DNA of 64,000 bases from Pseudomonadota bacterium (GTDB taxonomy: Bacteria; Desulfobacterota; Desulfobulbia; Desulfobulbales; JAGXFP01). Both the position numbers and the translations under genes were made by a program. This document shows, piece by piece, positions 1-64,000 of this stretch. Location: positions 1-64,000 of the forward strand of contig JAHJAA010000020.1 of NCBI GenBank assembly GCA_018814305.1. Reading direction: 5' to 3'. Within the stretch, counting starts at the first letter, position 1. Each line of letters starts with the position of its first letter. Under the pieces are notes generated by a model that saw only the letters and a list, made by a program, of their open reading frames with translations, did no database searches and was not told the origin of the DNA.

Positions 1-138
1 ATCAGTGGCTTTGGCCAAGCCACGAAGGGACAATACCCGCGTTATCGCTGAGGTCAATGTCGTCTTCCCATGATCGATATGACCAATCGTGCCTATATTT
101 ACATGGGGTTTTGTTCTTTGAAATTTTTCCTTTGCCAT
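1..138 (-). CDS. tuf: Elongation factor Tu, N-terminal part (runs off left edge)
   Basis: EF-Tu is the GTPase that delivers aminoacyl-tRNA to the ribosome. Only the first 46 codons lie in the window. They begin [20 protein letters not shown] and continue into the P-loop GHIDHGKTT, which is diagnostic of EF-Tu (the usual form is GHVDHGKTT, so one Val is Ile here). The ATG at 138 is preceded by a purine-rich AGAGGAGA ribosome-binding site. Four tRNA genes lie directly upstream on the same strand, in the order found in the E. coli tufB operon, so this is probably the tufB-type copy co-transcribed with them. Truncation is only due to the window edge. Confidence 0.96.
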
Positions 139-225
139 GACAGATCTCCTCTTGCCCTTTTCTAATTTTCACTCAAACAGGCTCTGTTTATTCTATGCCA
201 GCAGCATGCCGACTGCGATAATTAT

Positions 226-301
226 TGGAGCCCACGACCGGATTCGAACCGGTGACTTCTTCCTTACCAAGGAAGTACTCTACCTACTGAGTTACGTGGG
301 C
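226..301 (-). tRNA. thrT: tRNA-Thr (anticodon GGU)
   Basis: A 76-base cloverleaf on the minus strand with a 7-bp acceptor stem GCCCACG/CGTGGGC, a TTCGAAT T-loop and an encoded CCA end. The anticodon stem CTTCC/GGAAG encloses the loop TTGGTAA, giving anticodon GGT (Thr). It is the fourth and last tRNA before tuf, 87 bases upstream of the tuf start. Confidence 0.96.
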
Positions 302-351
302 AAATGGACTTTATCTACAGGCCTCCATGAAACAGGAAGCCGGGCTTACAC

Positions 352-427
352 TGGAGCGGGAAACGGGTTTCGAACCCGCGACCCTCAGCTTGGAAGGCTG
401 ATGCTCTACCAATTGAGCTATTCCCGC
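352..427 (-). tRNA. glyT: tRNA-Gly (anticodon UCC)
   Basis: A 76-base minus-strand cloverleaf starting GCGGGAATAGCTCAATTGG, with T-loop TTCGAAA and encoded CCA. The anticodon loop reads TTCCAAG, giving anticodon TCC (Gly). It is the third tRNA of the tRNA-tuf operon. Confidence 0.96.
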
Positions 428-484
428 CTGTTTTTTCAAAAGCCGGCGGTTCTGCGAACACCGACCGTCACCAACATCATATTA

Positions 485-569
485 TGGTGGAGGGGGGAGG
501 ATTCGAACCTCCGAAGGCGTCGCCGACAGATTTACAGTCTGTTCCCTTTAGCCACTCGGGAACCCCTCC
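485..569 (-). tRNA. tyrU: tRNA-Tyr (anticodon GUA)
   Basis: An 85-base minus-strand tRNA with a long variable arm, as expected for tRNA-Tyr. The acceptor stem is GGAGGGG/CCCCTCC with an encoded CCA. The anticodon stem-loop CAGACTGTAAATCTG gives anticodon GTA (Tyr). It is the second tRNA of the operon. Confidence 0.96.
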
Positions 570-701
570 ACTACAATTAAAAATCATGGCCGGAATTACT
601 TATCCGGCCATGATAAAAACCAGAAACTATATACCTTAATGCGCCTTGCTAAAATCTTTTTCACGAGCAGCAGCAAAGACTTCCCGGGATCACCATTCGC
701 C

Positions 702-777
702 TGGAGCTGGCGATGGGACTTGAACCCGCAACCTGCTGATTACAAATCAGCTGCTCTGCCAATTGAGCTACGCCAGC
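702..777 (-). tRNA. thrU: tRNA-Thr (anticodon UGU)
   Basis: A 76-base minus-strand cloverleaf with acceptor stem GCTGGCG/CGCCAGC and encoded CCA. The anticodon stem-loop CTGATTTGTAATCAG gives anticodon TGT (Thr). It is the promoter-proximal gene of the tRNA-tuf operon; a sigma70 promoter ends 10 bases upstream. Confidence 0.96.
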
Positions 778-787
778 GTGACGCGAC

Positions 788-816
788 ATACTACTCACTT
801 CGTTGTGAAACATCAA
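788..816 (-). promoter_or_regulatory. Sigma70 promoter of the tRNA-tuf operon
   Basis: On the minus strand TTGATG (811-816) and TAGTAT (788-793) are separated by exactly 17 bases. The -10 box is followed by GC-rich GTCGCGTC, the discriminator type typical of stringently controlled stable-RNA promoters, and the first tRNA begins 10 bases further on. Stringent control is inferred from that discriminator only. Confidence 0.7.
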
Positions 817-831
817 CATTTTTTTTACGTT

Positions 832-853
832 GTGGATGTTTCACAACATCCAC
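832..853 (-). other. Perfect 8-bp hairpin between qmoC and the tRNA operon
   Basis: GTGGATGT (832-839) pairs with ACATCCAC (846-853) around a 6-base loop. It lies 66 bases downstream of the qmoC stop and just ahead of the tRNA promoter. On the minus strand the hairpin is followed by an A-run rather than a U-run, so it is not a classical intrinsic terminator. It may stabilise the 3' end of the qmo transcript. Confidence 0.4.
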
Positions 854-918
854 CCCAAAAGGCAACGATATCGCGGTTCAGGAAGACAGTTCAAAACCCA
901 AAAAAGAATTATTCACTC

Positions 919-2130
919 TTAGTCAGCTTTGATTACAAATCCGCTTTCTCGATAGCGCTCAAAGGCCATGGCCACAGTTCTGTAAACCATATGGGCAAAC
1001 TTGGTGTACGGCATATAGAAAAACAACATAAAAATCGACACCAGATGCATATAGTAAAAGAAATAGGCAAATGAGGGGATCCCAAGCAACCGAATCAATT
1101 CAGCCCCCAGGCCGGTGATCCCGACAGCCATGATAACACCGATCAAAAACCAGTCATAAAAGGTGGGCGAGGAACCCTGGGACTCTTCTGTATTGGAGCG
1201 ATTAGCCCAGAGAATGCCTACACCGACAATCATAGCAATAGCGCTTATATTAGCGAGAATTTTAATCGGATTTCCCATAGCGATTGGGCCGTGAAGTCCT
1301 TCAACAAAATAACCAATTATATCCTTCACGATAAATGCATAATTGGTCACGATAAAAAGACCTATAAAGGCCAGAACTAATGGTAAATGTCCCTTAACCC
1401 GGTTCTGATTGGTCCCACACTCATTAAAGCGTTTATGTTGAAGGGTTTCGACCATGGATGGCAGCAGGAATTCAGTGACAAACTGCTTTGCAGAGGGTCG
1501 GTAATCCTGGTTTGCGTTGACTGAGGTGCTCATTTTATTCCACATTGCAGTTGCCCCTTTAAACGAAGCAAAGGCGGCAAAAGCAAAGGCGGGAAGGAAG
1601 ATTAAGTCAATGAACGCAACATTTTTAGTCAAAAGACCACCGAGGACTTTACCCTCGCCAAAAAAATGTCCAAATCCAGCTTCTTTGAATATTTCGACAC
1701 TTGGCACATGCATACCGCCGGACAGGAACCAGAGCAGGCCAATCAATACCATGGGAATCCCTAACAGTAGAGGAAAGTTTTTCCCGCTGCTGCACATTTT
1801 CGCCAGTCCTTGGGGAAAACCGTAATGGGTATAGGCATAGGCCCGGATCGCGCCAAGCACGTCACCAGGCTTAGCACCCCGAGGACAATAGGCGGTACAA
1901 TCACCACACTGGTGGCACAGGAGAACGTTAACATCTCCGGCCAACCTTTCCTTGAGTCCCCACTGAGCCCAGATCATCTCTTTTCTGGGAAAAGGGTTGC
2001 CGTCGGATGACAACGGACAGACCACCGAGCAGGTAGCGCACTGAAAACATTTTTTCACCGAATCGCCACCGGCACTCTTCAGATATTTAATAAAATTAAG
2101 ATCGGGCTCCACCCTCATACCTTCAGACAT
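919..2130 (-). CDS. qmoC: Quinone-interacting membrane-bound oxidoreductase subunit QmoC
   Basis: QmoC is the membrane subunit that takes electrons from menaquinol for the QmoAB heads, which feed adenylylsulfate reductase. The 403-residue product is a HdrC/HdrE-type fusion. An N-terminal soluble part has two [4Fe-4S] motifs (CFQCATCSVVCP near residue 28 and CHQCGDCTAYCP near 72). A C-terminal cytochrome-b-like part has about six hydrophobic spans from residue 115 onward and histidines (for example YYMH near 360) that could bind haem. It is the last gene of qmoABC but is separated from qmoB by 137 bases containing a terminator-like hairpin, unlike the 11-base gap between qmoA and qmoB. Length and order match known Qmo loci. 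Confidence 0.93.
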   Translation of the reverse strand: MSEGMRVEPDLNFIKYLKSAGGDSVKKCFQCATCSVVCPLSSDGNPFPRKEMIWAQWGLKERLAGDVNVLLCHQCGDCTAYCPRGAKPGDVLGAIRAYAYTHYGFPQGLAKMCSSGKNFPLLLGIPMVLIGLLWFLSGGMHVPSVEIFKEAGFGHFFGEGKVLGGLLTKNVAFIDLIFLPAFAFAAFASFKGATAMWNKMSTSVNANQDYRPSAKQFVTEFLLPSMVETLQHKRFNECGTNQNRVKGHLPLVLAFIGLFIVTNYAFIVKDIIGYFVEGLHGPIAMGNPIKILANISAIAMIVGVGILWANRSNTEESQGSSPTFYDWFLIGVIMAVGITGLGAELIRLLGIPSFAYFFYYMHLVSIFMLFFYMPYTKFAHMVYRTVAMAFERYRESGFVIKAD

Positions 2131-2202
2131 CCTCGTTACCTCCCCATATCATTTGCGACTCACGTCGTTCCAGGAACACGACTCAGATCAAAAAGACCAG
2201 CC

Positions 2203-2253
2203 GAAAAAACAACAGTCCGATGGTGGTTACAACACCACCATCGGACATTTTTT
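2203..2253. terminator. Bidirectional terminator-like hairpin between qmoB and qmoC
   Basis: GTCCGATGGTGGT (2215-2227) pairs perfectly over 13 bp with ACCACCATCGGAC (2234-2246) around a 6-base loop. A run of six A lies on the left (2204-2209, hence U on the minus transcript, after a short TGTTG spacer) and six T on the right. On the minus strand, the direction of the operon, it sits just after the qmoB stop and ahead of qmoC, so it may act as an attenuator or processing stop inside the operon. Confidence 0.7.
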
Positions 2254-2267
2254 CATTCAACTCAATC

Positions 2268-4502
2268 TTAGAAGCCCTTGAAGGGATTCGGTCCCATCTC
2301 GACAATTTGATCGACAAATTCCTGAATAATATCAGGAACTTTATCATAGTCGGTTATGGCTACCTGCTGCATGGCACAGCGTTCCGGTTCAAGGCCAAGA
2401 CTGCCCAAAGTTTCACCGATATTCGCCATCCGCTTATCGGCAATCTCGCTGCCTTTCACAAAATGACACTGGTAGTCATCACCATATTTGCAGCCCAAGA
2501 GCAAAACACCGTCCATTCCAGAGGAGAGGGCATCCTTGATCCAGACCATATTCACTGAGCCCAGACATCGAACCGGGATGAAGCGAACCAGGTTATTGAT
2601 ACCTTTCCGGCGGATTCCAGTCATATCAATGGCGGGATACGCGTCATTTTCACAGACCAGAACCAGAAAGCGGAGTTTATCCTCATCATCATCGGGTACC
2701 TCAATGGCTTTGATCATGGAACCAATCATATCGACATTGTAGTTCTTGAAACCGATGATTCTTTCAGGACAGGCTCCCATACAGGTACCGCATCGCCGGC
2801 AACGAGTCGGGTTGGGCTTGGGAGTCCCCTTTTCATCATCATCAAGAGCCCCAAACGGACACTCCTCGGTACAACGTTTACACTGGGTACATCTCTGGAA
2901 GAAAAACTCGGGATAGGTTGTATCACCGGAACGGGGATGAACCGCTACCCCACGATCAGCCGATTCAATACACTGAATGGCTTTAAGTGCGGCACCTGTG
3001 GCATCGTCCAGGACCTCGTCCATGGGCATTGCCTTCCGAACTCCACCGCAGGTGTAAACCCCTGTCCGCCGAGTTTCATAGGGGAAACAGATAAAATGAG
3101 AGTCGGCATACCCATCAAAAAGATCCAGATCAAGGAATCCTGGGCCCTGACGATAGGCCAGATTGACCGAGGGGGCACTCTTGGTTGTGGGAACCATTCC
3201 CGCCGCCAGGACTACCATATCGACTTCAATGGTTATATCCTCATTCAACAGGGTATCCTTGGCACTTACCACCAAGGCACCACCCTGTTCGGCAACACCC
3301 GTCACAGAGGCCTTGGTCATGAAGATGCCTTCGTCATTCTGAGTCGCTTTATAAAAAAGCTCCATATTCCCGGGCGTCCGCATATGCTGATAAAGGATAT
3401 AGGCCTTACCATCACTATTATCTTCCCGGACATATTTGGCCTGCTTCAAGGCCACCATGCTGGTTACCGAGTTGCAGTACGGGAAATCCTTATCATGCTC
3501 GTCTCCGCCAGGACTCTGGATAAAAGCCACCCGGGCCGGAACCTTGCCTTCCTTGGCCAGTTTTTCAAATTGGGCATTGGTGACAACTTTATCGTGAGCT
3601 ACATTCAAGTGCTCATATTCGGAGACATCGGCAGGAACCCATCCGGTGGCCAAAACGACTGAACCAAATTTCTCGCCGTCGGGGTTTTCCTTCATATATC
3701 CCTGCAGCCCATCATTGGGATCGGGCAACTGGCCCTTATCGATCTTATCCTGCTCATCCACCGCAACCTTGGCAGGGGCATCCCACTCACTTTTGGCTCC
3801 AGCCGCTTTAAAGGTGACCAGATAATCGCCGGGGGCACCGGCAACCCGAGCTACCTCAGTCTCGGTCTTGACGGTGACCTTGGCATTACCAGTAACTGCC
3901 TTGACCATATCACCAACGACCGGGCTTTCTAGATCGGCCCAGGGAGCCTTACTGGGAAACTGTTTCCGCCAGCCAAGGGCCTTTCCCCCAAGTTTATCGG
4001 TTTTCTCGACCAGAGTTACTTCATACCCGGCATTAGCAGCCTCAATAGCCGCGGTCATGCCCGCAATCCCACCGCCCATAACCAGAATCTTCTTACTAAT
4101 GGTCTCAAGCTGGTATGGAGTAGCCAGTTCAGTTTTCTTGGCCTGGGTACACCCCATCCGCAAATAATCGGAGGCAAGTTCCTGAACATATTCATCATCA
4201 GGATTCTCCCCTCGACACCACACGACCTGCTCTCTCAAATTGGCACGGATCGTGATCTTATCCTCGCCAAAATCAAACTCATCCTGCATAACCCGAGGAG
4301 AACAGGCGCCGACAACGATTGTGTTAACCCCGGCATTGATATCAATCTGGATCATTTCCCGTCCGGCAACGCTGCACAACGCCTCATGGGTCTTACAATC
4401 CATCTTCATCTCACCGGTAACGACGCCGGCGAGACCATCTATGTTCAAGGCATCACCGATGCCGCATCCCGTGCAGATATACGCACCATATTTCTTATCC
4501 AT
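2268..4502 (-). CDS. qmoB: Quinone-interacting membrane-bound oxidoreductase subunit QmoB
   Basis: QmoB is a cytoplasmic HdrA/MvhD-like flavoprotein of the Qmo complex that relays electrons between QmoC/QmoA and adenylylsulfate reductase. In its 744 residues, a GGGIAGMTAAIEAANAGYEV dinucleotide-binding motif sits near residue 143. Two ferredoxin-type clusters follow (CTQCKRCTEECP and CRRCGTCMGACP, about residues 535-580). The C-terminal 140 residues are MvhD-like, with conserved Cys in LVLVCENDAYP, RCLGSVN and LLGCKYGDDYQCHF. It lies 11 bases downstream of qmoA and is surely co-transcribed with it. Confidence 0.94.
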   Translation of the reverse strand: MDKKYGAYICTGCGIGDALNIDGLAGVVTGEMKMDCKTHEALCSVAGREMIQIDINAGVNTIVVGACSPRVMQDEFDFGEDKITIRANLREQVVWCRGENPDDEYVQELASDYLRMGCTQAKKTELATPYQLETISKKILVMGGGIAGMTAAIEAANAGYEVTLVEKTDKLGGKALGWRKQFPSKAPWADLESPVVGDMVKAVTGNAKVTVKTETEVARVAGAPGDYLVTFKAAGAKSEWDAPAKVAVDEQDKIDKGQLPDPNDGLQGYMKENPDGEKFGSVVLATGWVPADVSEYEHLNVAHDKVVTNAQFEKLAKEGKVPARVAFIQSPGGDEHDKDFPYCNSVTSMVALKQAKYVREDNSDGKAYILYQHMRTPGNMELFYKATQNDEGIFMTKASVTGVAEQGGALVVSAKDTLLNEDITIEVDMVVLAAGMVPTTKSAPSVNLAYRQGPGFLDLDLFDGYADSHFICFPYETRRTGVYTCGGVRKAMPMDEVLDDATGAALKAIQCIESADRGVAVHPRSGDTTYPEFFFQRCTQCKRCTEECPFGALDDDEKGTPKPNPTRCRRCGTCMGACPERIIGFKNYNVDMIGSMIKAIEVPDDDEDKLRFLVLVCENDAYPAIDMTGIRRKGINNLVRFIPVRCLGSVNMVWIKDALSSGMDGVLLLGCKYGDDYQCHFVKGSEIADKRMANIGETLGSLGLEPERCAMQQVAITDYDKVPDIIQEFVDQIVEMGPNPFKGF

Positions 4503-4513
4503 TGACCCTCCTC

Positions 4514-5770
4514 CTACCTAGAAGCCTGAATAGCTTTCAGGGCTGCAGCTGTTGAGTTCTGAGTGCTGGTGACGACGTCGGCGGCCTTTTTGGCGCAACC
4601 GGCGGCGAACATTCCCTTGCCCGCATCGGAGATGATGAAACCATTGCTGTCCATATCGACACCGACTTTGGCAGCTGCAGCCTGCCCGGCCGGCTCCATT
4701 CCGGTGGCCAGAACGGCCAGATCAACTTTCGCATGGACCTTTTCACCAGTCACGGCATTTTCAGCAACAACAGTAACCCCACCATCATCTTCAGCGATAA
4801 TATCGGCAACTTTACCCTTAATAAAGGTCACCTTGTCATCAGCCATCAATTTTTCTCGGAACTTTTCATACTTTCCAGGCGACCGAAGATCAATATAGAA
4901 AACGGTAACTCGGGCTTCTGGATAGCGCTCGCGAATATAGGTAATCTGCTTCAAAGTCGCCATACAGCAGATGTAGGAACAATACTCAAGATGATTTTCA
5001 TCACGGGATCCGGCGCATTGAACAAAGGCAAAGCTCTCCGGTTCCTTATTATCACCAGGGCGCAGAATCCGCCCGTCGGTGGGACCGCCAGGAGCGGCAA
5101 GTCTCTCCATCATCATGTTGGTAATGATGGCTTGACTCGATCCGTATTTCAGATTCTCCATTTTGGTCGGATCATAGGGATTCCAGCCGGTTGCCCAGAC
5201 AATAGATGAAACATCGACGGTCATGGTCTTAGCGGCCATGTCCAGTTCGATGGCATTGTAGCGACAGGCCTCAACACATTTACCACATTTATCACAGGCC
5301 TGGGCATCAATAACATACTTCATGGGGAAGGCCATTTCGTGGGCTTTATAAATCGCCTTGGATTTATCCATACCGAAATTAAAGTCATTGTCTCGTTCTT
5401 GAGGACAGACCTCGACGCAGGCATTGCAACCGGTACAGTTGTTATTGACCCCACGAGGACGGGTTTCAAGAGTGACCTGGTACATACCGGCTGAACCGGA
5501 AACACTCTGGACCTCGGTCATGGTATACATCCTGATCTTCCGGTTGTTCTTGACCCGTTTGAAATTGATCTCCAGTCCACAGGAAGGTGGGCAAAGTTTC
5601 GGGAAGTACTGGTTAAGTTGAGCCACCCGACCACCCATATACGGGTTTTTCTCGATGAGAAAAACATCCTTGCCAACTTCCGCGGCTTCAAGGGCGGTTG
5701 TCAATCCACTGATACCGCCGCCAACGACCAGAACTCCACCTGCGCCAGATGCGCTGCGTTCGTCCGTCAT
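4514..5770 (-). CDS. qmoA: Quinone-interacting membrane-bound oxidoreductase subunit QmoA
   Basis: QmoA is the smaller HdrA-like FAD and iron-sulfur protein of the Qmo complex. The 418-residue product has an N-terminal FAD motif GGGISGLTTALEAAEVGKDV (about residues 17-36). An HdrA-like cysteine cluster LCPPSCGLEINF follows near residue 60. Two [4Fe-4S] motifs come next (CTGCNACVEVCP near 112 and CDKCGKCVEACR near 160). A strong GGAGG lies just upstream of the ATG at 5770. A terminator after aprA and a long imperfect hairpin in the leader suggest qmoA begins its own transcription unit. Confidence 0.94.
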   Translation of the reverse strand: MTDERSASGAGGVLVVGGGISGLTTALEAAEVGKDVFLIEKNPYMGGRVAQLNQYFPKLCPPSCGLEINFKRVKNNRKIRMYTMTEVQSVSGSAGMYQVTLETRPRGVNNNCTGCNACVEVCPQERDNDFNFGMDKSKAIYKAHEMAFPMKYVIDAQACDKCGKCVEACRYNAIELDMAAKTMTVDVSSIVWATGWNPYDPTKMENLKYGSSQAIITNMMMERLAAPGGPTDGRILRPGDNKEPESFAFVQCAGSRDENHLEYCSYICCMATLKQITYIRERYPEARVTVFYIDLRSPGKYEKFREKLMADDKVTFIKGKVADIIAEDDGGVTVVAENAVTGEKVHAKVDLAVLATGMEPAGQAAAAKVGVDMDSNGFIISDAGKGMFAAGCAKKAADVVTSTQNSTAAALKAIQASR

Positions 5771-5811
5771 CCCTAGCCTCCATACGCATAAATATTAATA
5801 AAGAATTAAAC

Positions 5812-5875
5812 GGTTTGCTTAACTCAACCGGCAACCATTTCCAGTGGCTCTGAGACCGGCTCAGTTAAACAAACC
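5812..5875 (-). promoter_or_regulatory. Long imperfect inverted repeat in the qmoA leader
   Basis: The 20-base arms 5812-5831 and 5856-5875 pair at 17 positions. Of the other three positions two become G-U pairs in the minus-strand RNA, leaving one mismatch (5825/5862). The arms begin GGTTTG and end CAAACC and enclose 24 bases. The hairpin sits 41 bases upstream of the qmoA start, between the aprA terminator and qmoA. It could be an RNA leader structure or a large operator. No function is assigned. Confidence 0.55.
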
Positions 5876-5893
5876 ATATACCTGTTTGGATAG

Positions 5894-5935
5894 AAAAATC
5901 TCCAGGCGTCTTATTATCAAGACACCTGGAGATTT
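5894..5935 (-). terminator. Rho-independent terminator after aprBA
   Basis: A 17-bp stem (5896-5912 with 5919-5935, one G-U pair) encloses a 6-base loop and is followed on the minus strand by a run of five U (5894-5898). It lies 138 bases past the aprA stop. This is a textbook intrinsic terminator separating aprBA from qmoABC. Confidence 0.85.
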
Positions 5936-6073
5936 AATCAGTCAAAATCTACAACCGAAAACCACTTCCCCAAAATAGGTGATGGTCACGATGAGCATGA
6001 CATTGTTTCGGCACGCGCACGCACGAACCTAGCGCATCCGAAAATCATTCTCACCTCACGTGGATATGATGAA

Positions 6074-8089
6074 TCAGATCCAGGGCTCGGTCTCTATAAT
6101 ATTGATACAGTTAACCTTCTCACACTTCCACTCCTTGCTCTTCGGATCGAAAGTAGAGTTAACAAAAGCCTTCCAGTTTGCATCATCAACGGTCGGATAA
6201 TCTGACCGGTAATAGAAGCCCGGATAACGACTTTCTTTCCGGAACTCGATGTGACGAATATGGGTCTCAACACACCAGATCCGATGATAATTCTCCCAAG
6301 CTCTCATGAGCTCATGGAGATCACCGGCTGCCATCAGCTCTGCATCTTCCCGCAGCATGCGGAGGAGATCCAGACAGATGTTCAGCAGTTTACCGGAGGT
6401 CATGTAGTAGGTAGCAACACCACCACCATACTCGTCAGTGGCCTTCATCAGGCGCATCATCAGTCCGGCAGGTTTGCAGTAGTTGGGGTTAACATCAGAA
6501 GCAGTGGTAGCACCGACATGCTCATGATACAGTTTGACCGGAGCGTAAATCTCGTCGGCCAGTTCCTGAGCGGTCTGGGCCAATTCCGGTTTGAAAGAGG
6601 CATTGTCGCGACAGAATTTAACCATCTGCTTGGCAACAATTCGACCTTCGGCATGTGAACCAGAGGAGAATTTATGACCGGATGCACCGACACCATCACC
6701 GGCGGTGAACAAACCATTGACCGTGGTCATCCGATTGTAACCCCATTTGTACTGGTGGCTACGGGGACCATCAACAGTCGGGACCCAGTCTTCATCAGGA
6801 CCGGAGGTCCAGATACCACAACAACCGGAATGTGAACCAAGCATGTACGGTTCGGTCGGCATGATCTCAGATCCAACCTTCTCCGGCTCGATGTTCATCC
6901 CAGCCCACAGACCAGCCTGACCAACAGACATGTCGAGGAAGTCTTCCCATGCCTCAGACTCAAGATGCTTCCAGAATTTCTTAAGGTCTTTTTCGTCCAT
7001 ACCCTTAGCACGACGCTCTTCAATGAAGGCGTTCAGAGCTACGTCGGTGGCCATGTAGATCGGGCCTCGGCCTTCTTTCAGCTCGTTGATCATCAAGTGG
7101 TTACGCAGACAGGTCGGGGTAACCGCAGACTGACCGTACGGCATAAACTTGGACAGTTCGTCTTTGACCGCATCGGTATTGGCATAGAACTCACCCAGAC
7201 CATTCTGAACTTTGGCCTTGAACAGCAAGAACCAGGCACCAACCGGTCCATACCCGTCTTTGAAACGAGCAGGTGTGAAACGATTTTCCATCATGGTAAG
7301 GGTAGCACCGACCTGAGCACACATGGTGTAGGTGGAACCGGCATTCCATACCGGATACCAGGCACGTCCTTTACCTTCACCGGTGGACCGGGGACGGAAG
7401 ATGTTTACCGCACCGCCACAGGCGCAAAGAGCGGTTTTGCAACGGAAGACATGGACCTTATTCTCACGGGTGGAGAAGCCCACGGCACCGGCGATCTGAT
7501 TCTCGACATTTTTGTCAAGCAGCAGTTTGACGATAAAGATTCTTTCCAGGCAGTTCTCTTCACCAAGAGCGCTTTTAGCCGGCTCGGCAACGATACACTT
7601 ATAGGATTCACCGTTGATCATGATCTGCCATTTCCCGGTACGAACCGGCTCGCCGCCTTCACGCAGGGTGGGGGCGGGCTTGGCACCATCAAGGTTGTTG
7701 CCGTCGGCATCTTTCTTCCAGATCGGCAGACCCCATTCTTCGAACAATTTGACAGACTCGTCAACGTGACGACCCAAGTCATAGATCAGGTCCTCGCGAA
7801 CAACGCCCATCAGGTCATTCCGAACCATTTTGACATAATTTTCAATCGCATTTTCGCCGATGTAGGTATTGATGGCAGACAGACCCTGGGCAACAGCGCC
7901 TGAACGCTCCATGGAAGCTTTGTCAACCAAAGTAATTTTCAGATCGGCTGGGGCCCATTTCTTGATTTCGAAAGCACAACCACAAGCGGCCATACCGCCA
8001 CCGATGATCAAAACATCGACGTCGTGCTCAACAATCTCAGGATTGGTTACGGCGGGCAGTTCGCCCAGAGGCATATTCGGTAACGCCAT
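6074..8089 (-). CDS. aprA: Adenylylsulfate reductase subunit alpha
   Basis: AprA is the FAD subunit of the cytoplasmic enzyme that reduces APS to sulfite and AMP (or runs in reverse in oxidisers and disproportionators). The 671-residue length is typical. The FAD-binding region contains DVLIIGGGMAACGCAFEIKK near residue 24, and further family-typical stretches are GGAVNIFRP near 225 and HKFSSGSHAEGRI near 460. It follows aprB after 60 bases and is followed by a terminator. The neighbouring qmoABC genes encode its presumed electron donor. The direction of catalysis cannot be told from the sequence. Confidence 0.97.
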   Translation of the reverse strand: MALPNMPLGELPAVTNPEIVEHDVDVLIIGGGMAACGCAFEIKKWAPADLKITLVDKASMERSGAVAQGLSAINTYIGENAIENYVKMVRNDLMGVVREDLIYDLGRHVDESVKLFEEWGLPIWKKDADGNNLDGAKPAPTLREGGEPVRTGKWQIMINGESYKCIVAEPAKSALGEENCLERIFIVKLLLDKNVENQIAGAVGFSTRENKVHVFRCKTALCACGGAVNIFRPRSTGEGKGRAWYPVWNAGSTYTMCAQVGATLTMMENRFTPARFKDGYGPVGAWFLLFKAKVQNGLGEFYANTDAVKDELSKFMPYGQSAVTPTCLRNHLMINELKEGRGPIYMATDVALNAFIEERRAKGMDEKDLKKFWKHLESEAWEDFLDMSVGQAGLWAGMNIEPEKVGSEIMPTEPYMLGSHSGCCGIWTSGPDEDWVPTVDGPRSHQYKWGYNRMTTVNGLFTAGDGVGASGHKFSSGSHAEGRIVAKQMVKFCRDNASFKPELAQTAQELADEIYAPVKLYHEHVGATTASDVNPNYCKPAGLMMRLMKATDEYGGGVATYYMTSGKLLNICLDLLRMLREDAELMAAGDLHELMRAWENYHRIWCVETHIRHIEFRKESRYPGFYYRSDYPTVDDANWKAFVNSTFDPKSKEWKCEKVNCINIIETEPWI

Positions 8090-8149
8090 AATCGTTTCTC
8101 CTTAACTCATATTTAAAATGGTTAATGTTTATCCATTGTTCCGTTTCAA

Positions 8150-8578
8150 TTATTTAGCCAGCATGGTGGGGGTCTTCAACTCGGTCTCGAGGAGCAGACG
8201 CTCATCATCCAGGTTCTCGCCCTTGCCGCTGGTGTATGCATTAGCAGCACCTTCAGCAGTGGTTCGGATGGGGAATTTGAAACGTTTCATGTTACCGTTA
8301 CGAAATTTAACGGTCCACATGATGGAATCGGAACTGCGCATCGGATGTACCTGACCGCCCATGGGTACAAAGTCATTGTAACCACGAACAGCGATGGCGC
8401 CCTGAGGACAGATCTTGACACAAGAGTAACACTCCCAACATGCATCTGGCTCCTGATTATAAGCCCTCATCGCCTCAACATTCAGAACCATCAGGTCGTT
8501 GGGGCAGATGTACATGCAGGCAGTCTTATCACCACCCTTGCAGCCGTCACACTTAGAAGGATCTACATAGCTCGGCAT
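8150..8578 (-). CDS. aprB: Adenylylsulfate reductase subunit beta
   Basis: AprB is the ferredoxin-like subunit that passes electrons to the FAD of AprA through two [4Fe-4S] clusters. The 142-residue protein has CDGCKGGDKTACMYICP at residues 10-26 (the family's characteristic insertion between cysteines) and CWECYSCVKICP near 48. The C-terminal tail that wraps around AprA is present. The ATG at 8578 has a near-perfect AAGGAGGT ribosome-binding site. It is the first gene of the aprBA unit, read from a promoter about 260 bases upstream. Confidence 0.97.
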   Translation of the reverse strand: MPSYVDPSKCDGCKGGDKTACMYICPNDLMVLNVEAMRAYNQEPDACWECYSCVKICPQGAIAVRGYNDFVPMGGQVHPMRSSDSIMWTVKFRNGNMKRFKFPIRTTAEGAANAYTSGKGENLDDERLLLETELKTPTMLAK

Positions 8579-8608
8579 TAACTTACCTCCTTACTTAATT
8601 AAATGTTC

Positions 8609-8631
8609 GGATTCGACAAAACACCGAATCC
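8609..8631 (-). other. Leader hairpin upstream of aprB
   Basis: GGATTCG (8609-8615) pairs with CGAATCC (8625-8631) around a 9-base loop, 30 bases ahead of the aprB start and inside the predicted 5' leader. There is no U-run. It may be an mRNA-stabilising or regulatory hairpin. Confidence 0.4.
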
Positions 8632-8834
8632 ACTTTTTACTGAGACACCATGAACAAGACCGGCCAGAAACGAAAACAACACATGAAACAGCACGCCCAA
8701 CTTCAGCGACCGTCCCTAACATTGACCATCGTCCGACTGACAGGAGTTGATATCAACACCAGATACTCAAAAACTGCGGAATGATGGGCTCTGAAAATAA
8801 ATGAGGACCCACTCATTTTTTACCACAAGACAGT

Positions 8835-8863
8835 TGTATAATTTTTCAGATATTAAATGTCAA
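8835..8863 (-). promoter_or_regulatory. Sigma70 promoter of aprBA
   Basis: On the minus strand a perfect TTGACA (8858-8863) is followed after 17 bases by TATACA (8835-8840). Transcription would start near 8828, giving a leader of about 250 bases before aprB. Confidence 0.7.
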
Positions 8864-9412
8864 GGAAAAAACTATTGTCCGGTCTGTTCCTCTCTGCCGG
8901 GTATAACGACCACCCCCCATATCACCTAAAATATTATTTTTTCATTTATTTTATTATCTTTGAAGAGACCTGATCAGGGTAATTTCAATCATATATTCAA
9001 TTAAGCTGCCGCGGAGACCAACTGTCACTTAGAGTGGTGAAATCCTGGTCCAACCTGCGTGGCTGGAACCCAGCTGAATTTACATCCTTTTGATGCTTTA
9101 CTGCTTGGCCAGACCGTTCTCCCATTTTTCAACAAAATTTCTAAACAACCACAAAAGTCCTCTTCCCGAAGCACAAAGCCCTCCTAGTAGTCAGGCGACA
9201 CAGAGACCAATGAATCGATGATTTCAGTTTGACACCCGTGAAGGTGATGATTAAAGTAGCCGCCACTTGGAGATCATATTTCGTCGAAATTTCAGCTGGG
9301 ATTGGTTCCATCGACACCTTCTGGTCTTTTTTCCCGAGTTCTTCTCCAGAAGAAATTTCTCCACATAATTGATGCATCCTTTTTCCTCACACTACCAACC
9401 AGGGGTTCCATA
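8864..9412. other. Intergenic stretch upstream of the apr promoter, no gene recognised
   Basis: This stretch separates the divergent aprBA promoter from the YkgJ-family gene. I see no convincing reading frame, RNA gene or repeat. Short open frames on both strands lack ribosome-binding sites and recognisable motifs. The ATP sulfurylase gene sat, a frequent neighbour of aprBA, is not here. The segment 8930-8960 is very AT-rich. Confidence 0.6.
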
Positions 9413-10351
9413 ATGGCTGACCAAACTACCCACAAATCACTCTTCAAGGAGGCAAATAATCCCTCCAATATCATGCCTGCCAAACTAACCCGTGACAGCA
9501 ACCTCAAGTTTCGCTGCCATCCAGGGGTTTCATGCTTTACTGCATGCTGTGGCAATGTCAACATCTTCCTGACTCCCTACGACATCCTTCGCATCCGCCG
9601 CGCCCTTAACCTGACGGCCGATGAGTTCCTCCTACGTTTCACCACTCCTGTTTTCCTCGAAAAGACCGATATGCCCGGGGTGAAGATTCATCTTGATGCC
9701 GAGGGCCGCTGTCCATTTGTTACTGATGAGGGATGTACCATTTATCCGCATCGACCCACCACCTGCCGGTATTATCCGGTGGGGATGTCCTTCTTCCATG
9801 GAGCAGCTGAAGAAGGCAGCGGTGCTGAGGAATTTTATTTCCTAGTCAAAGAGTCCCATTGCAAAGGGCACGATGAGGCGCAGATGATGACCATCCGTGA
9901 ATGGCGCCAGGACCAAGGGATCGACGAAAGCGACGAAATGAACAAGGAGTGGATGGAACTGGTCATGCGCCGGAAATCATTCGGCCTCCAGGCAACTCTC
10001 AGCGAACCAGCCCAGAAGATGTTTTTTATGGCCAGCACCGACCTGGATAAGTTCAGAACCTATGTTTTCAGTCCCTCATTCCTTAATACCTATGATATCA
10101 ACGAGGAGACCCTGAATCAGATTCGGGAAGACGATGTCGCCCTGATGAAATTCTCCTTCAAATACCTGGCCTCAACCCTCTTCGGGGTCGAAGCTGTTAA
10201 GATAAAGGAAGAACGACTCAAGGCCAAGACCGATGAGTTACGTCAAAAACAGGCCGAGTCAGAACAAACTGCGGAACAAACCTATCAGGAGTTAAAGGCA
10301 GAACGAGATCGTATGCAGAGCCAGATCTCTCAAAAAACTAAAAAGAAATAA
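9413..10351 (+). CDS. YkgJ-type cysteine-cluster protein with C-terminal coiled coil
   Basis: The 312-residue product belongs to the YkgJ/CxxCxxCC family (UPF0153-like), thought to bind a metal or Fe-S cluster; biochemical function is unknown. Cysteines fall in the family pattern: CHPGVSCFTACCGNVN near residue 35, then CPFVTDEGCTIYPHRPTTC near 100 and ESHCKGH near 145. The last 60 residues are rich in Lys, Glu and Gln and look like a coiled coil. I chose the ATG at 9413 because the preceding 37 codons lack family similarity and this start gives the normal N-terminus before the first Cys. It converges with the histidine kinase, whose stop is only 22 bases away. Confidence 0.8.
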   Translation: MADQTTHKSLFKEANNPSNIMPAKLTRDSNLKFRCHPGVSCFTACCGNVNIFLTPYDILRIRRALNLTADEFLLRFTTPVFLEKTDMPGVKIHLDAEGRCPFVTDEGCTIYPHRPTTCRYYPVGMSFFHGAAEEGSGAEEFYFLVKESHCKGHDEAQMMTIREWRQDQGIDESDEMNKEWMELVMRRKSFGLQATLSEPAQKMFFMASTDLDKFRTYVFSPSFLNTYDINEETLNQIREDDVALMKFSFKYLASTLFGVEAVKIKEERLKAKTDELRQKQAESEQTAEQTYQELKAERDRMQSQISQKTKKK

Positions 10352-10373
10352 ATCCGAGACGGGGGCGGAGGGA

Positions 10374-11801
10374 TCAGCCCAAAGTTATCCGGAAAGTTGC
10401 TCCCGTCCCCGGAGGACTGATCAATTCAATGGCTCCTCGGTGGTCCTCGATAATTTTTTTCACTATAGCCAGCCCAAGACCACTTCCCCTGACCTTGTCG
10501 GAGTAAAACGGTTTAAAAATCTGATCCCGGCGATCCTCAGGAATGCCGGGACCTGTATCACTTATTTCCACCACGACCCCTTCTCGGCCAAGCTCAACCG
10601 GACGCACGACCACCGCCAACTCCCCCCCCTCTTCCTGCATGGCATATATACTGTTTAACAAGATATTCAGCATGGCCCGATAAAGAAGTTCACGATCAAC
10701 CATCAATGGCTTAACCCTATCACTCAAAGTTAGTCTCTTCCGAATACCTCGTTGGTTCAGTTCCGGTTCAACAAAATTTACCGCATCGGTTACAATTTCA
10801 GAGATCGAAACAGATTGGAGTTGCATCTTCCTAGGTCTGGCGAAATCGAGAAACTCCCGGACAATTCGGTCAAGCCTACCGGTCTCCTCAATGATAATCA
10901 GGAGCAGACGATCATTGGCATCAGACGCCCCTCCCAATCTTTTCCGAAGCATTTCAGCCGTACTTCGGACTATCCCCAGGGGGTTCTTGATCTCATGGGA
11001 AACCGATGCCACCATCTTTCCCAAGGTTACCAACTGTTCGTTCCGCAGAAGCTTCTCCTCAAGAATCTGCCGCTCCCGGGCTCTGGCATCGATCTGCTGG
11101 TCGGCCTTCGCCACGATCAGCCGAAGAACGACGAAAAGAAGAAACATGGCCAGGGTCGCGATCAGGGTTATCCCCCCTTCCAGCTTGATCATTTCATGAT
11201 AATCATCCGACATATCCTGGACTATTTCGATGACCCCCATAATTTTAGCAGAGTTTTTCTCGGACCTGAAGGGGATATAGGAAATCAACTTAAAGACCGC
11301 CGGCTTAGCGCCCGGCAACAAATTTAGGATTGACCCGTCACGAATAAGTCTCGACGACGATCCACCCTCCCGGGCTTCCAAATATTCCTGGCCTCCTTCC
11401 CCTTTGAGACCAATTCGCTCGCTGAAAGTCGAATAAGCCACGGTATCATTCTGCTGATCGAGAATACTAACCGACTCCACCTTCATCCCATGGGTGATGT
11501 CCTTAACAATGAGATCCAATCGCTTCTGCTGGCCAGGATGTTGGGGGGCCAGACTTCCGAAACGCAGCACGGAGGGCACCACGAAACGATCATAAACCTG
11601 GCTATTAATATTACTGGCAAAGACCAGGGCATACTCTTCGCTTCGACTCAACAGGACATTATTGGCGTTTTTTGAAATCAACACCGCCAATAACGGGGTG
11701 AACAGCAAAAAAACAAGCAGGGTCGTATAGGAAAAGAATTTAACCAGCCGAAAAGGCTTAATGGCTGCAGTCTTATCTTCGGAACTCATCAGCGCCACCA
11801 T
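10374..11801 (-). CDS. Membrane sensor histidine kinase (orphan)
   Basis: The 475-residue protein has an N-terminal membrane span (about residues 25-45), a periplasmic sensing region of about 160 residues and a second span (about 210-230). A coiled coil leads into a HisKA domain with H-box SHEIKNPLG near residue 275. The catalytic ATPase domain carries N-box NILLNSIYAM, G1 box DTGPGIP and G2 box GSGLGLAI, followed by a short C-terminus. The architecture resembles the NtrB/ZraS/AtoS group that signals to sigma54 activators. No response regulator is encoded next to it, so its partner is elsewhere. The ATG at position 5 of the frame (start 11789) is an alternative. Confidence 0.88.
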   Translation of the reverse strand: MVALMSSEDKTAAIKPFRLVKFFSYTTLLVFLLFTPLLAVLISKNANNVLLSRSEEYALVFASNINSQVYDRFVVPSVLRFGSLAPQHPGQQKRLDLIVKDITHGMKVESVSILDQQNDTVAYSTFSERIGLKGEGGQEYLEAREGGSSSRLIRDGSILNLLPGAKPAVFKLISYIPFRSEKNSAKIMGVIEIVQDMSDDYHEMIKLEGGITLIATLAMFLLFVVLRLIVAKADQQIDARARERQILEEKLLRNEQLVTLGKMVASVSHEIKNPLGIVRSTAEMLRKRLGGASDANDRLLLIIIEETGRLDRIVREFLDFARPRKMQLQSVSISEIVTDAVNFVEPELNQRGIRKRLTLSDRVKPLMVDRELLYRAMLNILLNSIYAMQEEGGELAVVVRPVELGREGVVVEISDTGPGIPEDRRDQIFKPFYSDKVRGSGLGLAIVKKIIEDHRGAIELISPPGTGATFRITLG

Positions 11802-11920
11802 TGAGTGCTTTGGAAAAACGTTTTCTTCCCGAGACAGAAATCATGCCCCGGATCGCGGCTGGGCAAAAGAATTACACTGAGCACGCGAAAGACAAAGGAT
11901 GCGACTCCCTCCCGTCCGCC

Positions 11921-13645
11921 CTATGACGGATCATGACACACCCCGCATCGACGGCAAGTCTCGGTCTGACACGGCGGAGTGGCAAGTCCCTTAAGCGATC
12001 GATGGTATTCGGCAATAAGATACTCACGCTTTACTCCGTGATCAATAATCTCCCAGGGCAGAAGTTCTTTCTCCCCCCGTCGGCGGCAGAAGGAATCAGG
12101 ATCAAGGGCCACTCTTTTGAATATCTGCCGCCAGTTCCCTCCCCTCTCAGCCAGGGTCATCAGAACCCCGGCCAACCGTCGATCTCCGCGGGACAAAACC
12201 GCCTGAAGATAGGCCCTTTCCGGCTTTTCACCCATCATTTTCAGATTTGGTTCACCGGAAAGATTGCGTCTTAAAAAATCCTGGGCCCCCTTGAGCTCTG
12301 CCAACCCGGCAAAGGGATGGAATTGGAAAGGTGTCCACGGCTTTGGTACAAAAGGATTAATACTTAAAGTCAACGTACTGAGCCTTCCGCGGGCCCGACC
12401 AGGTACAGCGACCCTTTGGGCGACCTTTCTGACCAGAGCGACCATCTCCACAAGATCTTCTTCGGTCTCCGAGGGCAAGCCAATCATGAAATAGAGTTTC
12501 AAATTGGTCACTCCGGCAGCCACCAGGTGTTCCGCCGATTGCAGAATATCATCTTCGGTGATCCCCTTATTGATGACCCGACGCAACCGTTCGGAAGGAC
12601 CATCGGGAGCAATGGCTGCAGTTTTCAAATCACTGGCCGCCAGGAGTTCAAGCAACTCAGGAGTCACCGCATCGGCCCGCAATGATGAAAAAGACAGCAG
12701 ACAGCCCTCTCCCCTGAGAAATCCGGCAACCCTGGCCAAATCATCCTTCCGGGCCATTTCCATGCCCAGCAGACCTACTCGATCAATCCCCGCAGGTTTG
12801 CGATCAAAGGCGGCAAGAATACTTTCAGCGGACCAAAGTCGCGGTGGACGATAAATAAAACCAGCGGCACAAAACCGACAACCCCGGCTACATCCTCGAC
12901 CCAGTTCCACCAGAAACAGATTGGCAAATTCAGCAGCCGGACTCAAAAGTTGGGAATGGGACGCGACCTGCGGGGCTTCGGCACAAATCCGCTTGATCCG
13001 GGTCGGCCACCCGGATTCAACCTGAATATCAAGCAACCGGCCTTCCCCATCAAAATCAAAATGATACGCCCAGGGCACGTAAAGTGCCGGAATAATCCGC
13101 ACCATCCGGGCCAACAACTCGCGCCGCTCTATAATCGGCCAACTGGCCAGCAAGAAATCAAGGAGTCCACCGAGGACCGGCTCGGCCTCGCCAACCACCA
13201 TGGCATCAACAAAGGGGGCCAGGGGCTCCGGATTCATAAAACAGACCACCCCCCCGGCAATAATCAGGGGATTCCCCGCAGAAACCTCCGGATGCCGTGA
13301 TGAAGCCAGCGGAGCAACCCCGCCTTGAAGAAGCATCTTTAAAAATCCCGGCAAATCCTGCTCAAACCCGATGGAGCAGAAGAGGACAGGAAAATCACTT
13401 AAAGGTCGGGATGACTCGATGGACCGAGGCGGTTCCCCGTCTTCCGGGGAAAAAATCCTTTCACAAACAATGTCAGGATGACGGTTAACCAGTTCATAGA
13501 TCAATTGGAAACCAAGATTGGACATGCCAACCCGGTAAGGACTGGGAAAGAGAAGGCCAATTGGCAAGAGATCCCGCCATTTCTTTTTCTGGGAACCGAT
13601 TTCTTCGGTATGGACGTTTCGGTTTACCGGTCTCTGGTGACGCAT
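11921..13645 (-). CDS. B12-binding-type radical SAM protein
   Basis: The 574-residue protein resembles the TIGR03960-type radical SAM family. An N-terminal B12-binding-like domain (about residues 25-190, with SPYRVGMSNLGFQLIYELVN) precedes the radical SAM core. The core has the [4Fe-4S] motif GRGCSRGCRFCAAG near residue 255 and a SAM-binding GLPSETEEDL segment near 390. A C-terminal cluster CQTETCRRCGVCHD may hold another metal. Substrate unknown. The ATG at 13645 has a GGAG 8 bases upstream. It lies downstream of ftsZ on the same strand but behind a likely terminator, so it is not clearly part of the dcw operon. Confidence 0.85.
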   Translation of the reverse strand: MRHQRPVNRNVHTEEIGSQKKKWRDLLPIGLLFPSPYRVGMSNLGFQLIYELVNRHPDIVCERIFSPEDGEPPRSIESSRPLSDFPVLFCSIGFEQDLPGFLKMLLQGGVAPLASSRHPEVSAGNPLIIAGGVVCFMNPEPLAPFVDAMVVGEAEPVLGGLLDFLLASWPIIERRELLARMVRIIPALYVPWAYHFDFDGEGRLLDIQVESGWPTRIKRICAEAPQVASHSQLLSPAAEFANLFLVELGRGCSRGCRFCAAGFIYRPPRLWSAESILAAFDRKPAGIDRVGLLGMEMARKDDLARVAGFLRGEGCLLSFSSLRADAVTPELLELLAASDLKTAAIAPDGPSERLRRVINKGITEDDILQSAEHLVAAGVTNLKLYFMIGLPSETEEDLVEMVALVRKVAQRVAVPGRARGRLSTLTLSINPFVPKPWTPFQFHPFAGLAELKGAQDFLRRNLSGEPNLKMMGEKPERAYLQAVLSRGDRRLAGVLMTLAERGGNWRQIFKRVALDPDSFCRRRGEKELLPWEIIDHGVKREYLIAEYHRSLKGLATPPCQTETCRRCGVCHDPS

Positions 13646-13719
13646 GCCATTGTCTCCGGAGTCTGTCCTGAAAAATGAATTTCGTTCAAGATGGCGAAAT
13701 GTGCCTGAGAATTACATCT

Positions 13720-13750
13720 CAAAAAGAAGACCAGCCTCAGGTAAAGAGGC
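13720..13750 (-). terminator. Probable terminator of the dcw operon
   Basis: On the minus strand GCCTC (13746-13750) and GAGGC (13734-13738) form a short stem with a 7-base loop, followed by the T-rich tract TGGTCTTCTTTTT. It lies about 125 bases downstream of the ftsZ stop. The stem is short, so the call is moderate. Confidence 0.5.
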
Positions 13751-13873
13751 ACGTCCTTGACGATAGAAAAAAACGGTGGGTAAATCGTGATGGGGAACGC
13801 AGAAACGAATCGAAAAATACTCACCGAACCCTTATCCCTCGGCCGGAAGAACCCTCAGGTTGGACGAGGGAGG

Positions 13874-15037
13874 TCAGTTCTCATTCCTCCGGATGAACGT
13901 TGGGGTATCCAATCGGTCTTCATCGTGGCTCACATCAAGAAACGGATTTTTTCGAGGTCTGAGATTGGAAGAAGATCTCCCGTCATGTCCGTCTTTATCC
14001 TGAAACGGCAAGGACTGAGCCACAGTTTCACGTCTATGCAGAGAGGCAACTTTAACCGGTAAGGCTTCAAAATCAGGCTCACCGTTGATGCCGGTGGCGA
14101 TCACTGTTACTCGCAAGGCATCCCCCAGACTCTCATCAAAGGTTACCCCTAGAATAATATTTGAATCCTCATGAACTTCCTCGTAAATCCGGCTGGTGAT
14201 CTCAGTGACTTCAGCCATACTCAACAGCTCTTCCCGGGAGGAGACATTGACCAGGACACCCTTAGCTCCTTCAATACTGATATCCTGAAGAAGTGGGCTG
14301 GCTATGGCCATATTAACGGCGTCAGCCCCCCGATTTTCTCCCCGGCCAACCCCAGCTCCCATCAGGGCAGGACCCATTTCATTCATAATAGCCCTGACAT
14401 CGGCAAAATCAGGATTTATATAGCCGGGCAGATTGATGGTATCAGTGATTCCTTTGACTGCCTGAACTAGAACATCATCGGCCATCTTCATCCCATCGAT
14501 AAACCGACCGTTCTTACCGGAAAGGGAAAGCAATCGGTCATTGGGAATGGTGATAATTGTATCAACGTGTTTCTTGAGGAGCTCCCAACCCTTATTGGCA
14601 TTCTTCATCCGGGTCCGGCCTTCAAAGGAAAAGGGTTTGGTAACAACCGCCACGGTCAGAGCGCCCATTTCCTTACTGATTCTGGCCACCACAGGGGCAG
14701 CTCCAGTGCCTGTTCCTCCGCCAAGACCGGCGGTAACAAAGACCATATCGGAACCGTTGATTATATTACGAATCTCTTCAACACTTTCCTCAGCCGCCTC
14801 GCGTCCACGTTCGGGATTCGCCCCGGCCCCGAGACCCTTGGCAGAGATCGGCCCCAATTGCAGGCGGATGTCCGCCCTGGAATTCTCCAGAGCCTGGAGG
14901 TCGGTATTGGCAGCAATGAACTGAACTCCACGGATGAGATTCTCCTCCATGGTATTAATGGCGTTCCCGCCACCTCCGCCGACCCCAAAGACCTTGATCA
15001 CGGCACGAGAATCTTTTTCAGCAAATGTAAACGACAT
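13874..15037 (-). CDS. ftsZ: Cell division protein FtsZ
   Basis: FtsZ is the tubulin-like GTPase that forms the Z ring. The 387-residue product has GVGGGGGNAINTM at the N-terminus. The tubulin signature GGGTGTGAAP lies near residue 105 and the T7-loop segment NPDFADVRAIM near 210. A variable linker ends in the C-terminal peptide LDTPTFIRR that binds FtsA. I chose the ATG at 15037 (MSFTF) because AAGGGG lies at the right distance; an in-frame ATG 6 codons upstream has no clear site. It is the last gene of the dcw cluster, 250 bases after ftsA, with a large hairpin between them. Confidence 0.97.
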   Translation of the reverse strand: MSFTFAEKDSRAVIKVFGVGGGGGNAINTMEENLIRGVQFIAANTDLQALENSRADIRLQLGPISAKGLGAGANPERGREAAEESVEEIRNIINGSDMVFVTAGLGGGTGTGAAPVVARISKEMGALTVAVVTKPFSFEGRTRMKNANKGWELLKKHVDTIITIPNDRLLSLSGKNGRFIDGMKMADDVLVQAVKGITDTINLPGYINPDFADVRAIMNEMGPALMGAGVGRGENRGADAVNMAIASPLLQDISIEGAKGVLVNVSSREELLSMAEVTEITSRIYEEVHEDSNIILGVTFDESLGDALRVTVIATGINGEPDFEALPVKVASLHRRETVAQSLPFQDKDGHDGRSSSNLRPRKNPFLDVSHDEDRLDTPTFIRRNEN

Positions 15038-15241
15038 TCCAGACCCCTTCTTCATCCAACGCCAATGGTCGCATCATGGAGCAAAAAGCAAACATTCTCG
15101 CAAAGCCACGCCAATCAAAGTCTAAATTACCGAACGACTTCTCATGAATTCAACCTGGACCTCATCGGTATCGTGTCTTTCTTACGATAGTTGCAATCAT
15201 AAACTAAAACAGTTCAGGCATCCATAAATTTTTTAAAGAAT

Positions 15242-15281
15242 TCCATTATTTTAGAGGATCTTTGCTCGCTAAAATAATGGA
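15242..15281 (-). other. Perfect 13-bp AT-rich hairpin between ftsA and ftsZ
   Basis: The arms 15242-15254 (TCCATTATTTTAG) and 15269-15281 are perfectly complementary around a 14-base loop. It starts 24 bases after the ftsA stop. On the minus strand it is followed by AATTC and TTTAAAAAATTT rather than a clean U-run. It could be a weak terminator, an RNA processing site setting the high ftsZ level, or a DNA-binding site. Confidence 0.5.
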
Positions 15282-15304
15282 TGATCACCGGACCCAAAAC
15301 CAGC

Positions 15305-16537
15305 TCAGAACGATCGCCGAAACCAATCTCGCATCCGATTTGACAATCGCCCGAAGAGCCGACTCTCACTTTCCTTTAGTTTCCTGACGGGCTCATGCTT
15401 CATCCCGAAAAAAATCAACCCAAGACCTGTGGCATACTGAGGAGTTGCCACCAGGTCAGTTAATCCCTCAACCTTCCGCGGATACCCAAGCCGGACCGGC
15501 AAATCAAAGATCTGTTCCGCCAGATCGACCATGTTGGCCAGGAGGCACGTCCCACCTGTCAAAACCAGGCCCCCGTTGATCAGCCCGATAAAGTTACTCT
15601 CTTCAAGCTCCCGCTTAATCAGACTGAACATCTCCTCGACCCGGGGTTCAAGAATCTCACCCATGACCCGCTGGGAAATACGCCGGGGCTGCCGCCCACC
15701 AAGGCTGGGGACCTCTATGGCCTGATCCTTGTCGATCAGAGCGGCCAGGGCAGAACCATATTTTTCTTTGAGAAGTTCCGCCTCTTTCAAAGGAGTGCGC
15801 AACCCGATGGACAGATCATTGGTCAGATTATGCCCACCCAAACCCAGTACATGGGTGTGCTTGATGGTCCCTTCAGTAAAAATCGCCAGATCGGAGGTCC
15901 CCCCCCCGATATCAAGGAGACCGATGCCCAACTCCATCTCTTCCCGAGTCAAGACGGCTTCAGCTGAAGCCAGTGGCTCCAAAACCACATCACAGACATC
16001 AAGACCGGCCCGGTTACAGCATTTGACGATATTCTGCACTGCGGCTACCTGGCCGGTAACAATATGGACCTCAGCCTCCAACCGAACCCCGGTCATGCCC
16101 AAGGGGTACTGAATACCATCCTGATCGTCCACCATAAACTCCTGGGGGAGAACATGGAGAACCTCCTGGTCGGTGGGGATATGGACTGCACTGGCTGCTT
16201 CAATGACCCGATCAATATCATCCTGACAGATCTCGGCATGACGAATGGGCAGCAGGCCCCGGCTGTTAAATCCCTTGATATGACTGCCGGCAATCCCGAC
16301 ATAGACCGCGGTGATTTCGCACTTGGCCATCCGTTCAGCTGCTTCTACCGCCTTCTGGATCGACTCCACCGTGCTTTCAATGTTCACCACCACCCCCCGC
16401 CGCATTCCCACGGAAGGATGCACGCCGACCCCGACCACCTTCACCTGATCTTTTAAAACCTCGGCAACCACTGCACATATTTTAGTGGTACCGATATCAA
16501 GCCCGACGATTATTTCTCCACGATCATGTGATGCCAT
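15305..16537 (-). CDS. ftsA: Cell division protein FtsA
   Basis: FtsA is the actin-like ATPase that anchors FtsZ filaments to the membrane. The 410-residue product starts with the phosphate-1 motif IVGLDIGTTKICAVVAEV. It contains the SHS2 (1C) region and the phosphate-2 motif LLDIGGGTSDLAIF near residue 208. The adenosine motif LTGGTCLLANM lies near 330. The C-terminus RMRDWFRRSF is an amphipathic, arginine-rich membrane-targeting helix. It follows ftsQ after 139 bases. Confidence 0.96.
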   Translation of the reverse strand: MASHDRGEIIVGLDIGTTKICAVVAEVLKDQVKVVGVGVHPSVGMRRGVVVNIESTVESIQKAVEAAERMAKCEITAVYVGIAGSHIKGFNSRGLLPIRHAEICQDDIDRVIEAASAVHIPTDQEVLHVLPQEFMVDDQDGIQYPLGMTGVRLEAEVHIVTGQVAAVQNIVKCCNRAGLDVCDVVLEPLASAEAVLTREEMELGIGLLDIGGGTSDLAIFTEGTIKHTHVLGLGGHNLTNDLSIGLRTPLKEAELLKEKYGSALAALIDKDQAIEVPSLGGRQPRRISQRVMGEILEPRVEEMFSLIKRELEESNFIGLINGGLVLTGGTCLLANMVDLAEQIFDLPVRLGYPRKVEGLTDLVATPQYATGLGLIFFGMKHEPVRKLKESESRLFGRLSNRMRDWFRRSF

Positions 16538-16676
16538 CGTTCACTTCCGTTTGATGAGTTCCCATCCGGATAAGTCTTTTATCTCAGGATATTGGAATAG
16601 TTTGGTTTCCTTCCGGAAACAGACATTTTTCAAAAAGGGCGTTCCCAGTGAAACCCCATGCGCTTCTCGTACAACC

Positions 16677-17516
16677 CTAGTCAACTATCGACCGCTCAAA
16701 ACCCACCAGGACCTTCTCCGACAGGTATTCCATATCAATTGAAGCTGTTATAGCGAAATCCCGACGTTTATACAACCTGCCCAAAACCCGGGTAAGTTGC
16801 TGGTACTTCTTCCGCACGGAACCGGTTCCGAATTTGATGGGAAAAGGACGATCCACCAGAAAGACCGTCATCTCCCGCTCTGGTGAAAAATGAACTTCAG
16901 AAATATTAAGCGCCATTAAATTGGGATTTCCTAGCCCGGCGAGATATAAAAATTGCAAGGCCTCCTCCAACTCCATTTCGCGCTCAGCGCATCCCTCCCT
17001 ACAATCGACAATCCCGCTGATCACCGGGAAGTCAAGGTCATCCCGATCCCCAGCCGGGGCAAAAACCGTACCCTGACGATCAATATAATGCAAGCCGTCC
17101 GCCTTATTGATCAAGGCCACCGGGTTCCGTTCCTCCACCGTAATGTCCAGACGATCCGGCCAATCTCTTTTCACCTGGGCCTTTTCCACCCAAGGGTGGG
17201 ACTCCAGTCGAGCTTTCACCTGGTCCGGATCAATGGCAATAAGATTACTATGAATATCCACCCCTGAAAGCAACCGCAAACTCTGGAAATCAATCCGTTT
17301 ATTCCCATTGATTCCCACATCCACGATCCGAAAAAAGGGGGCACGGGAAAGTCCTTGATACATCAACACCCCTCCTCCGATCAAAGCCAGAACTGCCAGC
17401 CCCCCCCCAACCAGCATGACGAGACCCCGACGCCAGACCTTACCCCGGTCATCTCCTCCTCGGCGTCCCTGCCACCTCTTTCCGATTCTGCCGCCCCTGC
17501 CGGACCTCATTCCCAT
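16677..17516 (-). CDS. ftsQ: Cell division protein FtsQ
   Basis: FtsQ is the bitopic scaffold that links early and late divisome proteins through FtsL/FtsB. The 279-residue protein has a basic cytoplasmic N-terminus of about 30 residues and a membrane span (about 33-55). The POTRA domain starts at FRIVDVGINGNKRID and the beta domain contains HPWVEKAQVKRDWPDRLDI. The start overlaps the murB stop by 10 bases, indicating translational coupling. The ddl gene often found here is missing. Confidence 0.93.
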   Translation of the reverse strand: MGMRSGRGGRIGKRWQGRRGGDDRGKVWRRGLVMLVGGGLAVLALIGGGVLMYQGLSRAPFFRIVDVGINGNKRIDFQSLRLLSGVDIHSNLIAIDPDQVKARLESHPWVEKAQVKRDWPDRLDITVEERNPVALINKADGLHYIDRQGTVFAPAGDRDDLDFPVISGIVDCREGCAEREMELEEALQFLYLAGLGNPNLMALNISEVHFSPEREMTVFLVDRPFPIKFGTGSVRKKYQQLTRVLGRLYKRRDFAITASIDMEYLSEKVLVGFERSIVD

Positions 17517-18445
17517 GGTCGCACCGTCAGCATATGAATTTCCGGTTCAAGACTGATACCGTGACGGGTCAGAACCTGATCCCGAACCTCATGCATCAGA
17601 GTAATCACATCGGTGGCCGTGGCCTTGCCGGTATTAACGATGACATTGGCATGCTCCTCAGAAACCATGGCCCCACCGACCTGCAGTCCTTTCAAACCAG
17701 TAGTCTCAATCAATTTACCGGCATACCCTCCGGGAGGATTTTTAAAGATGGATCCAGCATTGGCCATCCCCCAGGGCTGCCGCCCGCGCCGAGCCCGCAT
17801 CAATTCCCGACAAGTCTCCCTGAGTTGATCTCCGTCGCCTTGATCCAGAACGAGACGAGCACTTAACAAAATCGACTCAGGTGGCTCCCCCCAGGACCTG
17901 TAGGTAAAAGAAAGTTGATCCTGGGTCCGAGTATGAACTTCACCGGCTCCATCCAAAATGGTAACCAGGTCAATCACATCCTTCATTTCCCGGCCGATGG
18001 CTCCGGCATTCATCACCACGGCGCCACCCAGGGTGCCGGGTATTCCGACCACAAACTCCAAACCGGCCAGCCCTTTTTCCAGTGACCAATTTAGAAGTCG
18101 TCCCAGACGGCAGCCAGCCTCAACCTCCAGTCTTACAGCCTCCCCCGCTTCATTGACCATCCGAATAGCTCCATACCCCGAGCCCATGACCAGAATGGCG
18201 CCATGATATCCCTCGTCGGGCACCAGCAGATTGCTGCCCTGACCAATCACCCGCCAGGCGAAACCTTCGGCCGAGAGACCGTTGGTAATCCGTACGATTG
18301 AATCACTGTCGGTCGGTGCCAGCACCGCCCAGGCCTCACCACCCACTTTCAAGGTGCAATAGTCTGCCATGGGGGCATCCCACCGGACCTGCCCCGACCA
18401 CAAACCCATTAAACACTGCTTAATTTTTTCCCGATCGTTGTTCAT
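17507..18445 (-). CDS. murB: UDP-N-acetylenolpyruvoylglucosamine reductase MurB
   Basis: MurB reduces UDP-GlcNAc-enolpyruvate to UDP-MurNAc using NADPH and FAD. The 312-residue protein has FAD-domain motifs TLKVGGEAWAVLAP and RVIGQGSNLLV. The central segment is GIPGTLGGAVVMNAGAIGREM. The C-terminal domain has NAGSIFKNPPGGYAGKLIE, in which Ser is the proton donor as in type II MurB. The C-terminal HANVIVN motif is intact. It lies 15 bases after murC and overlaps ftsQ. Confidence 0.96.
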   Translation of the reverse strand: MNNDREKIKQCLMGLWSGQVRWDAPMADYCTLKVGGEAWAVLAPTDSDSIVRITNGLSAEGFAWRVIGQGSNLLVPDEGYHGAILVMGSGYGAIRMVNEAGEAVRLEVEAGCRLGRLLNWSLEKGLAGLEFVVGIPGTLGGAVVMNAGAIGREMKDVIDLVTILDGAGEVHTRTQDQLSFTYRSWGEPPESILLSARLVLDQGDGDQLRETCRELMRARRGRQPWGMANAGSIFKNPPGGYAGKLIETTGLKGLQVGGAMVSEEHANVIVNTGKATATDVITLMHEVRDQVLTRHGISLEPEIHMLTVRPWE

Positions 18446-18460
18446 TGCCCCTAGTTGGTC

Positions 18461-19849
18461 TCAACTTGATTCATCACCAAGCAACTCCAAAATGATATCG
18501 CCAAACTGCCAGACATTACCAGCTCCCAAGGTCAACACCACATCTTCCGGCCGCAAAAGCGCCACAACCCGGCTGGTTAGCCCCGAAGAATCCCTCTCCA
18601 ACAAGGCATGCCGATGCCCATGCTGTTTGATTCCCTCCAAGAGGGCCTCACTGTCAACCCCGGGGATGGGAACCTCACCAGCCGAATAGACCTCGGTCAA
18701 TACCAAAATATCCGCGTCATGGAAGGCGGTACAAAATTCTTTAAACAGTCCCTGGGTCCGACTGTAGCGATGGGGCTGAAAGATGACCACCAATCGCCGC
18801 CCAGGCCAGACGTTGCGAAGAGCTGCAAGGGTGGCCCGAACCTCCGTGGGATGATGCCCGTAATCATCCACCACCGTGACCCCACCCTTTTCGCCCTTCA
18901 CCTCCAAACGCCGATGGACCCCGGAAAAGCTGGCCAGGGCCTCGGCTATCTCCGGAAAGGAGATCTCCAACTCGACCCCAACCGCCACGGCGGCCAAGGC
19001 ATTACATACGTTATGGAGTCCGGGCTGCCCGATGGTCACACTCCCCAGCAAGGTTTCTCCACCATGGACCTCAAAATGGGTTACAAACCCCTCACTGGTG
19101 ATGGCCCGCGCCTGAAAATCCGCCTGGGAGGTTAAACCGTAAGTGATGATCCTCTTCCCGATTTTAGGCAACAACTCGGCAATCCGAAGATCATCGAGAC
19201 AGACGATTACCGCCCCGTAGAAGGGTATTTTCTCAATAAATTTAAGGAAGGCATCCTGAACCTCCTCAATATTATGATAATAATCCAGATGCTCCAGATC
19301 GATGTTGGTCACTACTTCAAGGACAGGAGAGAGTTTCAAAAAGGAGCCGTCACTCTCATCGGCCTCGGCCACCAGGAATTGTCCCTGACCAAGCTTGGCG
19401 TTGGTACCAAAGCCGTTCACCCGACCACCGATCACTACGGTGGGATCAAGGCCGGCCTGGGCTAAAAGCCAGCCAATCATCGAGGTCGTTGAGGTCTTAC
19501 CGTGACTGCCGGCTACGGCGATGCCAAACTTATTTAAGCGCATCAACTCGGCCAGCATCTCGGCCCGAGGGATCACCGGAATATGCTGATCCAGGGCGGC
19601 GACGATTTCCGGATTATCCTGGCGGACTGCGGTAGAAACGACCACCACATCGGCGCCAGTCACCCATTCCGCCTGATGGCCTCCATGGATGACCCCGCCA
19701 AGTTGAGTAAGGCGCTGGGTAATATCAGATTCCTTCAGATCGGAGCCGCTGACCCGATATCCCAGATTGAGTAAGACCTCGGCAATACCGCTCATCCCGA
19801 TCCCGCCGATCCCCACAAAATGGACGTGCATATTTTTTTTCTTATACAT
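18461..19849 (-). CDS. murC: UDP-N-acetylmuramate--L-alanine ligase MurC
   Basis: MurC adds L-Ala to UDP-MurNAc in the cytoplasm. The 462-residue protein has the N-terminal nucleotide motif [17 protein letters not shown]. The ATP loop is [17 protein letters not shown] near residue 112. The central [10 protein letters not shown] motif and the C-terminal [10 protein letters not shown] motif characteristic of MurC over MurD/E/F are present. Its ATG overlaps the end of murG by 8 bases. An in-frame ATG 6 codons downstream is an alternative start. Confidence 0.96.
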
Positions 19850-20957
19850 CGCTCACCCCTCCCAGGGTCAAACACTCCGCCACAATCGTGTCGGTGGCCC
19901 GGGGCATTGCCAAGCCCCGGAGGCACTCCGCCATCCGGGTCCTTGCTTCATGATTGGCCAGCAGTTGCATCACCGTTCCCGCCAATTGCTCTGCCGTCAG
20001 TTCGTTTTCCAAAAACATCAAGGCACCGCCACCCGCCACGACATATGCTCCATTTTTCTCCTGGTGATTATCGGCTGCAAAAGGATAGGGGATCAAAATC
20101 GCCGGACACCCCACCAGGCATATTTCAGCGAGACTTGTGGCCCCCGCCCGGGATATCACCAAAACTGCCTGCTGATAGAGCGAGGCCATATCGGTAAAAA
20201 ACGGGGCCACCGTCGCCTTGATTCCTGCCAGCTTATACTTGTTACCCACCTCTGCAGCATCGGTGCTACCGGTCTGATGAATTACCCGAAAACCTGGGGG
20301 CAGTTGCTCACGAGCGCCGACCAAGCCATCACTCACCAGCTGATTTACTCGACGGGCCCCCTGACTCCCTCCCAGGACCAGCAAAACCAGCTCAGAGGGG
20401 GCATTGCTCGTGTCAGAGCGAATTTCCGCAATGGACTCACGAATCGGATTCCCGGTGAGAATTGTTCGATTCGCCGGAAAATATTCCTCACTCCCCGGCA
20501 GGGATATAAAAATCCGCTCAACAATTCGCCCCAACAGCCGATTGGCCAATCCCGGCACCGAATTCTGCTCGTGGATACAAGTGGGAATACCCAAGAGTCG
20601 AGCAGCCACCAGCACCGGCCCAGTCACATACCCACCCACCCCCAACACCACCCGAGGAGCAAATCCCCGGAGAATCCGTTGAGCCTGCCAAACCGCTTTC
20701 GGCAGTTGCCATAAGGCTGTGAAAATCCCGGACAAGGACTTTCCCTTAAGACCCTGACACCGAATGGCCGCCGTTTGAAATGGATGCCCGCCCAACACAT
20801 CTCGATCAACCTGCCGCTCAGTTCCGATAAACAAAATTTCGGTCCCGGGCCGCTCCCGCATCAAGGATGCGGCCACGGCAATCCCGGGAAAGAGGTGCCC
20901 ACCAGTTCCCCCACCAGTAACCACAAACCTGAGGGGTTGTCCGGGGAGATCCTTCAA
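19842..20957 (-). CDS. murG: Lipid II synthase MurG
   Basis: MurG is the peripheral glycosyltransferase that adds GlcNAc to lipid I, making lipid II at the inner face of the membrane. The 371-residue product has the glycine-rich loop [18 protein letters not shown] and the second G-loop [17 protein letters not shown]. The C-terminal donor-site region contains [12 protein letters not shown] and [13 protein letters not shown]. It starts with TTG at 20957, overlapping the stop of the 63-residue gene upstream. It normally follows ftsW, but ftsW is absent here. Confidence 0.96.
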
Positions 20958-21145
20958 TGCTCGCCCCCCCGGGGTAGCCCTGATGATAAATCCTGATGCT
21001 CATATTGATCATATATGGACCGAATGGTATCGCCATAACACTTGGGACATAGACCATGACTGATGGAGACACCTTTGACCGTCGTTCGTTTCAGCCATCG
21101 ATCCTTAATCTTCGTTTTCAGACAGACGCAACAAACAGTTTTCAT
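20954..21145 (-). CDS. Small zinc-ribbon-like protein in the ftsW position
   Basis: A 63-residue protein with two cysteine pairs, CCVCLKTK near residue 5 and SHGLCPKCYGD near residue 30, the spacing of a small zinc ribbon. The SHGLCPKC part resembles zinc-binding tails seen on some deltaproteobacterial signalling proteins. It is real rather than spurious: its ATG overlaps the murD stop (ATGA) and its stop overlaps the murG start, so it is translationally coupled on both sides. It occupies the slot where ftsW lies in nearly all dcw clusters, but it has no membrane span and cannot replace FtsW. Function unknown. Confidence 0.75.
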   Translation of the reverse strand: MKTVCCVCLKTKIKDRWLKRTTVKGVSISHGLCPKCYGDTIRSIYDQYEHQDLSSGLPRGGEH

Positions 21146-22551
21146 CCCTCACCTCCAGCCCTCATGCCAACGCTTTGCGTCAGGACCACTTCCTGAAAAA
21201 GTCGGCCCCGATGCTTATAATCGGTGAACATATCAAAGCTAGCGCAGGCCGGTGACAGCAATACCACATCGCCTGATTCCGCCAGCTCCCGCGCCAGAAA
21301 AACCGCCTCTTCCATACTCCCAGCCCGGATCACCCGGGTCACGCCACGAAATACTTGATCCATCACTTCCGAGGCTTCGCCGATCAAGACCATCGCCTTG
21401 ACCTTTTCCCGAACCAACGGGACCAAGGGTTGGTACCCCCCCCTTTTATCCCGGCCTCCGGCAATCAGGATCACCGGTCGATTCTGACCAGACAACGCCG
21501 CAACAACCGCCCCCACATTCGTGGCTTTGGAGTCATCCACATACTGCACTCCATCTGCTTCAGTAACCTTTTCCAAACGATGGGCCAGGGCTCGAAAATC
21601 ATCCAAACCCTTCTTGACCGCAGCCTGATCACATCCCATCAATCGCGCGGTCAGGATTGCAGCGGCGGCATTCCCAAGATTGGGCGCCGCTCTAAGCTGA
21701 TGACCAGCCAGGGAATATATCTCGGGTTCACCCGCCCCATACAGCGTGATCTCATCACTTGCGATCAATGCCCTGCAAGAGCCACCAGCCTTTTCTCCAA
21801 ACCGACAAAACTTACCGTGTCCTGATGAGGTCTTCACCCGGGCCTCGATTTCTGGATCATCACCATTGATCACCGCAAAATCACCTGGACCCTGGGCGGC
21901 AAAAATTGACATTTTTGAGGCGGCATAGTGGTTGAAATCCCGGTACCGGTCAAGATGGTCCGGGGTGATATTCAAAAGCACCGCCGCCTGGGGTTTAAAA
22001 TCGGGAGCAGTATCCAGCTGGTAACTGCTGACCTCGAGAACAACAAGATCTGCCACATCATTCCCAAGAAGATACGCACAGAGCGGGGTCCCCAGATTGC
22101 CCCCCACAAAAACCTTTTTCCCGGCAGCAAGAAAGATCTCACCAAGTAACTCAGTCACCGTACTCTTGCCATTGGTTCCGGTCACCGCCACCACTGGGAT
22201 GTCAAGATACCTGGCCCCGAGTCCCAATTCGCCGACGATGGGAATACCAGCCCGTCGTGATCGCTCCAGGGCTGGCAGAGTCAGCGGAACCCCCGGACTG
22301 ACCACCACCAACTGGGCCTCGGTAAACCAATCACTCTGATGACCACCGCTCTCCCAAGGAATGTCATGTTTTTGAAGCCATTGCCGAATCTCCGCCAAAA
22401 CCGCTTCGGGCCTGGCACCATCAGATACGGCAACCCGGGCTCCGGCACGCTCAAGGAAACGGACAGCGGCAAAACCGGAGACCCCCAATCCCACCACCAG
22501 GCAACGCATCCCCGGTTCGATCTTCGTCCTCCTTGATTCTTCCGGCACCAT
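21142..22551 (-). CDS. murD: UDP-N-acetylmuramoylalanine--D-glutamate ligase MurD
   Basis: MurD adds D-Glu to UDP-MurNAc-Ala. The 469-residue protein shows LVVGLGVSGFAAVRFL at the N-terminus, the ATP loop VTGTNGKSTVTELLGEIF near residue 113 and LNITPDHLDRY in the central domain. The C-terminal domain contains DDSKATNVGAVVAAL and LSPACASFDMF, both typical of MurD. I chose the ATG at 22551 rather than the TTG one codon upstream. It begins 5 bases after the mraY stop and its own stop overlaps the small zinc-ribbon gene. Confidence 0.96.
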   Translation of the reverse strand: MVPEESRRTKIEPGMRCLVVGLGVSGFAAVRFLERAGARVAVSDGARPEAVLAEIRQWLQKHDIPWESGGHQSDWFTEAQLVVVSPGVPLTLPALERSRRAGIPIVGELGLGARYLDIPVVAVTGTNGKSTVTELLGEIFLAAGKKVFVGGNLGTPLCAYLLGNDVADLVVLEVSSYQLDTAPDFKPQAAVLLNITPDHLDRYRDFNHYAASKMSIFAAQGPGDFAVINGDDPEIEARVKTSSGHGKFCRFGEKAGGSCRALIASDEITLYGAGEPEIYSLAGHQLRAAPNLGNAAAAILTARLMGCDQAAVKKGLDDFRALAHRLEKVTEADGVQYVDDSKATNVGAVVAALSGQNRPVILIAGGRDKRGGYQPLVPLVREKVKAMVLIGEASEVMDQVFRGVTRVIRAGSMEEAVFLARELAESGDVVLLSPACASFDMFTDYKHRGRLFQEVVLTQSVGMRAGGEG

Positions 22552-22555
22552 CAAC

Positions 22556-23638
22556 TCACCTGATCTTCAAGGTTGCTAGGGCGGCAAGGCCCAGGACAAT
22601 GGAAACGATCCAGAAACGGACCACCACCTTGGGCTCATGCCACCCTTTCTTTTCAAAATGATGGTGGAATGGTGCCATTAAAAAAATTCTTTTACCGCCA
22701 CTGAGCTTAAAAAATCCAACCTGCAGGATCACCGACAGGGCTTCCATGACAAAAATTCCCCCGACAATGGCCAGGAGGATCTCCTGCTTGATAATGATGG
22801 CGATCATTCCCAAACCGCCCCCGATGGCCAACGAGCCGACATCGCCCATAAAAACCTGGGCCGGGAAGGCGTTGTACCAGAGAAATCCAAGCCCGGCACC
22901 CACCATGGCCCCGCAGAAGATGGCAATCTCACCAGCCCCGGGAACATAGGGGATCTGCAGGTACGCTGAAAGACCAATATGACCAGCCAGATACGAAAAC
23001 ATCAGATAGACACTACTTGAGATTACCGTTGGACCGATGGCCAGGCCATCGAGACCATCGGTCAGATTCACCGCATTTGAGGCCCCAATGACCACGAAGA
23101 CTGCAAAGAGGATGTACCAGGGGCCCAGATCAGGTCGGATATCCTTCAGGAAGGGGAAACTAAGATGGGTATCAAAATCCGGATGGACAAACAATAGATA
23201 GCTTCCGGCCACCAGCACCCCGACTGCCTGAAACACTAGTTTACCGCGGGCACTGAGACCTTTACTGTTCCGCTTTTTAATTTTTTGAAAATCATCATAG
23301 GCTCCTATCACTCCGTACCAAAGGGTAATACCCAGCACCACCCAGACAAAACTATTGGTCAGATCGACCCAGAGTAAGGTACTAACGGTAATAGCGAACA
23401 GAATCAATACCCCCCCCATGGTGGGAACACCCTGCTTACTTATGTGGCTGGCCGGGCCGTCGGTTCTTACGACCTGGCCGATCTGTTTATCACGAAGAAA
23501 CCGAATAAACCAAGGCGAAACCAATAACAGCAAGAGAAAGGCGGTCAAGGCAGCCCCAATGGACCGAAAGGTAATATAGCGAAATACATTGAAACCGCTG
23601 ATGGTTTCATGGAGTGGATAGAGCAGATGATAAAGCAT
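22556..23638 (-). CDS. mraY: Phospho-N-acetylmuramoyl-pentapeptide transferase MraY
   Basis: MraY transfers phospho-MurNAc-pentapeptide to undecaprenyl phosphate, forming lipid I at the membrane. The 360-residue length is standard. Ten hydrophobic spans are visible. Catalytic-site motifs are [22 protein letters not shown] (the Asp pair), [25 protein letters not shown] and the cytoplasmic [13 protein letters not shown] loop. It lies 29 bases after murF. Confidence 0.97.
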
Positions 23639-23667
23639 GGAGTCCCTTTACTCCTTATGGAGCTGAC

Positions 23668-25125
23668 TTAAACCAAACCCGGTTCTTTGAGCTGATTAAT
23701 GATGGTTTCCATTTTAAGCCCCCGGGAGCCCTTCACCAGCACCCAGTCACCAGGGGCCAGAAAGTTCTCTCGGAGCATGGTCCGAACCGCAGCCACCGCC
23801 TCGTCTTTATCGCCACAGGCCTTAACGACAGCAAGACCTCCACCCCGGGCTGCCTTTGCCATTTCCCGGGCAAAGGCACCACAGGAAAAAAGTCCATCAA
23901 ATCCCAGGTGAGCCACGGTCTCGCCCAGGACCCGGTGGGCTTCCTGACTCGCCTCACCCAGTTCCAGCATGTCCCCCAAAATCACCAGCGCCCGCCGTTC
24001 CCGACGAACCTCAGCCAGGGTTTTGAGGGCGGCCAGCATGGAAGCTGGATTGGCATTATAGGTATCATTGATCAGCCTTAAACCACCGATACCACGTACC
24101 ACCTGCAGTCGTTTATCATAGGGCACAAAGGCCGCCAATCCCCGAATGATCTCATCAGGTGTCGCCCCCGCCCCAAAGGCGAGGGCCGCGGCGGCCAGGG
24201 CATTGTTCACATTATGGGTGCCAATGCAACCCATTCTGATCCGCCGGTGTTCCCCGTTGATTCCAAGGGTAAAGGAAATTCCATCAGGGCCATGGGAAAA
24301 GAGCCTGGTGGCCCGCACCTCAGCTCGTCGATGTCGACCGAAGGTGATCCGCCGTTGGGGACAAGCTACCCCAAGCCTTTTCACCAAAGAATCATCGAGA
24401 TTGACCACCAGACAGGCATCAGGACGTACCCCCTGGAACAATTCCCCCTTGGCCCTGGCCACTCCCTCAATGCTGCCGAGCCCTGCAAGATGGGCGCTCT
24501 GAACATTGTTGATACAGGCCAGATCAGGATCGGCGATCTCGGTCAACCGGGTAATTTCCCCCGGCTGGTTCATCCCCATTTCAATCACCGCAATCGTATG
24601 GCCCGTTTCAAGCCCCAAAAGGGTCAGTGGAACTCCGATGAGGTTATTCAAATTCCCCCGGGTCGCAAGAATCTTTCGACCCGGGGTTAAAATTGCTGCG
24701 GTCATTTCCTTGACCGTGGTTTTGCCGCTACTGCCGGTGATGGCAAGCACCGAGAGGTCTGCCATCCGTCTTCGGTGATACCCGGCTAGGTCACCCAAGG
24801 CCCTGAGAGTGTCCGGGACCAAAATAACCGGAACCGTCGCCGGTGAGGAGGGCGGGGAACTCAAGATCAGACCGGCGGCCCCCGCAGCCACTGCCTGCCC
24901 GGCAAAATCAGCACCGTGGTATGTTTCTCCGGACAAGGCCAGGAAGAGATCACCGGGATTCACGGCCCGGCTATCGGTGGTGATTAGCCGAAAGTTCACC
25001 CCCCGGTTGCCTGAAACAAGCCTGCCGCCGGTAGCAGCCAGGACACGCTCCACGGACCAGCCCTCGTTCCCTCTCCGGGGCTGCCGTACTGACCTCCCGG
25101 CGATTTCAACCGATTGGTTGCTCAC
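23668..25125 (-). CDS. murF: UDP-MurNAc-tripeptide--D-Ala-D-Ala ligase MurF
   Basis: MurF adds D-Ala-D-Ala to the UDP-MurNAc-tripeptide. The 485-residue protein has the N-terminal substrate domain (ITTDSRAVNPGDLFLALSGE), the ATP loop AITGSSGKTTVKEMTAAIL near residue 127 and the MGMNQPGEI motif. The C-terminal region holds LINDTYNANPASMLAAL and LGDMLELGE, typical of MurF. It starts with GTG at 25125, overlapping the murE stop (GTGA). Confidence 0.95.
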   Translation of the reverse strand: MSNQSVEIAGRSVRQPRRGNEGWSVERVLAATGGRLVSGNRGVNFRLITTDSRAVNPGDLFLALSGETYHGADFAGQAVAAGAAGLILSSPPSSPATVPVILVPDTLRALGDLAGYHRRRMADLSVLAITGSSGKTTVKEMTAAILTPGRKILATRGNLNNLIGVPLTLLGLETGHTIAVIEMGMNQPGEITRLTEIADPDLACINNVQSAHLAGLGSIEGVARAKGELFQGVRPDACLVVNLDDSLVKRLGVACPQRRITFGRHRRAEVRATRLFSHGPDGISFTLGINGEHRRIRMGCIGTHNVNNALAAAALAFGAGATPDEIIRGLAAFVPYDKRLQVVRGIGGLRLINDTYNANPASMLAALKTLAEVRRERRALVILGDMLELGEASQEAHRVLGETVAHLGFDGLFSCGAFAREMAKAARGGGLAVVKACGDKDEAVAAVRTMLRENFLAPGDWVLVKGSRGLKMETIINQLKEPGLV

Positions 25126-26753
25126 CAGTTCACCACGAGCAGGTGACGCGCCGCCTCAACGCGATCATCAAAAGATAACCGGCGATCGCCAATGATCTGA
25201 TAATCCTCATGCCCTTTCCCGCTGATCAAAAGCACATCATCTACGCCGGCAAATCGGATGGCCGTGCCAATCGCCTCCCGGCGTGACCCCATGAGATCAT
25301 AGCCCCTGCCCCCCGAGCGCAACAGCCATTCGGCCCGCCCCCGGCTGAAAACCGGAGTACCATGATTTCCTGCCTTCGCCACCATCCCCTGCTCAATATC
25401 GGCCAAGATTGAACTTGGCTCCTCTGAGCGCGGATTGTCAGAGGTGAGCAAAACCACATCGGCTAACCGAGCAGCTATTGCCCCCATGAGGGGCCTCTTG
25501 CCCCGGTCTCGATCGCCGCCGCACCCAAAGACTAGGATCACCCTTCCTCCAGTCAGTCGCTTCAGACTCACCAACACCCGCTCCAAGGCATCCGGGGTAT
25601 GGGCATAGTCAACAAACACCCGACAGCGCTCCCCGGTACCGCTTCCCAGAACCCTTTCAACCCGACCTGGAACCATGGGCATTGCCGAGATTCCTTGCCC
25701 AAAGCTCTCCCCATCTATATCAAGGGACCGGGCAACACCGGCAACCCCCAGGATGTTCTGCAGATTAAAATCCCCCACCAACCCAGAACGACAATGGGTG
25801 TAAATATTTTCGGGGACCCCAAGCTCAAGATCAATTCCGTCAAGAGTGGAGCGATATCGAAGCACTCTGAGTTCTCCCTCGTTGAGCCCGCAGGTCACCA
25901 GATTGCAGCGGGCCTTCTCTGGCGGGAAAAAATCGTTGCTCGCTTTCAGTTCATCCCGCAATCGCGATCCCCAGTGCCCACTCTCAGATTCCGTCGCCTC
26001 TCTTTCTTCCGAGGACAAAACAATAACCGCCGAAGCCCCATCCTTCAGATATTCGGTAAATAACTTTTTTTTGGCCTGGAAGTACCGCTCCATATCGAGA
26101 TGAAAATCCAGATGATCCCGACTCAGATTGGTAAACAGCACCACATCAAAGAGCAGCCCAGCCAACCGGCCCTGGACCAGGGCATGGGAAGAGACCTCCA
26201 TGATTACATGGGTTGCTCCCCCTTTTGCCATTTGGCCAAGCAACCGAAAGAGACTCACCGGATCCGGCGTCGTCAAAGGCGCCGGCCAAACCTGATCACC
26301 GAACCGGTAATTGATCGTTCCAATGACCCCCGGCCGGTGCCCGGCCGCACACAAGACCTCTTCCAAGAGGTACGTGGAGGTGGTTTTACCATTGGTTCCA
26401 GTAATCCCAATCAGGTGCAAACTCCGCTCCGGGTGACCGTAATAGGCCGCAGCCAAACGGGCAGCAACCAAACGACTGTCTGAGACCACCACCAGGGCAA
26501 CCCCCTTGCTGGCTTCGGGCAAGCGCACCCGCTTCTCGACAATAACGGCCAAGCAGCCCCGGGCCACGGCATCACCAATATGGTCGCGACCATCCGTCTG
26601 CGTCCCGGCCAAAGCCACAAAAATATTTCCGGGTCGGACCTCTCTGGAATCAATGGCAACCCCGGTAACAATCCCCTTCCGCTTTTTATCCTGACCGATT
26701 TCGCCAAGCAGCTCCCCAAGAGATGGACCATGAAGTTTCCCTTCAGATATCAT
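25122..26753 (-). CDS. murE: UDP-MurNAc-dipeptide--meso-diaminopimelate ligase MurE
   Basis: MurE adds the third residue of the stem peptide. Motifs include DSREVRPGNIFVAL, the ATP loop GITGTNGKTTSTYLLEEV and NLSRDHLDFH. The DNPRSEEP motif predicts meso-diaminopimelate, not lysine, as substrate. I chose the ATG at 26753 (MISEGKLHG), giving 543 residues; an upstream in-frame start at 26834 would extend it 81 bases further into ftsI with a stretch unlike the family. With the chosen start it overlaps ftsI by 11 bases. Confidence 0.95.
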   Translation of the reverse strand: MISEGKLHGPSLGELLGEIGQDKKRKGIVTGVAIDSREVRPGNIFVALAGTQTDGRDHIGDAVARGCLAVIVEKRVRLPEASKGVALVVVSDSRLVAARLAAAYYGHPERSLHLIGITGTNGKTTSTYLLEEVLCAAGHRPGVIGTINYRFGDQVWPAPLTTPDPVSLFRLLGQMAKGGATHVIMEVSSHALVQGRLAGLLFDVVLFTNLSRDHLDFHLDMERYFQAKKKLFTEYLKDGASAVIVLSSEEREATESESGHWGSRLRDELKASNDFFPPEKARCNLVTCGLNEGELRVLRYRSTLDGIDLELGVPENIYTHCRSGLVGDFNLQNILGVAGVARSLDIDGESFGQGISAMPMVPGRVERVLGSGTGERCRVFVDYAHTPDALERVLVSLKRLTGGRVILVFGCGGDRDRGKRPLMGAIAARLADVVLLTSDNPRSEEPSSILADIEQGMVAKAGNHGTPVFSRGRAEWLLRSGGRGYDLMGSRREAIGTAIRFAGVDDVLLISGKGHEDYQIIGDRRLSFDDRVEAARHLLVVNW

Positions 26754-28680
26754 TGGCCACCAAAGCTGAGGACAGGACCAGTTGGCATTTTTGGTCGGCT
26801 TTAAGGGTTTCTCCAGCTCGCGGCTCTTGCTCAACCACCCTCCCGAAACCGGTTATGCCAACATCCAAGCCATAAGGCTGCAGGCGTTGTAAGGCCCGGC
26901 GCAAACTGATACCCCGGACGTCCGGCATCCTACTAAAAGTGCTGACCTGGGGTTGTGCTGCAACCTTTTCTGAAGGATTCATCACCTCAAGCCATGCCTC
27001 ATACCAGAGAGCATTCCTGTCCTCCAGGGCCTGAGCTAGCGTACGGGTTGCCTTTACCCCTGCAGCCTGAGTCAAAAGCGTAAAACCCTTCTCGAAAGAG
27101 GTCCGCATGGGTGTTTTCCCTTTACCAGAGAGAGCAGCCTCCCCCAAGACGACTATCAAACACATTCGCGGGTCCCTGCGTGGAAAGGCGCCCAGCAAAA
27201 TTGTCTGATATCTTCCGGGGGATGCCCCCTTAACCAGAACATCAACGGATTCAGGGCCATTCGGGTTTATGGCTCTTGGGTTAAGTATCTCCAGGAACAC
27301 CCCTTCCGAAGGGCGTGAATATCGTCCGAGCCAGGCTGCGGCCATCCGGCTGGTTTCCGGCCGCAAGACCTGATCGTGGAGCTCCTGATTTATCTCTCGA
27401 ACTTGACCTGTTTGGGGATCAATCACTCTATCGGCAAGGTGCGGGATGATACCTTTGCCGCCATTCATCATGATGGAAAAACCAGTAAGGAGATCCATGG
27501 CGGAAAGATCGGAAAAACGGCCGCCAACATCGTCTATTTGGTACGCCGCGGGCAAATCAAAGGAATCGCCACGGTCCCACCCGGCCCGATGGAAGTACTC
27601 CTGGGAAACGGCGTCACTAACTTCAACTGCGGTCTCCGACCGAACCAACTCCGCTGAAATCACCTGTTCTCCCGAGGAATACCACGACCCTGGCTCCGGG
27701 CCAAACGATGCCCCGTTAGCTAACTGTAATTCAGCCCGTAAAGCGGCAAAGGCCCCATGGTTCCCCGGGGCATCAGTGGTCTGTGCAGAGACCTCAGCAG
27801 ACTCTCTCCCATTCTGAAGATCCATTCGTACCGATTCCAGGAGCAACCCCGCAGCCGCTCCCACATCAAGCCGTTCCTCCATGATCTTGTTTGTCCGGGC
27901 CCCACTATCCGACTCCCACCACTGATTTGGATCAAACCCCGGCAATGAGACCAAGGCCAGAACAGAGCCGTTATTGGGATCGAGAACCGCCCCCATAGCG
28001 GTGTTCGCCTCGGTTTCCTTCACCAATCGGTGCAACAGCCTCTCAAATTCCTGTTGGACCCCAAGATCAAGGGTCAGGAGTAAATGGCCACCGGCCTGAT
28101 CGCTGGCCTGGCCCGACATCCCTCCAACCCCACGAAGTAATCCATCATAAAACGACTCAATTCCAGCCAACCCCCGTCCGTCCTTGACAAAACCAAGGAC
28201 GTGGGCCGCCTTATCTCCTTGGGGGTAGTACCGCCGGGACTCATCAACAATATAAATCCCCTCGAGATGTTTCTCCCTTACCAGCTGAACCTTCTCTTCG
28301 GGCAGATGTCGCCCCAGCCAGACATAGCCGAGTTCTCCCCGAAGATCCTGTGAAAGTTTCTCGCCGTCAACATTGAGCAATGACGCAAGCTCTCCAACGA
28401 CTTTCTCGGGATTTTCAATCTCAAGAGGACGGGCATAGATCGAACTCATCTTGACGGTAACCGCGAGCTCTCGAAAAGCACGATCAAGAATCATCGCGCG
28501 CCCCGAAGCCTCAGCAACCGGTCCCTCGCCTGCGCTCACCGCGCCCGAGCCATCTTCATTCCGGGTCAAGGGCCAACCATCCCAGATCGACCAGGCAATC
28601 CCAGTCAACAGAACCAGCACAACCGCACCCCACCGGTTTTTTCGCTTCTTTTTGGAGGAGTTCCGTCGCACCTGCTTCAT
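26743..28680 (-). CDS. ftsI: FtsI/PBP3-like protein with degenerate transpeptidase active site and PASTA domain
   Basis: Position in the dcw cluster, a single N-terminal membrane span (about residues 17-35) and a dimerisation domain starting at RAMILDRAFRELAV mark this as the FtsI (class B PBP) homologue. The pattern SRRYYPQGDKAAHVLGFV is typical of that domain, and a transpeptidase-like domain and a C-terminal PASTA domain (about 570-640) follow. The catalytic SxxK is missing. The usual PGSTFK site aligns with VGAAAG, so Ser is Ala275 and Lys is Gly278. The KTG triad aligns with KGA (484-486), and no SxN is evident. The frame is intact over 645 residues, so this looks like a maintained pseudo-enzyme rather than a decaying gene. 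The ATG at 28680 is preferred over a GTG three codons upstream. Confidence 0.85.
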   Translation of the reverse strand: MKQVRRNSSKKKRKNRWGAVVLVLLTGIAWSIWDGWPLTRNEDGSGAVSAGEGPVAEASGRAMILDRAFRELAVTVKMSSIYARPLEIENPEKVVGELASLLNVDGEKLSQDLRGELGYVWLGRHLPEEKVQLVREKHLEGIYIVDESRRYYPQGDKAAHVLGFVKDGRGLAGIESFYDGLLRGVGGMSGQASDQAGGHLLLTLDLGVQQEFERLLHRLVKETEANTAMGAVLDPNNGSVLALVSLPGFDPNQWWESDSGARTNKIMEERLDVGAAAGLLLESVRMDLQNGRESAEVSAQTTDAPGNHGAFAALRAELQLANGASFGPEPGSWYSSGEQVISAELVRSETAVEVSDAVSQEYFHRAGWDRGDSFDLPAAYQIDDVGGRFSDLSAMDLLTGFSIMMNGGKGIIPHLADRVIDPQTGQVREINQELHDQVLRPETSRMAAAWLGRYSRPSEGVFLEILNPRAINPNGPESVDVLVKGASPGRYQTILLGAFPRRDPRMCLIVVLGEAALSGKGKTPMRTSFEKGFTLLTQAAGVKATRTLAQALEDRNALWYEAWLEVMNPSEKVAAQPQVSTFSRMPDVRGISLRRALQRLQPYGLDVGITGFGRVVEQEPRAGETLKADQKCQLVLSSALVANDI

Positions 28681-28720
28681 ACCACCCACCTAGCCGTCAA
28701 TTACCCTCTTACCGAAGGCC

Positions 28721-29131
28721 CTATTCTGGACGGCCGATCTGCCCAGGACCCGGCGCAGAAAGACCATACTTTTCAACTTCAAGAGTAATCCTTTCACGGG
28801 ATGCCAATTGATCCCGGGTATGAGTCAATTGATCCCTTTCGGAAATCAACGCATTGCCACGAACAGATTCATCGGAGAGATCCTTGAGTCCATGACGAAT
28901 CTGCCAACCCATCCACGCACCCGCGGTAAGTCCCAGCACAAGACAAACAACCACCAGAACCCCACCCATTTTATGAAAAAGATGGGCGTTCCAAAGCGAT
29001 TCACCCGTTCTCCCAGGGGAATACACCCTGCCGGAAACGGGAAAAGTCTTATTTCGATAGGGCCTACCGGCTAAACCAAAACCGTTGCGGCTCGTAATTT
29101 GGCGCTGCGCGCCCTTGGGTTTTCTCGGCAT
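28721..29131 (-). CDS. ftsL: Cell division protein FtsL (putative)
   Basis: A 136-residue bitopic protein between rsmH and ftsI, the canonical ftsL position. A basic cytoplasmic tail of about 50 residues is followed by one hydrophobic span (GGVLVVVCLVLGLTAGAWMG, about 56-75) and a heptad-type coiled coil rich in Leu, Asp and Arg (ISERDQLTHTRDQLASRERI). FtsL sequences are poorly conserved, so the call rests on topology and context. The annotated start overlaps rsmH by 61 bases; a later non-ATG start is possible. Confidence 0.8.
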   Translation of the reverse strand: MPRKPKGAQRQITSRNGFGLAGRPYRNKTFPVSGRVYSPGRTGESLWNAHLFHKMGGVLVVVCLVLGLTAGAWMGWQIRHGLKDLSDESVRGNALISERDQLTHTRDQLASRERITLEVEKYGLSAPGPGQIGRPE

Positions 29132-29994
29132 TCGTCCTCCGTTGGGATCACCGGTTTTTTGGTTACAACCTTCAACCGTTGATTCCCGTTAAAAAACCGC
29201 TTCACCAACCGATCTTCCAACGAGTGAAATGAAATAACGCAAAACCGGCCACCGGGTACCAGTAACTCACTGCCGTCAGCCAGGACCCGGAGCAAATTAT
29301 CAAATTCCTGATTCACTGCGATCCTCAGGGCCTGAAATACCAAGGTCGCCACGTGGATCTTTTTGGGATGGAAGCGTCGAGGCACCGCCTGTTCGATAAT
29401 CCGAACCAGTTGCCCCGTGGTCTTCAACGGTTGAGCGCTCCTGGCCTCCACCACCGCTGCTGCAATCTTCCGGGCCTGACGCTCTTCTCCATAATAATAG
29501 AAGAGATCCGCCAGATCCGCCTCGGAGGAAGTATTCAATATATGGGCGGCAGTAGTCTCCCGCCGGTCATCCATTCTCATATCAAGGGGTTCATCCCCCC
29601 TGAAACTGAAACCACGTTCCCCCCCATCCAGTTGCAATGAAGAGAGGCCCAGATCAAGAAGAATCCCGTCAACCTTATCAATCCCGACTCCAGCAAGGGC
29701 TTCTTTGATCTCAGCAAAGTTCTTGCGCAAAAAAACAACCCGTTTGCCAAACCGGGCAAGGTGAGTCCTGGCAAGCTCCAAGGCCTTTCCATCCCAGTCA
29801 AAACCGACCAGTTTCCCGTCCGGTTCGCTCTCCATCAAAATTCGTTCGGCATGCCCACCAAGCCCAAGATTACAATCTACGTAAATCCCACCGTTCCCAG
29901 GGGAAAGGAGGGTCATCACCTGGTTGACCAGTACTGGAACATGGGACGGTTCGTACCCCTCTCTGTCAGCCATTTGGGATTCAGAAGAGTCCAT
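29071..29994 (-). CDS. rsmH: 16S rRNA (cytosine(1402)-N4)-methyltransferase RsmH
   Basis: RsmH (MraW) methylates C1402 of 16S rRNA in the decoding centre using SAM. The 307-residue protein shows HVPVLVNQVMTLL at the N-terminus, the SAM loop VDCNLGLGGHAERIL, GILLDLGLSSLQLD, the inserted domain with DMRMDDR, and the C-terminal ISFHSLEDRLVKRFF and NPRARSAKLRAA motifs. It overlaps mraZ by 14 bases. The start may be the ATG seven codons downstream. Confidence 0.96.
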   Translation of the reverse strand: MDSSESQMADREGYEPSHVPVLVNQVMTLLSPGNGGIYVDCNLGLGGHAERILMESEPDGKLVGFDWDGKALELARTHLARFGKRVVFLRKNFAEIKEALAGVGIDKVDGILLDLGLSSLQLDGGERGFSFRGDEPLDMRMDDRRETTAAHILNTSSEADLADLFYYYGEERQARKIAAAVVEARSAQPLKTTGQLVRIIEQAVPRRFHPKKIHVATLVFQALRIAVNQEFDNLLRVLADGSELLVPGGRFCVISFHSLEDRLVKRFFNGNQRLKVVTKKPVIPTEDECRENPRARSAKLRAATVLV

Positions 29995-30466
29995 TTTCCA
30001 ACAGATTCAGTTCAAAGGCATCGAAATCCTCAGGGGAAGGACGACTCTCCTCTTCCCAGGTTACCCGGTCCCAGATTTCAAAATAGGTGATCATACCACT
30101 GACCAGAACTTCTTTCCGGATCCCGCAATCATCACGCATTTTCGGGGGCAGCAGGATCCGCCCCTGCCGATCAGGCTGGCATTCCACCACCCCCCCGACC
30201 ATGAATCGGACCATTCGGATGGTGTCCGGCTGTTTTTTCCCGGTGGCCATCAGATTCATTTCCATTTCTTCCCAGCGGGCCAGGGGATAGGCCTTGAGAC
30301 AGTGGCGCCACGGGAAGACCATTAACCGCTCATCGCCATACTGATGGCGCAGGACCTCTCGAAACCTGGTTGGAATATTCAACCGGCCCTTACCGTCCAG
30401 ACTATGATCGGAGCGTCCTCGAAAATGATACACCGGGACCCGCCCTTCGCCGCCATCTACCACCAT
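29981..30466 (-). CDS. mraZ: Transcriptional regulator MraZ
   Basis: MraZ is the double-AbrB-fold repressor of the dcw operon. The first domain contains DHSLDGKGRLNIPTRFRE and the second contains CQPDRQGRILLPPKMRD, the two DxxGR repeats that bind DNA. I chose the ATG at 30466 because TAGGGG lies 5 bases upstream; a GTG two codons earlier is possible. The N-terminus is about 15 residues longer than most MraZ. Tandem TGGGN-type repeats just upstream suggest autoregulation. Confidence 0.95.
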   Translation of the reverse strand: MVVDGGEGRVPVYHFRGRSDHSLDGKGRLNIPTRFREVLRHQYGDERLMVFPWRHCLKAYPLARWEEMEMNLMATGKKQPDTIRMVRFMVGGVVECQPDRQGRILLPPKMRDDCGIRKEVLVSGMITYFEIWDRVTWEEESRPSPEDFDAFELNLLENGLF

Positions 30467-30477
30467 CAACACCCCTA

Positions 30478-30502
30478 CACCAATTTAACCCACTTCACCC
30501 CA
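30478..30502 (-). promoter_or_regulatory. MraZ-box operator (three 10-bp-spaced repeats)
   Basis: On the minus strand TGGGG (30498-30502), TGGGT (30488-30492) and TGGTG (30478-30482) repeat every 10 bases, each pair separated by 5 bases. This is the known MraZ operator layout (TGGGN repeats with 5-base spacers). The repeats lie between the dcw promoter and mraZ, consistent with repression by MraZ. Confidence 0.75.
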
Positions 30503-30513
30503 CAATACTCTGA

Positions 30514-30543
30514 GTTATATCGATGCGCACCCGGCGGTGTCAA
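30514..30543 (-). promoter_or_regulatory. Sigma70 promoter of the dcw cluster
   Basis: On the minus strand a perfect TTGACA (30538-30543) is followed after 18 bases by TATAAC (30514-30519). The predicted start near 30507 is directly ahead of the MraZ operator repeats. Confidence 0.75.
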
Positions 30544-30572
30544 GAAATTTCGCGATTACAACATCTTTTTCC

Positions 30573-30601
30573 TTGCGTTGAAGCGACAGGCACAATATTA
30601 T
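30573..30601 (+). promoter_or_regulatory. Possible sigma70 promoter for typA
   Basis: TTGCGT (30573-30578) and TATTAT (30596-30601) are 17 bases apart on the plus strand, divergent from the dcw promoter. The leader to typA would be about 255 bases and contains nothing else I can name. Confidence 0.4.
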
Positions 30602-30862
30602 CACCGATTTCGCTACGGTCGGATTGCCCCCATCGAGCGGAGTTGTGTACCCCTTTTTTTTCCAACGCGCCTCTCCGGAAATTCAATTTCTTGTTTGCGA
30701 CCAGGGAACGAAAAAACTAAAAAAACGCACTCACAACAAGAAGTTGTGGATGCTCTTCATTTTCCATCTGCCCCAAAATCGGGGAAGCTGTTGCGGTAAC
30801 ATTTTTCAAAACAAGGATCAATACCGTAGCACCGGTTACACCTTTTACCCAGGAACAAAACA

Positions 30863-32638
30863 ATGAGACAGGATCAGATCAGAAACGTGGCAATTATCGC
30901 CCATGTCGACCACGGCAAGACCACCTTGGTGGATCAACTCTTCAGGCAAAGTGGGGTCTTCCGCTCCAACCAGGAAGTTGCCGAGCGACTGATGGACTCC
31001 ATGGATCTGGAAAAAGAACGCGGCATCACCATTACTTCCAAAAACGGCTCCTTCATCTTCCATGACCATTGGATCAATATTATTGATACCCCGGGCCATG
31101 CCGACTTCGGTGGACAGGTCGAACGGGTCTTGCGGATGGCCGACGGCTGCCTCCTCTTGGTCGATGCCCAGGAAGGCCCAATGCCCCAGACCTATTTCGT
31201 ATTGAAAAAGGCCCTGGCCGTAGGGTTACCGGTTATCGTGGTCATTAATAAAATCGACAAACCCGCCGCCCGCTGCGAGTGGGTGGTTGATCAGGTCTTT
31301 GATCTGTTCGTCAAACTGAACGCCCCGGATGACATCCTGGACTTCCCGGTGGTCTACGCCTCAGCCAAGCAGGGCATCTCCACCTATAATCTGGCCCAGC
31401 CCGGTACCAATATGGAACCAATCTGCCGGATGATCGTTGAATACATCCCTGCCCCGGCCGGCTCACCGATGAACCCTTTGCAGATGCAGGTCAACACCCT
31501 GGACTATTCCCAGTATCTCGGACGCCTGGGCATCGGCAAAGTGGTCAACGGCACCCTGCGCATCAATGAAAACATCGTCTGCGCCCGGCGGGACGGCACC
31601 ATGACCCCGGTCCGGATCGCCAAAATCTTCCGCTTTGAAGCGGACCAGAAGGTCGCCACTGATTCCGCCACCACAGGTGAAATCGTGGCCGTGGCTGGTC
31701 TCCAGGACATCACCGTTGGGGTCACCTTTACCGACCCGATCAACCCGTCCCCGCTTCCCCTGATTGACATTGACCCACCGACCATCTCAATGAACTTCAT
31801 CCCCAACGATTCTCCTTTTGCAGGCAAGGAAGGGAAATTCGTCACCTCTCGTCATCTGGATGAACGCTTAAAGCGTGAGACCCTGTCCGATGTGGCCCTG
31901 CATGTTGAACCCCTCACCGAAGGGATCGGCTTCCGGGTCTCTGGTCGGGGCGAGTTACACCTCTCGATCCTGATCGAGAAGATGCGGCGCGAAGGCTATG
32001 AGGTTCAGGTCACTCGTCCCCAGGTCATCATGCGGGAAGAGGATGGTAAATTGCTGGAGCCCTACGAAGAACTGACCATTGATGTGGACGATGAATTCAA
32101 GGGAACCGTGATCGAGCGCCTCGGCAACCTCAAGGGACAGATGCAGGAGATGAGCCAGGAAAACGGCATGATCCGTTTGATTTACAAGATCCCCACCCGT
32201 GGTCTCCTCGGTTTCCGGTCCCAGTTCATGACCGATACCAAGGGCATGGGGATGATGAACTATGTCTTTGCCGGTTACGGTCCCCACGCCGGGGAAATCA
32301 CCAACCGGATCAACGGGGTCCTGGTGGCCATGAGCGAATGCGCCACCGTGGCCTACGCCCTCTTTAACCTCCAGGAACGTGGCAAACTCTTCCTGGGCCC
32401 GGGACTCAAGGTCTACAAGGGACAGATCATCGGGGAAAACTCCCGTAATTCCGACATGGTGGTCAACCCGGCCAAGGGTAAGAAACTGACCAATATGCGG
32501 GCCTCCGGCTCCGACGAAAATGTTGTTCTTACCCCGCCGATCACCATGAGCCTTGAAGAGTGTATCGCCTATATCAATGACGATGAATTGGTCGAGGTGA
32601 CACCGAACTCGATCAGACTCCGGAAGATGACAATCTGA
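30863..32638 (+). CDS. typA: Ribosome-associated GTPase TypA/BipA
   Basis: TypA is an EF-G-like translational GTPase that helps large-subunit assembly and stress adaptation. The 591-residue protein starts with NVAIIAHVDHGKTTLVDQLF (G1). It continues through ERGITITSKN (G2), DTPGHADFGGQVER (G3) and VINKIDKPAAR (G4). Domain III and the family-specific C-terminal domain follow (SRGLLGFRSQFMTDT-like sequence as TRGLLGFRSQFM, and RASGSDENVVLTPP). It is divergent from mraZ and appears to be a single-gene unit. Confidence 0.96.
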   Translation: MRQDQIRNVAIIAHVDHGKTTLVDQLFRQSGVFRSNQEVAERLMDSMDLEKERGITITSKNGSFIFHDHWINIIDTPGHADFGGQVERVLRMADGCLLLVDAQEGPMPQTYFVLKKALAVGLPVIVVINKIDKPAARCEWVVDQVFDLFVKLNAPDDILDFPVVYASAKQGISTYNLAQPGTNMEPICRMIVEYIPAPAGSPMNPLQMQVNTLDYSQYLGRLGIGKVVNGTLRINENIVCARRDGTMTPVRIAKIFRFEADQKVATDSATTGEIVAVAGLQDITVGVTFTDPINPSPLPLIDIDPPTISMNFIPNDSPFAGKEGKFVTSRHLDERLKRETLSDVALHVEPLTEGIGFRVSGRGELHLSILIEKMRREGYEVQVTRPQVIMREEDGKLLEPYEELTIDVDDEFKGTVIERLGNLKGQMQEMSQENGMIRLIYKIPTRGLLGFRSQFMTDTKGMGMMNYVFAGYGPHAGEITNRINGVLVAMSECATVAYALFNLQERGKLFLGPGLKVYKGQIIGENSRNSDMVVNPAKGKKLTNMRASGSDENVVLTPPITMSLEECIAYINDDELVEVTPNSIRLRKMTI

Positions 32639-32755
32639 TTTATGATTTATGTGACAGGGCTGAAGGTCAAACAGAGAATACGGCAACTCAATTTAATCAC
32701 TTGACCTGCCAGGCTTGTTCCAATTAATATAGCGGGACTTCAATACGATCGGCGC

Positions 32756-32795
32756 GCCCTCCTTTTTGGAAACATTGGTTTTTTAAAAGGAGGGC
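32756..32795. other. Perfect 11-bp hairpin upstream of the protease gene
   Basis: GCCCTCCTTTT (32756-32766) pairs with AAAAGGAGGGC (32785-32795) around an 18-base T-rich loop. It lies between typA and the protease. The right arm contains a free AGGAGG that the left arm would sequester, but it is about 50 bases from the protease start, too far to be its ribosome-binding site. It may be a typA terminator variant or a leader element. Confidence 0.45.
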
Positions 32796-32843
32796 TATCC
32801 CATCGATGGCCCCTTTAACCGACGAAACCGAACGAGGCACCTC

Positions 32844-35498
32844 TTGCCGGAGAGACTCTCCATTCGCAGGGCCATAATCCTCTACCTGCTCTTGGCCTTC
32901 TGCCTGCTCATGCTCCCTGGTTGCGGTGGTGGCGGGTCATCATCACCAGCTCCCGCGCCTCCTCCAGCCAACGACATTACTCCAGAGCCTGGGCCGACTC
33001 CTCTCCCTGATCCTGATCCAACCCCGCTTCCCGTGGCCCACACCCTGAGCGGAACCATCACCGCGGCCAATAATGCCATTGCCGACAGCGACGTCAACGA
33101 TCCTCTGGCACTTTACACCTCAAACAACGATCCGAATGGAGCCCAGCTCGTCACCAATCCCGGAACCATCGGCGGGTTTGCCTGCGCCAGACCGACCGGC
33201 ATCCCAGGGGACCGCTTTGAAAAGAGTTCCGATATCTTTGACCGCTATGAGATCACCATGGCCGAGGGTCAGACCGTCACCCTGACCGTCAGCGATTTCC
33301 TTGACACCGCCAAGGGTACCAATGATCTCGACCTCTATCTCTACAATGTCTCCACCACACCTCCAACCCTGGCGGCCTCCTCCCTGGGACAAAATCCCGT
33401 TGAACATCTGACCGTCCCGGCCGGGGGGACCTATCAGATTCTGGTGTACGCCTTCAAGGGCCGCTCCAACTACCTTCTAGCCATAACCATCGGGACGACC
33501 GCCAACCTTGGGCCGGTCTTTCGTCTGGAAGAGGACTTTGTCCCTGACCAGCTGGTGGTCTCCTACAGCGAAGCCCCAATGCCCAACAAATCCCTGGCCA
33601 GACTGGGCTTAAGTTCCCTCCGCGGCAACAGTTCCGGGCCGCACCTTCTCCAGCTCAAGCAAACCGGAACCGCCCGCAACAACCTCCCAGGTTTGATCGA
33701 GCCAAACCTAATCGAAAAATACCGAACTATCCGCGCGGTCATCGACCTGAGAAACCAACCGGAGATCAAAACAGCCGACCTTAATTACCGACGCCTCGCC
33801 CAGACCACTCCAGACGACCCCTACTATGACCACCAGTGGCATATCCCCCTGATCAACCTGCCCCAGGCCTGGGAGTTCACTACCGGGATCACGACCGACG
33901 TGGTGGTGGCAGTGGTCGATACCGGGATCGTGATGAATCACCCGGATCTTGTCGGTGCTATCCTGTCCACCGGATATGACTTCATTGAAGATCCCCTTTT
34001 CTCCCTGGACGGTGACGGGATCGATGATGATCCAAGTGACCCCGGTGACCACGGTGATTCCGGATTAAGCTCTTTTCACGGTACCCATGTTGCGGGCATC
34101 ATCGGTGCCGCGACCGACAACGGCAAGGGGGTGGCCGGCACTGCCTTCAATCGCGCCAAGATCATGCCGATTCGGGTTCTAGGCCTTTATGGTGGAACCA
34201 CCTATGATATTCTCCAAGGAGTACGCTATGCTGCGAGGCTCAGTAACGATTCTGGAACCATCCCGCCCCGTCCGGCAGAGATCATCAACTTGAGCCTGGG
34301 GGGACCCGGCTATTCCACCATTGAAGAGCAGACCTTTCAGGAAGTCAGCGACCTGGGCATTATCCTGGTTGCCGCTGCCGGCAACGATGCCGACACCACT
34401 CCTTACTACCCGGCAGCTTATCCCGGAGTGCTCGGGGTAAGCGCCGTTGACGCTGGCTCTCAACTCAGTTATTTCTCCAACCACGGCAGTTATATCGACC
34501 TGGCGGCACCAGGCGGAGACCTGGCCCAGGACAGGGACCATGACGGCTTCGGTGATGGAATCCTCAGCACCTCAGCCCACGATTCAATTATCAGCCCGAT
34601 CCCTGATTATTTATTCCTGCAAGGCACCTCCATGGCCTCCCCCCAGGTCGCAGGGGTAGCGGCCCTGATGAAACTTATCCACCCAGAGTTAACTCCCCTC
34701 GAGCTGGATACCGCCCTGGCCGCCGGGCAATTGACCACGGACCTTGGTCCTGCCGGTTGGGATGAAAAGTACGGTTACGGTATGATCGATGCCTTACGAG
34801 CCGTACAAACCGCCAATACCTTGGCCGGCGGTCAACCACTCCCTCCCACCCTGATCCTGACCCCCAATACCCTGAACTTCGGCCTGACCACCAACACCTT
34901 GGAATGCACCGCTGCTGCCAGCGATTCTAACGGCACCCCTTTGACCATTGCCACTGTCGTAACAGACTCCACCTGGCTCACCGTGAACGGAACCACCCTT
35001 GACCAGAATAATCTGGGGACCTACCAGGTGGTGGTGGATCGTACTGGTCTTGTCGACGGAATTTACTCCGGAACCATCACCTTCACCACAGCCACCGATA
35101 AACAGAGCACCCTGGTCGTCACCATGTTAGTCAGCACCGGCATCGGTATATTCCCAGACACCGGTACCCTCCACCTGATTCTGACCGACGAAACGACCAA
35201 GACCGTTGCCCGGACCCAAATCATAACTCCCAACGAAGGCATCTACCCCTTCTCCTTCAGCGACTTGCCCGATGGGTTCTATTCACTCAAGGCCGGATCC
35301 GACTACGATAACGACGGTGTTTTCTGCGATCCCGGTGAATCCTGCGGGGCCTATCTTACCCTGGATAATCCCCTGACTATTTCCCTTGACTCCGACCGGA
35401 TTGATCTCCATTTCTTTAACAGTTTTCAGGCCGCACCATTTGAGGCAACAATCATGCATCAAGCCGACTTGCTTAATGCAACTCCACTCGATCAATGA
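32844..35498 (+). CDS. Subtilisin-like (S8) serine protease lipoprotein
   Basis: The 884-residue protein has a signal peptide with lipobox LMLPGC (Cys27), followed by a Gly/Ser- and Pro/Asp-rich linker. A PPC-type beta domain spans about residues 130-215. The S8 catalytic domain spans about 330-655, with Asp359 (AVVDTGIVMNHPDL), His412 (FHGTHVAGIIGA) and Ser596 (QGTSMASPQVAGVAALM). A BACON-like beta domain (about 670-770) and a terminal carboxypeptidase-regulatory-like fold complete it. It is expected at the cell surface or in the periplasm. The only in-frame start is TTG at 32844, with GAGG upstream. Its stop overlaps the start region of the PrcB-like lipoprotein gene. Confidence 0.88.
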   Translation: MPERLSIRRAIILYLLLAFCLLMLPGCGGGGSSSPAPAPPPANDITPEPGPTPLPDPDPTPLPVAHTLSGTITAANNAIADSDVNDPLALYTSNNDPNGAQLVTNPGTIGGFACARPTGIPGDRFEKSSDIFDRYEITMAEGQTVTLTVSDFLDTAKGTNDLDLYLYNVSTTPPTLAASSLGQNPVEHLTVPAGGTYQILVYAFKGRSNYLLAITIGTTANLGPVFRLEEDFVPDQLVVSYSEAPMPNKSLARLGLSSLRGNSSGPHLLQLKQTGTARNNLPGLIEPNLIEKYRTIRAVIDLRNQPEIKTADLNYRRLAQTTPDDPYYDHQWHIPLINLPQAWEFTTGITTDVVVAVVDTGIVMNHPDLVGAILSTGYDFIEDPLFSLDGDGIDDDPSDPGDHGDSGLSSFHGTHVAGIIGAATDNGKGVAGTAFNRAKIMPIRVLGLYGGTTYDILQGVRYAARLSNDSGTIPPRPAEIINLSLGGPGYSTIEEQTFQEVSDLGIILVAAAGNDADTTPYYPAAYPGVLGVSAVDAGSQLSYFSNHGSYIDLAAPGGDLAQDRDHDGFGDGILSTSAHDSIISPIPDYLFLQGTSMASPQVAGVAALMKLIHPELTPLELDTALAAGQLTTDLGPAGWDEKYGYGMIDALRAVQTANTLAGGQPLPPTLILTPNTLNFGLTTNTLECTAAASDSNGTPLTIATVVTDSTWLTVNGTTLDQNNLGTYQVVVDRTGLVDGIYSGTITFTTATDKQSTLVVTMLVSTGIGIFPDTGTLHLILTDETTKTVARTQIITPNEGIYPFSFSDLPDGFYSLKAGSDYDNDGVFCDPGESCGAYLTLDNPLTISLDSDRIDLHFFNSFQAAPFEATIMHQADLLNATPLDQ

Positions 35499-35500
35499 TC

Positions 35501-36016
35501 ATGGCAACTCTTCATCCGTCAGCCCCCCTCATCTTTCTTCTGCTCCTGCTGCAGGCCGGGTGTTCGCCTGTGCTCCAAGAACCGCTCCCGGTTACGAGGC
35601 TTTGGGCTGGTCAATTCTGCCGGATATCCAATGAACCCGAGGCTCGATGGATCCGTGATCAAAAATCACTCGCCAACATCTTCGAGCGCCTCAGTCCTCC
35701 TTCCATAAGCCCGACCAGCAGCAAACCACCCATAAACGACCCGATCGATTTCACCAAGGAGTTACTGCTCTTAATCTCCATGGGTGAACAACCCACCGCC
35801 GGTTTCAGCCTTACCTCCGCTCCGACAGCCCCAATACTGACCAACGGCACGGCCCAACTTAATTTCACCTGGCACCGCCCCGATCCGACCCGGATGACGG
35901 CCCAAGTCATCACCAATCCCTGCCTGCTGGTCAAACTTCCAAACCACGGATACCGCAACCTGGAGATCATCGATCAGGATGGCAAAACCCAGTTCCAACT
36001 GCCCCTCGACCATTAA
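35501..36016 (+). CDS. PrcB-type lipoprotein, partner of the S8 protease
   Basis: A 171-residue lipoprotein with signal peptide and lipobox LLLQAGC. The C-terminal half resembles the PrcB_C domain: a pattern of DFTKELLLLISMGEQPTAGF followed by a beta-rich stretch. In Treponema denticola, PrcB is an accessory lipoprotein of the subtilisin-like protease dentilisin (PrtP). Here the gene is coupled to a subtilisin-like protease gene, which supports the same kind of complex. An ATG two codons earlier at 35495 overlaps the protease stop and is also possible. Confidence 0.7.
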   Translation: MATLHPSAPLIFLLLLLQAGCSPVLQEPLPVTRLWAGQFCRISNEPEARWIRDQKSLANIFERLSPPSISPTSSKPPINDPIDFTKELLLLISMGEQPTAGFSLTSAPTAPILTNGTAQLNFTWHRPDPTRMTAQVITNPCLLVKLPNHGYRNLEIIDQDGKTQFQLPLDH

Positions 36017-36167
36017 GCTGACCCTGGTCACCAACTTCGCTGTTTGATCAACCAACCGAAAAAAACACCAGCGGACATTCGCCAGTTATCTTGGTACTAT
36101 GGGGGCAACACCCTTTTCCAGCTCAGCAAAACCCACAGCCTGTATCGCCTGAGGAGATCAACCCATC

Positions 36168-36635
36168 ATGCCCCAACCAACCGACCCAACGACCGATTCA
36201 AAAATCGAACCGGATCTTTTCCCCCATGACCTATCCCTGCAAAGCCGCTATCCCGGTCTGCAGCTGCCCCCACCCTGTTTCATAGAATCAGGGGCGAAAA
36301 TTATCGATCACCAACCCAATAAAAGTTTGACGGTAACCTTCCCCGTCAATGAGCGCCAAACCAATCCTCTCGGCACACTCCAGGGAGGAATCCTGGCCGG
36401 ACTCTTCGACAATGCCTTTGGTCCACTCTCCTATGCCACCATGAAGAAACCCTGTGTAACCATCGATATGACCGTAAATTTTATCCGAGGGGCCAAACCA
36501 GGGGATACCATCACCATCTGCGCCGAATTTAAATCAAAAAACAAAAAAATCGTCCAGATGTATGCCGAGGCTCGAAACAGCAAGAAAAAACTCCTGGCCA
36601 CTGCCTCAAGCAACCTGATGGTTCATGGCTCATAA
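36168..36635 (+). CDS. PaaI-type hotdog-fold thioesterase
   Basis: The 155-residue protein has the hotdog segment NPLGTLQGGILAGLFDNAFG, in which the Asn and the acidic residue match catalytic positions of PaaI thioesterases. A TIDMTVNFIRGAKPGDTI strand pattern follows. It probably hydrolyses an acyl-CoA; the substrate is unknown. Its end overlaps the following gene by 11 bases. Confidence 0.8.
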   Translation: MPQPTDPTTDSKIEPDLFPHDLSLQSRYPGLQLPPPCFIESGAKIIDHQPNKSLTVTFPVNERQTNPLGTLQGGILAGLFDNAFGPLSYATMKKPCVTIDMTVNFIRGAKPGDTITICAEFKSKNKKIVQMYAEARNSKKKLLATASSNLMVHGS

Positions 36636-37239
36636 TCCCCCAATATACATGCTGTCCCAGTCTCCAGTCCTCTTTGCCGCCTGGACCGCCTGGTGTCTTT
36701 TCCACAGCCTCCTGGCCAGCCGCCGAGTTAAACGACTGTTAACCAGCCGACCGACAAGCCAAGGGTATCGAATCGGCTATGTCCTGTTTAGTTCTATAAC
36801 TTTAATGGCTCTGGTATTTTGGAATCACGCCGTGCTTGTCCCAGCGGCCCAAGGAGGCTGGCCCTGGCAATTAATTCGCCTGATCCTCGTCGGTTATGGT
36901 CTATGGATGCTGTACGCAGGAGGGAAAGCGTATGATCTCAAGGAATTTCTGGGCTTAGGTGAGTTTTCTGAAACTGCCGAGGAGACAATAACCAAAATAA
37001 AACAAGACGGCATCCTAGCCCGGGTACGTCATCCCTGGTACTCTGGGGGCATCGCGCTGGTCATTGCCTTAGGGAACACCCCACTTGACCTTATCGACTG
37101 GCGGGGGCTTCTGATCGCCTACCTCATCATCGGCTGCCTGATCGAGGAACAAAGGCTGGTCTCAGAATTAGGAGAGGTGTATCGCCGGTATCGGAGGGAG
37201 GTGCCCATGCTGTTACCACTCCATCGAAACCAACACTAA
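36625..37239 (+). CDS. Isoprenylcysteine methyltransferase-like membrane protein
   Basis: A 204-residue integral membrane protein with about five hydrophobic spans. The C-terminal GILARVRHPWYSGGIALV and the EEQRLVSELGEVYRRYRREV segment are the SAM-binding motifs of the ICMT/PEMT (NnrU-like) superfamily. It may methylate a lipid or other small membrane substrate; the family is mostly uncharacterised in bacteria. It is translationally coupled to the thioesterase upstream. Confidence 0.75.
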   Translation: MAHNPPIYMLSQSPVLFAAWTAWCLFHSLLASRRVKRLLTSRPTSQGYRIGYVLFSSITLMALVFWNHAVLVPAAQGGWPWQLIRLILVGYGLWMLYAGGKAYDLKEFLGLGEFSETAEETITKIKQDGILARVRHPWYSGGIALVIALGNTPLDLIDWRGLLIAYLIIGCLIEEQRLVSELGEVYRRYRREVPMLLPLHRNQH

Positions 37240-37503
37240 AAACCGATTAGCGGATATTTTAAGGAAAGACAGGAAAGGAGTTTAATGGGCAGGCAGGGCA
37301 GACAGAACCATGCCCCCTCTTCCACAGCGTACAAATCGAAACACCAGCCAATTAATATTAAGTCTCTGACTCCAGCAAACTAAGCGATATTTAGGGCCAT
37401 TGGGAACGTATCTGAACGGAAAACTTCCCACACAAGTCATGGCAGTAGATAATGCCTTGTGGCAAAGATTACACTTCCGAAGTATCATCATTGACTGTCT
37501 GGA

Positions 37504-39789
37504 ATGATAAAAGGCTGGAATAGAACAATAGCGACTTTCATGGTTAATCATCAAAAATTACAGGCCTTTATTCACTCGCGGTTAACCGGTTTCTGGAGAT
37601 ACCTCCGGGCAATTCCAAAAGCAATCCGCCACTATGGCTCCCTTAAAAAAGCCATACCGCACACCCTGGCGATTCTTCGCCGTGACGGCTTCTCCGGAAT
37701 CAAACTCCGCATGGCAATCCTCCAAGTCAACTCCAAGCACGACACTTATACGACCGAGCCAACCAAACACGATGACTTGTATCTTGTAGATTTACCCCCA
37801 GAAACCGATTTTCATCCCACAATCTCGGTGATTGTCCCAAATTACAACCACGCCCCCTATTTACGTCAACGCCTGGAATCGATCTATAATCAATCATACA
37901 GGAACTTCGAGGTGATCCTCCTGGATGACTGTTCGAAGGATGGCAGCACCGAAATCCTGCGGGAGTACGCAGACCAACATTCGGACCGGACCACCACCAT
38001 CTTCAATGAGAAAAATTCCGGTGGCACCTTCAACCAGTGGAAAGCCGGACTTACACACGCCCGTGGCGAACTAGTATGGATTGCCGAAAGCGACGACTAT
38101 TGTTCGACCAACTTTCTTTCTGAGTTAGTCGGCTTTTTTGCCAATGAAGCGGTCATGCTCGCTTTTTGTCGGAGTGATTTCATCACCGGTAGTCCTCTAG
38201 AAAAGATCTGGTCTTCTGAAGAGTACCTTGCCGAGCTCAAATTGCACTGCTGGCACCATCGCTTTATCAAATCTACCCATTGGATGGTTAATCATGCCTG
38301 GGCTATCAAAAACGTCATTCCCAATGTCAGCAGTACGCTCTTCCGACATCCCGGCAAAATGGCCCTGCTTGACGATCAGGAATGGCTGGGATTACGTCTC
38401 TGCGGTGACTGGATTTTCTACCTGACAATAGCCAGGGGAGGCCTGGTAGGTTACAGTCCTGAAGCAACTAATTTTTACCGGCAGCACCCCAACAATACAT
38501 CAGTCAATGCCCAGAGTGAAAACCTCTACTATCATGAGCATGAACTCGTTGCCCAACACCTTATGAAACTTTTTCACCTTCAGGAAGGCATCTTAGAATG
38601 GCAACAAGAAGTCATACTGAAACATTGGATCCGCTTTCGTGGGGAAGGAGATATGGCTGGATTTAATGCCCTCTATGATCCAACCCGAATACGGAACTCG
38701 GGATCAAAACGCAAAAAAAACATCGTCATGGCCCTCTATGCCCTTGTTGCAGGAGGGGGAGAGACCTTCCCCATCATGCTAGCCAATCTCCTCAAGGAAG
38801 AAGGTTATGCCGTGACCCTCTACAACTGCAAGCAGGAAAAGACCGAACCGGGGGTCAGGAAGATGCTCGACCAGAAAATCCCCCTGCTGGAATTGGCCGA
38901 CTTTGAGATTCTGGGGCCGGTCTTTGAGGATTTGGGGATTGAACTTGTTCATTCACATCATACCTGGGTCGACACCACAGTTTCCTCTTTACTGATCAAT
39001 AATCCTGGGATCAGACAAGTCGTGACCATGCACGGCATGTATGAAATGCTCACTCCAGAGCAGTTAAGCAACATCCTGCCCATTCTCGACCGTCGGGTGG
39101 ACCGTTTCGTCTATATCGCTGATAAAAACCTGTTACCATTTACGGCAAATTTCCGGGAAGAAAAACGTTTCACCCGTATTGATAATACAATGCCTATACC
39201 CGAGATCCATCCCATTCCCCGCTCAGAACTTGGTATTCCCCCGGAAGATTTTGTCCTCTGTATCGTCTCAAGGGCCATCCCGGAAAAAGGCTGGGAAGAA
39301 GCCATTGCCACCATTTGCTGGGCCAACAACCACGGCTCACGGACGATCCATCTCCTGCTTGTAGGAAACGGGCCAGAACTCGACCGACTCAACCGAAGCA
39401 ACCAGCCAGAATTTATCCACTTCCTCGGATTCCGCGCCAACACCCTCGATTATTTTGCCGGATCAGATCTGGGATTTCTGCCTTCGCGATTTTCCGGTGA
39501 AAGTTCCCCCCTAGTCCTTATCGACTGCCTGCATGCCAATCGACCGATGCTTGCCAGCAATATAGGAGAAATAGCCAAGATGCTTCAGACAGAAACAGGG
39601 TGTGCGGGAGCCTTGTTCGATTTGCTCGACTGGGAGATTCCCATCGCAAAGGTGGGAGCGATGATCTGTAAACTTGCTGAAGACCCAGCCTCCTACAAGA
39701 TTCTTCTCGACCGGGTTCCCGAAGCCGCAGAAAAATTCGATCCTAGGATCATGCTTGGCAAGTATGAGGAAGTATATACGATCTTATAG
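37504..39789 (+). CDS. Two-domain glycosyltransferase (GT2 + GT4)
   Basis: The 761-residue protein joins a GT-A-fold family 2 domain to a GT-B-fold family 4 domain. The GT2 domain (about residues 98-390) contains ISVIVPNYNHAPYLRQRLES, DDCSKDGSTEIL and the acid motif WIAESDDYC. The GT4 domain (about 400-755) contains VAGGGETFPIMLANLL, SRAIPEKGWEEAIATI and GFLPSRFSGESSPLVLID, which holds the donor-binding Glu. It probably acts in surface polysaccharide assembly. Its GT2 half resembles that of the large convergent gene that follows, suggesting domain shuffling. Confidence 0.85.
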   Translation: MIKGWNRTIATFMVNHQKLQAFIHSRLTGFWRYLRAIPKAIRHYGSLKKAIPHTLAILRRDGFSGIKLRMAILQVNSKHDTYTTEPTKHDDLYLVDLPPETDFHPTISVIVPNYNHAPYLRQRLESIYNQSYRNFEVILLDDCSKDGSTEILREYADQHSDRTTTIFNEKNSGGTFNQWKAGLTHARGELVWIAESDDYCSTNFLSELVGFFANEAVMLAFCRSDFITGSPLEKIWSSEEYLAELKLHCWHHRFIKSTHWMVNHAWAIKNVIPNVSSTLFRHPGKMALLDDQEWLGLRLCGDWIFYLTIARGGLVGYSPEATNFYRQHPNNTSVNAQSENLYYHEHELVAQHLMKLFHLQEGILEWQQEVILKHWIRFRGEGDMAGFNALYDPTRIRNSGSKRKKNIVMALYALVAGGGETFPIMLANLLKEEGYAVTLYNCKQEKTEPGVRKMLDQKIPLLELADFEILGPVFEDLGIELVHSHHTWVDTTVSSLLINNPGIRQVVTMHGMYEMLTPEQLSNILPILDRRVDRFVYIADKNLLPFTANFREEKRFTRIDNTMPIPEIHPIPRSELGIPPEDFVLCIVSRAIPEKGWEEAIATICWANNHGSRTIHLLLVGNGPELDRLNRSNQPEFIHFLGFRANTLDYFAGSDLGFLPSRFSGESSPLVLIDCLHANRPMLASNIGEIAKMLQTETGCAGALFDLLDWEIPIAKVGAMICKLAEDPASYKILLDRVPEAAEKFDPRIMLGKYEEVYTIL

Positions 39790-39851
39790 AAGGGCAAGGA
39801 TTGCGGAAAGGAAATCGCGGTCAGCCGCAGATTTTCCTAAGTTTAATTCGA

Positions 39852-42800
39852 TCATGGAATGTCCTGCCCAGCAATCTCAGTAAATGCCTGCCTGACTTCA
39901 TAGTTATCCAGAGGTTCCCGAGGCCCAGTCTGATCCAACCCAAATTGTCTGTAGACCTCTTTTCCATAGTTCTTCGCTTTGCTTTTGGTCTCCCCATCGA
40001 GTTGAACCATTCTGGCGACCCTTTGCTGCAGATACATAATTTCAGCCAGGTGTCTTGCATAAGATGACGAAGAAATGGTTACACTCTTCTGATGTCGCCG
40101 GTGAGAGTTCAACGGCTCGGCAACAAAACCAATCATCCCTAGGCGGAGAACTTCCGCATAAACAAGCCAATCTCCTGCAATATTGAGCCGACCCAATTCA
40201 TCTTGGCATTGTTCCAGGGCCTGTTTCAACGCAGATTTCCGGAAAATCACGGCACTGACATTTGGTATGGTATTTTTAATTGATAAGGCTTCCGCGAGTT
40301 CTATTTTGCCATCGCAGATATAATCCTGATACCACTTTTCATTAGAAACTCCGTTGGTATATTCAAGATAATGGTCGCCAATCAATTTTCCATTTTCATC
40401 AATCTGCCGTGATTGAGTAAAACTCATAACCAACTGATCACAACAAAATAAATCCATCGATTTTTCCAGAAACCTTGGCTGCGCAACATCATCAGCCTCT
40501 GCGATCCAGACAAAATCTCCCTGAGCCATTTCAATAGCCTTGAGCCATTGACTAAACACCGAGCCGGAATTTTGATTGTTCGTTACAAATTTATGATCAA
40601 CAGGCTGTGAACCCAAGAGCCGCTCAATAACCTCACTACTGTTGTCGGTCGAAGCATCATCCAAAACGATCAACTCATAAATGGGATAACTTTGGTCGAC
40701 AATAGACTGGAACCTTTGTTCAAGATATCGGGCATAATTATAGTTTGGAACTATTACCGATACTCGTTTGAGATCAAAACCAGCCATACCCAGCAGTTCA
40801 AAAAGATACTGTCTGAATGAAAACGAAGCTTCTATGATTGCAGAACCCTCTCTACCGAGGCTCGATATTTTGGCGGGCTCATCAAGGAGGGAGCAGATCG
40901 CGTCAGCAAACCGGGAGCAATCTTCCCGAGGGACAAGAACTCCGCACCCCTGCCTCAGCAGATTTTCTGAACCACTACACCCACTAAACCCGATTACTGG
41001 CACCCCAACATTCAAGGATTCCATCACCACCGAAGGAAATGGATCTTCTCGAGAAGTAAGGGCAAACAAGTGAGCTCCGGCATAAAACAGATCAGTATCA
41101 TCCCTGCGGCCAGGAAACAAAAAATTCCCGGCATAAGGATTTTCAGCCAACTCATCCTGAATCTTTTTCTCAGCGGTTGGATCCCAGTGCCCCAACCAAA
41201 CAAAAAAGACCTCAGGCCGCAAAGGCACGACCTGGAGACCAGTCTCCACAAAGAGGTCTATCCCTTTCCGGTAATCAGCATACCCGACACCAAGAATGAC
41301 CATTGCATTTTCAGGGAGCCCTAGCTCCTTCCTAAGCAATGCCCGAGCAACGTCATTTCTCCCACGGTAGGCGTTCAACTTATATAATCCCTGGGGCCTG
41401 ACATGCAGTTTGTCGGGCGGGATAAGGCTTTTGCAGGGAAAGGCCTCCGCAACCTGCCTGGTGGGAAAAACAACGGCAGCGGCTCTATTGGCAAAACTTT
41501 CGGCATGGCTCTGCAGTTTATACGACCCAATAATTCCAGGCAGCTCATGAACAAGCCCGACACATTGCACCCCTGCGTCGGCCAGAGTATTCAGAAAAAG
41601 TCCCGAAGCAGTACTATTGACCAAGGCCGCCTGGAATCCTTTATTCACCAACCGTTGTGCCAAGATGATCGCTTCTTTACCATCCTGACTTTTGCCTGTT
41701 AGATCATAGGTGGCCGTCAAATTGGAGTATGAGTCCTTCAACTGCCCTTCTCCCAAGGTGACCAGTGCAACCTCAAACCCAAAATCAGCGATTAAGACTT
41801 TCGCCATATTCAACACAAGATACTGAGCCCCACAGGGATGAGAATCATGGGTTACGAGAACAATTTTCCGATCAGCTTTTTTTTTAATAGTCTTCGTCAA
41901 AACTTCGCGGGTTGCATCAAGGTAAGCATATCCGTAATACCTGTCGGGTTCGAGATATGTCCCTTCAGCCCATTCATTCCAGGCATTGATAAAAACCAAT
42001 CTTTCATCAGAGGTATTTTGCTCGACGACATAATCAGTAGCGGCCTGAAGCCAGTCTTTGTATTTGAGGGGAGAACCATTGTAATAAACATGCCCCTTGC
42101 CGGGCTTTCTCGCTTCGTTATCCCATTCGGTCATGACACAGGGGAAGGTATGCTCCTTACCTTCCAGTGCCTTGAGCGTCTCACGGACAACGGAATCATA
42201 ATCAAAGACGTATCCCTGGAAATTCATATTCACCCACTGCATCCCATGGGAAATTTCAGTGGCGCCTATATTATGGGGAGGAAATTGAACCAAACCATCG
42301 AAGCCGATCATTTTATAATCTTCGAAGGCGAAGGTGGCGGCAGCAACAAGGAACAAATCACCGATGCCATTCTCTTGGGTATAGCGCCGCCAACGCTCAG
42401 CCGTCGCCTTGGGATCCGGCAACAAACCGGGGCGATAAACAATAAGTAAGGGGCGCCCATCTACCCGAATATATCTTGAATCCCGAAGAGCTGGGGCCAA
42501 GTCCTTGATGAAGGCCAAATCATCCTCAGGCGTATGGTGCTGTCCAAAAATTATTTCATCTTCCCCGCCATCCCAACGCCGGGTCCAATTTTCATTCGCC
42601 CAGCAAAGACAGAAAGGCAAATCCAGACTTGAATCTTCCAAGACCTGCTGAAAAGGTCTATCCAACACTTTTTTACCGGCAAACCAATAATGATGATAGC
42701 AAAAGCCATGGATGCCATATTGTTTCGCTAATTCAATCTGTCGCCGCTGGGTATCCTTTACCCTTAAATCATAAAATCCCAATTCACCCGGGAGTCTTGG

Positions 42801-43307
42801 CTGATAATGACCTACAAATTGAGGGACTGCCTTTGAGACGTTTGTCCACTCGGTAAACCCTTTCCCCCACTCCCGGTCATTTTCAGCGATGGGATGAAAT
42901 TGCGGGAGATAAAAGGCGATCAACTTGATTTCTGCTAAGGAAAAGTCAACGTGCACTTCCGATAAGGGAACAAATGTGGCTGGCGATTTGAGTTGTGCCT
43001 TATTGGCGAGAGCATTATAGACTTCCCGATAAGGATTGGTTCCAGCAGGAGAAACATCAGGGATGTCTACCTTTAGATCAACTGGATCACCCACAATTTC
43101 AACCACTTCACGAGATTTTCTTTTCAAGAAATCCCCATCTACCGTAAGCCAGTTTCTATACGCCTGAGTATTTTTAAAAATGCCAGGGAACTGGAGAAAC
43201 AACCAGCGTTTAAATCTGATTTTCAGGTGGAAAGATGCTGGCAACAGCAACCACAGCAACCGACTCCATTTATGGATGGTTAATTTCGTCCGAAAATATT
43301 GTTTCAT
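39852..43307 (-). CDS. Three-domain WbsX (GH99-like) + GT4 + GT2 glycosyltransferase
   Basis: A 1151-residue protein with three domains. A WbsX/GH99-like domain (about residues 125-480) begins with IAFYLPQFHPIAENDREWG and includes FCLCWANENWTRRWDG and NAWNEWAEGTYLEPD. A GT4 domain follows (about 485-840, with GVGYADYRKGIDLFVETGL and LTSREDPFPSVVMESLN). The last is a GT2 domain (about 850-1120, with VSVIVPNYNYARYLEQRFQS and VWIAEADDVAQP). WbsX-type domains are found in O-antigen and rhamnan clusters. The protein probably builds an exported polysaccharide. Confidence 0.85.
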   Translation of the reverse strand: MKQYFRTKLTIHKWSRLLWLLLPASFHLKIRFKRWLFLQFPGIFKNTQAYRNWLTVDGDFLKRKSREVVEIVGDPVDLKVDIPDVSPAGTNPYREVYNALANKAQLKSPATFVPLSEVHVDFSLAEIKLIAFYLPQFHPIAENDREWGKGFTEWTNVSKAVPQFVGHYQPRLPGELGFYDLRVKDTQRRQIELAKQYGIHGFCYHHYWFAGKKVLDRPFQQVLEDSSLDLPFCLCWANENWTRRWDGGEDEIIFGQHHTPEDDLAFIKDLAPALRDSRYIRVDGRPLLIVYRPGLLPDPKATAERWRRYTQENGIGDLFLVAAATFAFEDYKMIGFDGLVQFPPHNIGATEISHGMQWVNMNFQGYVFDYDSVVRETLKALEGKEHTFPCVMTEWDNEARKPGKGHVYYNGSPLKYKDWLQAATDYVVEQNTSDERLVFINAWNEWAEGTYLEPDRYYGYAYLDATREVLTKTIKKKADRKIVLVTHDSHPCGAQYLVLNMAKVLIADFGFEVALVTLGEGQLKDSYSNLTATYDLTGKSQDGKEAIILAQRLVNKGFQAALVNSTASGLFLNTLADAGVQCVGLVHELPGIIGSYKLQSHAESFANRAAAVVFPTRQVAEAFPCKSLIPPDKLHVRPQGLYKLNAYRGRNDVARALLRKELGLPENAMVILGVGYADYRKGIDLFVETGLQVVPLRPEVFFVWLGHWDPTAEKKIQDELAENPYAGNFLFPGRRDDTDLFYAGAHLFALTSREDPFPSVVMESLNVGVPVIGFSGCSGSENLLRQGCGVLVPREDCSRFADAICSLLDEPAKISSLGREGSAIIEASFSFRQYLFELLGMAGFDLKRVSVIVPNYNYARYLEQRFQSIVDQSYPIYELIVLDDASTDNSSEVIERLLGSQPVDHKFVTNNQNSGSVFSQWLKAIEMAQGDFVWIAEADDVAQPRFLEKSMDLFCCDQLVMSFTQSRQIDENGKLIGDHYLEYTNGVSNEKWYQDYICDGKIELAEALSIKNTIPNVSAVIFRKSALKQALEQCQDELGRLNIAGDWLVYAEVLRLGMIGFVAEPLNSHRRHQKSVTISSSSYARHLAEIMYLQQRVARMVQLDGETKSKAKNYGKEVYRQFGLDQTGPREPLDNYEVRQAFTEIAGQDIP

Positions 43308-43729
43308 TGAACCCTTCCGGAGGAGCGGATCTGACCGTATTGATGCAACCGATTAATAAAAAAAAGAAACTCAGAGCTAAATACCATGCGATTCCTCACT
43401 TTGCAGAATCTCGGACTATACACTATTATGCTGATAATCGCCTCTTTTTGGACAACACTCTCTTGAAGAGATCGCCCTTTTGCAAAAAGATTCAATCCGA
43501 AGGCTGGGATACAACCATTGACAAAAAAACGGAACAATATAGCGCTGACGTCATAATCGTTTTTATTGGAAAATAATGATAATTATTAGGCACTTCTTTA
43601 CTACATAACAAACATACAACAACGACTACTGGATAATACGTTTCATCCCCATGTAGTCGCTATTATTATGCAAGAGAATCAGCCTATGGATTTCTGAACT
43701 TCAACAAATCTTTACTATGACGATCAAAG
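43308..43729. other. AT-rich intergenic gap, no gene recognised
   Basis: This gap separates two minus-strand glycosyltransferase genes. It is more AT-rich than its neighbours, as promoter regions often are. Short open frames on both strands show no motif or ribosome-binding site. I see no convincing terminator. Confidence 0.5.
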
Positions 43730-44689
43730 CTATCCATCTAAAGACTTGAACCTGCGAAACAGTAGATCACAATTTCGAGCGATCCCATGCTTTAAGAAAC
43801 CAAATCGAACAATTGTATAGATACGTTGCAAATAGCCATAATTTGCCAACCCAAGAAAACTTTCCAATTCTTTGGTATGAAGGGGGCTCAGTTCTGATTT
43901 GAAAGTTTCGAGAAAACCATGAGCCTGTTGAAAGTTTCGACTTATATTGCGTTCAGCAAACAATTTTCGCGCCAGATAAGAGAGGCCAAACCTGACAGTA
44001 TCTGTGACATTTGTCCCATGCTGCCGATATAAAATCGTTGCTTCATTTAAATAATAAATTTTCCCGAACACACTTGCGACAAGCGCAACCCACCAATCGT
44101 GCATAATTGCACCGGGGTGAACGGGCAAAGCTTTTTCAAGTAACTTCCGATTCATCAACATGGTGCACCCGGGAATAAAGTTCTGCATGAGAAGCCTATT
44201 AATCCTGTTTTTCTTAGGCGAAACATGCTGAAACTTCCAAAACGATTTTCCAATGATCTCAAGATTTTCATCAACAACAACGAGATCTGAATGCACTAAG
44301 ATAGGGGTGTCTGGAAAATCCTGTTCTTTTTCCTTCATTAACGAGAGACATTTGGCAATTTTCATGGGGAGCCAGTAGTCATCATGGTCCGCGAACATAA
44401 AGTGGGTATATTTCGGTATTGAAACAGCATACTCGGCCAAACTTGAAAAACTTGCCGCCGGTCCAAGATTTTTGTTTTCTTCAAGCAACACAATATTCTC
44501 CGGATAGGTCTCCTGATAGCGCAGGAGAATATCACCCGTTAAATCCTGAGAACCGTCATCCCGGACCAATAGAGTGAAATTCCGGTTGGATTGAGCAAAA
44601 AGTGAGGCCAGAAGCTCCCCAATATAAACCTCACTGTTATAGGTTGAAAGAAGCAGAGCGATATGGTCCGTGGCCTTTTCACTCTGCAT
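43730..44689 (-). CDS. Family 2 glycosyltransferase
   Basis: A 319-residue single-domain GT-A enzyme. It begins IALLLSTYNSEVYIGELLAS, followed by LLVRDDGSQDLTGDIL and the metal-binding DHDDYWLP motif. The resemblance is to rhamnosyltransferase-like GT2 proteins of O-antigen clusters. I chose the ATG at 44689; an upstream TTG at 44722 adds residues without similarity. Donor and acceptor are unknown. Base composition is AT-richer than the dcw region, as is common in polysaccharide loci. Confidence 0.85.
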   Translation of the reverse strand: MQSEKATDHIALLLSTYNSEVYIGELLASLFAQSNRNFTLLVRDDGSQDLTGDILLRYQETYPENIVLLEENKNLGPAASFSSLAEYAVSIPKYTHFMFADHDDYWLPMKIAKCLSLMKEKEQDFPDTPILVHSDLVVVDENLEIIGKSFWKFQHVSPKKNRINRLLMQNFIPGCTMLMNRKLLEKALPVHPGAIMHDWWVALVASVFGKIYYLNEATILYRQHGTNVTDTVRFGLSYLARKLFAERNISRNFQQAHGFLETFKSELSPLHTKELESFLGLANYGYLQRIYTIVRFGFLKHGIARNCDLLFRRFKSLDG

Positions 44690-44770
44690 TTTTGTTCCAA
44701 CAAATGATTGGTACCAATCCAAAATCCTCTATGTTTTGATATAAAAAAACCTATTCAACAAGGGATCGAT

Positions 44771-45688
44771 TTAAAGTTTTCCGGACATTTTCCCCAATCC
44801 ATCCCGCCCCCCCTTGAACATCATCTTCAACCGCTCGCCTCTTCCCGGCAAAAAAATTCCAAAAAATACGCATGAGAGGATCAAACGTCTGATTTCAAAA
44901 AAACGCCAGGACCGGCAGGGATAGCTACGACGTAAAAGCAGAATAGAATTCCGAATCATATAATAATAGCGGAAAGGGGGGCGAATCGCCACTTCCCTTC
45001 CACCGAGCCACCAGGCCTTAACCCGATGCAAACCTAGTTCATGGAGCATAACAGCGGAGCAGATTCCGAACAACCGATACCCCTTAGCCCGAGCCCGCAG
45101 ACACCATTCGGTATCAACGTGGTCAATGAACAATTCTTCATCCATGGTCCCCACCTCAGAGATGGCTGTCATGGGGATCAAGGAACCGGAGGCGATTAGA
45201 AAGTCACATTCAAGCTCGGCATCTCCTGTTGCACAATGAACAATGTTTCTACCAAACCAAGAAGAGAAGCGGACAAAACCACTGAGCGGGGCCTCTTGGT
45301 CGTCCTGATATTGGGTTCCCACCGCCGCCACCTTGGCACCATTGCCCGTCAGGCGTTGATACCCCAGGAGCAACTCCTCGACCATGCCGGTTTGGGGGAT
45401 GCTATCCTGATCCATCAGCAAAACAAATGCACTCCCGCACCGACGCGCCCACTCAATTCCATGATTTTGGGCCGCCCCAACCCCATAATTATCGCCCAAC
45501 CGAATCAGCTTGTCGACCGTTTGGGGAATAGTCTTAAGCCAGCTGACAAGATCATCCTGCGAGGCATTATCAACCATAACAATGGCACTTACTTGCGGAG
45601 CCAGAGTAACCAGTTGCTGCTGTAACGTGGAGAGATCGGGGTTATAGGTAACAACAATGGCTATAACGTTTCGGTTTGAATCCGGCAT
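44771..45688 (-). CDS. Rhamnosyltransferase-like family 2 glycosyltransferase
   Basis: A 305-residue GT2 protein with IAIVVTYNPDLSTLQQQL at the N-terminus, MVDNASQDDLVSWL, LLMDQDSIP (the DxD-type motif) and the later IDHVDTEWCLRARAKGYRLF, typical of dTDP-rhamnosyltransferases such as the WbbL/RfbF group. A C-terminal hydrophobic, Arg-rich stretch may contact the membrane. The ATG at 45688 is the only sensible start. It probably acts with the neighbouring glycosyltransferases on O-antigen or exopolysaccharide. Confidence 0.85.
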   Translation of the reverse strand: MPDSNRNVIAIVVTYNPDLSTLQQQLVTLAPQVSAIVMVDNASQDDLVSWLKTIPQTVDKLIRLGDNYGVGAAQNHGIEWARRCGSAFVLLMDQDSIPQTGMVEELLLGYQRLTGNGAKVAAVGTQYQDDQEAPLSGFVRFSSWFGRNIVHCATGDAELECDFLIASGSLIPMTAISEVGTMDEELFIDHVDTEWCLRARAKGYRLFGICSAVMLHELGLHRVKAWWLGGREVAIRPPFRYYYMIRNSILLLRRSYPCRSWRFFEIRRLILSCVFFGIFLPGRGERLKMMFKGGRDGLGKMSGKL

Positions 45689-46042
45689 GGATAGTATTAT
45701 ATCGGTAGCAATGACTCTTGGTTTCGGGGCCGCTCGGTTTGGCGAGAAAGGAATGCTCCGCTTTTCCCGTAAGACAAGGCCTCAAGATGAAAAATCACTT
45801 AATTATTTCCGGGATAAGATGTCAACCACAAAACCACGTCTCATCCCAACGGAACCTTTGCCAATCACAGAATTCAAGGATGATCTGTCAACCAATTCGG
45901 ATCGATCTCTGAGAGAGAACCCATGGATTATTGGTTTTTCAATCGTTTTTATCCTTACCGAACCAAGAACAAGAACAACCTTCCAGCGAGGACCCCTCCT
46001 CGACGGACAAATGACACAACACATTGACCCCCCTCTCAATCG
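45689..46042. other. Divergent intergenic region, no gene recognised
   Basis: It separates a minus-strand glycosyltransferase from a plus-strand radical SAM gene. Two overlapping short open frames exist here but neither has a ribosome-binding site or recognisable sequence. No clear promoter could be called. Confidence 0.45.
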
Positions 46043-47005
46043 GTGGTATTTATCCTCAGATATACGATTAACAGCCACCGCAGCCGATCAACCCCTGACA
46101 TCCCCTTGAAAAAATTCAATAAAATCTATATCGAGATCACCAACCGCTGCAATCTCTCCTGTAGCTTCTGCCATCAAAGCAGGCGAAGCATGGTGTTGAT
46201 GGAACCCGATGTATTCGTCCGAATCCTTAACCAGATCAGAGGATTCACCGACCATGTTTACCTCCATGTTTTGGGAGAACCACTCCTTCACCCCAAACTT
46301 GATCTCCTGCTGGCCGCCTGCCGGGATCATGGCCTCCGAGTCAATCTGACCACCAATGGCACTCTCCTGCCCCGCTGGTGGGATACCCTGTTGCAGGAGC
46401 CCGCCTTGCGGCAATTGAATGTCTCACTGCATGGCCCGGCCGAACAACTGAGTCTAGCCAAACTTGACCACTACCTGGATACCCTCTTTGCCTTTATTAC
46501 CGAAGCCGGGCCACTCAACCCATGCCTGATCAATCTGCGGCTCTGGAACCTGAGTTCTGGGAACCCCAACCAGTTCAATCCAGTGACTCTCCACATCCTG
46601 GAACGAATCACCGCCACTCTAGCTCCTTCTCTCAATCTGAGCGCAAACCGACCCGTCAGCCGGGGCATAACCCTTGGCCCCAAACTCTTCCTGAGTCAGG
46701 CTGAACGGTTTGACTGGCCCCACCCCCTTACCCTGGATCAAGGTCGTCGCGGCACCTGCCGTGGTCTCAGGGACCATGTTGCCATTCTAAGCGATGCAAC
46801 CGTGGTTCCCTGCTGCCTTGATGCCGAGGCCGACATAACACTGGGCAACCTGAACACCGCCTCCTTTTCCGAGATCATCCACAATGGGCGAGCCACGCTT
46901 ATCCGGGAGGGTTTCACCCGTCAGCAGCTCATTGAGCCACTTTGTCGCCGTTGCACCTACCGACTTCGCTTCGACCATCAACGACGCCCCGACCAAGCTG
47001 CGTAA
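46043..47005 (+). CDS. Radical SAM/SPASM domain protein
   Basis: The 320-residue protein has the radical SAM motif IEITNRCNLSCSFCHQS near the N-terminus and LHVLGEPLLHPKLDLLL (the GE motif). A C-terminal SPASM-like region has Cys in RGTCRGLRDH, VPCCLDAEADITLGNL and PLCRRCTYR for auxiliary clusters. Such proteins modify peptides or act in unknown pathways. The start is uncertain: GTG at 46043, or TTG at 46106 that gives the common N-terminus KKFNKIYIEIT. Neither has a strong ribosome-binding site. It stands at the end of the polysaccharide region. Confidence 0.8.
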   Translation: MVFILRYTINSHRSRSTPDIPLKKFNKIYIEITNRCNLSCSFCHQSRRSMVLMEPDVFVRILNQIRGFTDHVYLHVLGEPLLHPKLDLLLAACRDHGLRVNLTTNGTLLPRWWDTLLQEPALRQLNVSLHGPAEQLSLAKLDHYLDTLFAFITEAGPLNPCLINLRLWNLSSGNPNQFNPVTLHILERITATLAPSLNLSANRPVSRGITLGPKLFLSQAERFDWPHPLTLDQGRRGTCRGLRDHVAILSDATVVPCCLDAEADITLGNLNTASFSEIIHNGRATLIREGFTRQQLIEPLCRRCTYRLRFDHQRRPDQAA

Positions 47006-47029
47006 ATTTAAAAAAATTAAGGATACAAC

Positions 47030-47218
47030 TCAGGTAAACCCCAGTTGCCGCAACATCCGGCTCCAACACCCCTCGTCTAGACGGGTCAAGCCGGCCCGCT
47101 TGGCAAGGTTCAAGGCCTCTTTATATTCTTCGGCCAGCAGTGGGCGATCCAAGGAGGCAAGGGTGGACAGAGATTCATAGCCACTGCAATGGCCAAACAA
47201 CCAAGGGTTGAAATCATG
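47030..47218 (-). pseudogene. C-terminal fragment of a radical SAM (PflA-like, COG1313-type) gene
   Basis: On the minus strand a 62-codon open segment ends at TGA 47030-47032 and is bounded upstream by an in-frame TAG. It contains RPLLAEEYKEALNLAKRAGL followed by TRLDEG. This matches the conserved C-terminal pattern (EEYEEALxxAxxAGLxxLD) of COG1313-type radical SAM proteins as I remember it. The catalytic N-terminal part is absent. It is probably the remnant of a gene cut at the left border of the BREX island. Confidence 0.5.
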
Positions 47219-47524
47219 CTACCTGAATATCTTGAAAATTGGGAGATTTCGATGAAGATGGTGACTTTGATGCTGTCCGATTATGGAGTCATGAAAAAGG
47301 TCGAGAAAGGGGTGAATCAATCGCAAAAAGATCGTGGTATCTCCGGATGCTACCTGGTACTGTTAGCTCCACTTGCCGGTCTGACAATGCTGGTTGGAGT
47401 CTGGTTCAAACTGCAGGAAAAATATTAATCAGATTATTGGAACTATATGACGTTCTTTTGTTGTACGACATGACTTTGAGACCAATGGCTGGCTGTTAGG
47501 TTTGTGTAGGAAAAATTCCTCTTC
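47219..47524. other. Intergenic stretch at the BREX border, no gene recognised
   Basis: Between the truncated radical SAM fragment and the putative brx promoter I see only short open frames without motifs. No integrase, tRNA or clear terminal repeat is visible, so the exact island border is unresolved. Confidence 0.4.
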
Positions 47525-47552
47525 TTGGGTATGTTTGGGGGGGGAGTACTAT
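47525..47552 (+). promoter_or_regulatory. Putative BREX promoter with poly-G spacer
   Basis: TTGGGT (47525-47530) and TACTAT (47547-47552) are separated by 16 bases that include a run of eight G (47537-47544). The brxA start lies 64 bases further on. One extra G would give the optimal 17-base spacer. The boxes are weak matches, so the promoter is tentative. Confidence 0.35.
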
Positions 47553-47616
47553 ATGGCAGTTAACGATCTTAATTTAATAGGCTCTCCAAGCCTGAACGAC
47601 GTGACGAGACCCAATA

Positions 47617-48237
47617 ATGGCAGTTGTTTCCTCAGCAAAATACCAAATGTCCTTCACCACCGGCGGGCTGTTCCTCCATGAATCCTTGTTGGCGGTTGAC
47701 TTATATTTGCTGCACCGTGACTGGAAGAAAGTCCGGGATCTTCTCCTCTCCGGGAACCTTATCCAGGCCCGAACCATCAGCAGCGCCCAAAGGGTAACCC
47801 GGGAGATCTGTCAACGCTTGTCCCTTCTCACCCTAGAGCAGCTCCAGTTGTTGTTCTCCGGCACAACCCAGGAGCGGCAAGGGCTCCTATGGGTCGCGGT
47901 CTGTAAGAGATACTCATTCATTAAGGATTTTATGACTGAAATCGTTCGGGAAAACTTTCTACGTTTGAACATGGTCCTGCACCCAAGTGACTACGATATG
48001 TTTTTCCACGACAAAGAGGAATGGCACGATGAACTGGCGCGTCTCAGTCAGACAACCAAGGCAAAATTACGGCAGGTTCTCCATAAAATAATGCACGAAG
48101 CCGAAATCCTGACTAAAGATGACACGATCATCCCCGCAATCTTGACCGCCAGGCTGGCCCAGGTATTGGTCGCAGACAATCCCGATTGGCTGCGGGTATT
48201 TGCGGTATCAGACTCCGACCTTAATGAGTGGCTGTGA
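47617..48237 (+). CDS. brxA: BREX type 1 protein BrxA
   Basis: BrxA (DUF1819) is a small DNA-binding protein of BREX phage-defence systems. The 206-residue length is typical. Family-like features are the N-terminal TTGGLFLHESLLAVDLYLLH, the segment ISSAQRVTREICQRL near residue 54 and the aromatic-rich VCKRYSFIKDFMTEIV near 100. It is the first gene of the operon; brxB starts 3 bases after its stop. Confidence 0.92.
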   Translation: MAVVSSAKYQMSFTTGGLFLHESLLAVDLYLLHRDWKKVRDLLLSGNLIQARTISSAQRVTREICQRLSLLTLEQLQLLFSGTTQERQGLLWVAVCKRYSFIKDFMTEIVRENFLRLNMVLHPSDYDMFFHDKEEWHDELARLSQTTKAKLRQVLHKIMHEAEILTKDDTIIPAILTARLAQVLVADNPDWLRVFAVSDSDLNEWL

Positions 48238-48240
48238 ACC

Positions 48241-48852
48241 ATGGCTCTTGATCCAGAAAAGTTAACATACCAGGAAAAATTCGATCATCTCCTGAAAGTG
48301 CTCGCCAGCAGGCGCTTCCTCGACAAAGAGGGTTTGGGCAACGAGGTGCCTTTTTTCATCTGCCACTATCTCCCTCAAGACCAGTTGGGAACGGACCGCA
48401 AACGGCAGCAGCTCAAAAACCGTCTCGCCCAGCAGGGGGTAACGGTATTGGACATCAACCTCTACGACCTGGTGGTGGAGATTCTCCAGAAACGGGGGAG
48501 CTGGCAAAAAATACTCGATAATGAGCCCAATATTTCCAAAGAGCAGCTCAAGGAACTCTTGCAGGGGATGCTCGATACCGAAAAATATCTCATCCCGACA
48601 ATCTGCGAAAAGATGGCCGACCAGGCCTTTGACGTCATGTTCATTTCCGGGGTGGGTGAGGTATTCCCTTACATCCGCTCTCATAACGTGCTTAACAACC
48701 TGCAGAGCAAGGCCAAGGAGCATCCCACCCTGATGTTCTTTCCCGGCAAATATACTCACACTCTGGAGGACGGTGCCTCTCTGGATTTGTTCGGCCGCCT
48801 GCATGACGACAAATATTATCGGGCCTTCGATATTTTCAATTACGAAGTCTAG
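48241..48852 (+). CDS. brxB: BREX type 1 protein BrxB
   Basis: BrxB (DUF1788) is a conserved small BREX protein of unknown biochemical role. The 203-residue product has VPFFICHYLPQDQLGTDRKR near residue 36 and GVTVLDINLYDLVVEIL near 63. The C-terminal VFPYIRSHNVLNNLQ and LMFFPGKYTHTLEDG are typical of the family. It sits between brxA (3-base gap) and brxC (12-base gap). Confidence 0.92.
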   Translation: MALDPEKLTYQEKFDHLLKVLASRRFLDKEGLGNEVPFFICHYLPQDQLGTDRKRQQLKNRLAQQGVTVLDINLYDLVVEILQKRGSWQKILDNEPNISKEQLKELLQGMLDTEKYLIPTICEKMADQAFDVMFISGVGEVFPYIRSHNVLNNLQSKAKEHPTLMFFPGKYTHTLEDGASLDLFGRLHDDKYYRAFDIFNYEV

Positions 48853-48864
48853 GAGATAACAGGG

Positions 48865-51800
48865 ATGCTCTTACAGAAAATGTTTGTAAAGCCGGTTGAC
48901 CGTCACATTGATGGGGTCATCAAGGCGGATGATGAGGCCAGCCTGCTTCTGGAAGTCGAAGAGTATGTCCTGACCAATGAGGTTGCCAAACGGCTCGAAG
49001 CTTTTGTCGATGCTTACAACAACTATGACGGCAGTAACGGAGTTTGGATCTCCGGCTTCTTTGGTTCCGGTAAATCTCACCTTCTCAAGATGCTGGCCTT
49101 GCTCCTGGGAAACCGGACCATCGATGGCACCCACGTCCTTGACCTTTTTCTGGCAAAATGCGATGACGAGATCCTCCGCAGCGACCTGAAAAAGGCCGTG
49201 GCCATCCCGACCAAGTCTATCCTCTTCAATATCGACCAGAAGGCCGATGTGATCAGCAAGACCCAGACCGATGCGCTGCTCTCCGTCTTCGTCAAGGTCT
49301 TCGACGATATGTGCGGTTACTATGGCAAGCATGGCCATATTGCACAGTTTGAACGCAACCTGGAGGGCCGGGGGCTTTACGCCAAGTTTAAGGAGGCCTT
49401 TCAGGAGGCAGCCGGGCAAACTTGGGAAATTGGACGCGAAGAGGCCATTCTGGAATCAGCCAATATCGATAAGGCCTACGCCAAGATCACCGGTACCGCT
49501 CTTGATGCCACCACCGGCATCATCGATAAATACCGCAGTGAATACAAGCTCTCCATCGAAGACTTCGCCGACCAAATCAACGACTACATCAACAAACAGC
49601 CGCCCAACTTCCGGCTCAACTTCTTTGTGGACGAGGTCGGCCAGTATATCGCCAACAACACTAAGCTGATGACCAACCTGCAGACCGTTGCCGAGAGTCT
49701 GGCCACCAAGTGCCGGGGCCGGGCTTGGATCATCGTCACGGCCCAGGCGGACATGGACGCGGTGGTCGGTGAGATGACCAATCGGGACAGCAACGACTTT
49801 TCCAAGATCCAGGCCCGATTCGCCATTCGCCTGAAACTGACCAGCGCCAATGTCGATGAAGTCATCCAGAAACGCTTGCTGCTGAAGAATGAAGCGGCCG
49901 TATCTTCCCTCAGCGACGTCTATCATGCCCAGGCCAACAATCTCAAGACCATGTTCGACTTTGCCGACGGCGCCCAGGCCTACCGCAATTTCCAGGACCG
50001 GGACCATTTCATCCGTTGCTACCCATTCATTCCTTACCAGTTCGATCTATTCCAGACCGCCATCCAGAGCCTGTCTCAGCACGGCGCATTCGAGGGAAAA
50101 CACAGCTCGGTGGGCGAGCGATCGATGCTGGGCGTCTTTCAGCAGGTGGTCAATCATATCTCCAAGGATGAACTGAAACAGCTGGCCACCTTCGACCTGA
50201 TGTTCGAGGGGATTCGCTCCGCCCTCAAGGCCAATCTCCACGCCATCCACATGGCCGAGAGAAACCTGGAGAACCCTTTTGCCGTCAAGGTTCTCAAGGC
50301 GCTGTTCCTGGTCAAATACGTTAAAAGTTTCAAGGCCACCGTCCGTAACATCTGTGTCCTGATGCTGGATGACCTGGAGCACAACATCACCTCTCTGCGC
50401 CAGGAAGTACAGGGGGCACTCAATCTGCTGGAGCAGCAAACTTACATCCAGCGCAATGGCGAGATCTATGAGTTTTTAACCAGCACTGAAAAGGACGTCG
50501 AGAAAGAGATCAAAAATACCGACGTTGATGCGGTAGAGGTTGCCGATGAGCTGGCCAAGCTGGTCTTTGATTACGCCCTCAAAACCCGCAAAATTCGCTA
50601 CGACGGCAATGGCCAGGACTATTCTTTCACCCGCAGGCTTGATGATCGGCTGATCGGTCGTGAACACGAACTGACCATTCACGTCATCACCCCCTTTCAT
50701 GATGGTGGTGGGGACCATACTGTTCTGGGGATGCGCTCCATGGGCCGTGACGAGTTGCTGGCGATCATGCCGCCCGAGGAGCGACTGGTCCGGGATCTGC
50801 TGATGTACAAACGGACGGAAAAGTATATCCGCCAGAATATTTCCATTACCCAGCAGGAATCGGTCCGTCAGGTCCTCACCAACAAGAGCCTGCAGAATCA
50901 GGACCGACTTCGCGACCTCCAGTCATTGGTACAGAAGCTCCTGGGTGAGGCCAAATTCATCCTCAACATGAAGGACCTGGAAATCGGCGGTACGGATGCC
51001 TCCAGTAAGTTTATCAAGGGATTTTACGATCTCCTCCAGCGCTCCTACCCCAACCTCAATATGCTCCGGGGCATCACTTACAGTGAGAACGACGTCGCCA
51101 AATACCTGAAGCAGGCCCCCTCCCTGCTTGGTGATGATGACCGGGTTCTCGGGGAGGCCGAGCAGGAGCTCCTTGCCTTTATCCAAGGCAATAAACGCGC
51201 CGGGATTCAGACCACCATGAAGCACCTGGTGGAACGTTTCGAGAAGAAACCCTATGGCTGGTACCTGGCCGCCATTCTCTGCAACCTGGCCAAGCTTTGC
51301 GGGCGCGAAAAGCTGGAGGTAAGGCACGATTCTAACCAACTTGAAGGCGATGAATTGGTCCGCGCTCTGCGCAACACCCAGGCCCACGGCAGCATCTACC
51401 TGGAACCGCAGGTCGATTTCACCGCCTCGCAAGTTCGCCATCTCAAGGAATTATACGAGGATCTTTTTGATACCCCACCCCGCGCCAATGAGGCCAAAGC
51501 CCTGGGCCAAGAGACCGGAGTTGCCCTCCAGGAACTCTTGCACCAACTCACCCCTCTCGCCGCCCAAACTGGGCAGTATCCCTTTTTGACCGCCATCAAT
51601 CCGGCCATTGATCGCCTCAAGGAGACCATCGGCAAACCATACGCCTGGTATCTGACCGAGTTGCCGCGCCAGGAGGATGCCCTCCTGGACCTGAAGGAAC
51701 AGGTCATCACCCCGATCTGTAACTTCATGGTCGGCCCGCAGAGAGGGATCTTTGATGAAGCCCGGAAATTTGTCCAATTACATGATTCAAACTTCTCTTA

Positions 51801-52368
51801 CCTGGACGGAGATGAAGGGAAACAGGTAGTTGGAGCCTTAGCAGATCCCGAATGTTACAAGGGCAACCGGATGCAGCGGGTGAAAGAGCTTCTCGGTTCG
51901 TTGCAGGGGATCTTGTCTTCCCGGGTCAATGAAGAAAAGCAGGAGGCCCTGGCGGTCATCAAGAGCCTCGAAGAGCGGCTGGTCGGCATGGCGGAGTTTC
52001 AGGCCTTGCCCGCCGACCGTAAAGCCAAGGCCCGGCAGCCTTTCGCTGATCTGAGCAGTGAACTGGAAAGGCAGGAGATCATCGGAGTCATTCGCGACCG
52101 CCGCCGACAGTTTGAAGAAGAGAGGTACCCCCGCTTGCTTGAGCAGCTTACCCGCCAGGAACCGAAGCCGGAAACCAAAGATCGGGAAGCCGGTGGCGGC
52201 GGCGTCAAGACCGGTGAACCAAAGGTGGAGTTCGTGTACGGACGCAAATTATCCGTAAAATTCACCAAACCATATCTCGCCAGCAAAGAGGATCTGGATG
52301 CCTACCTCGCCGCCATGCGGGAAGCTTACCTGAAAGAGATCGAAGAAGGTAAACGCATTCAAATCTGA
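48865..52368 (+). CDS. brxC: BREX type 1 ATPase BrxC
   Basis: BrxC is the large AAA-type ATPase (DUF499-like) of BREX, needed for defence and for site-specific methylation. The 1167-residue length is typical. Walker A is ISGFFGSGKSHLLKMLALLL near residue 62, and a Walker-B-like hydrophobic NFFVDEVGQYI lies near 253. The rest is mostly helical with a highly charged C-terminus. The ATG at 48865 has AGGAG upstream. The 45-base gap before the next gene holds a small hairpin. Confidence 0.94.
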   Translation: MLLQKMFVKPVDRHIDGVIKADDEASLLLEVEEYVLTNEVAKRLEAFVDAYNNYDGSNGVWISGFFGSGKSHLLKMLALLLGNRTIDGTHVLDLFLAKCDDEILRSDLKKAVAIPTKSILFNIDQKADVISKTQTDALLSVFVKVFDDMCGYYGKHGHIAQFERNLEGRGLYAKFKEAFQEAAGQTWEIGREEAILESANIDKAYAKITGTALDATTGIIDKYRSEYKLSIEDFADQINDYINKQPPNFRLNFFVDEVGQYIANNTKLMTNLQTVAESLATKCRGRAWIIVTAQADMDAVVGEMTNRDSNDFSKIQARFAIRLKLTSANVDEVIQKRLLLKNEAAVSSLSDVYHAQANNLKTMFDFADGAQAYRNFQDRDHFIRCYPFIPYQFDLFQTAIQSLSQHGAFEGKHSSVGERSMLGVFQQVVNHISKDELKQLATFDLMFEGIRSALKANLHAIHMAERNLENPFAVKVLKALFLVKYVKSFKATVRNICVLMLDDLEHNITSLRQEVQGALNLLEQQTYIQRNGEIYEFLTSTEKDVEKEIKNTDVDAVEVADELAKLVFDYALKTRKIRYDGNGQDYSFTRRLDDRLIGREHELTIHVITPFHDGGGDHTVLGMRSMGRDELLAIMPPEERLVRDLLMYKRTEKYIRQNISITQQESVRQVLTNKSLQNQDRLRDLQSLVQKLLGEAKFILNMKDLEIGGTDASSKFIKGFYDLLQRSYPNLNMLRGITYSENDVAKYLKQAPSLLGDDDRVLGEAEQELLAFIQGNKRAGIQTTMKHLVERFEKKPYGWYLAAILCNLAKLCGREKLEVRHDSNQLEGDELVRALRNTQAHGSIYLEPQVDFTASQVRHLKELYEDLFDTPPRANEAKALGQETGVALQELLHQLTPLAAQTGQYPFLTAINPAIDRLKETIGKPYAWYLTELPRQEDALLDLKEQVITPICNFMVGPQRGIFDEARKFVQLHDSNFSYLDGDEGKQVVGALADPECYKGNRMQRVKELLGSLQGILSSRVNEEKQEALAVIKSLEERLVGMAEFQALPADRKAKARQPFADLSSELERQEIIGVIRDRRRQFEEERYPRLLEQLTRQEPKPETKDREAGGGGVKTGEPKVEFVYGRKLSVKFTKPYLASKEDLDAYLAAMREAYLKEIEEGKRIQI

Positions 52369-52413
52369 AAGTGACTTCACTATGCCGCCAGTATTTTTGG
52401 CGGAAGGTCGGGC

Positions 52414-53934
52414 ATGGACACAACCGAGCACCAGATATTGCAGCTGATTCGCGCAGGCGAAGGGGTTGCGACCGAGTTCAAGACCTGCCGGAATCAGCTC
52501 AACCGGGATGTCTATGAGACGGTCTGCGCCTTTCTCAACCGCCACGGCGGCACCCTGTTGCTTGGTGTCAATGACTCCGGCGAGGTTGTTGGTGTTGCTC
52601 CCGATGTTGCCGCCCAGCTCAAAAAGGACTTTGTTACCGCCATCAACAATCCGCAGAAGATCCACCCACCTGCCTACCTTTCGGTAAACGATGTAACGGT
52701 GCTGGGAAAAACCATCCTGCACATCTATGTCCCGGAAAGCTCACAGGTGCATCGTTGTAATGGGCGCATTTATGACCGCAACGAGGATGGCGATCTCGAT
52801 ATCACCGACCATACCCAGCAGGTGGCGCGGCTATACCTCCGCAAGCAAGCCACCTACTCCGAGAACAAGGTGTTTCCTTATGTCGGGCTTGAGGATTTGC
52901 GGACCGACCTGATCGATCGCTGCCGCAAACTGGCCGGAGTCTGGACAGAAGGCCATCCCTGGCTCCAGATGGACGACATGGAACTGATCCAAAGCGCCCA
53001 GCTCTACCAGACCGACCCGGAAACCAGAAAGAGTGGCGTAACCCTGGCGGGAATCCTTTTACTCGGGCCGGATCAGCTTATTCTGACAACCGTCCCGCAC
53101 CACCGCACCGATCTTATCCTGCGCAAGGTCAATCTGGATCGTTACGACGACCGGGATCTGATCAGAACCAACCTGATCGAGAGCTACGATCGCATCATCG
53201 CCTTTGTACAGAAACACCTGCCCGACCCTTTCTATCTGGAAGGCATAGAACGCATCAGTATCCGGGATGCGATTTTCCGTGAAGTGGCGTCCAACATCCT
53301 AATTCACCGGGAGTACACCAACGCATTCCCGGCCAAGCTCATTATCGAGTATGGCCAGGTGCGCACCGAAAACGCTAACAAGGCCCACGGATTCGGGGTG
53401 CTCAACCCGACCACCTTCACGCCATTCCCGAAAAATCCGGTCATCGGCGCTTTCTTCCGCGAAATCCACCGGGCGGATGAACTGGGTTCAGGCATGAGGA
53501 AGATGATGAAATTTGGCAACATCTACGGTGGCGCCGATCCTGAAATGGCGGAGGGGGATGTATTCAGAATTATGATCAAGGTGCCGGAATTTGGCGGCAA
53601 GGCTGGATCTGACGCTGCCGCTCATGCCGCCGAACAAGTCGGCACCAAGTCGGCACCAAGTCGGCACCAAGAAACACCTGAACCAGGGACCAAGTTGGGA
53701 CCAAGTCGGGACCAGGTTGAAATACTTCGCAACTGCACGTCTGAAAAAGCGATTGGGGAGCTTATGGCAATTGCCGGTCGAACCAATCGGACCAAGTTCA
53801 GGGACCAGGTACTTAATCCCTTGTTGACAGCAGGCTGGCTCGAAATGACCATCCCCGAGAAACCGACGAGCAGCAAGCAGAAGTACCGGTTGACGGCACT
53901 TGGAGAACAGCTCCTGAATAGTTTCGATTTATGA
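52414..53934 (+). CDS. AlbA_2 (Schlafen-like) DNA-binding/ATP-binding protein
   Basis: The 506-residue protein starts with an AlbA_2/Schlafen-type domain (GVATEFKTCRNQLNRDVYET, FLNRHGGTLLLGVNDSGEVV). A RecG-like or GHKL-type ATP-binding region follows (FREVASNILIHREYTNAFP, ELGSGMRKM), with a C-terminal winged helix (about 440-500). Genes of this family often lie in BREX operons between brxC and pglX; the role is not established and may be regulatory. A small hairpin (52385-52403) precedes it and GGAAGG lies just ahead of the ATG. The linker before the winged helix is encoded by 11-base tandem repeats. Confidence 0.8.
   Translation: MDTTEHQILQLIRAGEGVATEFKTCRNQLNRDVYETVCAFLNRHGGTLLLGVNDSGEVVGVAPDVAAQLKKDFVTAINNPQKIHPPAYLSVNDVTVLGKTILHIYVPESSQVHRCNGRIYDRNEDGDLDITDHTQQVARLYLRKQATYSENKVFPYVGLEDLRTDLIDRCRKLAGVWTEGHPWLQMDDMELIQSAQLYQTDPETRKSGVTLAGILLLGPDQLILTTVPHHRTDLILRKVNLDRYDDRDLIRTNLIESYDRIIAFVQKHLPDPFYLEGIERISIRDAIFREVASNILIHREYTNAFPAKLIIEYGQVRTENANKAHGFGVLNPTTFTPFPKNPVIGAFFREIHRADELGSGMRKMMKFGNIYGGADPEMAEGDVFRIMIKVPEFGGKAGSDAAAHAAEQVGTKSAPSRHQETPEPGTKLGPSRDQVEILRNCTSEKAIGELMAIAGRTNRTKFRDQVLNPLLTAGWLEMTIPEKPTSSKQKYRLTALGEQLLNSFDL
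53635..53712 (+). repeat. 11-bp tandem repeat inside the AlbA_2 gene
   Basis: Three perfect copies of CAAGTCGGCAC (53635-53667) are followed, after a 23-base interval, by two diverged copies (53691-53712, CAAGTTGGGAC and CAAGTCGGGAC). As 11 is not a multiple of 3, gain or loss of one unit would shift the frame and remove the C-terminal winged helix. Confidence 0.85.
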
Positions 53935-54023
53935 GCGGAGCGCATAAGTTTTGAGCCGACTCATAACAGGCTCATAAGGGATTAATCGGCTTACCGTGCT
54001 TTCCACGGTTAAAGGATTCTTGA

Positions 54024-57000
54024 ATGGAAACTTCCAAACTCAAAAAATTCGCCCAGTTCGCTAGGCGCAGCCTGATTGAACAGGTGGGCGGTAAGCTGAA
54101 GCTGGTGCTGGCTACTGATAGCGCTGCTCGGCGGGAGAACCCCGAGGCGGTTAAGCAGTTGGCCGAGCAGATCGCCATGATGGGCGAGGCCCAGGTGATC
54201 GATAAGGTCGCCTATATCTGGTTCAACCGGTTCTGCGCCCTGCGTTTTATGGATGTTAACCGCTACACCCGCATCGGGGTGGTGTCGGCGGCAGAGGGGC
54301 AGTTTCAGCCCGAGATCCTGGCCGAGGCCAAGATGGGGCATATCGATGAAGACATGGTGCCAGAGAAGACCAGGCAGCAGATCTTTGCCCTGTTGAACGG
54401 CACCGCGCCCAGTAGTGACCCGCAGGCTGAGGCCTATCGGCTGCTGGTGGTGGCTGCCTGTAACGACTGGCACCGGGCCATGCCCTACCTGTTTGAAAGA
54501 ATCGCCGATTTTACCGAACTGCTGATGCCGGATGATCTGCTTTCCGGCAACTCCATTCTGGCGCACATGCGCCATGCCATTTGTCTTCCGACAACAGAAG
54601 GGGCTGGGGGTGAAAGGACAGGGGTTAGGGATCAGGGGTTAGGGGCTAGTGAAAACCATGCTAATCCCTCGTCCCTAAACCCTAACCCCTATTCAACTTC
54701 TCTAGAAGTTGAAGTCATCGGCTGGCTTTATCAGTTTTACATCTCCGAGAAGAAGGATCAGGTTTTCGAGGGGTTGAAGAAGAACCAGAAGATCACCCCG
54801 GAGAATATCCCGGCTGCCACCCAGCTCTTTACTCCGCACTGGATCGTGCGCTATCTGGTGGAGAACTCCCTGGGGCGGCTATGGATGTTGAATAGGCCGC
54901 ACTCCAAGCTCATTGAGCGTATGGAGTATTACATTCGACCGGATACTTCAGGGGCTGGGCAAACTCCAGGGGTTAGGGATCAGGGGTTAGGGATTAGCAA
55001 CAACTCCGGAGGCGACGATGGAAGTGAAGAGTTATCAGGATCTGATCGTCTGGCAAAAGGCGATGGATGTCGTGGAAATGGTGTATCAGGCGACCAAGGT
55101 ATTTCCCAAGGAGGAGCTTTACGGGCTGACCAATCAAGTACGCAGGGCGGCTGTATCGATTCCCTCAAACATAGCGGAAGGACACTCACGCAACTCGAAA
55201 GCGGAGTTCAGAAATTTCCTCTCGATAGCACAGGGCTCCAAAGCGGAAGTGGAAACACAGATTCAGATCGCTCAAAGGCTGCATTACATATCGCAGCAAC
55301 AAGCTCAGGATATACTCTCACTGCTCAAGGAAATCAGCAAAATGCTGGGATCGCTGAAAGCCAAACTAACCCCTGGCCCCTAACCCCTAACCCCTCCGCT
55401 TCCCCCGAAGATTTCTTACGCATCAAAACCCCCGAGGACATCAAAATCTGCGACCCCGCCTGTGGAAGCGGCCACATGCTCACCTATGCCTTCGACCTGC
55501 TCTTTGCCCTCTATGAGGAAGAAGGTTACGAGCCTGCCGAAATCCCGGAAAAGATTCTCACCCACAACCTCTTTGGTATAGAGATTGATGAAAGGGCCGG
55601 GGAACTGGCCGCCTTTGCCTTGACCATGAAGGCCCGGAGCAAGAGCAAACGCTTTTTCCGCAAGCCGGTGCAGCCCAATATCTGCGTGCTCAAGAACATC
55701 CATTTTGAGGAGATTGAACTCAAGGCCTATATGGACGCCGTGGGCCGCGACCTCTTTACCATCAATCTCCAGGAGACACTGCGCCAGTTTGAGGAGGCCG
55801 ATAACTTCGGCTCACTCATCTGTCCTGCCGAGACTGATGTGGCAAGTACCCTGAAACGGCTGGAGGCGAATAACGTCTCCGGGAATCTCTTCCTTAGCCA
55901 TACCCACCAAAAGGTGCTCTTGGCGCTGAAACAGGCCGACTACCTAAGCCAGAAATACCAGGTGGTGGTTGCTAATCCTCCCTATAAAAAGAAGGCCGAC
56001 CTGAATGACAACCTACAAAGTTGGCTTGAACAAAAATTTCCAGATGGAAAATACGACCTATACCAAGCTTTCATCTTAAGGAACATCAGACTAGCGCGCA
56101 AGGGTGGTCAAGTGGCAATGATAACCATGCAGGGCTGGATGTTTGCCCCAAGATATGAGGTAATCAGAGCTAATATCCTTTCGAGTTGCGCCATTGCAAC
56201 AATGGCCCAGCTGGGAGAGCGGGCATTTGATTCGATTGGTGGCGAGGTCGTCTCGACTACGGCATTCGTTCTCATAAATAAACGCGACAAAGATCATTGC
56301 GGCCTGTTTATTAAGCTGACTGACGGCCAGAACGAACATGAAAAGGATTTGTCTCTTCTTGCGGCGGTCAAGTCCAGACAAAGCGGACTTCTGTTTCTTG
56401 CGAGCGAGAGCGATTTCCGAAAAATTCCCGGTCAGCCTCTTGTGTTCTGGGCTTCAGAGAAAGTTCGCGCGGCTTTCCAGGACGAAACCTCAATTTCCGA
56501 ATCTATCATTACGAGAGAAGGCCTGGCGACTGGAAGTAATGCGATTTTCCTTCGCGAGTGGCATGAGGTATCGCAGGCTGAAGTTGGGTTTGGGATTACG
56601 AGCGGTATTGTCGCTCTGAAGTCAGGGAAACGATGGTTTCCGTATGTGAAGGGTGGCGGATCACGGAGATGGTATGGAAATCAGGAACACTTCGTCAACT
56701 GGTGGGACGACGGGGTTGAATTAAAAAACTTTCGAGATGTCAAAACTGGTCGTGTCCGTTCGCACAACTACAATGGCCTTTATAGTTTTCGCTCGGGCTT
56801 CACGTGGTCAGGGATTTCTGGCAATGATTTTGCGATTAGGCACGTTCCAGTGGGCTTTATGTTTGACGCAAAAGGCCCCATGGGATTCACGAACGAAGGT
56901 ATGCTAAATGAGACAATCGAGGGGTTCCTAAACAGCCGGGTTTCAAGCTTCTTCTTGAGAATGCTGGCACCCACACTCGACTTCAAGCTGACGCATGTTC

Positions 57001-58106
57001 TCAGTTTACCATTGAAACAAATCAATGATCCTGCTCTCTCCGACAGAGTTAAGCAAAATGTGGCTTTAACCAAATCCGATTGGGATGCTTACGAAACTTC
57101 CTGGGACTTCACTAGCCCGCCATTGCTGCAGCCCGACTATCGGCAGCTAACATTGAAAGCTATTTTTCAGAAGCTCCGTTCAAATTGGCAGAAAATGACG
57201 CTGGATCTCCAGCAACTTGAGGAAGAAAACAACCGTATCTTCATCAATGCCTATGGCCTGGTGGATGAACTAACACCCGAGATGCCGCTAAACGAAATCA
57301 CCCTCACTTGCAACCCGCATTACCGTTACGGCGGCAACAGGAGTGAGGTGGAGCTGGAAGAGCTGCTACTGGCTGACACCATGAAAGAGTTCATCTCCTA
57401 CGGTGTGGGCTGCATGTTCGGTCGCTACGCCTTGGACAAGCCGGGACTGATCCTCGCCAACCAGGGGGAGACCATCGCCGACTACCTGAAGCAGATCCCC
57501 GAGCCGATCTTCCCGGCCGATGACGACAACGTCATCCCCATGCTCGATGGCGACTGGTTCACCGACGACATATCTGAGCGCTTCCGCAAATTCCTGCGGG
57601 TCACCTTTGGCGAGGAACACTACGAGGCCAATCTCAAGTTCATCGAACAGGCCCTGGGCAAGGACATCCGCAAGTATTTCCTCAAGGATTTCTACAACGA
57701 CCATGTGCGCCGCTACAAAAAGCGGCCCATCTACTGGCTGTTCAGCAGCCCCAAGGGCAGCTTCAACGCCCTGATCTACCTGCACCGCTACCGCCCGGAC
57801 ACAGTCAGCGTGATCTTGAACGACTACCTGCGCGAGTTCCGCACCAAACTGAGCGCCAACCTCGACAACCTCAAGCGGGTGGAAGCCAGCGTCGAAGCCG
57901 CCAAAGGCGAGAAAACCAAGGCTCTGAAAGAAATCGAAACCCTGAAAAAGACCATCGACGAACTGGACACCTGGGAACGCGACGTCCTCTACCCCCTGGC
58001 CACCCAAAAAATCGACCTCGACCTCGACGACGGCGTAAAAGTGAACTACCAAAAATTCGGCACAGCCCTAAAGAAGATCCCCGGTTTGGATACGAGTGAT
58101 GAGTAA
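54024..58106 (+). CDS. pglX: BREX type 1 adenine methyltransferase PglX, carrying in-frame insertions
   Basis: PglX is the N6-adenine DNA methyltransferase that marks host DNA at the BREX site and takes part in exclusion. Motif I DPACGSGHML begins at residue 477 and motif IV NPPY at residue 651. The N-terminal region (AYIWFNRFCALRFMDVNRYT) and the charged C-terminal coiled coil are as in the family. At 1360 residues it is longer than I expect for BREX-1 PglX (about 1200). The excess falls in two low-complexity stretches at about 199-223 and 315-457, which coincide with GGGTTAGGG-type elements, the second containing a whole other gene. The frame stays open throughout, so the protein may still be made, but activity is uncertain. 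The last codons are repeated at the end of the next gene. Confidence 0.9.
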   Translation: METSKLKKFAQFARRSLIEQVGGKLKLVLATDSAARRENPEAVKQLAEQIAMMGEAQVIDKVAYIWFNRFCALRFMDVNRYTRIGVVSAAEGQFQPEILAEAKMGHIDEDMVPEKTRQQIFALLNGTAPSSDPQAEAYRLLVVAACNDWHRAMPYLFERIADFTELLMPDDLLSGNSILAHMRHAICLPTTEGAGGERTGVRDQGLGASENHANPSSLNPNPYSTSLEVEVIGWLYQFYISEKKDQVFEGLKKNQKITPENIPAATQLFTPHWIVRYLVENSLGRLWMLNRPHSKLIERMEYYIRPDTSGAGQTPGVRDQGLGISNNSGGDDGSEELSGSDRLAKGDGCRGNGVSGDQGISQGGALRADQSSTQGGCIDSLKHSGRTLTQLESGVQKFPLDSTGLQSGSGNTDSDRSKAALHIAATSSGYTLTAQGNQQNAGIAESQTNPWPLTPNPSASPEDFLRIKTPEDIKICDPACGSGHMLTYAFDLLFALYEEEGYEPAEIPEKILTHNLFGIEIDERAGELAAFALTMKARSKSKRFFRKPVQPNICVLKNIHFEEIELKAYMDAVGRDLFTINLQETLRQFEEADNFGSLICPAETDVASTLKRLEANNVSGNLFLSHTHQKVLLALKQADYLSQKYQVVVANPPYKKKADLNDNLQSWLEQKFPDGKYDLYQAFILRNIRLARKGGQVAMITMQGWMFAPRYEVIRANILSSCAIATMAQLGERAFDSIGGEVVSTTAFVLINKRDKDHCGLFIKLTDGQNEHEKDLSLLAAVKSRQSGLLFLASESDFRKIPGQPLVFWASEKVRAAFQDETSISESIITREGLATGSNAIFLREWHEVSQAEVGFGITSGIVALKSGKRWFPYVKGGGSRRWYGNQEHFVNWWDDGVELKNFRDVKTGRVRSHNYNGLYSFRSGFTWSGISGNDFAIRHVPVGFMFDAKGPMGFTNEGMLNETIEGFLNSRVSSFFLRMLAPTLDFKLTHVLSLPLKQINDPALSDRVKQNVALTKSDWDAYETSWDFTSPPLLQPDYRQLTLKAIFQKLRSNWQKMTLDLQQLEEENNRIFINAYGLVDELTPEMPLNEITLTCNPHYRYGGNRSEVELEELLLADTMKEFISYGVGCMFGRYALDKPGLILANQGETIADYLKQIPEPIFPADDDNVIPMLDGDWFTDDISERFRKFLRVTFGEEHYEANLKFIEQALGKDIRKYFLKDFYNDHVRRYKKRPIYWLFSSPKGSFNALIYLHRYRPDTVSVILNDYLREFRTKLSANLDNLKRVEASVEAAKGEKTKALKEIETLKKTIDELDTWERDVLYPLATQKIDLDLDDGVKVNYQKFGTALKKIPGLDTSDE
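54620..54690. repeat. Short GGGTTAGGG inverted-repeat element (MITE-like) in pglX
   Basis: The 30-base arms 54620-54649 and 54661-54690 share 23 of 30 positions as inverted repeats, start AGGGGTTAGGG and enclose only 11 bases. The arms match those of the gene-bearing element 280 bases downstream. It adds a Gly/Arg/Asn/Pro-rich stretch of about 24 residues to PglX without a stop. It looks like a non-autonomous copy of the same element. Confidence 0.75.
54968..55395 (+). mobile_element. Four-helix-bundle (S23/IVS-type) element with GGGTTAGGG inverted ends, nested in pglX
   Basis: The ends 54968-54997 (AGGGGTTAGGGATCAGGGGT and on to ATTAG) and 55366-55395 (its G-rich inverse, ending CCCTAACCCCT) are 30-base imperfect inverted repeats. 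Between them is one gene on the plus strand for a four-helix-bundle protein. The 428-base unit lies between two parts of the methyltransferase gene. The pglX frame reads through it without a stop, in a different frame from the internal gene. Related proteins are known from intervening sequences in 23S rRNA genes. Exact ends and target duplication cannot be fixed without an empty-site comparison. Confidence 0.8.
55018..55383 (+). CDS. Four-helix-bundle protein (S23/IVS family), encoded inside pglX
   Basis: The 121-residue protein belongs to the S23 ribosomal intervening-sequence/four-helix-bundle family (PF05635-type), related to the Avd accessory protein of diversity-generating retroelements. 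Family hallmarks are SYQDLIVWQKAMDVVEMVYQ, LTNQVRRAAVSIPSNIAEGH and FRNFLSIAQGSKAEVETQI. It has its own GGAGG 9 bases ahead of the ATG and is read one base out of phase with pglX. Its last residues (LTPGP) and stop codon lie in the right inverted repeat. The function of the family is unknown; no reverse transcriptase or variable repeat is nearby. Confidence 0.88.
   Translation: MEVKSYQDLIVWQKAMDVVEMVYQATKVFPKEELYGLTNQVRRAAVSIPSNIAEGHSRNSKAEFRNFLSIAQGSKAEVETQIQIAQRLHYISQQQAQDILSLLKEISKMLGSLKAKLTPGP
58066..58091 (+). repeat. 26-bp direct repeat, copy 1 (end of pglX)
   Basis: The 26 bases starting CCCTAAAGAAGATCCC encode ALKKIPGLD near the PglX C-terminus. An identical 26-base copy lies 1276 bases downstream at the end of the Shedu gene. 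The repeats bracket that gene almost exactly. Confidence 0.9.
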
Positions 58107-59382
58107 AACTATTCAGTTCATTCCAGAACAAGATCGAATCCTTCTCAAATATCGACCTAGCGATCTTCGAGATCCTCGCCTTATTGGAAATAAGCTTGAG
58201 ACTGAAGGCCGAGTGACCCTTCGTAAAACATTCTCCTTTGAACGAGCGGACTTGGTAGAAAAAGTTGAATCGGAAGATTATTTTGAGTGCCAGTACACCT
58301 TTATCTTTGGTGTAGCTGACGGGCCATATTTTCGGGTTAAGCACCAAATTCTCGGCCTGAAGCATGATCTGCTGCTGGACAAAGGGATGAAGTTCAGTGA
58401 CAAGACGTTCATTGCCACCCGGGATATTTCCATTTTTCACAGAATTGATGCGCTTGTTGATGAGCCTATCGTCGTAGGCGGTGATGGGGACGGAGCGATT
58501 CCACCGGAAGCCTTTGACGAGCTATTGGTGAACTTCCCGACAACCACGGAAATGAACCATTACGCGAGAGCCCGAGTAACCGGCGTTTTGAAAGACTATT
58601 TGGGTACCATGTCCGATGCCCAAACCAAGCTAGACAGCTATCTCAACCAGAAAAAGACCATTCCGAATCGCTCGAAAATCGATTTTATCAGAGACTATGA
58701 ACCGAAAAAGTTCGAGTATGTTCGTGATGAGATTTCGGCAATGCTGCGCGAGGTTGAGGCCAAGCCGGACGCATTCAAGGAGAAAGACTGGCAACGCCAG
58801 ATTGTAGAATTCCTCTTACTGATATTCCCCAAGTACGTCGCTGTCCTCGAAAATGTTCACATCAAGGATTTTTACCCTATTCGTGGAGATAGCACCAATC
58901 GGTATATAGATCTGCTATTAGTCGATGCGAATGGCAGTGTGGATGCCATCGAAGTGAAGCGACCGCGTCCACATCAGCTGCTTTCCAGAAAACCAGGATC
59001 GCGTGGTAATTATACCCCTGGTGGCGAATTATCAGAGGCGGTTATGCAGGTTGAGAAATATATCTTCCACCTGAGTAAATGGGGACGCGCTGGCGAGCGG
59101 GAGATCCAGAGACCGTACAGAGCTAAGTTGCCTTTAGGCTTCGAAATCAAGATTACCAACCCAAAGGCCATGCTCATCCTCGGGCGAGACAAGGATTTTG
59201 ATGATAGACAACTATTTGATTTCGAGATCATTCGGCGAAAATATGCCAATGTCATCGACATCATGACGTATGACGATCTATTGCGTCGGCTTGACAACAT
59301 CATAGCGATGCTTCCGCAAAACTATTCCAAGCTCAGTGCTACCCTAAAGAAGATCCCCGGTTTGGATGCCAAGGAGGAGTGA
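58099..59382 (+). CDS. Shedu-type DUF4263 nuclease
   Basis: The 427-residue protein has an N-terminal region of unknown fold and a C-terminal DUF4263 nuclease domain of the Shedu antiphage family. The PD-(D/E)xK site is visible as YIDLLLVD (Asp271), DAIEVKRP (Glu285, Lys287) and the downstream QVEKYIFHLSKW (Gln317). It overlaps the pglX stop by 8 bases (ATG at 58099), so it is translationally coupled. It would cleave nucleic acid on phage infection, either as a separate system or as a BREX effector. Its C-terminal LKKIPGLD is identical at DNA level to the end of pglX, an odd feature that suggests insertion by recombination in the repeat. Confidence 0.85.
   Translation: MSKTIQFIPEQDRILLKYRPSDLRDPRLIGNKLETEGRVTLRKTFSFERADLVEKVESEDYFECQYTFIFGVADGPYFRVKHQILGLKHDLLLDKGMKFSDKTFIATRDISIFHRIDALVDEPIVVGGDGDGAIPPEAFDELLVNFPTTTEMNHYARARVTGVLKDYLGTMSDAQTKLDSYLNQKKTIPNRSKIDFIRDYEPKKFEYVRDEISAMLREVEAKPDAFKEKDWQRQIVEFLLLIFPKYVAVLENVHIKDFYPIRGDSTNRYIDLLLVDANGSVDAIEVKRPRPHQLLSRKPGSRGNYTPGGELSEAVMQVEKYIFHLSKWGRAGEREIQRPYRAKLPLGFEIKITNPKAMLILGRDKDFDDRQLFDFEIIRRKYANVIDIMTYDDLLRRLDNIIAMLPQNYSKLSATLKKIPGLDAKEE
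59342..59367 (+). repeat. 26-bp direct repeat, copy 2 (end of Shedu gene)
   Basis: This copy is identical to 58066-58091 and falls in the same reading frame (TLKKIPGLD). The base before it differs (A instead of G), marking the edge of identity. Confidence 0.9.
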
Positions 59383-59390
59383 ACACGGAT

Positions 59391-60488
59391 ATGAATACCC
59401 CAGAAGAAGTTGAAATTATTGAAGGTCTGGACACCGACGAGGATGCCTCGTTTGGGGATTACCCAATTGACACGGTGCTGATCCGAAACGAAAATCGCAC
59501 AGTCCATGATGTGCTGCGAAGAATTGAGAAGGGCAGCTTCGTTATGGACCCGGACTTCCAGAGAGATTTTATCTGGAAGGAAGATAAGCAAAGCAAGCTG
59601 ATAGAGTCCGTGTTGATGCGCATTCCCTTACCAGTATTCTACCTCGCGGAAAATTCCAAGGGGCAGATGATAGTTGTTGACGGGCTACAACGTCTTTCGA
59701 CATTTCAGCGCTTTGTTAATAACGAATTTAGCCTGAAGCTCCCAGATCAATCGGAACTTAATAACAAAAAATTCCAGGATCTTTCGCCAAAACTCCAGAA
59801 TCGCGTAGAAGACTGTAATTTGATTCTTTACGTAATCGACGCCAAGGTACCTGCGCAGGCCTTGCTGGATATCTTTGAACGTGTAAATAGCGGCCTTCCT
59901 CTCACACGCCAACAAATGCGCAATTGCTTGTACATGGGGCCAGCGACTCGTTTCCTCAAGGCAGAGGCTTCAACATCGCTGTTCTTGGAGGCGACAGGCA
60001 GAAGTCTTGATCAGGCTACCATGAGAGATCGGGAGCTCATTAACCGCTTCTGTGCTTTTCGGATACTGGGACTTAAAGAATATCGGGGAGACATGGATGA
60101 TTTTTTGGCTCAAACTCTGGAACGGATGAATGAGTTAGGGACTTCAGGTCTTGAAAAGTTGTCCGCTAATTTCAGATCAAGCATGAAAAACAATCGCGTG
60201 GTATTCGGCAAACATGCCTTCAGAAAACATTCACCGGGACAGTCTGCGAGAAGTGTATTTAATGCATCACTTTGGGATGTTATGTCCACTGGGCTGTCAT
60301 TTTATCCGGAGCATCTGGTTGAAGCACGAGCGGATGAATTGAGGAAAGTGTTCTACCCGCTCCTGAATCAAGACAATGGTTTTATTGAGTCCATATCTCT
60401 TGGCACTAACCAAGTCAATCGGGTCAAGTACCGGTTTGCCAAGACTCAAGAAATGTTTAAGGAGGTTTTCGGTGATCACACAAGTTGA
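59391..60488 (+). CDS. DUF262 (GmrS-type ParB-like) protein
   Basis: The 365-residue protein has a DUF262 domain. The segment MDPDFQRDFIWKEDKQSKLI, the nucleotide-site motif VVDGLQRLSTFQRF (DGQQR in most relatives) and IFERVNSGLPLTRQQMRNC are all present. In GmrSD/BrxU enzymes DUF262 binds NTP and is joined to an HNH DUF1524 domain. Here DUF1524 is absent, so the nuclease part must be another protein or be lacking. The ATG at 59391 is preferred over a GTG at 59379 because AAGGAGGAG is then correctly spaced. Its end overlaps the ATPase gene by 17 bases. Confidence 0.82.
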   Translation: MNTPEEVEIIEGLDTDEDASFGDYPIDTVLIRNENRTVHDVLRRIEKGSFVMDPDFQRDFIWKEDKQSKLIESVLMRIPLPVFYLAENSKGQMIVVDGLQRLSTFQRFVNNEFSLKLPDQSELNNKKFQDLSPKLQNRVEDCNLILYVIDAKVPAQALLDIFERVNSGLPLTRQQMRNCLYMGPATRFLKAEASTSLFLEATGRSLDQATMRDRELINRFCAFRILGLKEYRGDMDDFLAQTLERMNELGTSGLEKLSANFRSSMKNNRVVFGKHAFRKHSPGQSARSVFNASLWDVMSTGLSFYPEHLVEARADELRKVFYPLLNQDNGFIESISLGTNQVNRVKYRFAKTQEMFKEVFGDHTS

Positions 60489-61611
60489 TCTTCAGCAGTT
60501 CAAGTGTTTTGAACTGCTCAAACTCCCACTGGCCGACCTGACCTTGCTTTCCGGTTCAAACGCCTCTGGCAAATCGACAATCCTTCAAGCCTTAGTCCTT
60601 CTACATCAGACTATGCGCGAGCATGAATGGTCGACAAGACTGGTGCTGAATGGCGACGTGATTAAGCTTGGTACTGTAGCGGACGTCGTCGACAAAGTAC
60701 ATGGTCGGCGGTCTTTTGAGATCGCCATAACATCCGATGAGCAAACCCACCGATGGGTCTTTTCTGGCGAACGTTCTGAGATGTCTCTTGCGGTCGACAG
60801 TGTTGAAGTCGCTGGGGTTAGGAATGACGTGCCGGCGAAATTGCAGTACCTGCTTCCCAATCCAGATAATGGAGTGGTCCCCGCCTTGGCTCAGCGCCTG
60901 CGCAATCTGACCTATATCACTGCTGAGCGTATTGGCCCACGTGAGTTTTATGCTTTGGAGGACCGGCAAGTTGCCACGGTGGTGGGGCCAGAAGGAGAGC
61001 ACGCTGTAAGTCTCCTGCATTTGGGCCGAGATGAGCAGGTCCTTGAGGAGTTGGTTATAGCTGGTGTGCCTCCAACCAGATTGAGACAGGTTGAAGCCAT
61101 AATGCAGGTGTTTTTCCCAGGCTGCGGCTTGGCGGTCGAACAGGTCCCGAGGGTTAACGCCGTGACCCTCGGCATAAGGACATCAGAGGATACCGATTAT
61201 CATCGCCCGATTCATGTTGGATTTGGTTTAACCCAAGTATTGCCGATTGTTGTTGCAGCGCTATCAGCAAACAAAGGGGATCTATTGCTGATCGAAAACC
61301 CCGAAGTTCATCTTCACCCAGCCGGGCAAGCTCGTATGGGCCAATTTTTGGCGGACGTTGCATATGCTGGGGTGCAGGTAGTGGTCGAGACCCACAGTGA
61401 CCACATTCTTAACGGGATTCGTCGGGCCGTCAAATCGCAGCGGCTGTGTCCAGACCAGGTGGCGCTCCACTTCTTCAAGCCACGATTTGCGAAAGAAGCT
61501 CAAGTCATCAGTCCCCAGTTGGACAAATCCGGCAATGTCGATGTTTGGCCTGAAGGGTTTTTCGATCAGTTCGACAAGGACATGAACCATTTTGCCGGAT
61601 GGGGTGAATGA
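60472..61611 (+). CDS. OLD-like AAA ATPase (AAA15/21, DUF3696-type)
   Basis: A 379-residue ABC/SMC-type ATPase of the OLD family. It begins VDLQQFKCFELLKLPLADLT and has Walker A GSNASGKST (residues 28-36). GFGLTQVLPIVVAAL is the signature region, Walker B LLLIENPEVHLHP follows with catalytic Glu275, and VVETHSDHILNGIRRAV is the H-loop region. There is no TOPRIM nuclease domain. I chose the GTG at 60472 because AGGAGG lies 6 bases upstream; an upstream start inside the DUF262 gene is unlikely. Coupled by overlaps to the genes on both sides, it forms a three-gene module. Confidence 0.85.
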   Translation: MITQVDLQQFKCFELLKLPLADLTLLSGSNASGKSTILQALVLLHQTMREHEWSTRLVLNGDVIKLGTVADVVDKVHGRRSFEIAITSDEQTHRWVFSGERSEMSLAVDSVEVAGVRNDVPAKLQYLLPNPDNGVVPALAQRLRNLTYITAERIGPREFYALEDRQVATVVGPEGEHAVSLLHLGRDEQVLEELVIAGVPPTRLRQVEAIMQVFFPGCGLAVEQVPRVNAVTLGIRTSEDTDYHRPIHVGFGLTQVLPIVVAALSANKGDLLLIENPEVHLHPAGQARMGQFLADVAYAGVQVVVETHSDHILNGIRRAVKSQRLCPDQVALHFFKPRFAKEAQVISPQLDKSGNVDVWPEGFFDQFDKDMNHFAGWGE

Positions 61612-62566
61612 CTTGGAGCTCTTGGTAAACGATCTGTCTATTAATGGGCAATTCCCTGACATACCATCATTTTTGCAGGCTATTGATAATGTGATGGATA
61701 TGCGGGTTAAGGCCCGACAATTTGGGCAAGAAATGTACTGCCACAGGAACCTGGCATATGCGCAGGTGACAAAAGAGCAAAATATGCGGCAGGCATTTCA
61801 ATCCCTTGCGCATGCTAAAAGGTCGGTATTGGTTCAATGGCTTACCCAGCATGGGCCTTATTGGGAGGATGAGCGAACACATGACCCCGGTGATTATCTG
61901 GAATGCAACGATCAGGTTGTAACCGATACTGCCATAGGGGAGGCCGCATTTCGCCGTTTTAATGGGAGCGACTACCGATTGGTCAGCCTGCTTCCTTCCT
62001 CTTGGGAGTACTCGCCGCTGTCGGTATGGTGGCGTCTTGAGGGCGGTGATGATCGTAATATAGAGGTTGCTAACCACACAACGGCAGAAGAACTGGAAGC
62101 CGCTCTGCGCATAGCCTCGCCACCCATAACGTCCTGGAATAACTTGGCTGATGTGGCAAGAGAACGCTTTCCTTCTCTGACATTTTCGGGTGATGCCTTC
62201 GATCCATTCCGAGGACACCCTTTTGTCCCCGGTGCTGCACTTAGAATCATTGAGCGGCTTGAAATCCTGGAAAAAATGAAGGGTTGCTTTGATGCATCTG
62301 GTGAGCGAACGCAAGAAGGACAAAGACTTTATCAGGAGTATTTCACTGGCGAAAATGCTTGGTTTTCAGATTCATCGGACCCTGAGAAACATGACTTTAA
62401 ATCAGCGTTAACCTTTAAGCATCCAGGGAAAGCAGGCGAGACTTTATTTTGTTCCATGCACGGCAAGGTGAAAACGCCACAGATCAGGGTCCATTTTTCT
62501 TGGCCCATAAGTAAAGACGCCGCGCTTTATATTGTGTATGTCGGTCCAAAGATCACAAAGCGCTGA
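61604..62566 (+). CDS. Unknown protein linked to the OLD-like ATPase
   Basis: A 320-residue soluble protein I do not recognise. Its N-terminal 80 residues (MDMRVKARQFGQEMYCHRNL, then AYAQVT) look helical. The middle is acidic with many aromatic residues, and SALTFKHPGKAGETLFCSMH near residue 270 has a beta-rich look. The GTG at 61604 overlaps the ATPase stop; a TTG at 61592 is an alternative. Genes at this position beside OLD-like ATPases are often effectors or regulators, but no catalytic motif is visible here, so no function is assigned. Confidence 0.7.
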   Translation: MNDLELLVNDLSINGQFPDIPSFLQAIDNVMDMRVKARQFGQEMYCHRNLAYAQVTKEQNMRQAFQSLAHAKRSVLVQWLTQHGPYWEDERTHDPGDYLECNDQVVTDTAIGEAAFRRFNGSDYRLVSLLPSSWEYSPLSVWWRLEGGDDRNIEVANHTTAEELEAALRIASPPITSWNNLADVARERFPSLTFSGDAFDPFRGHPFVPGAALRIIERLEILEKMKGCFDASGERTQEGQRLYQEYFTGENAWFSDSSDPEKHDFKSALTFKHPGKAGETLFCSMHGKVKTPQIRVHFSWPISKDAALYIVYVGPKITKR

Positions 62567-62778
62567 CTCGTACAGAAAGATCATTCAAAGCCCTTTGGGT
62601 GTTCTTGTGTCACCTCGGCAAGCATCAAATTGCTTTGTGTCTCGTCAAAACGATTATGAGTTACACAAAAACTCTTGTGTCGCGTGCGCCAGCCGCAAAA
62701 CCGGTTGTGCCTACCGGCCTCTGTTTGGCGCTTTTGGGAAGACGCGCACGGGGTATGACGTTATAAAAGGATGTTGGA
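62567..62778 (+). other. Intergenic region between the cargo genes and pglZ
   Basis: This 212-base gap contains three copies of TTGTGTC (62605-62611, 62635-62641, 62675-62681), spaced 30 and 40 bases apart, and an inverted CACAAA (62664-62669). CCGG-type inverted repeats lie near 62700-62720. No gene is seen; an open frame crossing it has no family resemblance. It may hold a promoter for pglZ or the scar of the cargo insertion. Confidence 0.45.
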
Positions 62779-64000
62779 ATGAGTGAGCGCATAGCCCAGG
62801 CCCTGAGTAGGCTTTTTGACAAACACCGTATCGTCTTCTGGCACGATGCTGATAAGGAACTGCGTGCTGATTTTGAGGCTCTGCATCTGCCGGATATTAC
62901 CAAGGTAGAGCTCAACAACAACGAGTTTGCGGTGAAGCATCGGATACTCCGCGAGCTACCAGAGCAGAAGTTTCTCCTCTACCGCGAAGGACCGCAACCT
63001 GCTGACTTGGACAACTGGTTGCTGGATGTGCAGCTGGCCCACGGTGAGTTTCAAACCGATCAAGCAGCCCTCCATCTGAGTGAACTCGAATTACCCCTGG
63101 AATTTGCCGAGCTTGTCCGGCAGCACCTTGATTTTTTCACAGCCGCGAAACGCCGGGAGGCCTTAAAAAAGCTCCTGAAACCTGATGATCAACCGCGACA
63201 GATTCGGCTCAAGATCCTGGCGGTGTGTGCCGGCCCCGGGGCAGAGGCGAGGCTGGATTCGATCCTGGAGTTTTTGCTGGCTGAATTGGCCGAGGATCGG
63301 GAAGAGAAGATCAAGCTGATCGGCCGTTGCGGGCTGGACAAGTATCTCTGGGAACAGACTGAACGGCTCTATGGCTATGAATCGAAAACCCCCGGGATTC
63401 GCGATTTCGCCATCGAGCTGTTCAAATCCTGCTACCGGATGGAACTTGGTGAGTCATCTCTTCTGAACAGCGAAGCCCTGGTTTTTCTCAAACGTTGGAA
63501 GGACAGTATCCGCCATCGCGCCACTTTCGAAAAGTTGTCCGACGATTGCGCCGATGTGTTGGGGATAGAAAAGGATCTGCAGCAGCGGGATTATCGACAG
63601 CTTCTGGACCTGGATTTCTTCCGCCTTATTGAACAGAAGATCATCTCTGACCTGGTCAACAGCTTGGCCAGTCGAACCTTGGCTGCTGGTGAGTGTGCCA
63701 CCCTCATTCGTGCCCGCCGACAGAGTCATTGGCATCAAGGCTATAGCGATATCTATGAAGCCATTGATTATGCCGCCCGGATTTTCTCAGAATTGGAAAC
63801 CGTTCACCTGCAAATTGATTCACTGGCTGACGGCGTGGAGCGCTATGTAGCTAACTGGTACCGCATCGATCAACTCTATCGGAAGTTTGTCTTTCATGCC
63901 CGGCAATCCGGAGAACCTTCGCTACTTGGTAAACTCATCACCATGGTTGAGGATCTCTATACCAACAACTACTTGCGCCGGGTGAACGATAAATGGCAGG
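62779..64000 (+). CDS. pglZ: BREX type 1 protein PglZ, N-terminal part (runs off right edge)
   Basis: PglZ is the alkaline-phosphatase-superfamily protein of BREX. The first 407 codons are in the window, open to the edge, starting MSERIAQALSRLFDKHRIVF, followed by WHDADKELRADF. The segments FLLYREGPQPADLDNWLLDV and QSHWHQGYSDIYEAIDYAAR are typical of the BREX-1 form. The phosphatase-like core lies beyond the edge. Its expected position is directly after pglX, but here four cargo genes intervene. A brxL gene would be expected beyond the window. Confidence 0.88.
   Translation, partial: MSERIAQALSRLFDKHRIVFWHDADKELRADFEALHLPDITKVELNNNEFAVKHRILRELPEQKFLLYREGPQPADLDNWLLDVQLAHGEFQTDQAALHLSELELPLEFAELVRQHLDFFTAAKRREALKKLLKPDDQPRQIRLKILAVCAGPGAEARLDSILEFLLAELAEDREEKIKLIGRCGLDKYLWEQTERLYGYESKTPGIRDFAIELFKSCYRMELGESSLLNSEALVFLKRWKDSIRHRATFEKLSDDCADVLGIEKDLQQRDYRQLLDLDFFRLIEQKIISDLVNSLASRTLAAGECATLIRARRQSHWHQGYSDIYEAIDYAARIFSELETVHLQIDSLADGVERYVANWYRIDQLYRKFVFHARQSGEPSLLGKLITMVEDLYTNNYLRRVNDKWQ

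Follow-up and report, generated by a model that had tools for sequence, protein, structure and literature searches.

In published descriptions, the FtsW-FtsI pair is conserved universally and septal wall synthesis cannot proceed without it (PMC10693644). The original prediction for the stretch of DNA analysed here (64,000 nucleotides, hereafter the window) was that a conserved but catalytically dead penicillin-binding protein (PBP) occupies the ftsI slot of the dcw cluster and that septal crosslinking is done by another enzyme. This raises the questions of whether the gene is an ftsI by descent, whether its activity has been lost beyond a single assembly, and which enzyme could build the septum in its place.

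Genomic context and domain structure

The dcw cluster of the window, apparently from a member of Desulfobulbales, was found to be collinear and encoded on the minus strand, in the order mraZ, rsmH, ftsL-like, pseudo-ftsI, murE, murF, mraY, murD, murG, murC, murB, ftsQ, ftsA and ftsZ. At its head are mraZ (29981..30472; MraZ, E 1e-26), rsmH (mraW; 29071..29994; Methyltransf_5, E 7.5e-105) and a small ftsL-like gene (28721..29131), assigned by eye and by position from its one transmembrane (TM) segment, coiled coil and C-terminal end ...KYGLSAPGPGQIGRP, the true start of which probably lies inside this ORF. The gene encoding the FtsI homologue, here termed pseudo-FtsI, is an open ORF between ftsL/rsmH and murE (26743..28689), giving 648 aa from a GTG start or 645 aa from an alternative ATG at 28680, the start adopted in the original prediction. 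It is followed by murE (25122..26834; position and Mur ligase sequence), murF (23668..25125; Mur ligase domains), mraY (22556..23638; Glycos_transf_4), murD (21142..22554; MurD-like_N), murG (19842..20957), murC (18461..19849), murB (17507..18445), ftsQ (16677..17516; POTRA_1 and FtsQ_DivIB_C), ftsA (15305..16537) and ftsZ (13874..15055; tubulin-like GGGTGTG motif in the sequence). Taken from its first start codon, the murE ORF would begin within pseudo-ftsI, and the real murE start is probably further downstream. Of the divisome genes, those for the FtsL-like protein, FtsQ, FtsA and FtsZ are still present.

Pseudo-FtsI comprises a TM anchor (helix at about residues 5–37, from the structural model and a hydrophobic stretch in the sequence), a PBP_dimer pedestal (residues 62–200; Pfam E 3e-13), a transpeptidase-like fold without active site (about 202–545) and a PASTA domain (587–640; E 7e-11). 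The membrane anchor, dimerisation domain, PASTA domain and full-length frame originally predicted are thus borne out by Pfam, the model and the open ORF. The Pfam Transpeptidase family matched over its first 38 of 299 positions only, below the cut-off, and the best NCBIfam match was of the SpoVD / PBP2B / PBP2x type, over the first 280 residues. The dcw slot, the pedestal joined to a transpeptidase fold and the N-terminal anchor are all those of an FtsI, and from synteny the protein is an FtsI orthologue by descent.

Compared with FtsI / PBP3 of E. coli and P. aeruginosa, pseudo-FtsI shares the dcw position, TM anchor, PBP_dimer pedestal and transpeptidase fold (Z about 32) but lacks all three catalytic motifs and the partner FtsW. 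Its PASTA domain, absent from FtsI / PBP3, is shared with L046 and L050, delta-proteobacterial relatives whose FtsI is intact. The FtsI orthologues SpoVD, PBP2B and PBP2x resemble it in their PASTA tail and include the best fold match; however, they keep both SxxK and a SEDS partner, and pseudo-FtsI has neither.

Loss of the transpeptidase active site

Active-site residues were placed by alignment with eight intact FtsI proteins. At the SxxK position the catalytic Ser is replaced by Ala278 and the Lys by Gly281 (VG-AAAG, 276–281), in agreement with the original prediction that both residues are gone. A scan of the whole protein found no S-x-N, as anticipated, and no K-[S/T]-G. For the proposed reading of the KTG triad as KGA, the loss itself therefore stands, and the identification of KGA at 487–489 with the old KTG strand is plausible, the alignment being uncertain there. 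A search of the rest of the sequence for an intact Ser/Lys pair found none; the sole periplasmic SxxK string (S531–K534) lies in a C-terminal helix of the model. Pseudo-FtsI accordingly has none of the features of a catalytic class B PBP, namely the Ser and Lys of SxxK, SxN and KTG.

An AlphaFold2 model (mean pLDDT 71) was built from a 20-row alignment of the window and its relatives' loci. A helix begins at residue 279, at the site of the SxxK helix. The best fold match was C. difficile SpoVD (7rcz; Z 36.0 over 409 residues). For P. aeruginosa PBP3, FtsI chains from FtsWIQBL cryo-EM structures among them, Z was about 32–33 over roughly 400–440 residues. The stretches 296–355, 380–390 and 473–490, the expected sites of the SxN and KTG elements, were modelled with low confidence, so that the apparent loss of these two elements is a claim carried by the sequence. 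Overall, the model predicts that the FtsI/SpoVD fold is kept in pseudo-FtsI and its chemistry lost.

Distribution and selection

Homologues of pseudo-FtsI were found in 37/38 near relatives and in all 145 of the 145 genomes searched in this class of sulfur bacteria (Desulfobulbia). Among 151 aligned class members, the Ser was present in two, the Lys in seven and both in none, indicating that the loss is fixed class-wide and shared by related species rather than confined to a single assembly. Relatives differ freely in what they carry at the SxxK, SxN and KTG positions; PASTA and pedestal motifs are conserved and frames are open across the class. In L031 and L034 the transpeptidase region is internally shortened, both proteins also being truncated on one side where the contig stops.

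For 25 close orthologue pairs, dN was about 0.01 to 0.11 and dS 0.06 to 1.3, with dN/dS about 0.07–0.3; the pedestal, transpeptidase-like part and PASTA each gave dN/dS well under 1. Because of this purifying selection in close pairs, pseudo-FtsI is a pseudoenzyme and not a pseudogene. Class-wide loss combined with class-wide retention supports the originally proposed conserved, dead PBP.

Absence of FtsW

In FtsW-bearing controls a second SEDS gene was located between murD and murG. The corresponding ftsW slot of the window is empty, with 184 bases separating the two genes (20958..21141, minus strand). All 38 relatives have one SEDS protein, which in the loci compared is RodA beside PBP2. Across the class a SEDS match was obtained in 139/145 genomes, two full-length copies in none and no match in the remaining 6/145; a search for a second SEDS protein across the class, closed genomes included, found none. 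Most other genomes of the phylum have two. The partner that defines an FtsWI septal synthase is thus missing: the only SEDS protein is RodA, and the dcw region has no SEDS gene.

The absence of ftsW from four Desulfobulbaceae genomes was noted in 2021, in a survey of cable bacteria and Desulfobulbus, which belong to the same bacterial group (PMC7873302). In the portion of that survey drawn on here, FtsI is treated as an ordinary septal enzyme and the loss of its active site is unmentioned, whereas the FtsI described here is dead; no report of such a loss in the group was found in the open-licence literature. Beyond the original prediction, the new elements are that FtsW is also absent and that the FtsI loss is fixed class-wide, recurs outside the class and tracks FtsW loss.

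Two further observations concern SEDS genes. In one closed genome the sole rodA (G015:C1:137697-138757) is split in two frames, through a frameshift error or because the gene is really broken. In G165 and G169, one SEDS and one PBP_dimer protein, both FtsW/FtsI-like, lie a few kb apart and no second pair was found; these genomes may represent the converse case, in which RodA-PBP2 is absent.

Coupled losses across the phylum

In other genomes of the phylum, SxxK was present in 26/26 FtsI proteins read, for 21 of which ftsW was confirmed in the same region. Every FtsW-less lineage in which the slot was read had a dead or eroded FtsI remnant there. In lineage f28, which has a single SEDS protein, FtsI is 643 aa long and dead, with ELAG at the SxxK position; the dead form of f66 measures 538 aa and lacks PASTA, and the f40 form measures 440 aa. 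Erosion is more extensive in f35 and f65, with proteins of 250–330 aa (248–267 aa in f35) that have a TM segment and PASTA and no recognisable pedestal, and in f39, with a protein of 333–340 aa that has TM and pedestal, lacks PASTA and has lost most of the transpeptidase region. These remnants outside the class retain differing parts, the pedestal in f39 and PASTA in f35, so that apart from the N-terminal anchor no one domain indicates a common interaction. FtsI death and FtsW loss therefore go together across the phylum. For f59 (G211), the rsmH search gave no match.

A tree of seven concatenated dcw proteins placed the FtsW-less genomes in two clades, Desulfobulbia with f28, f40 and f66, and f35 with f39 and f65. 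A single origin of all FtsW-less lineages was rejected on this tree (AU p 0.011 for a single clade), which came from a quick search on data of uneven composition, the tested group having been chosen by trait. PBP2 by itself gave a tree with too little resolution to address these origins. At least two losses are thus likely, though not proven.

Some details of the slots were also recorded. The f39 slot proteins, from closed genomes of 1.6–1.8 Mb (L342:3153-4172 and L343:3185-4183), keep the first strands of the transpeptidase domain. The ftsW slot (murD–murG) of f35 and f65 is occupied by a membrane protein of about 267 aa with several TM passes (L344:5088-5897, L345:5110-5910 and L346:5695-6501, all minus strand). 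Its identification as an eroded FtsW was rejected, with an hhalign probability of 0.6% and no SEDS similarity.

Remaining PBPs

The presence of PBP_dimer was used to identify class B PBPs in the window's own genome, and two proteins only were found, PBP2 and pseudo-FtsI. The candidate explanation of a second intact septal class B PBP was rejected on this basis, and the same absence supports the predicted transfer of septal crosslinking to another enzyme. Each genome of the order has one strong PF00905 match, which is PBP2; the next-best PF00905 matches largely coincide with PF00912 matches, not every row being matched, and are thus largely class A. The own genome encodes two class A PBPs whose catalytic motifs are visible, and class A PBPs occur in all 38 relatives. 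Throughout the order, the sole SEDS pair of each genome is RodA with the adjacent PBP2, and the FtsW-less lineages examined beyond the order also have PBP2.

Proposed role and alternative explanations

We consider pseudo-FtsI to be, with fair probability, an FtsI orthologue without transpeptidase activity that is kept as a non-catalytic component of the divisome, its role being presumably structural or regulatory. Under this proposal it would sit at the septum with FtsQ and FtsL as a scaffold or regulator and would recruit or gate another peptidoglycan synthase. That synthase would most likely be a class A PBP, which carries glycosyltransferase and transpeptidase domains, the alternative being RodA-PBP2 as the only SEDS/class B pair left. 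The transpeptidase site would have decayed because it was no longer constrained once FtsW was lost or its job taken over, to an extent differing between lineages.

Published precedents favour a class A PBP as synthase and pseudo-FtsI as scaffold. In C. difficile, the main septal synthase is a class A PBP in place of FtsW/FtsI, and RodA-PBP2 serves elongation (PMC10693644). Inactive B. subtilis PBP2B supports division structurally, independent of catalysis (PMC5656894), with activity supplied by another class B PBP and FtsW present (PMC12713402). In E. coli, FtsBLQ regulates the glycosyltransferase activity of PBP1b (PMC6325244). The parallels have limits. The inactive PBP2B is a laboratory mutant (PMC5656894), whereas pseudo-FtsI is inactive naturally. 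The C. difficile divisome resembles that of the class studied here in having no canonical FtsW/FtsI pair and in having RodA-PBP2 and a class A PBP available (PMC10693644); however, C. difficile keeps an active dcw SpoVE/SpoVD for sporulation, whereas the present class, which is Gram-negative, has no ftsW and a dead FtsI.

The main competing explanation is that RodA-PBP2 performs both elongation and septation, with pseudo-FtsI, FtsQ and FtsL bringing or activating it at the septum. This is possible but distinctly less probable. As the sole SEDS pair in every genome of the order, and with PBP2 kept in FtsW-less lineages outside, RodA-PBP2 is available for such a role, but the known case of division without FtsW/FtsI uses a class A PBP and leaves elongation to RodA-PBP2 (PMC10693644), and class A PBPs are equally universal here (38/38 relatives). 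The best reading would therefore remain a septal wall made by a class A PBP, with RodA-PBP2 as the second candidate, FtsW-less genomes keeping both.

The other explanations considered are less credible still. Chance preservation, within a conserved operon, of a decaying and nearly or wholly functionless relic would account for the gappy transpeptidase region and its shortening in several lineages (L031, L034, f35 and f40), but is improbable in view of dN/dS well under 1 in all pairs, the open frames and the conserved PASTA and pedestal motifs. Retention of the fold core would also be expected if pseudo-FtsI were still catalytic, using another nucleophile or another chemistry where the old site was, but the former catalytic positions vary freely and no alternative catalytic set is conserved there, making this very improbable. 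A sequencing or assembly error, a frameshift or a wrongly assigned orthologue is barely conceivable: nothing was found in favour of it, and the same loss is seen in 151 proteins of independent genomes, in open frames with dcw synteny on both sides; assembly error and pseudogene status are ruled out by the relatives, the open frames and dN/dS.

It appears probable, then, that the FtsWI synthase has been dismantled throughout the class and, as a separate event, in one or more further lineages of the phylum, with FtsW deleted and a non-catalytic FtsI still linking FtsQ/FtsL to a different septal synthase. If true, septum synthesis in an FtsZ-bearing Gram-negative group would dispense with a pair considered universal. 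This class, the group of the cable bacteria, would combine the absence of both activities with an FtsI pseudoenzyme and so represent a natural separation of the structural and catalytic roles of FtsI. It would then become directly testable which portion of FtsI is required by the divisome, and whether septal synthesis in diderms can be carried by a class A PBP or RodA-PBP2 alone.

A long class A PBP (about 1100–1190 aa; L003/L334, own genome C62:10654-13983) has a long insert between its transpeptidase boxes. Almost all relatives of the order have it, as do f31 and f44, in which FtsW is retained, and the FtsW-less f28, f35 and f39 gave no full-length match to the 1135-aa form. The 1135-aa protein was rejected as a clade-specific replacement, being also present in G167, G203 and G180, each with at least two SEDS proteins. 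In the own copy, SxxK, SxN and KTG are all visible.
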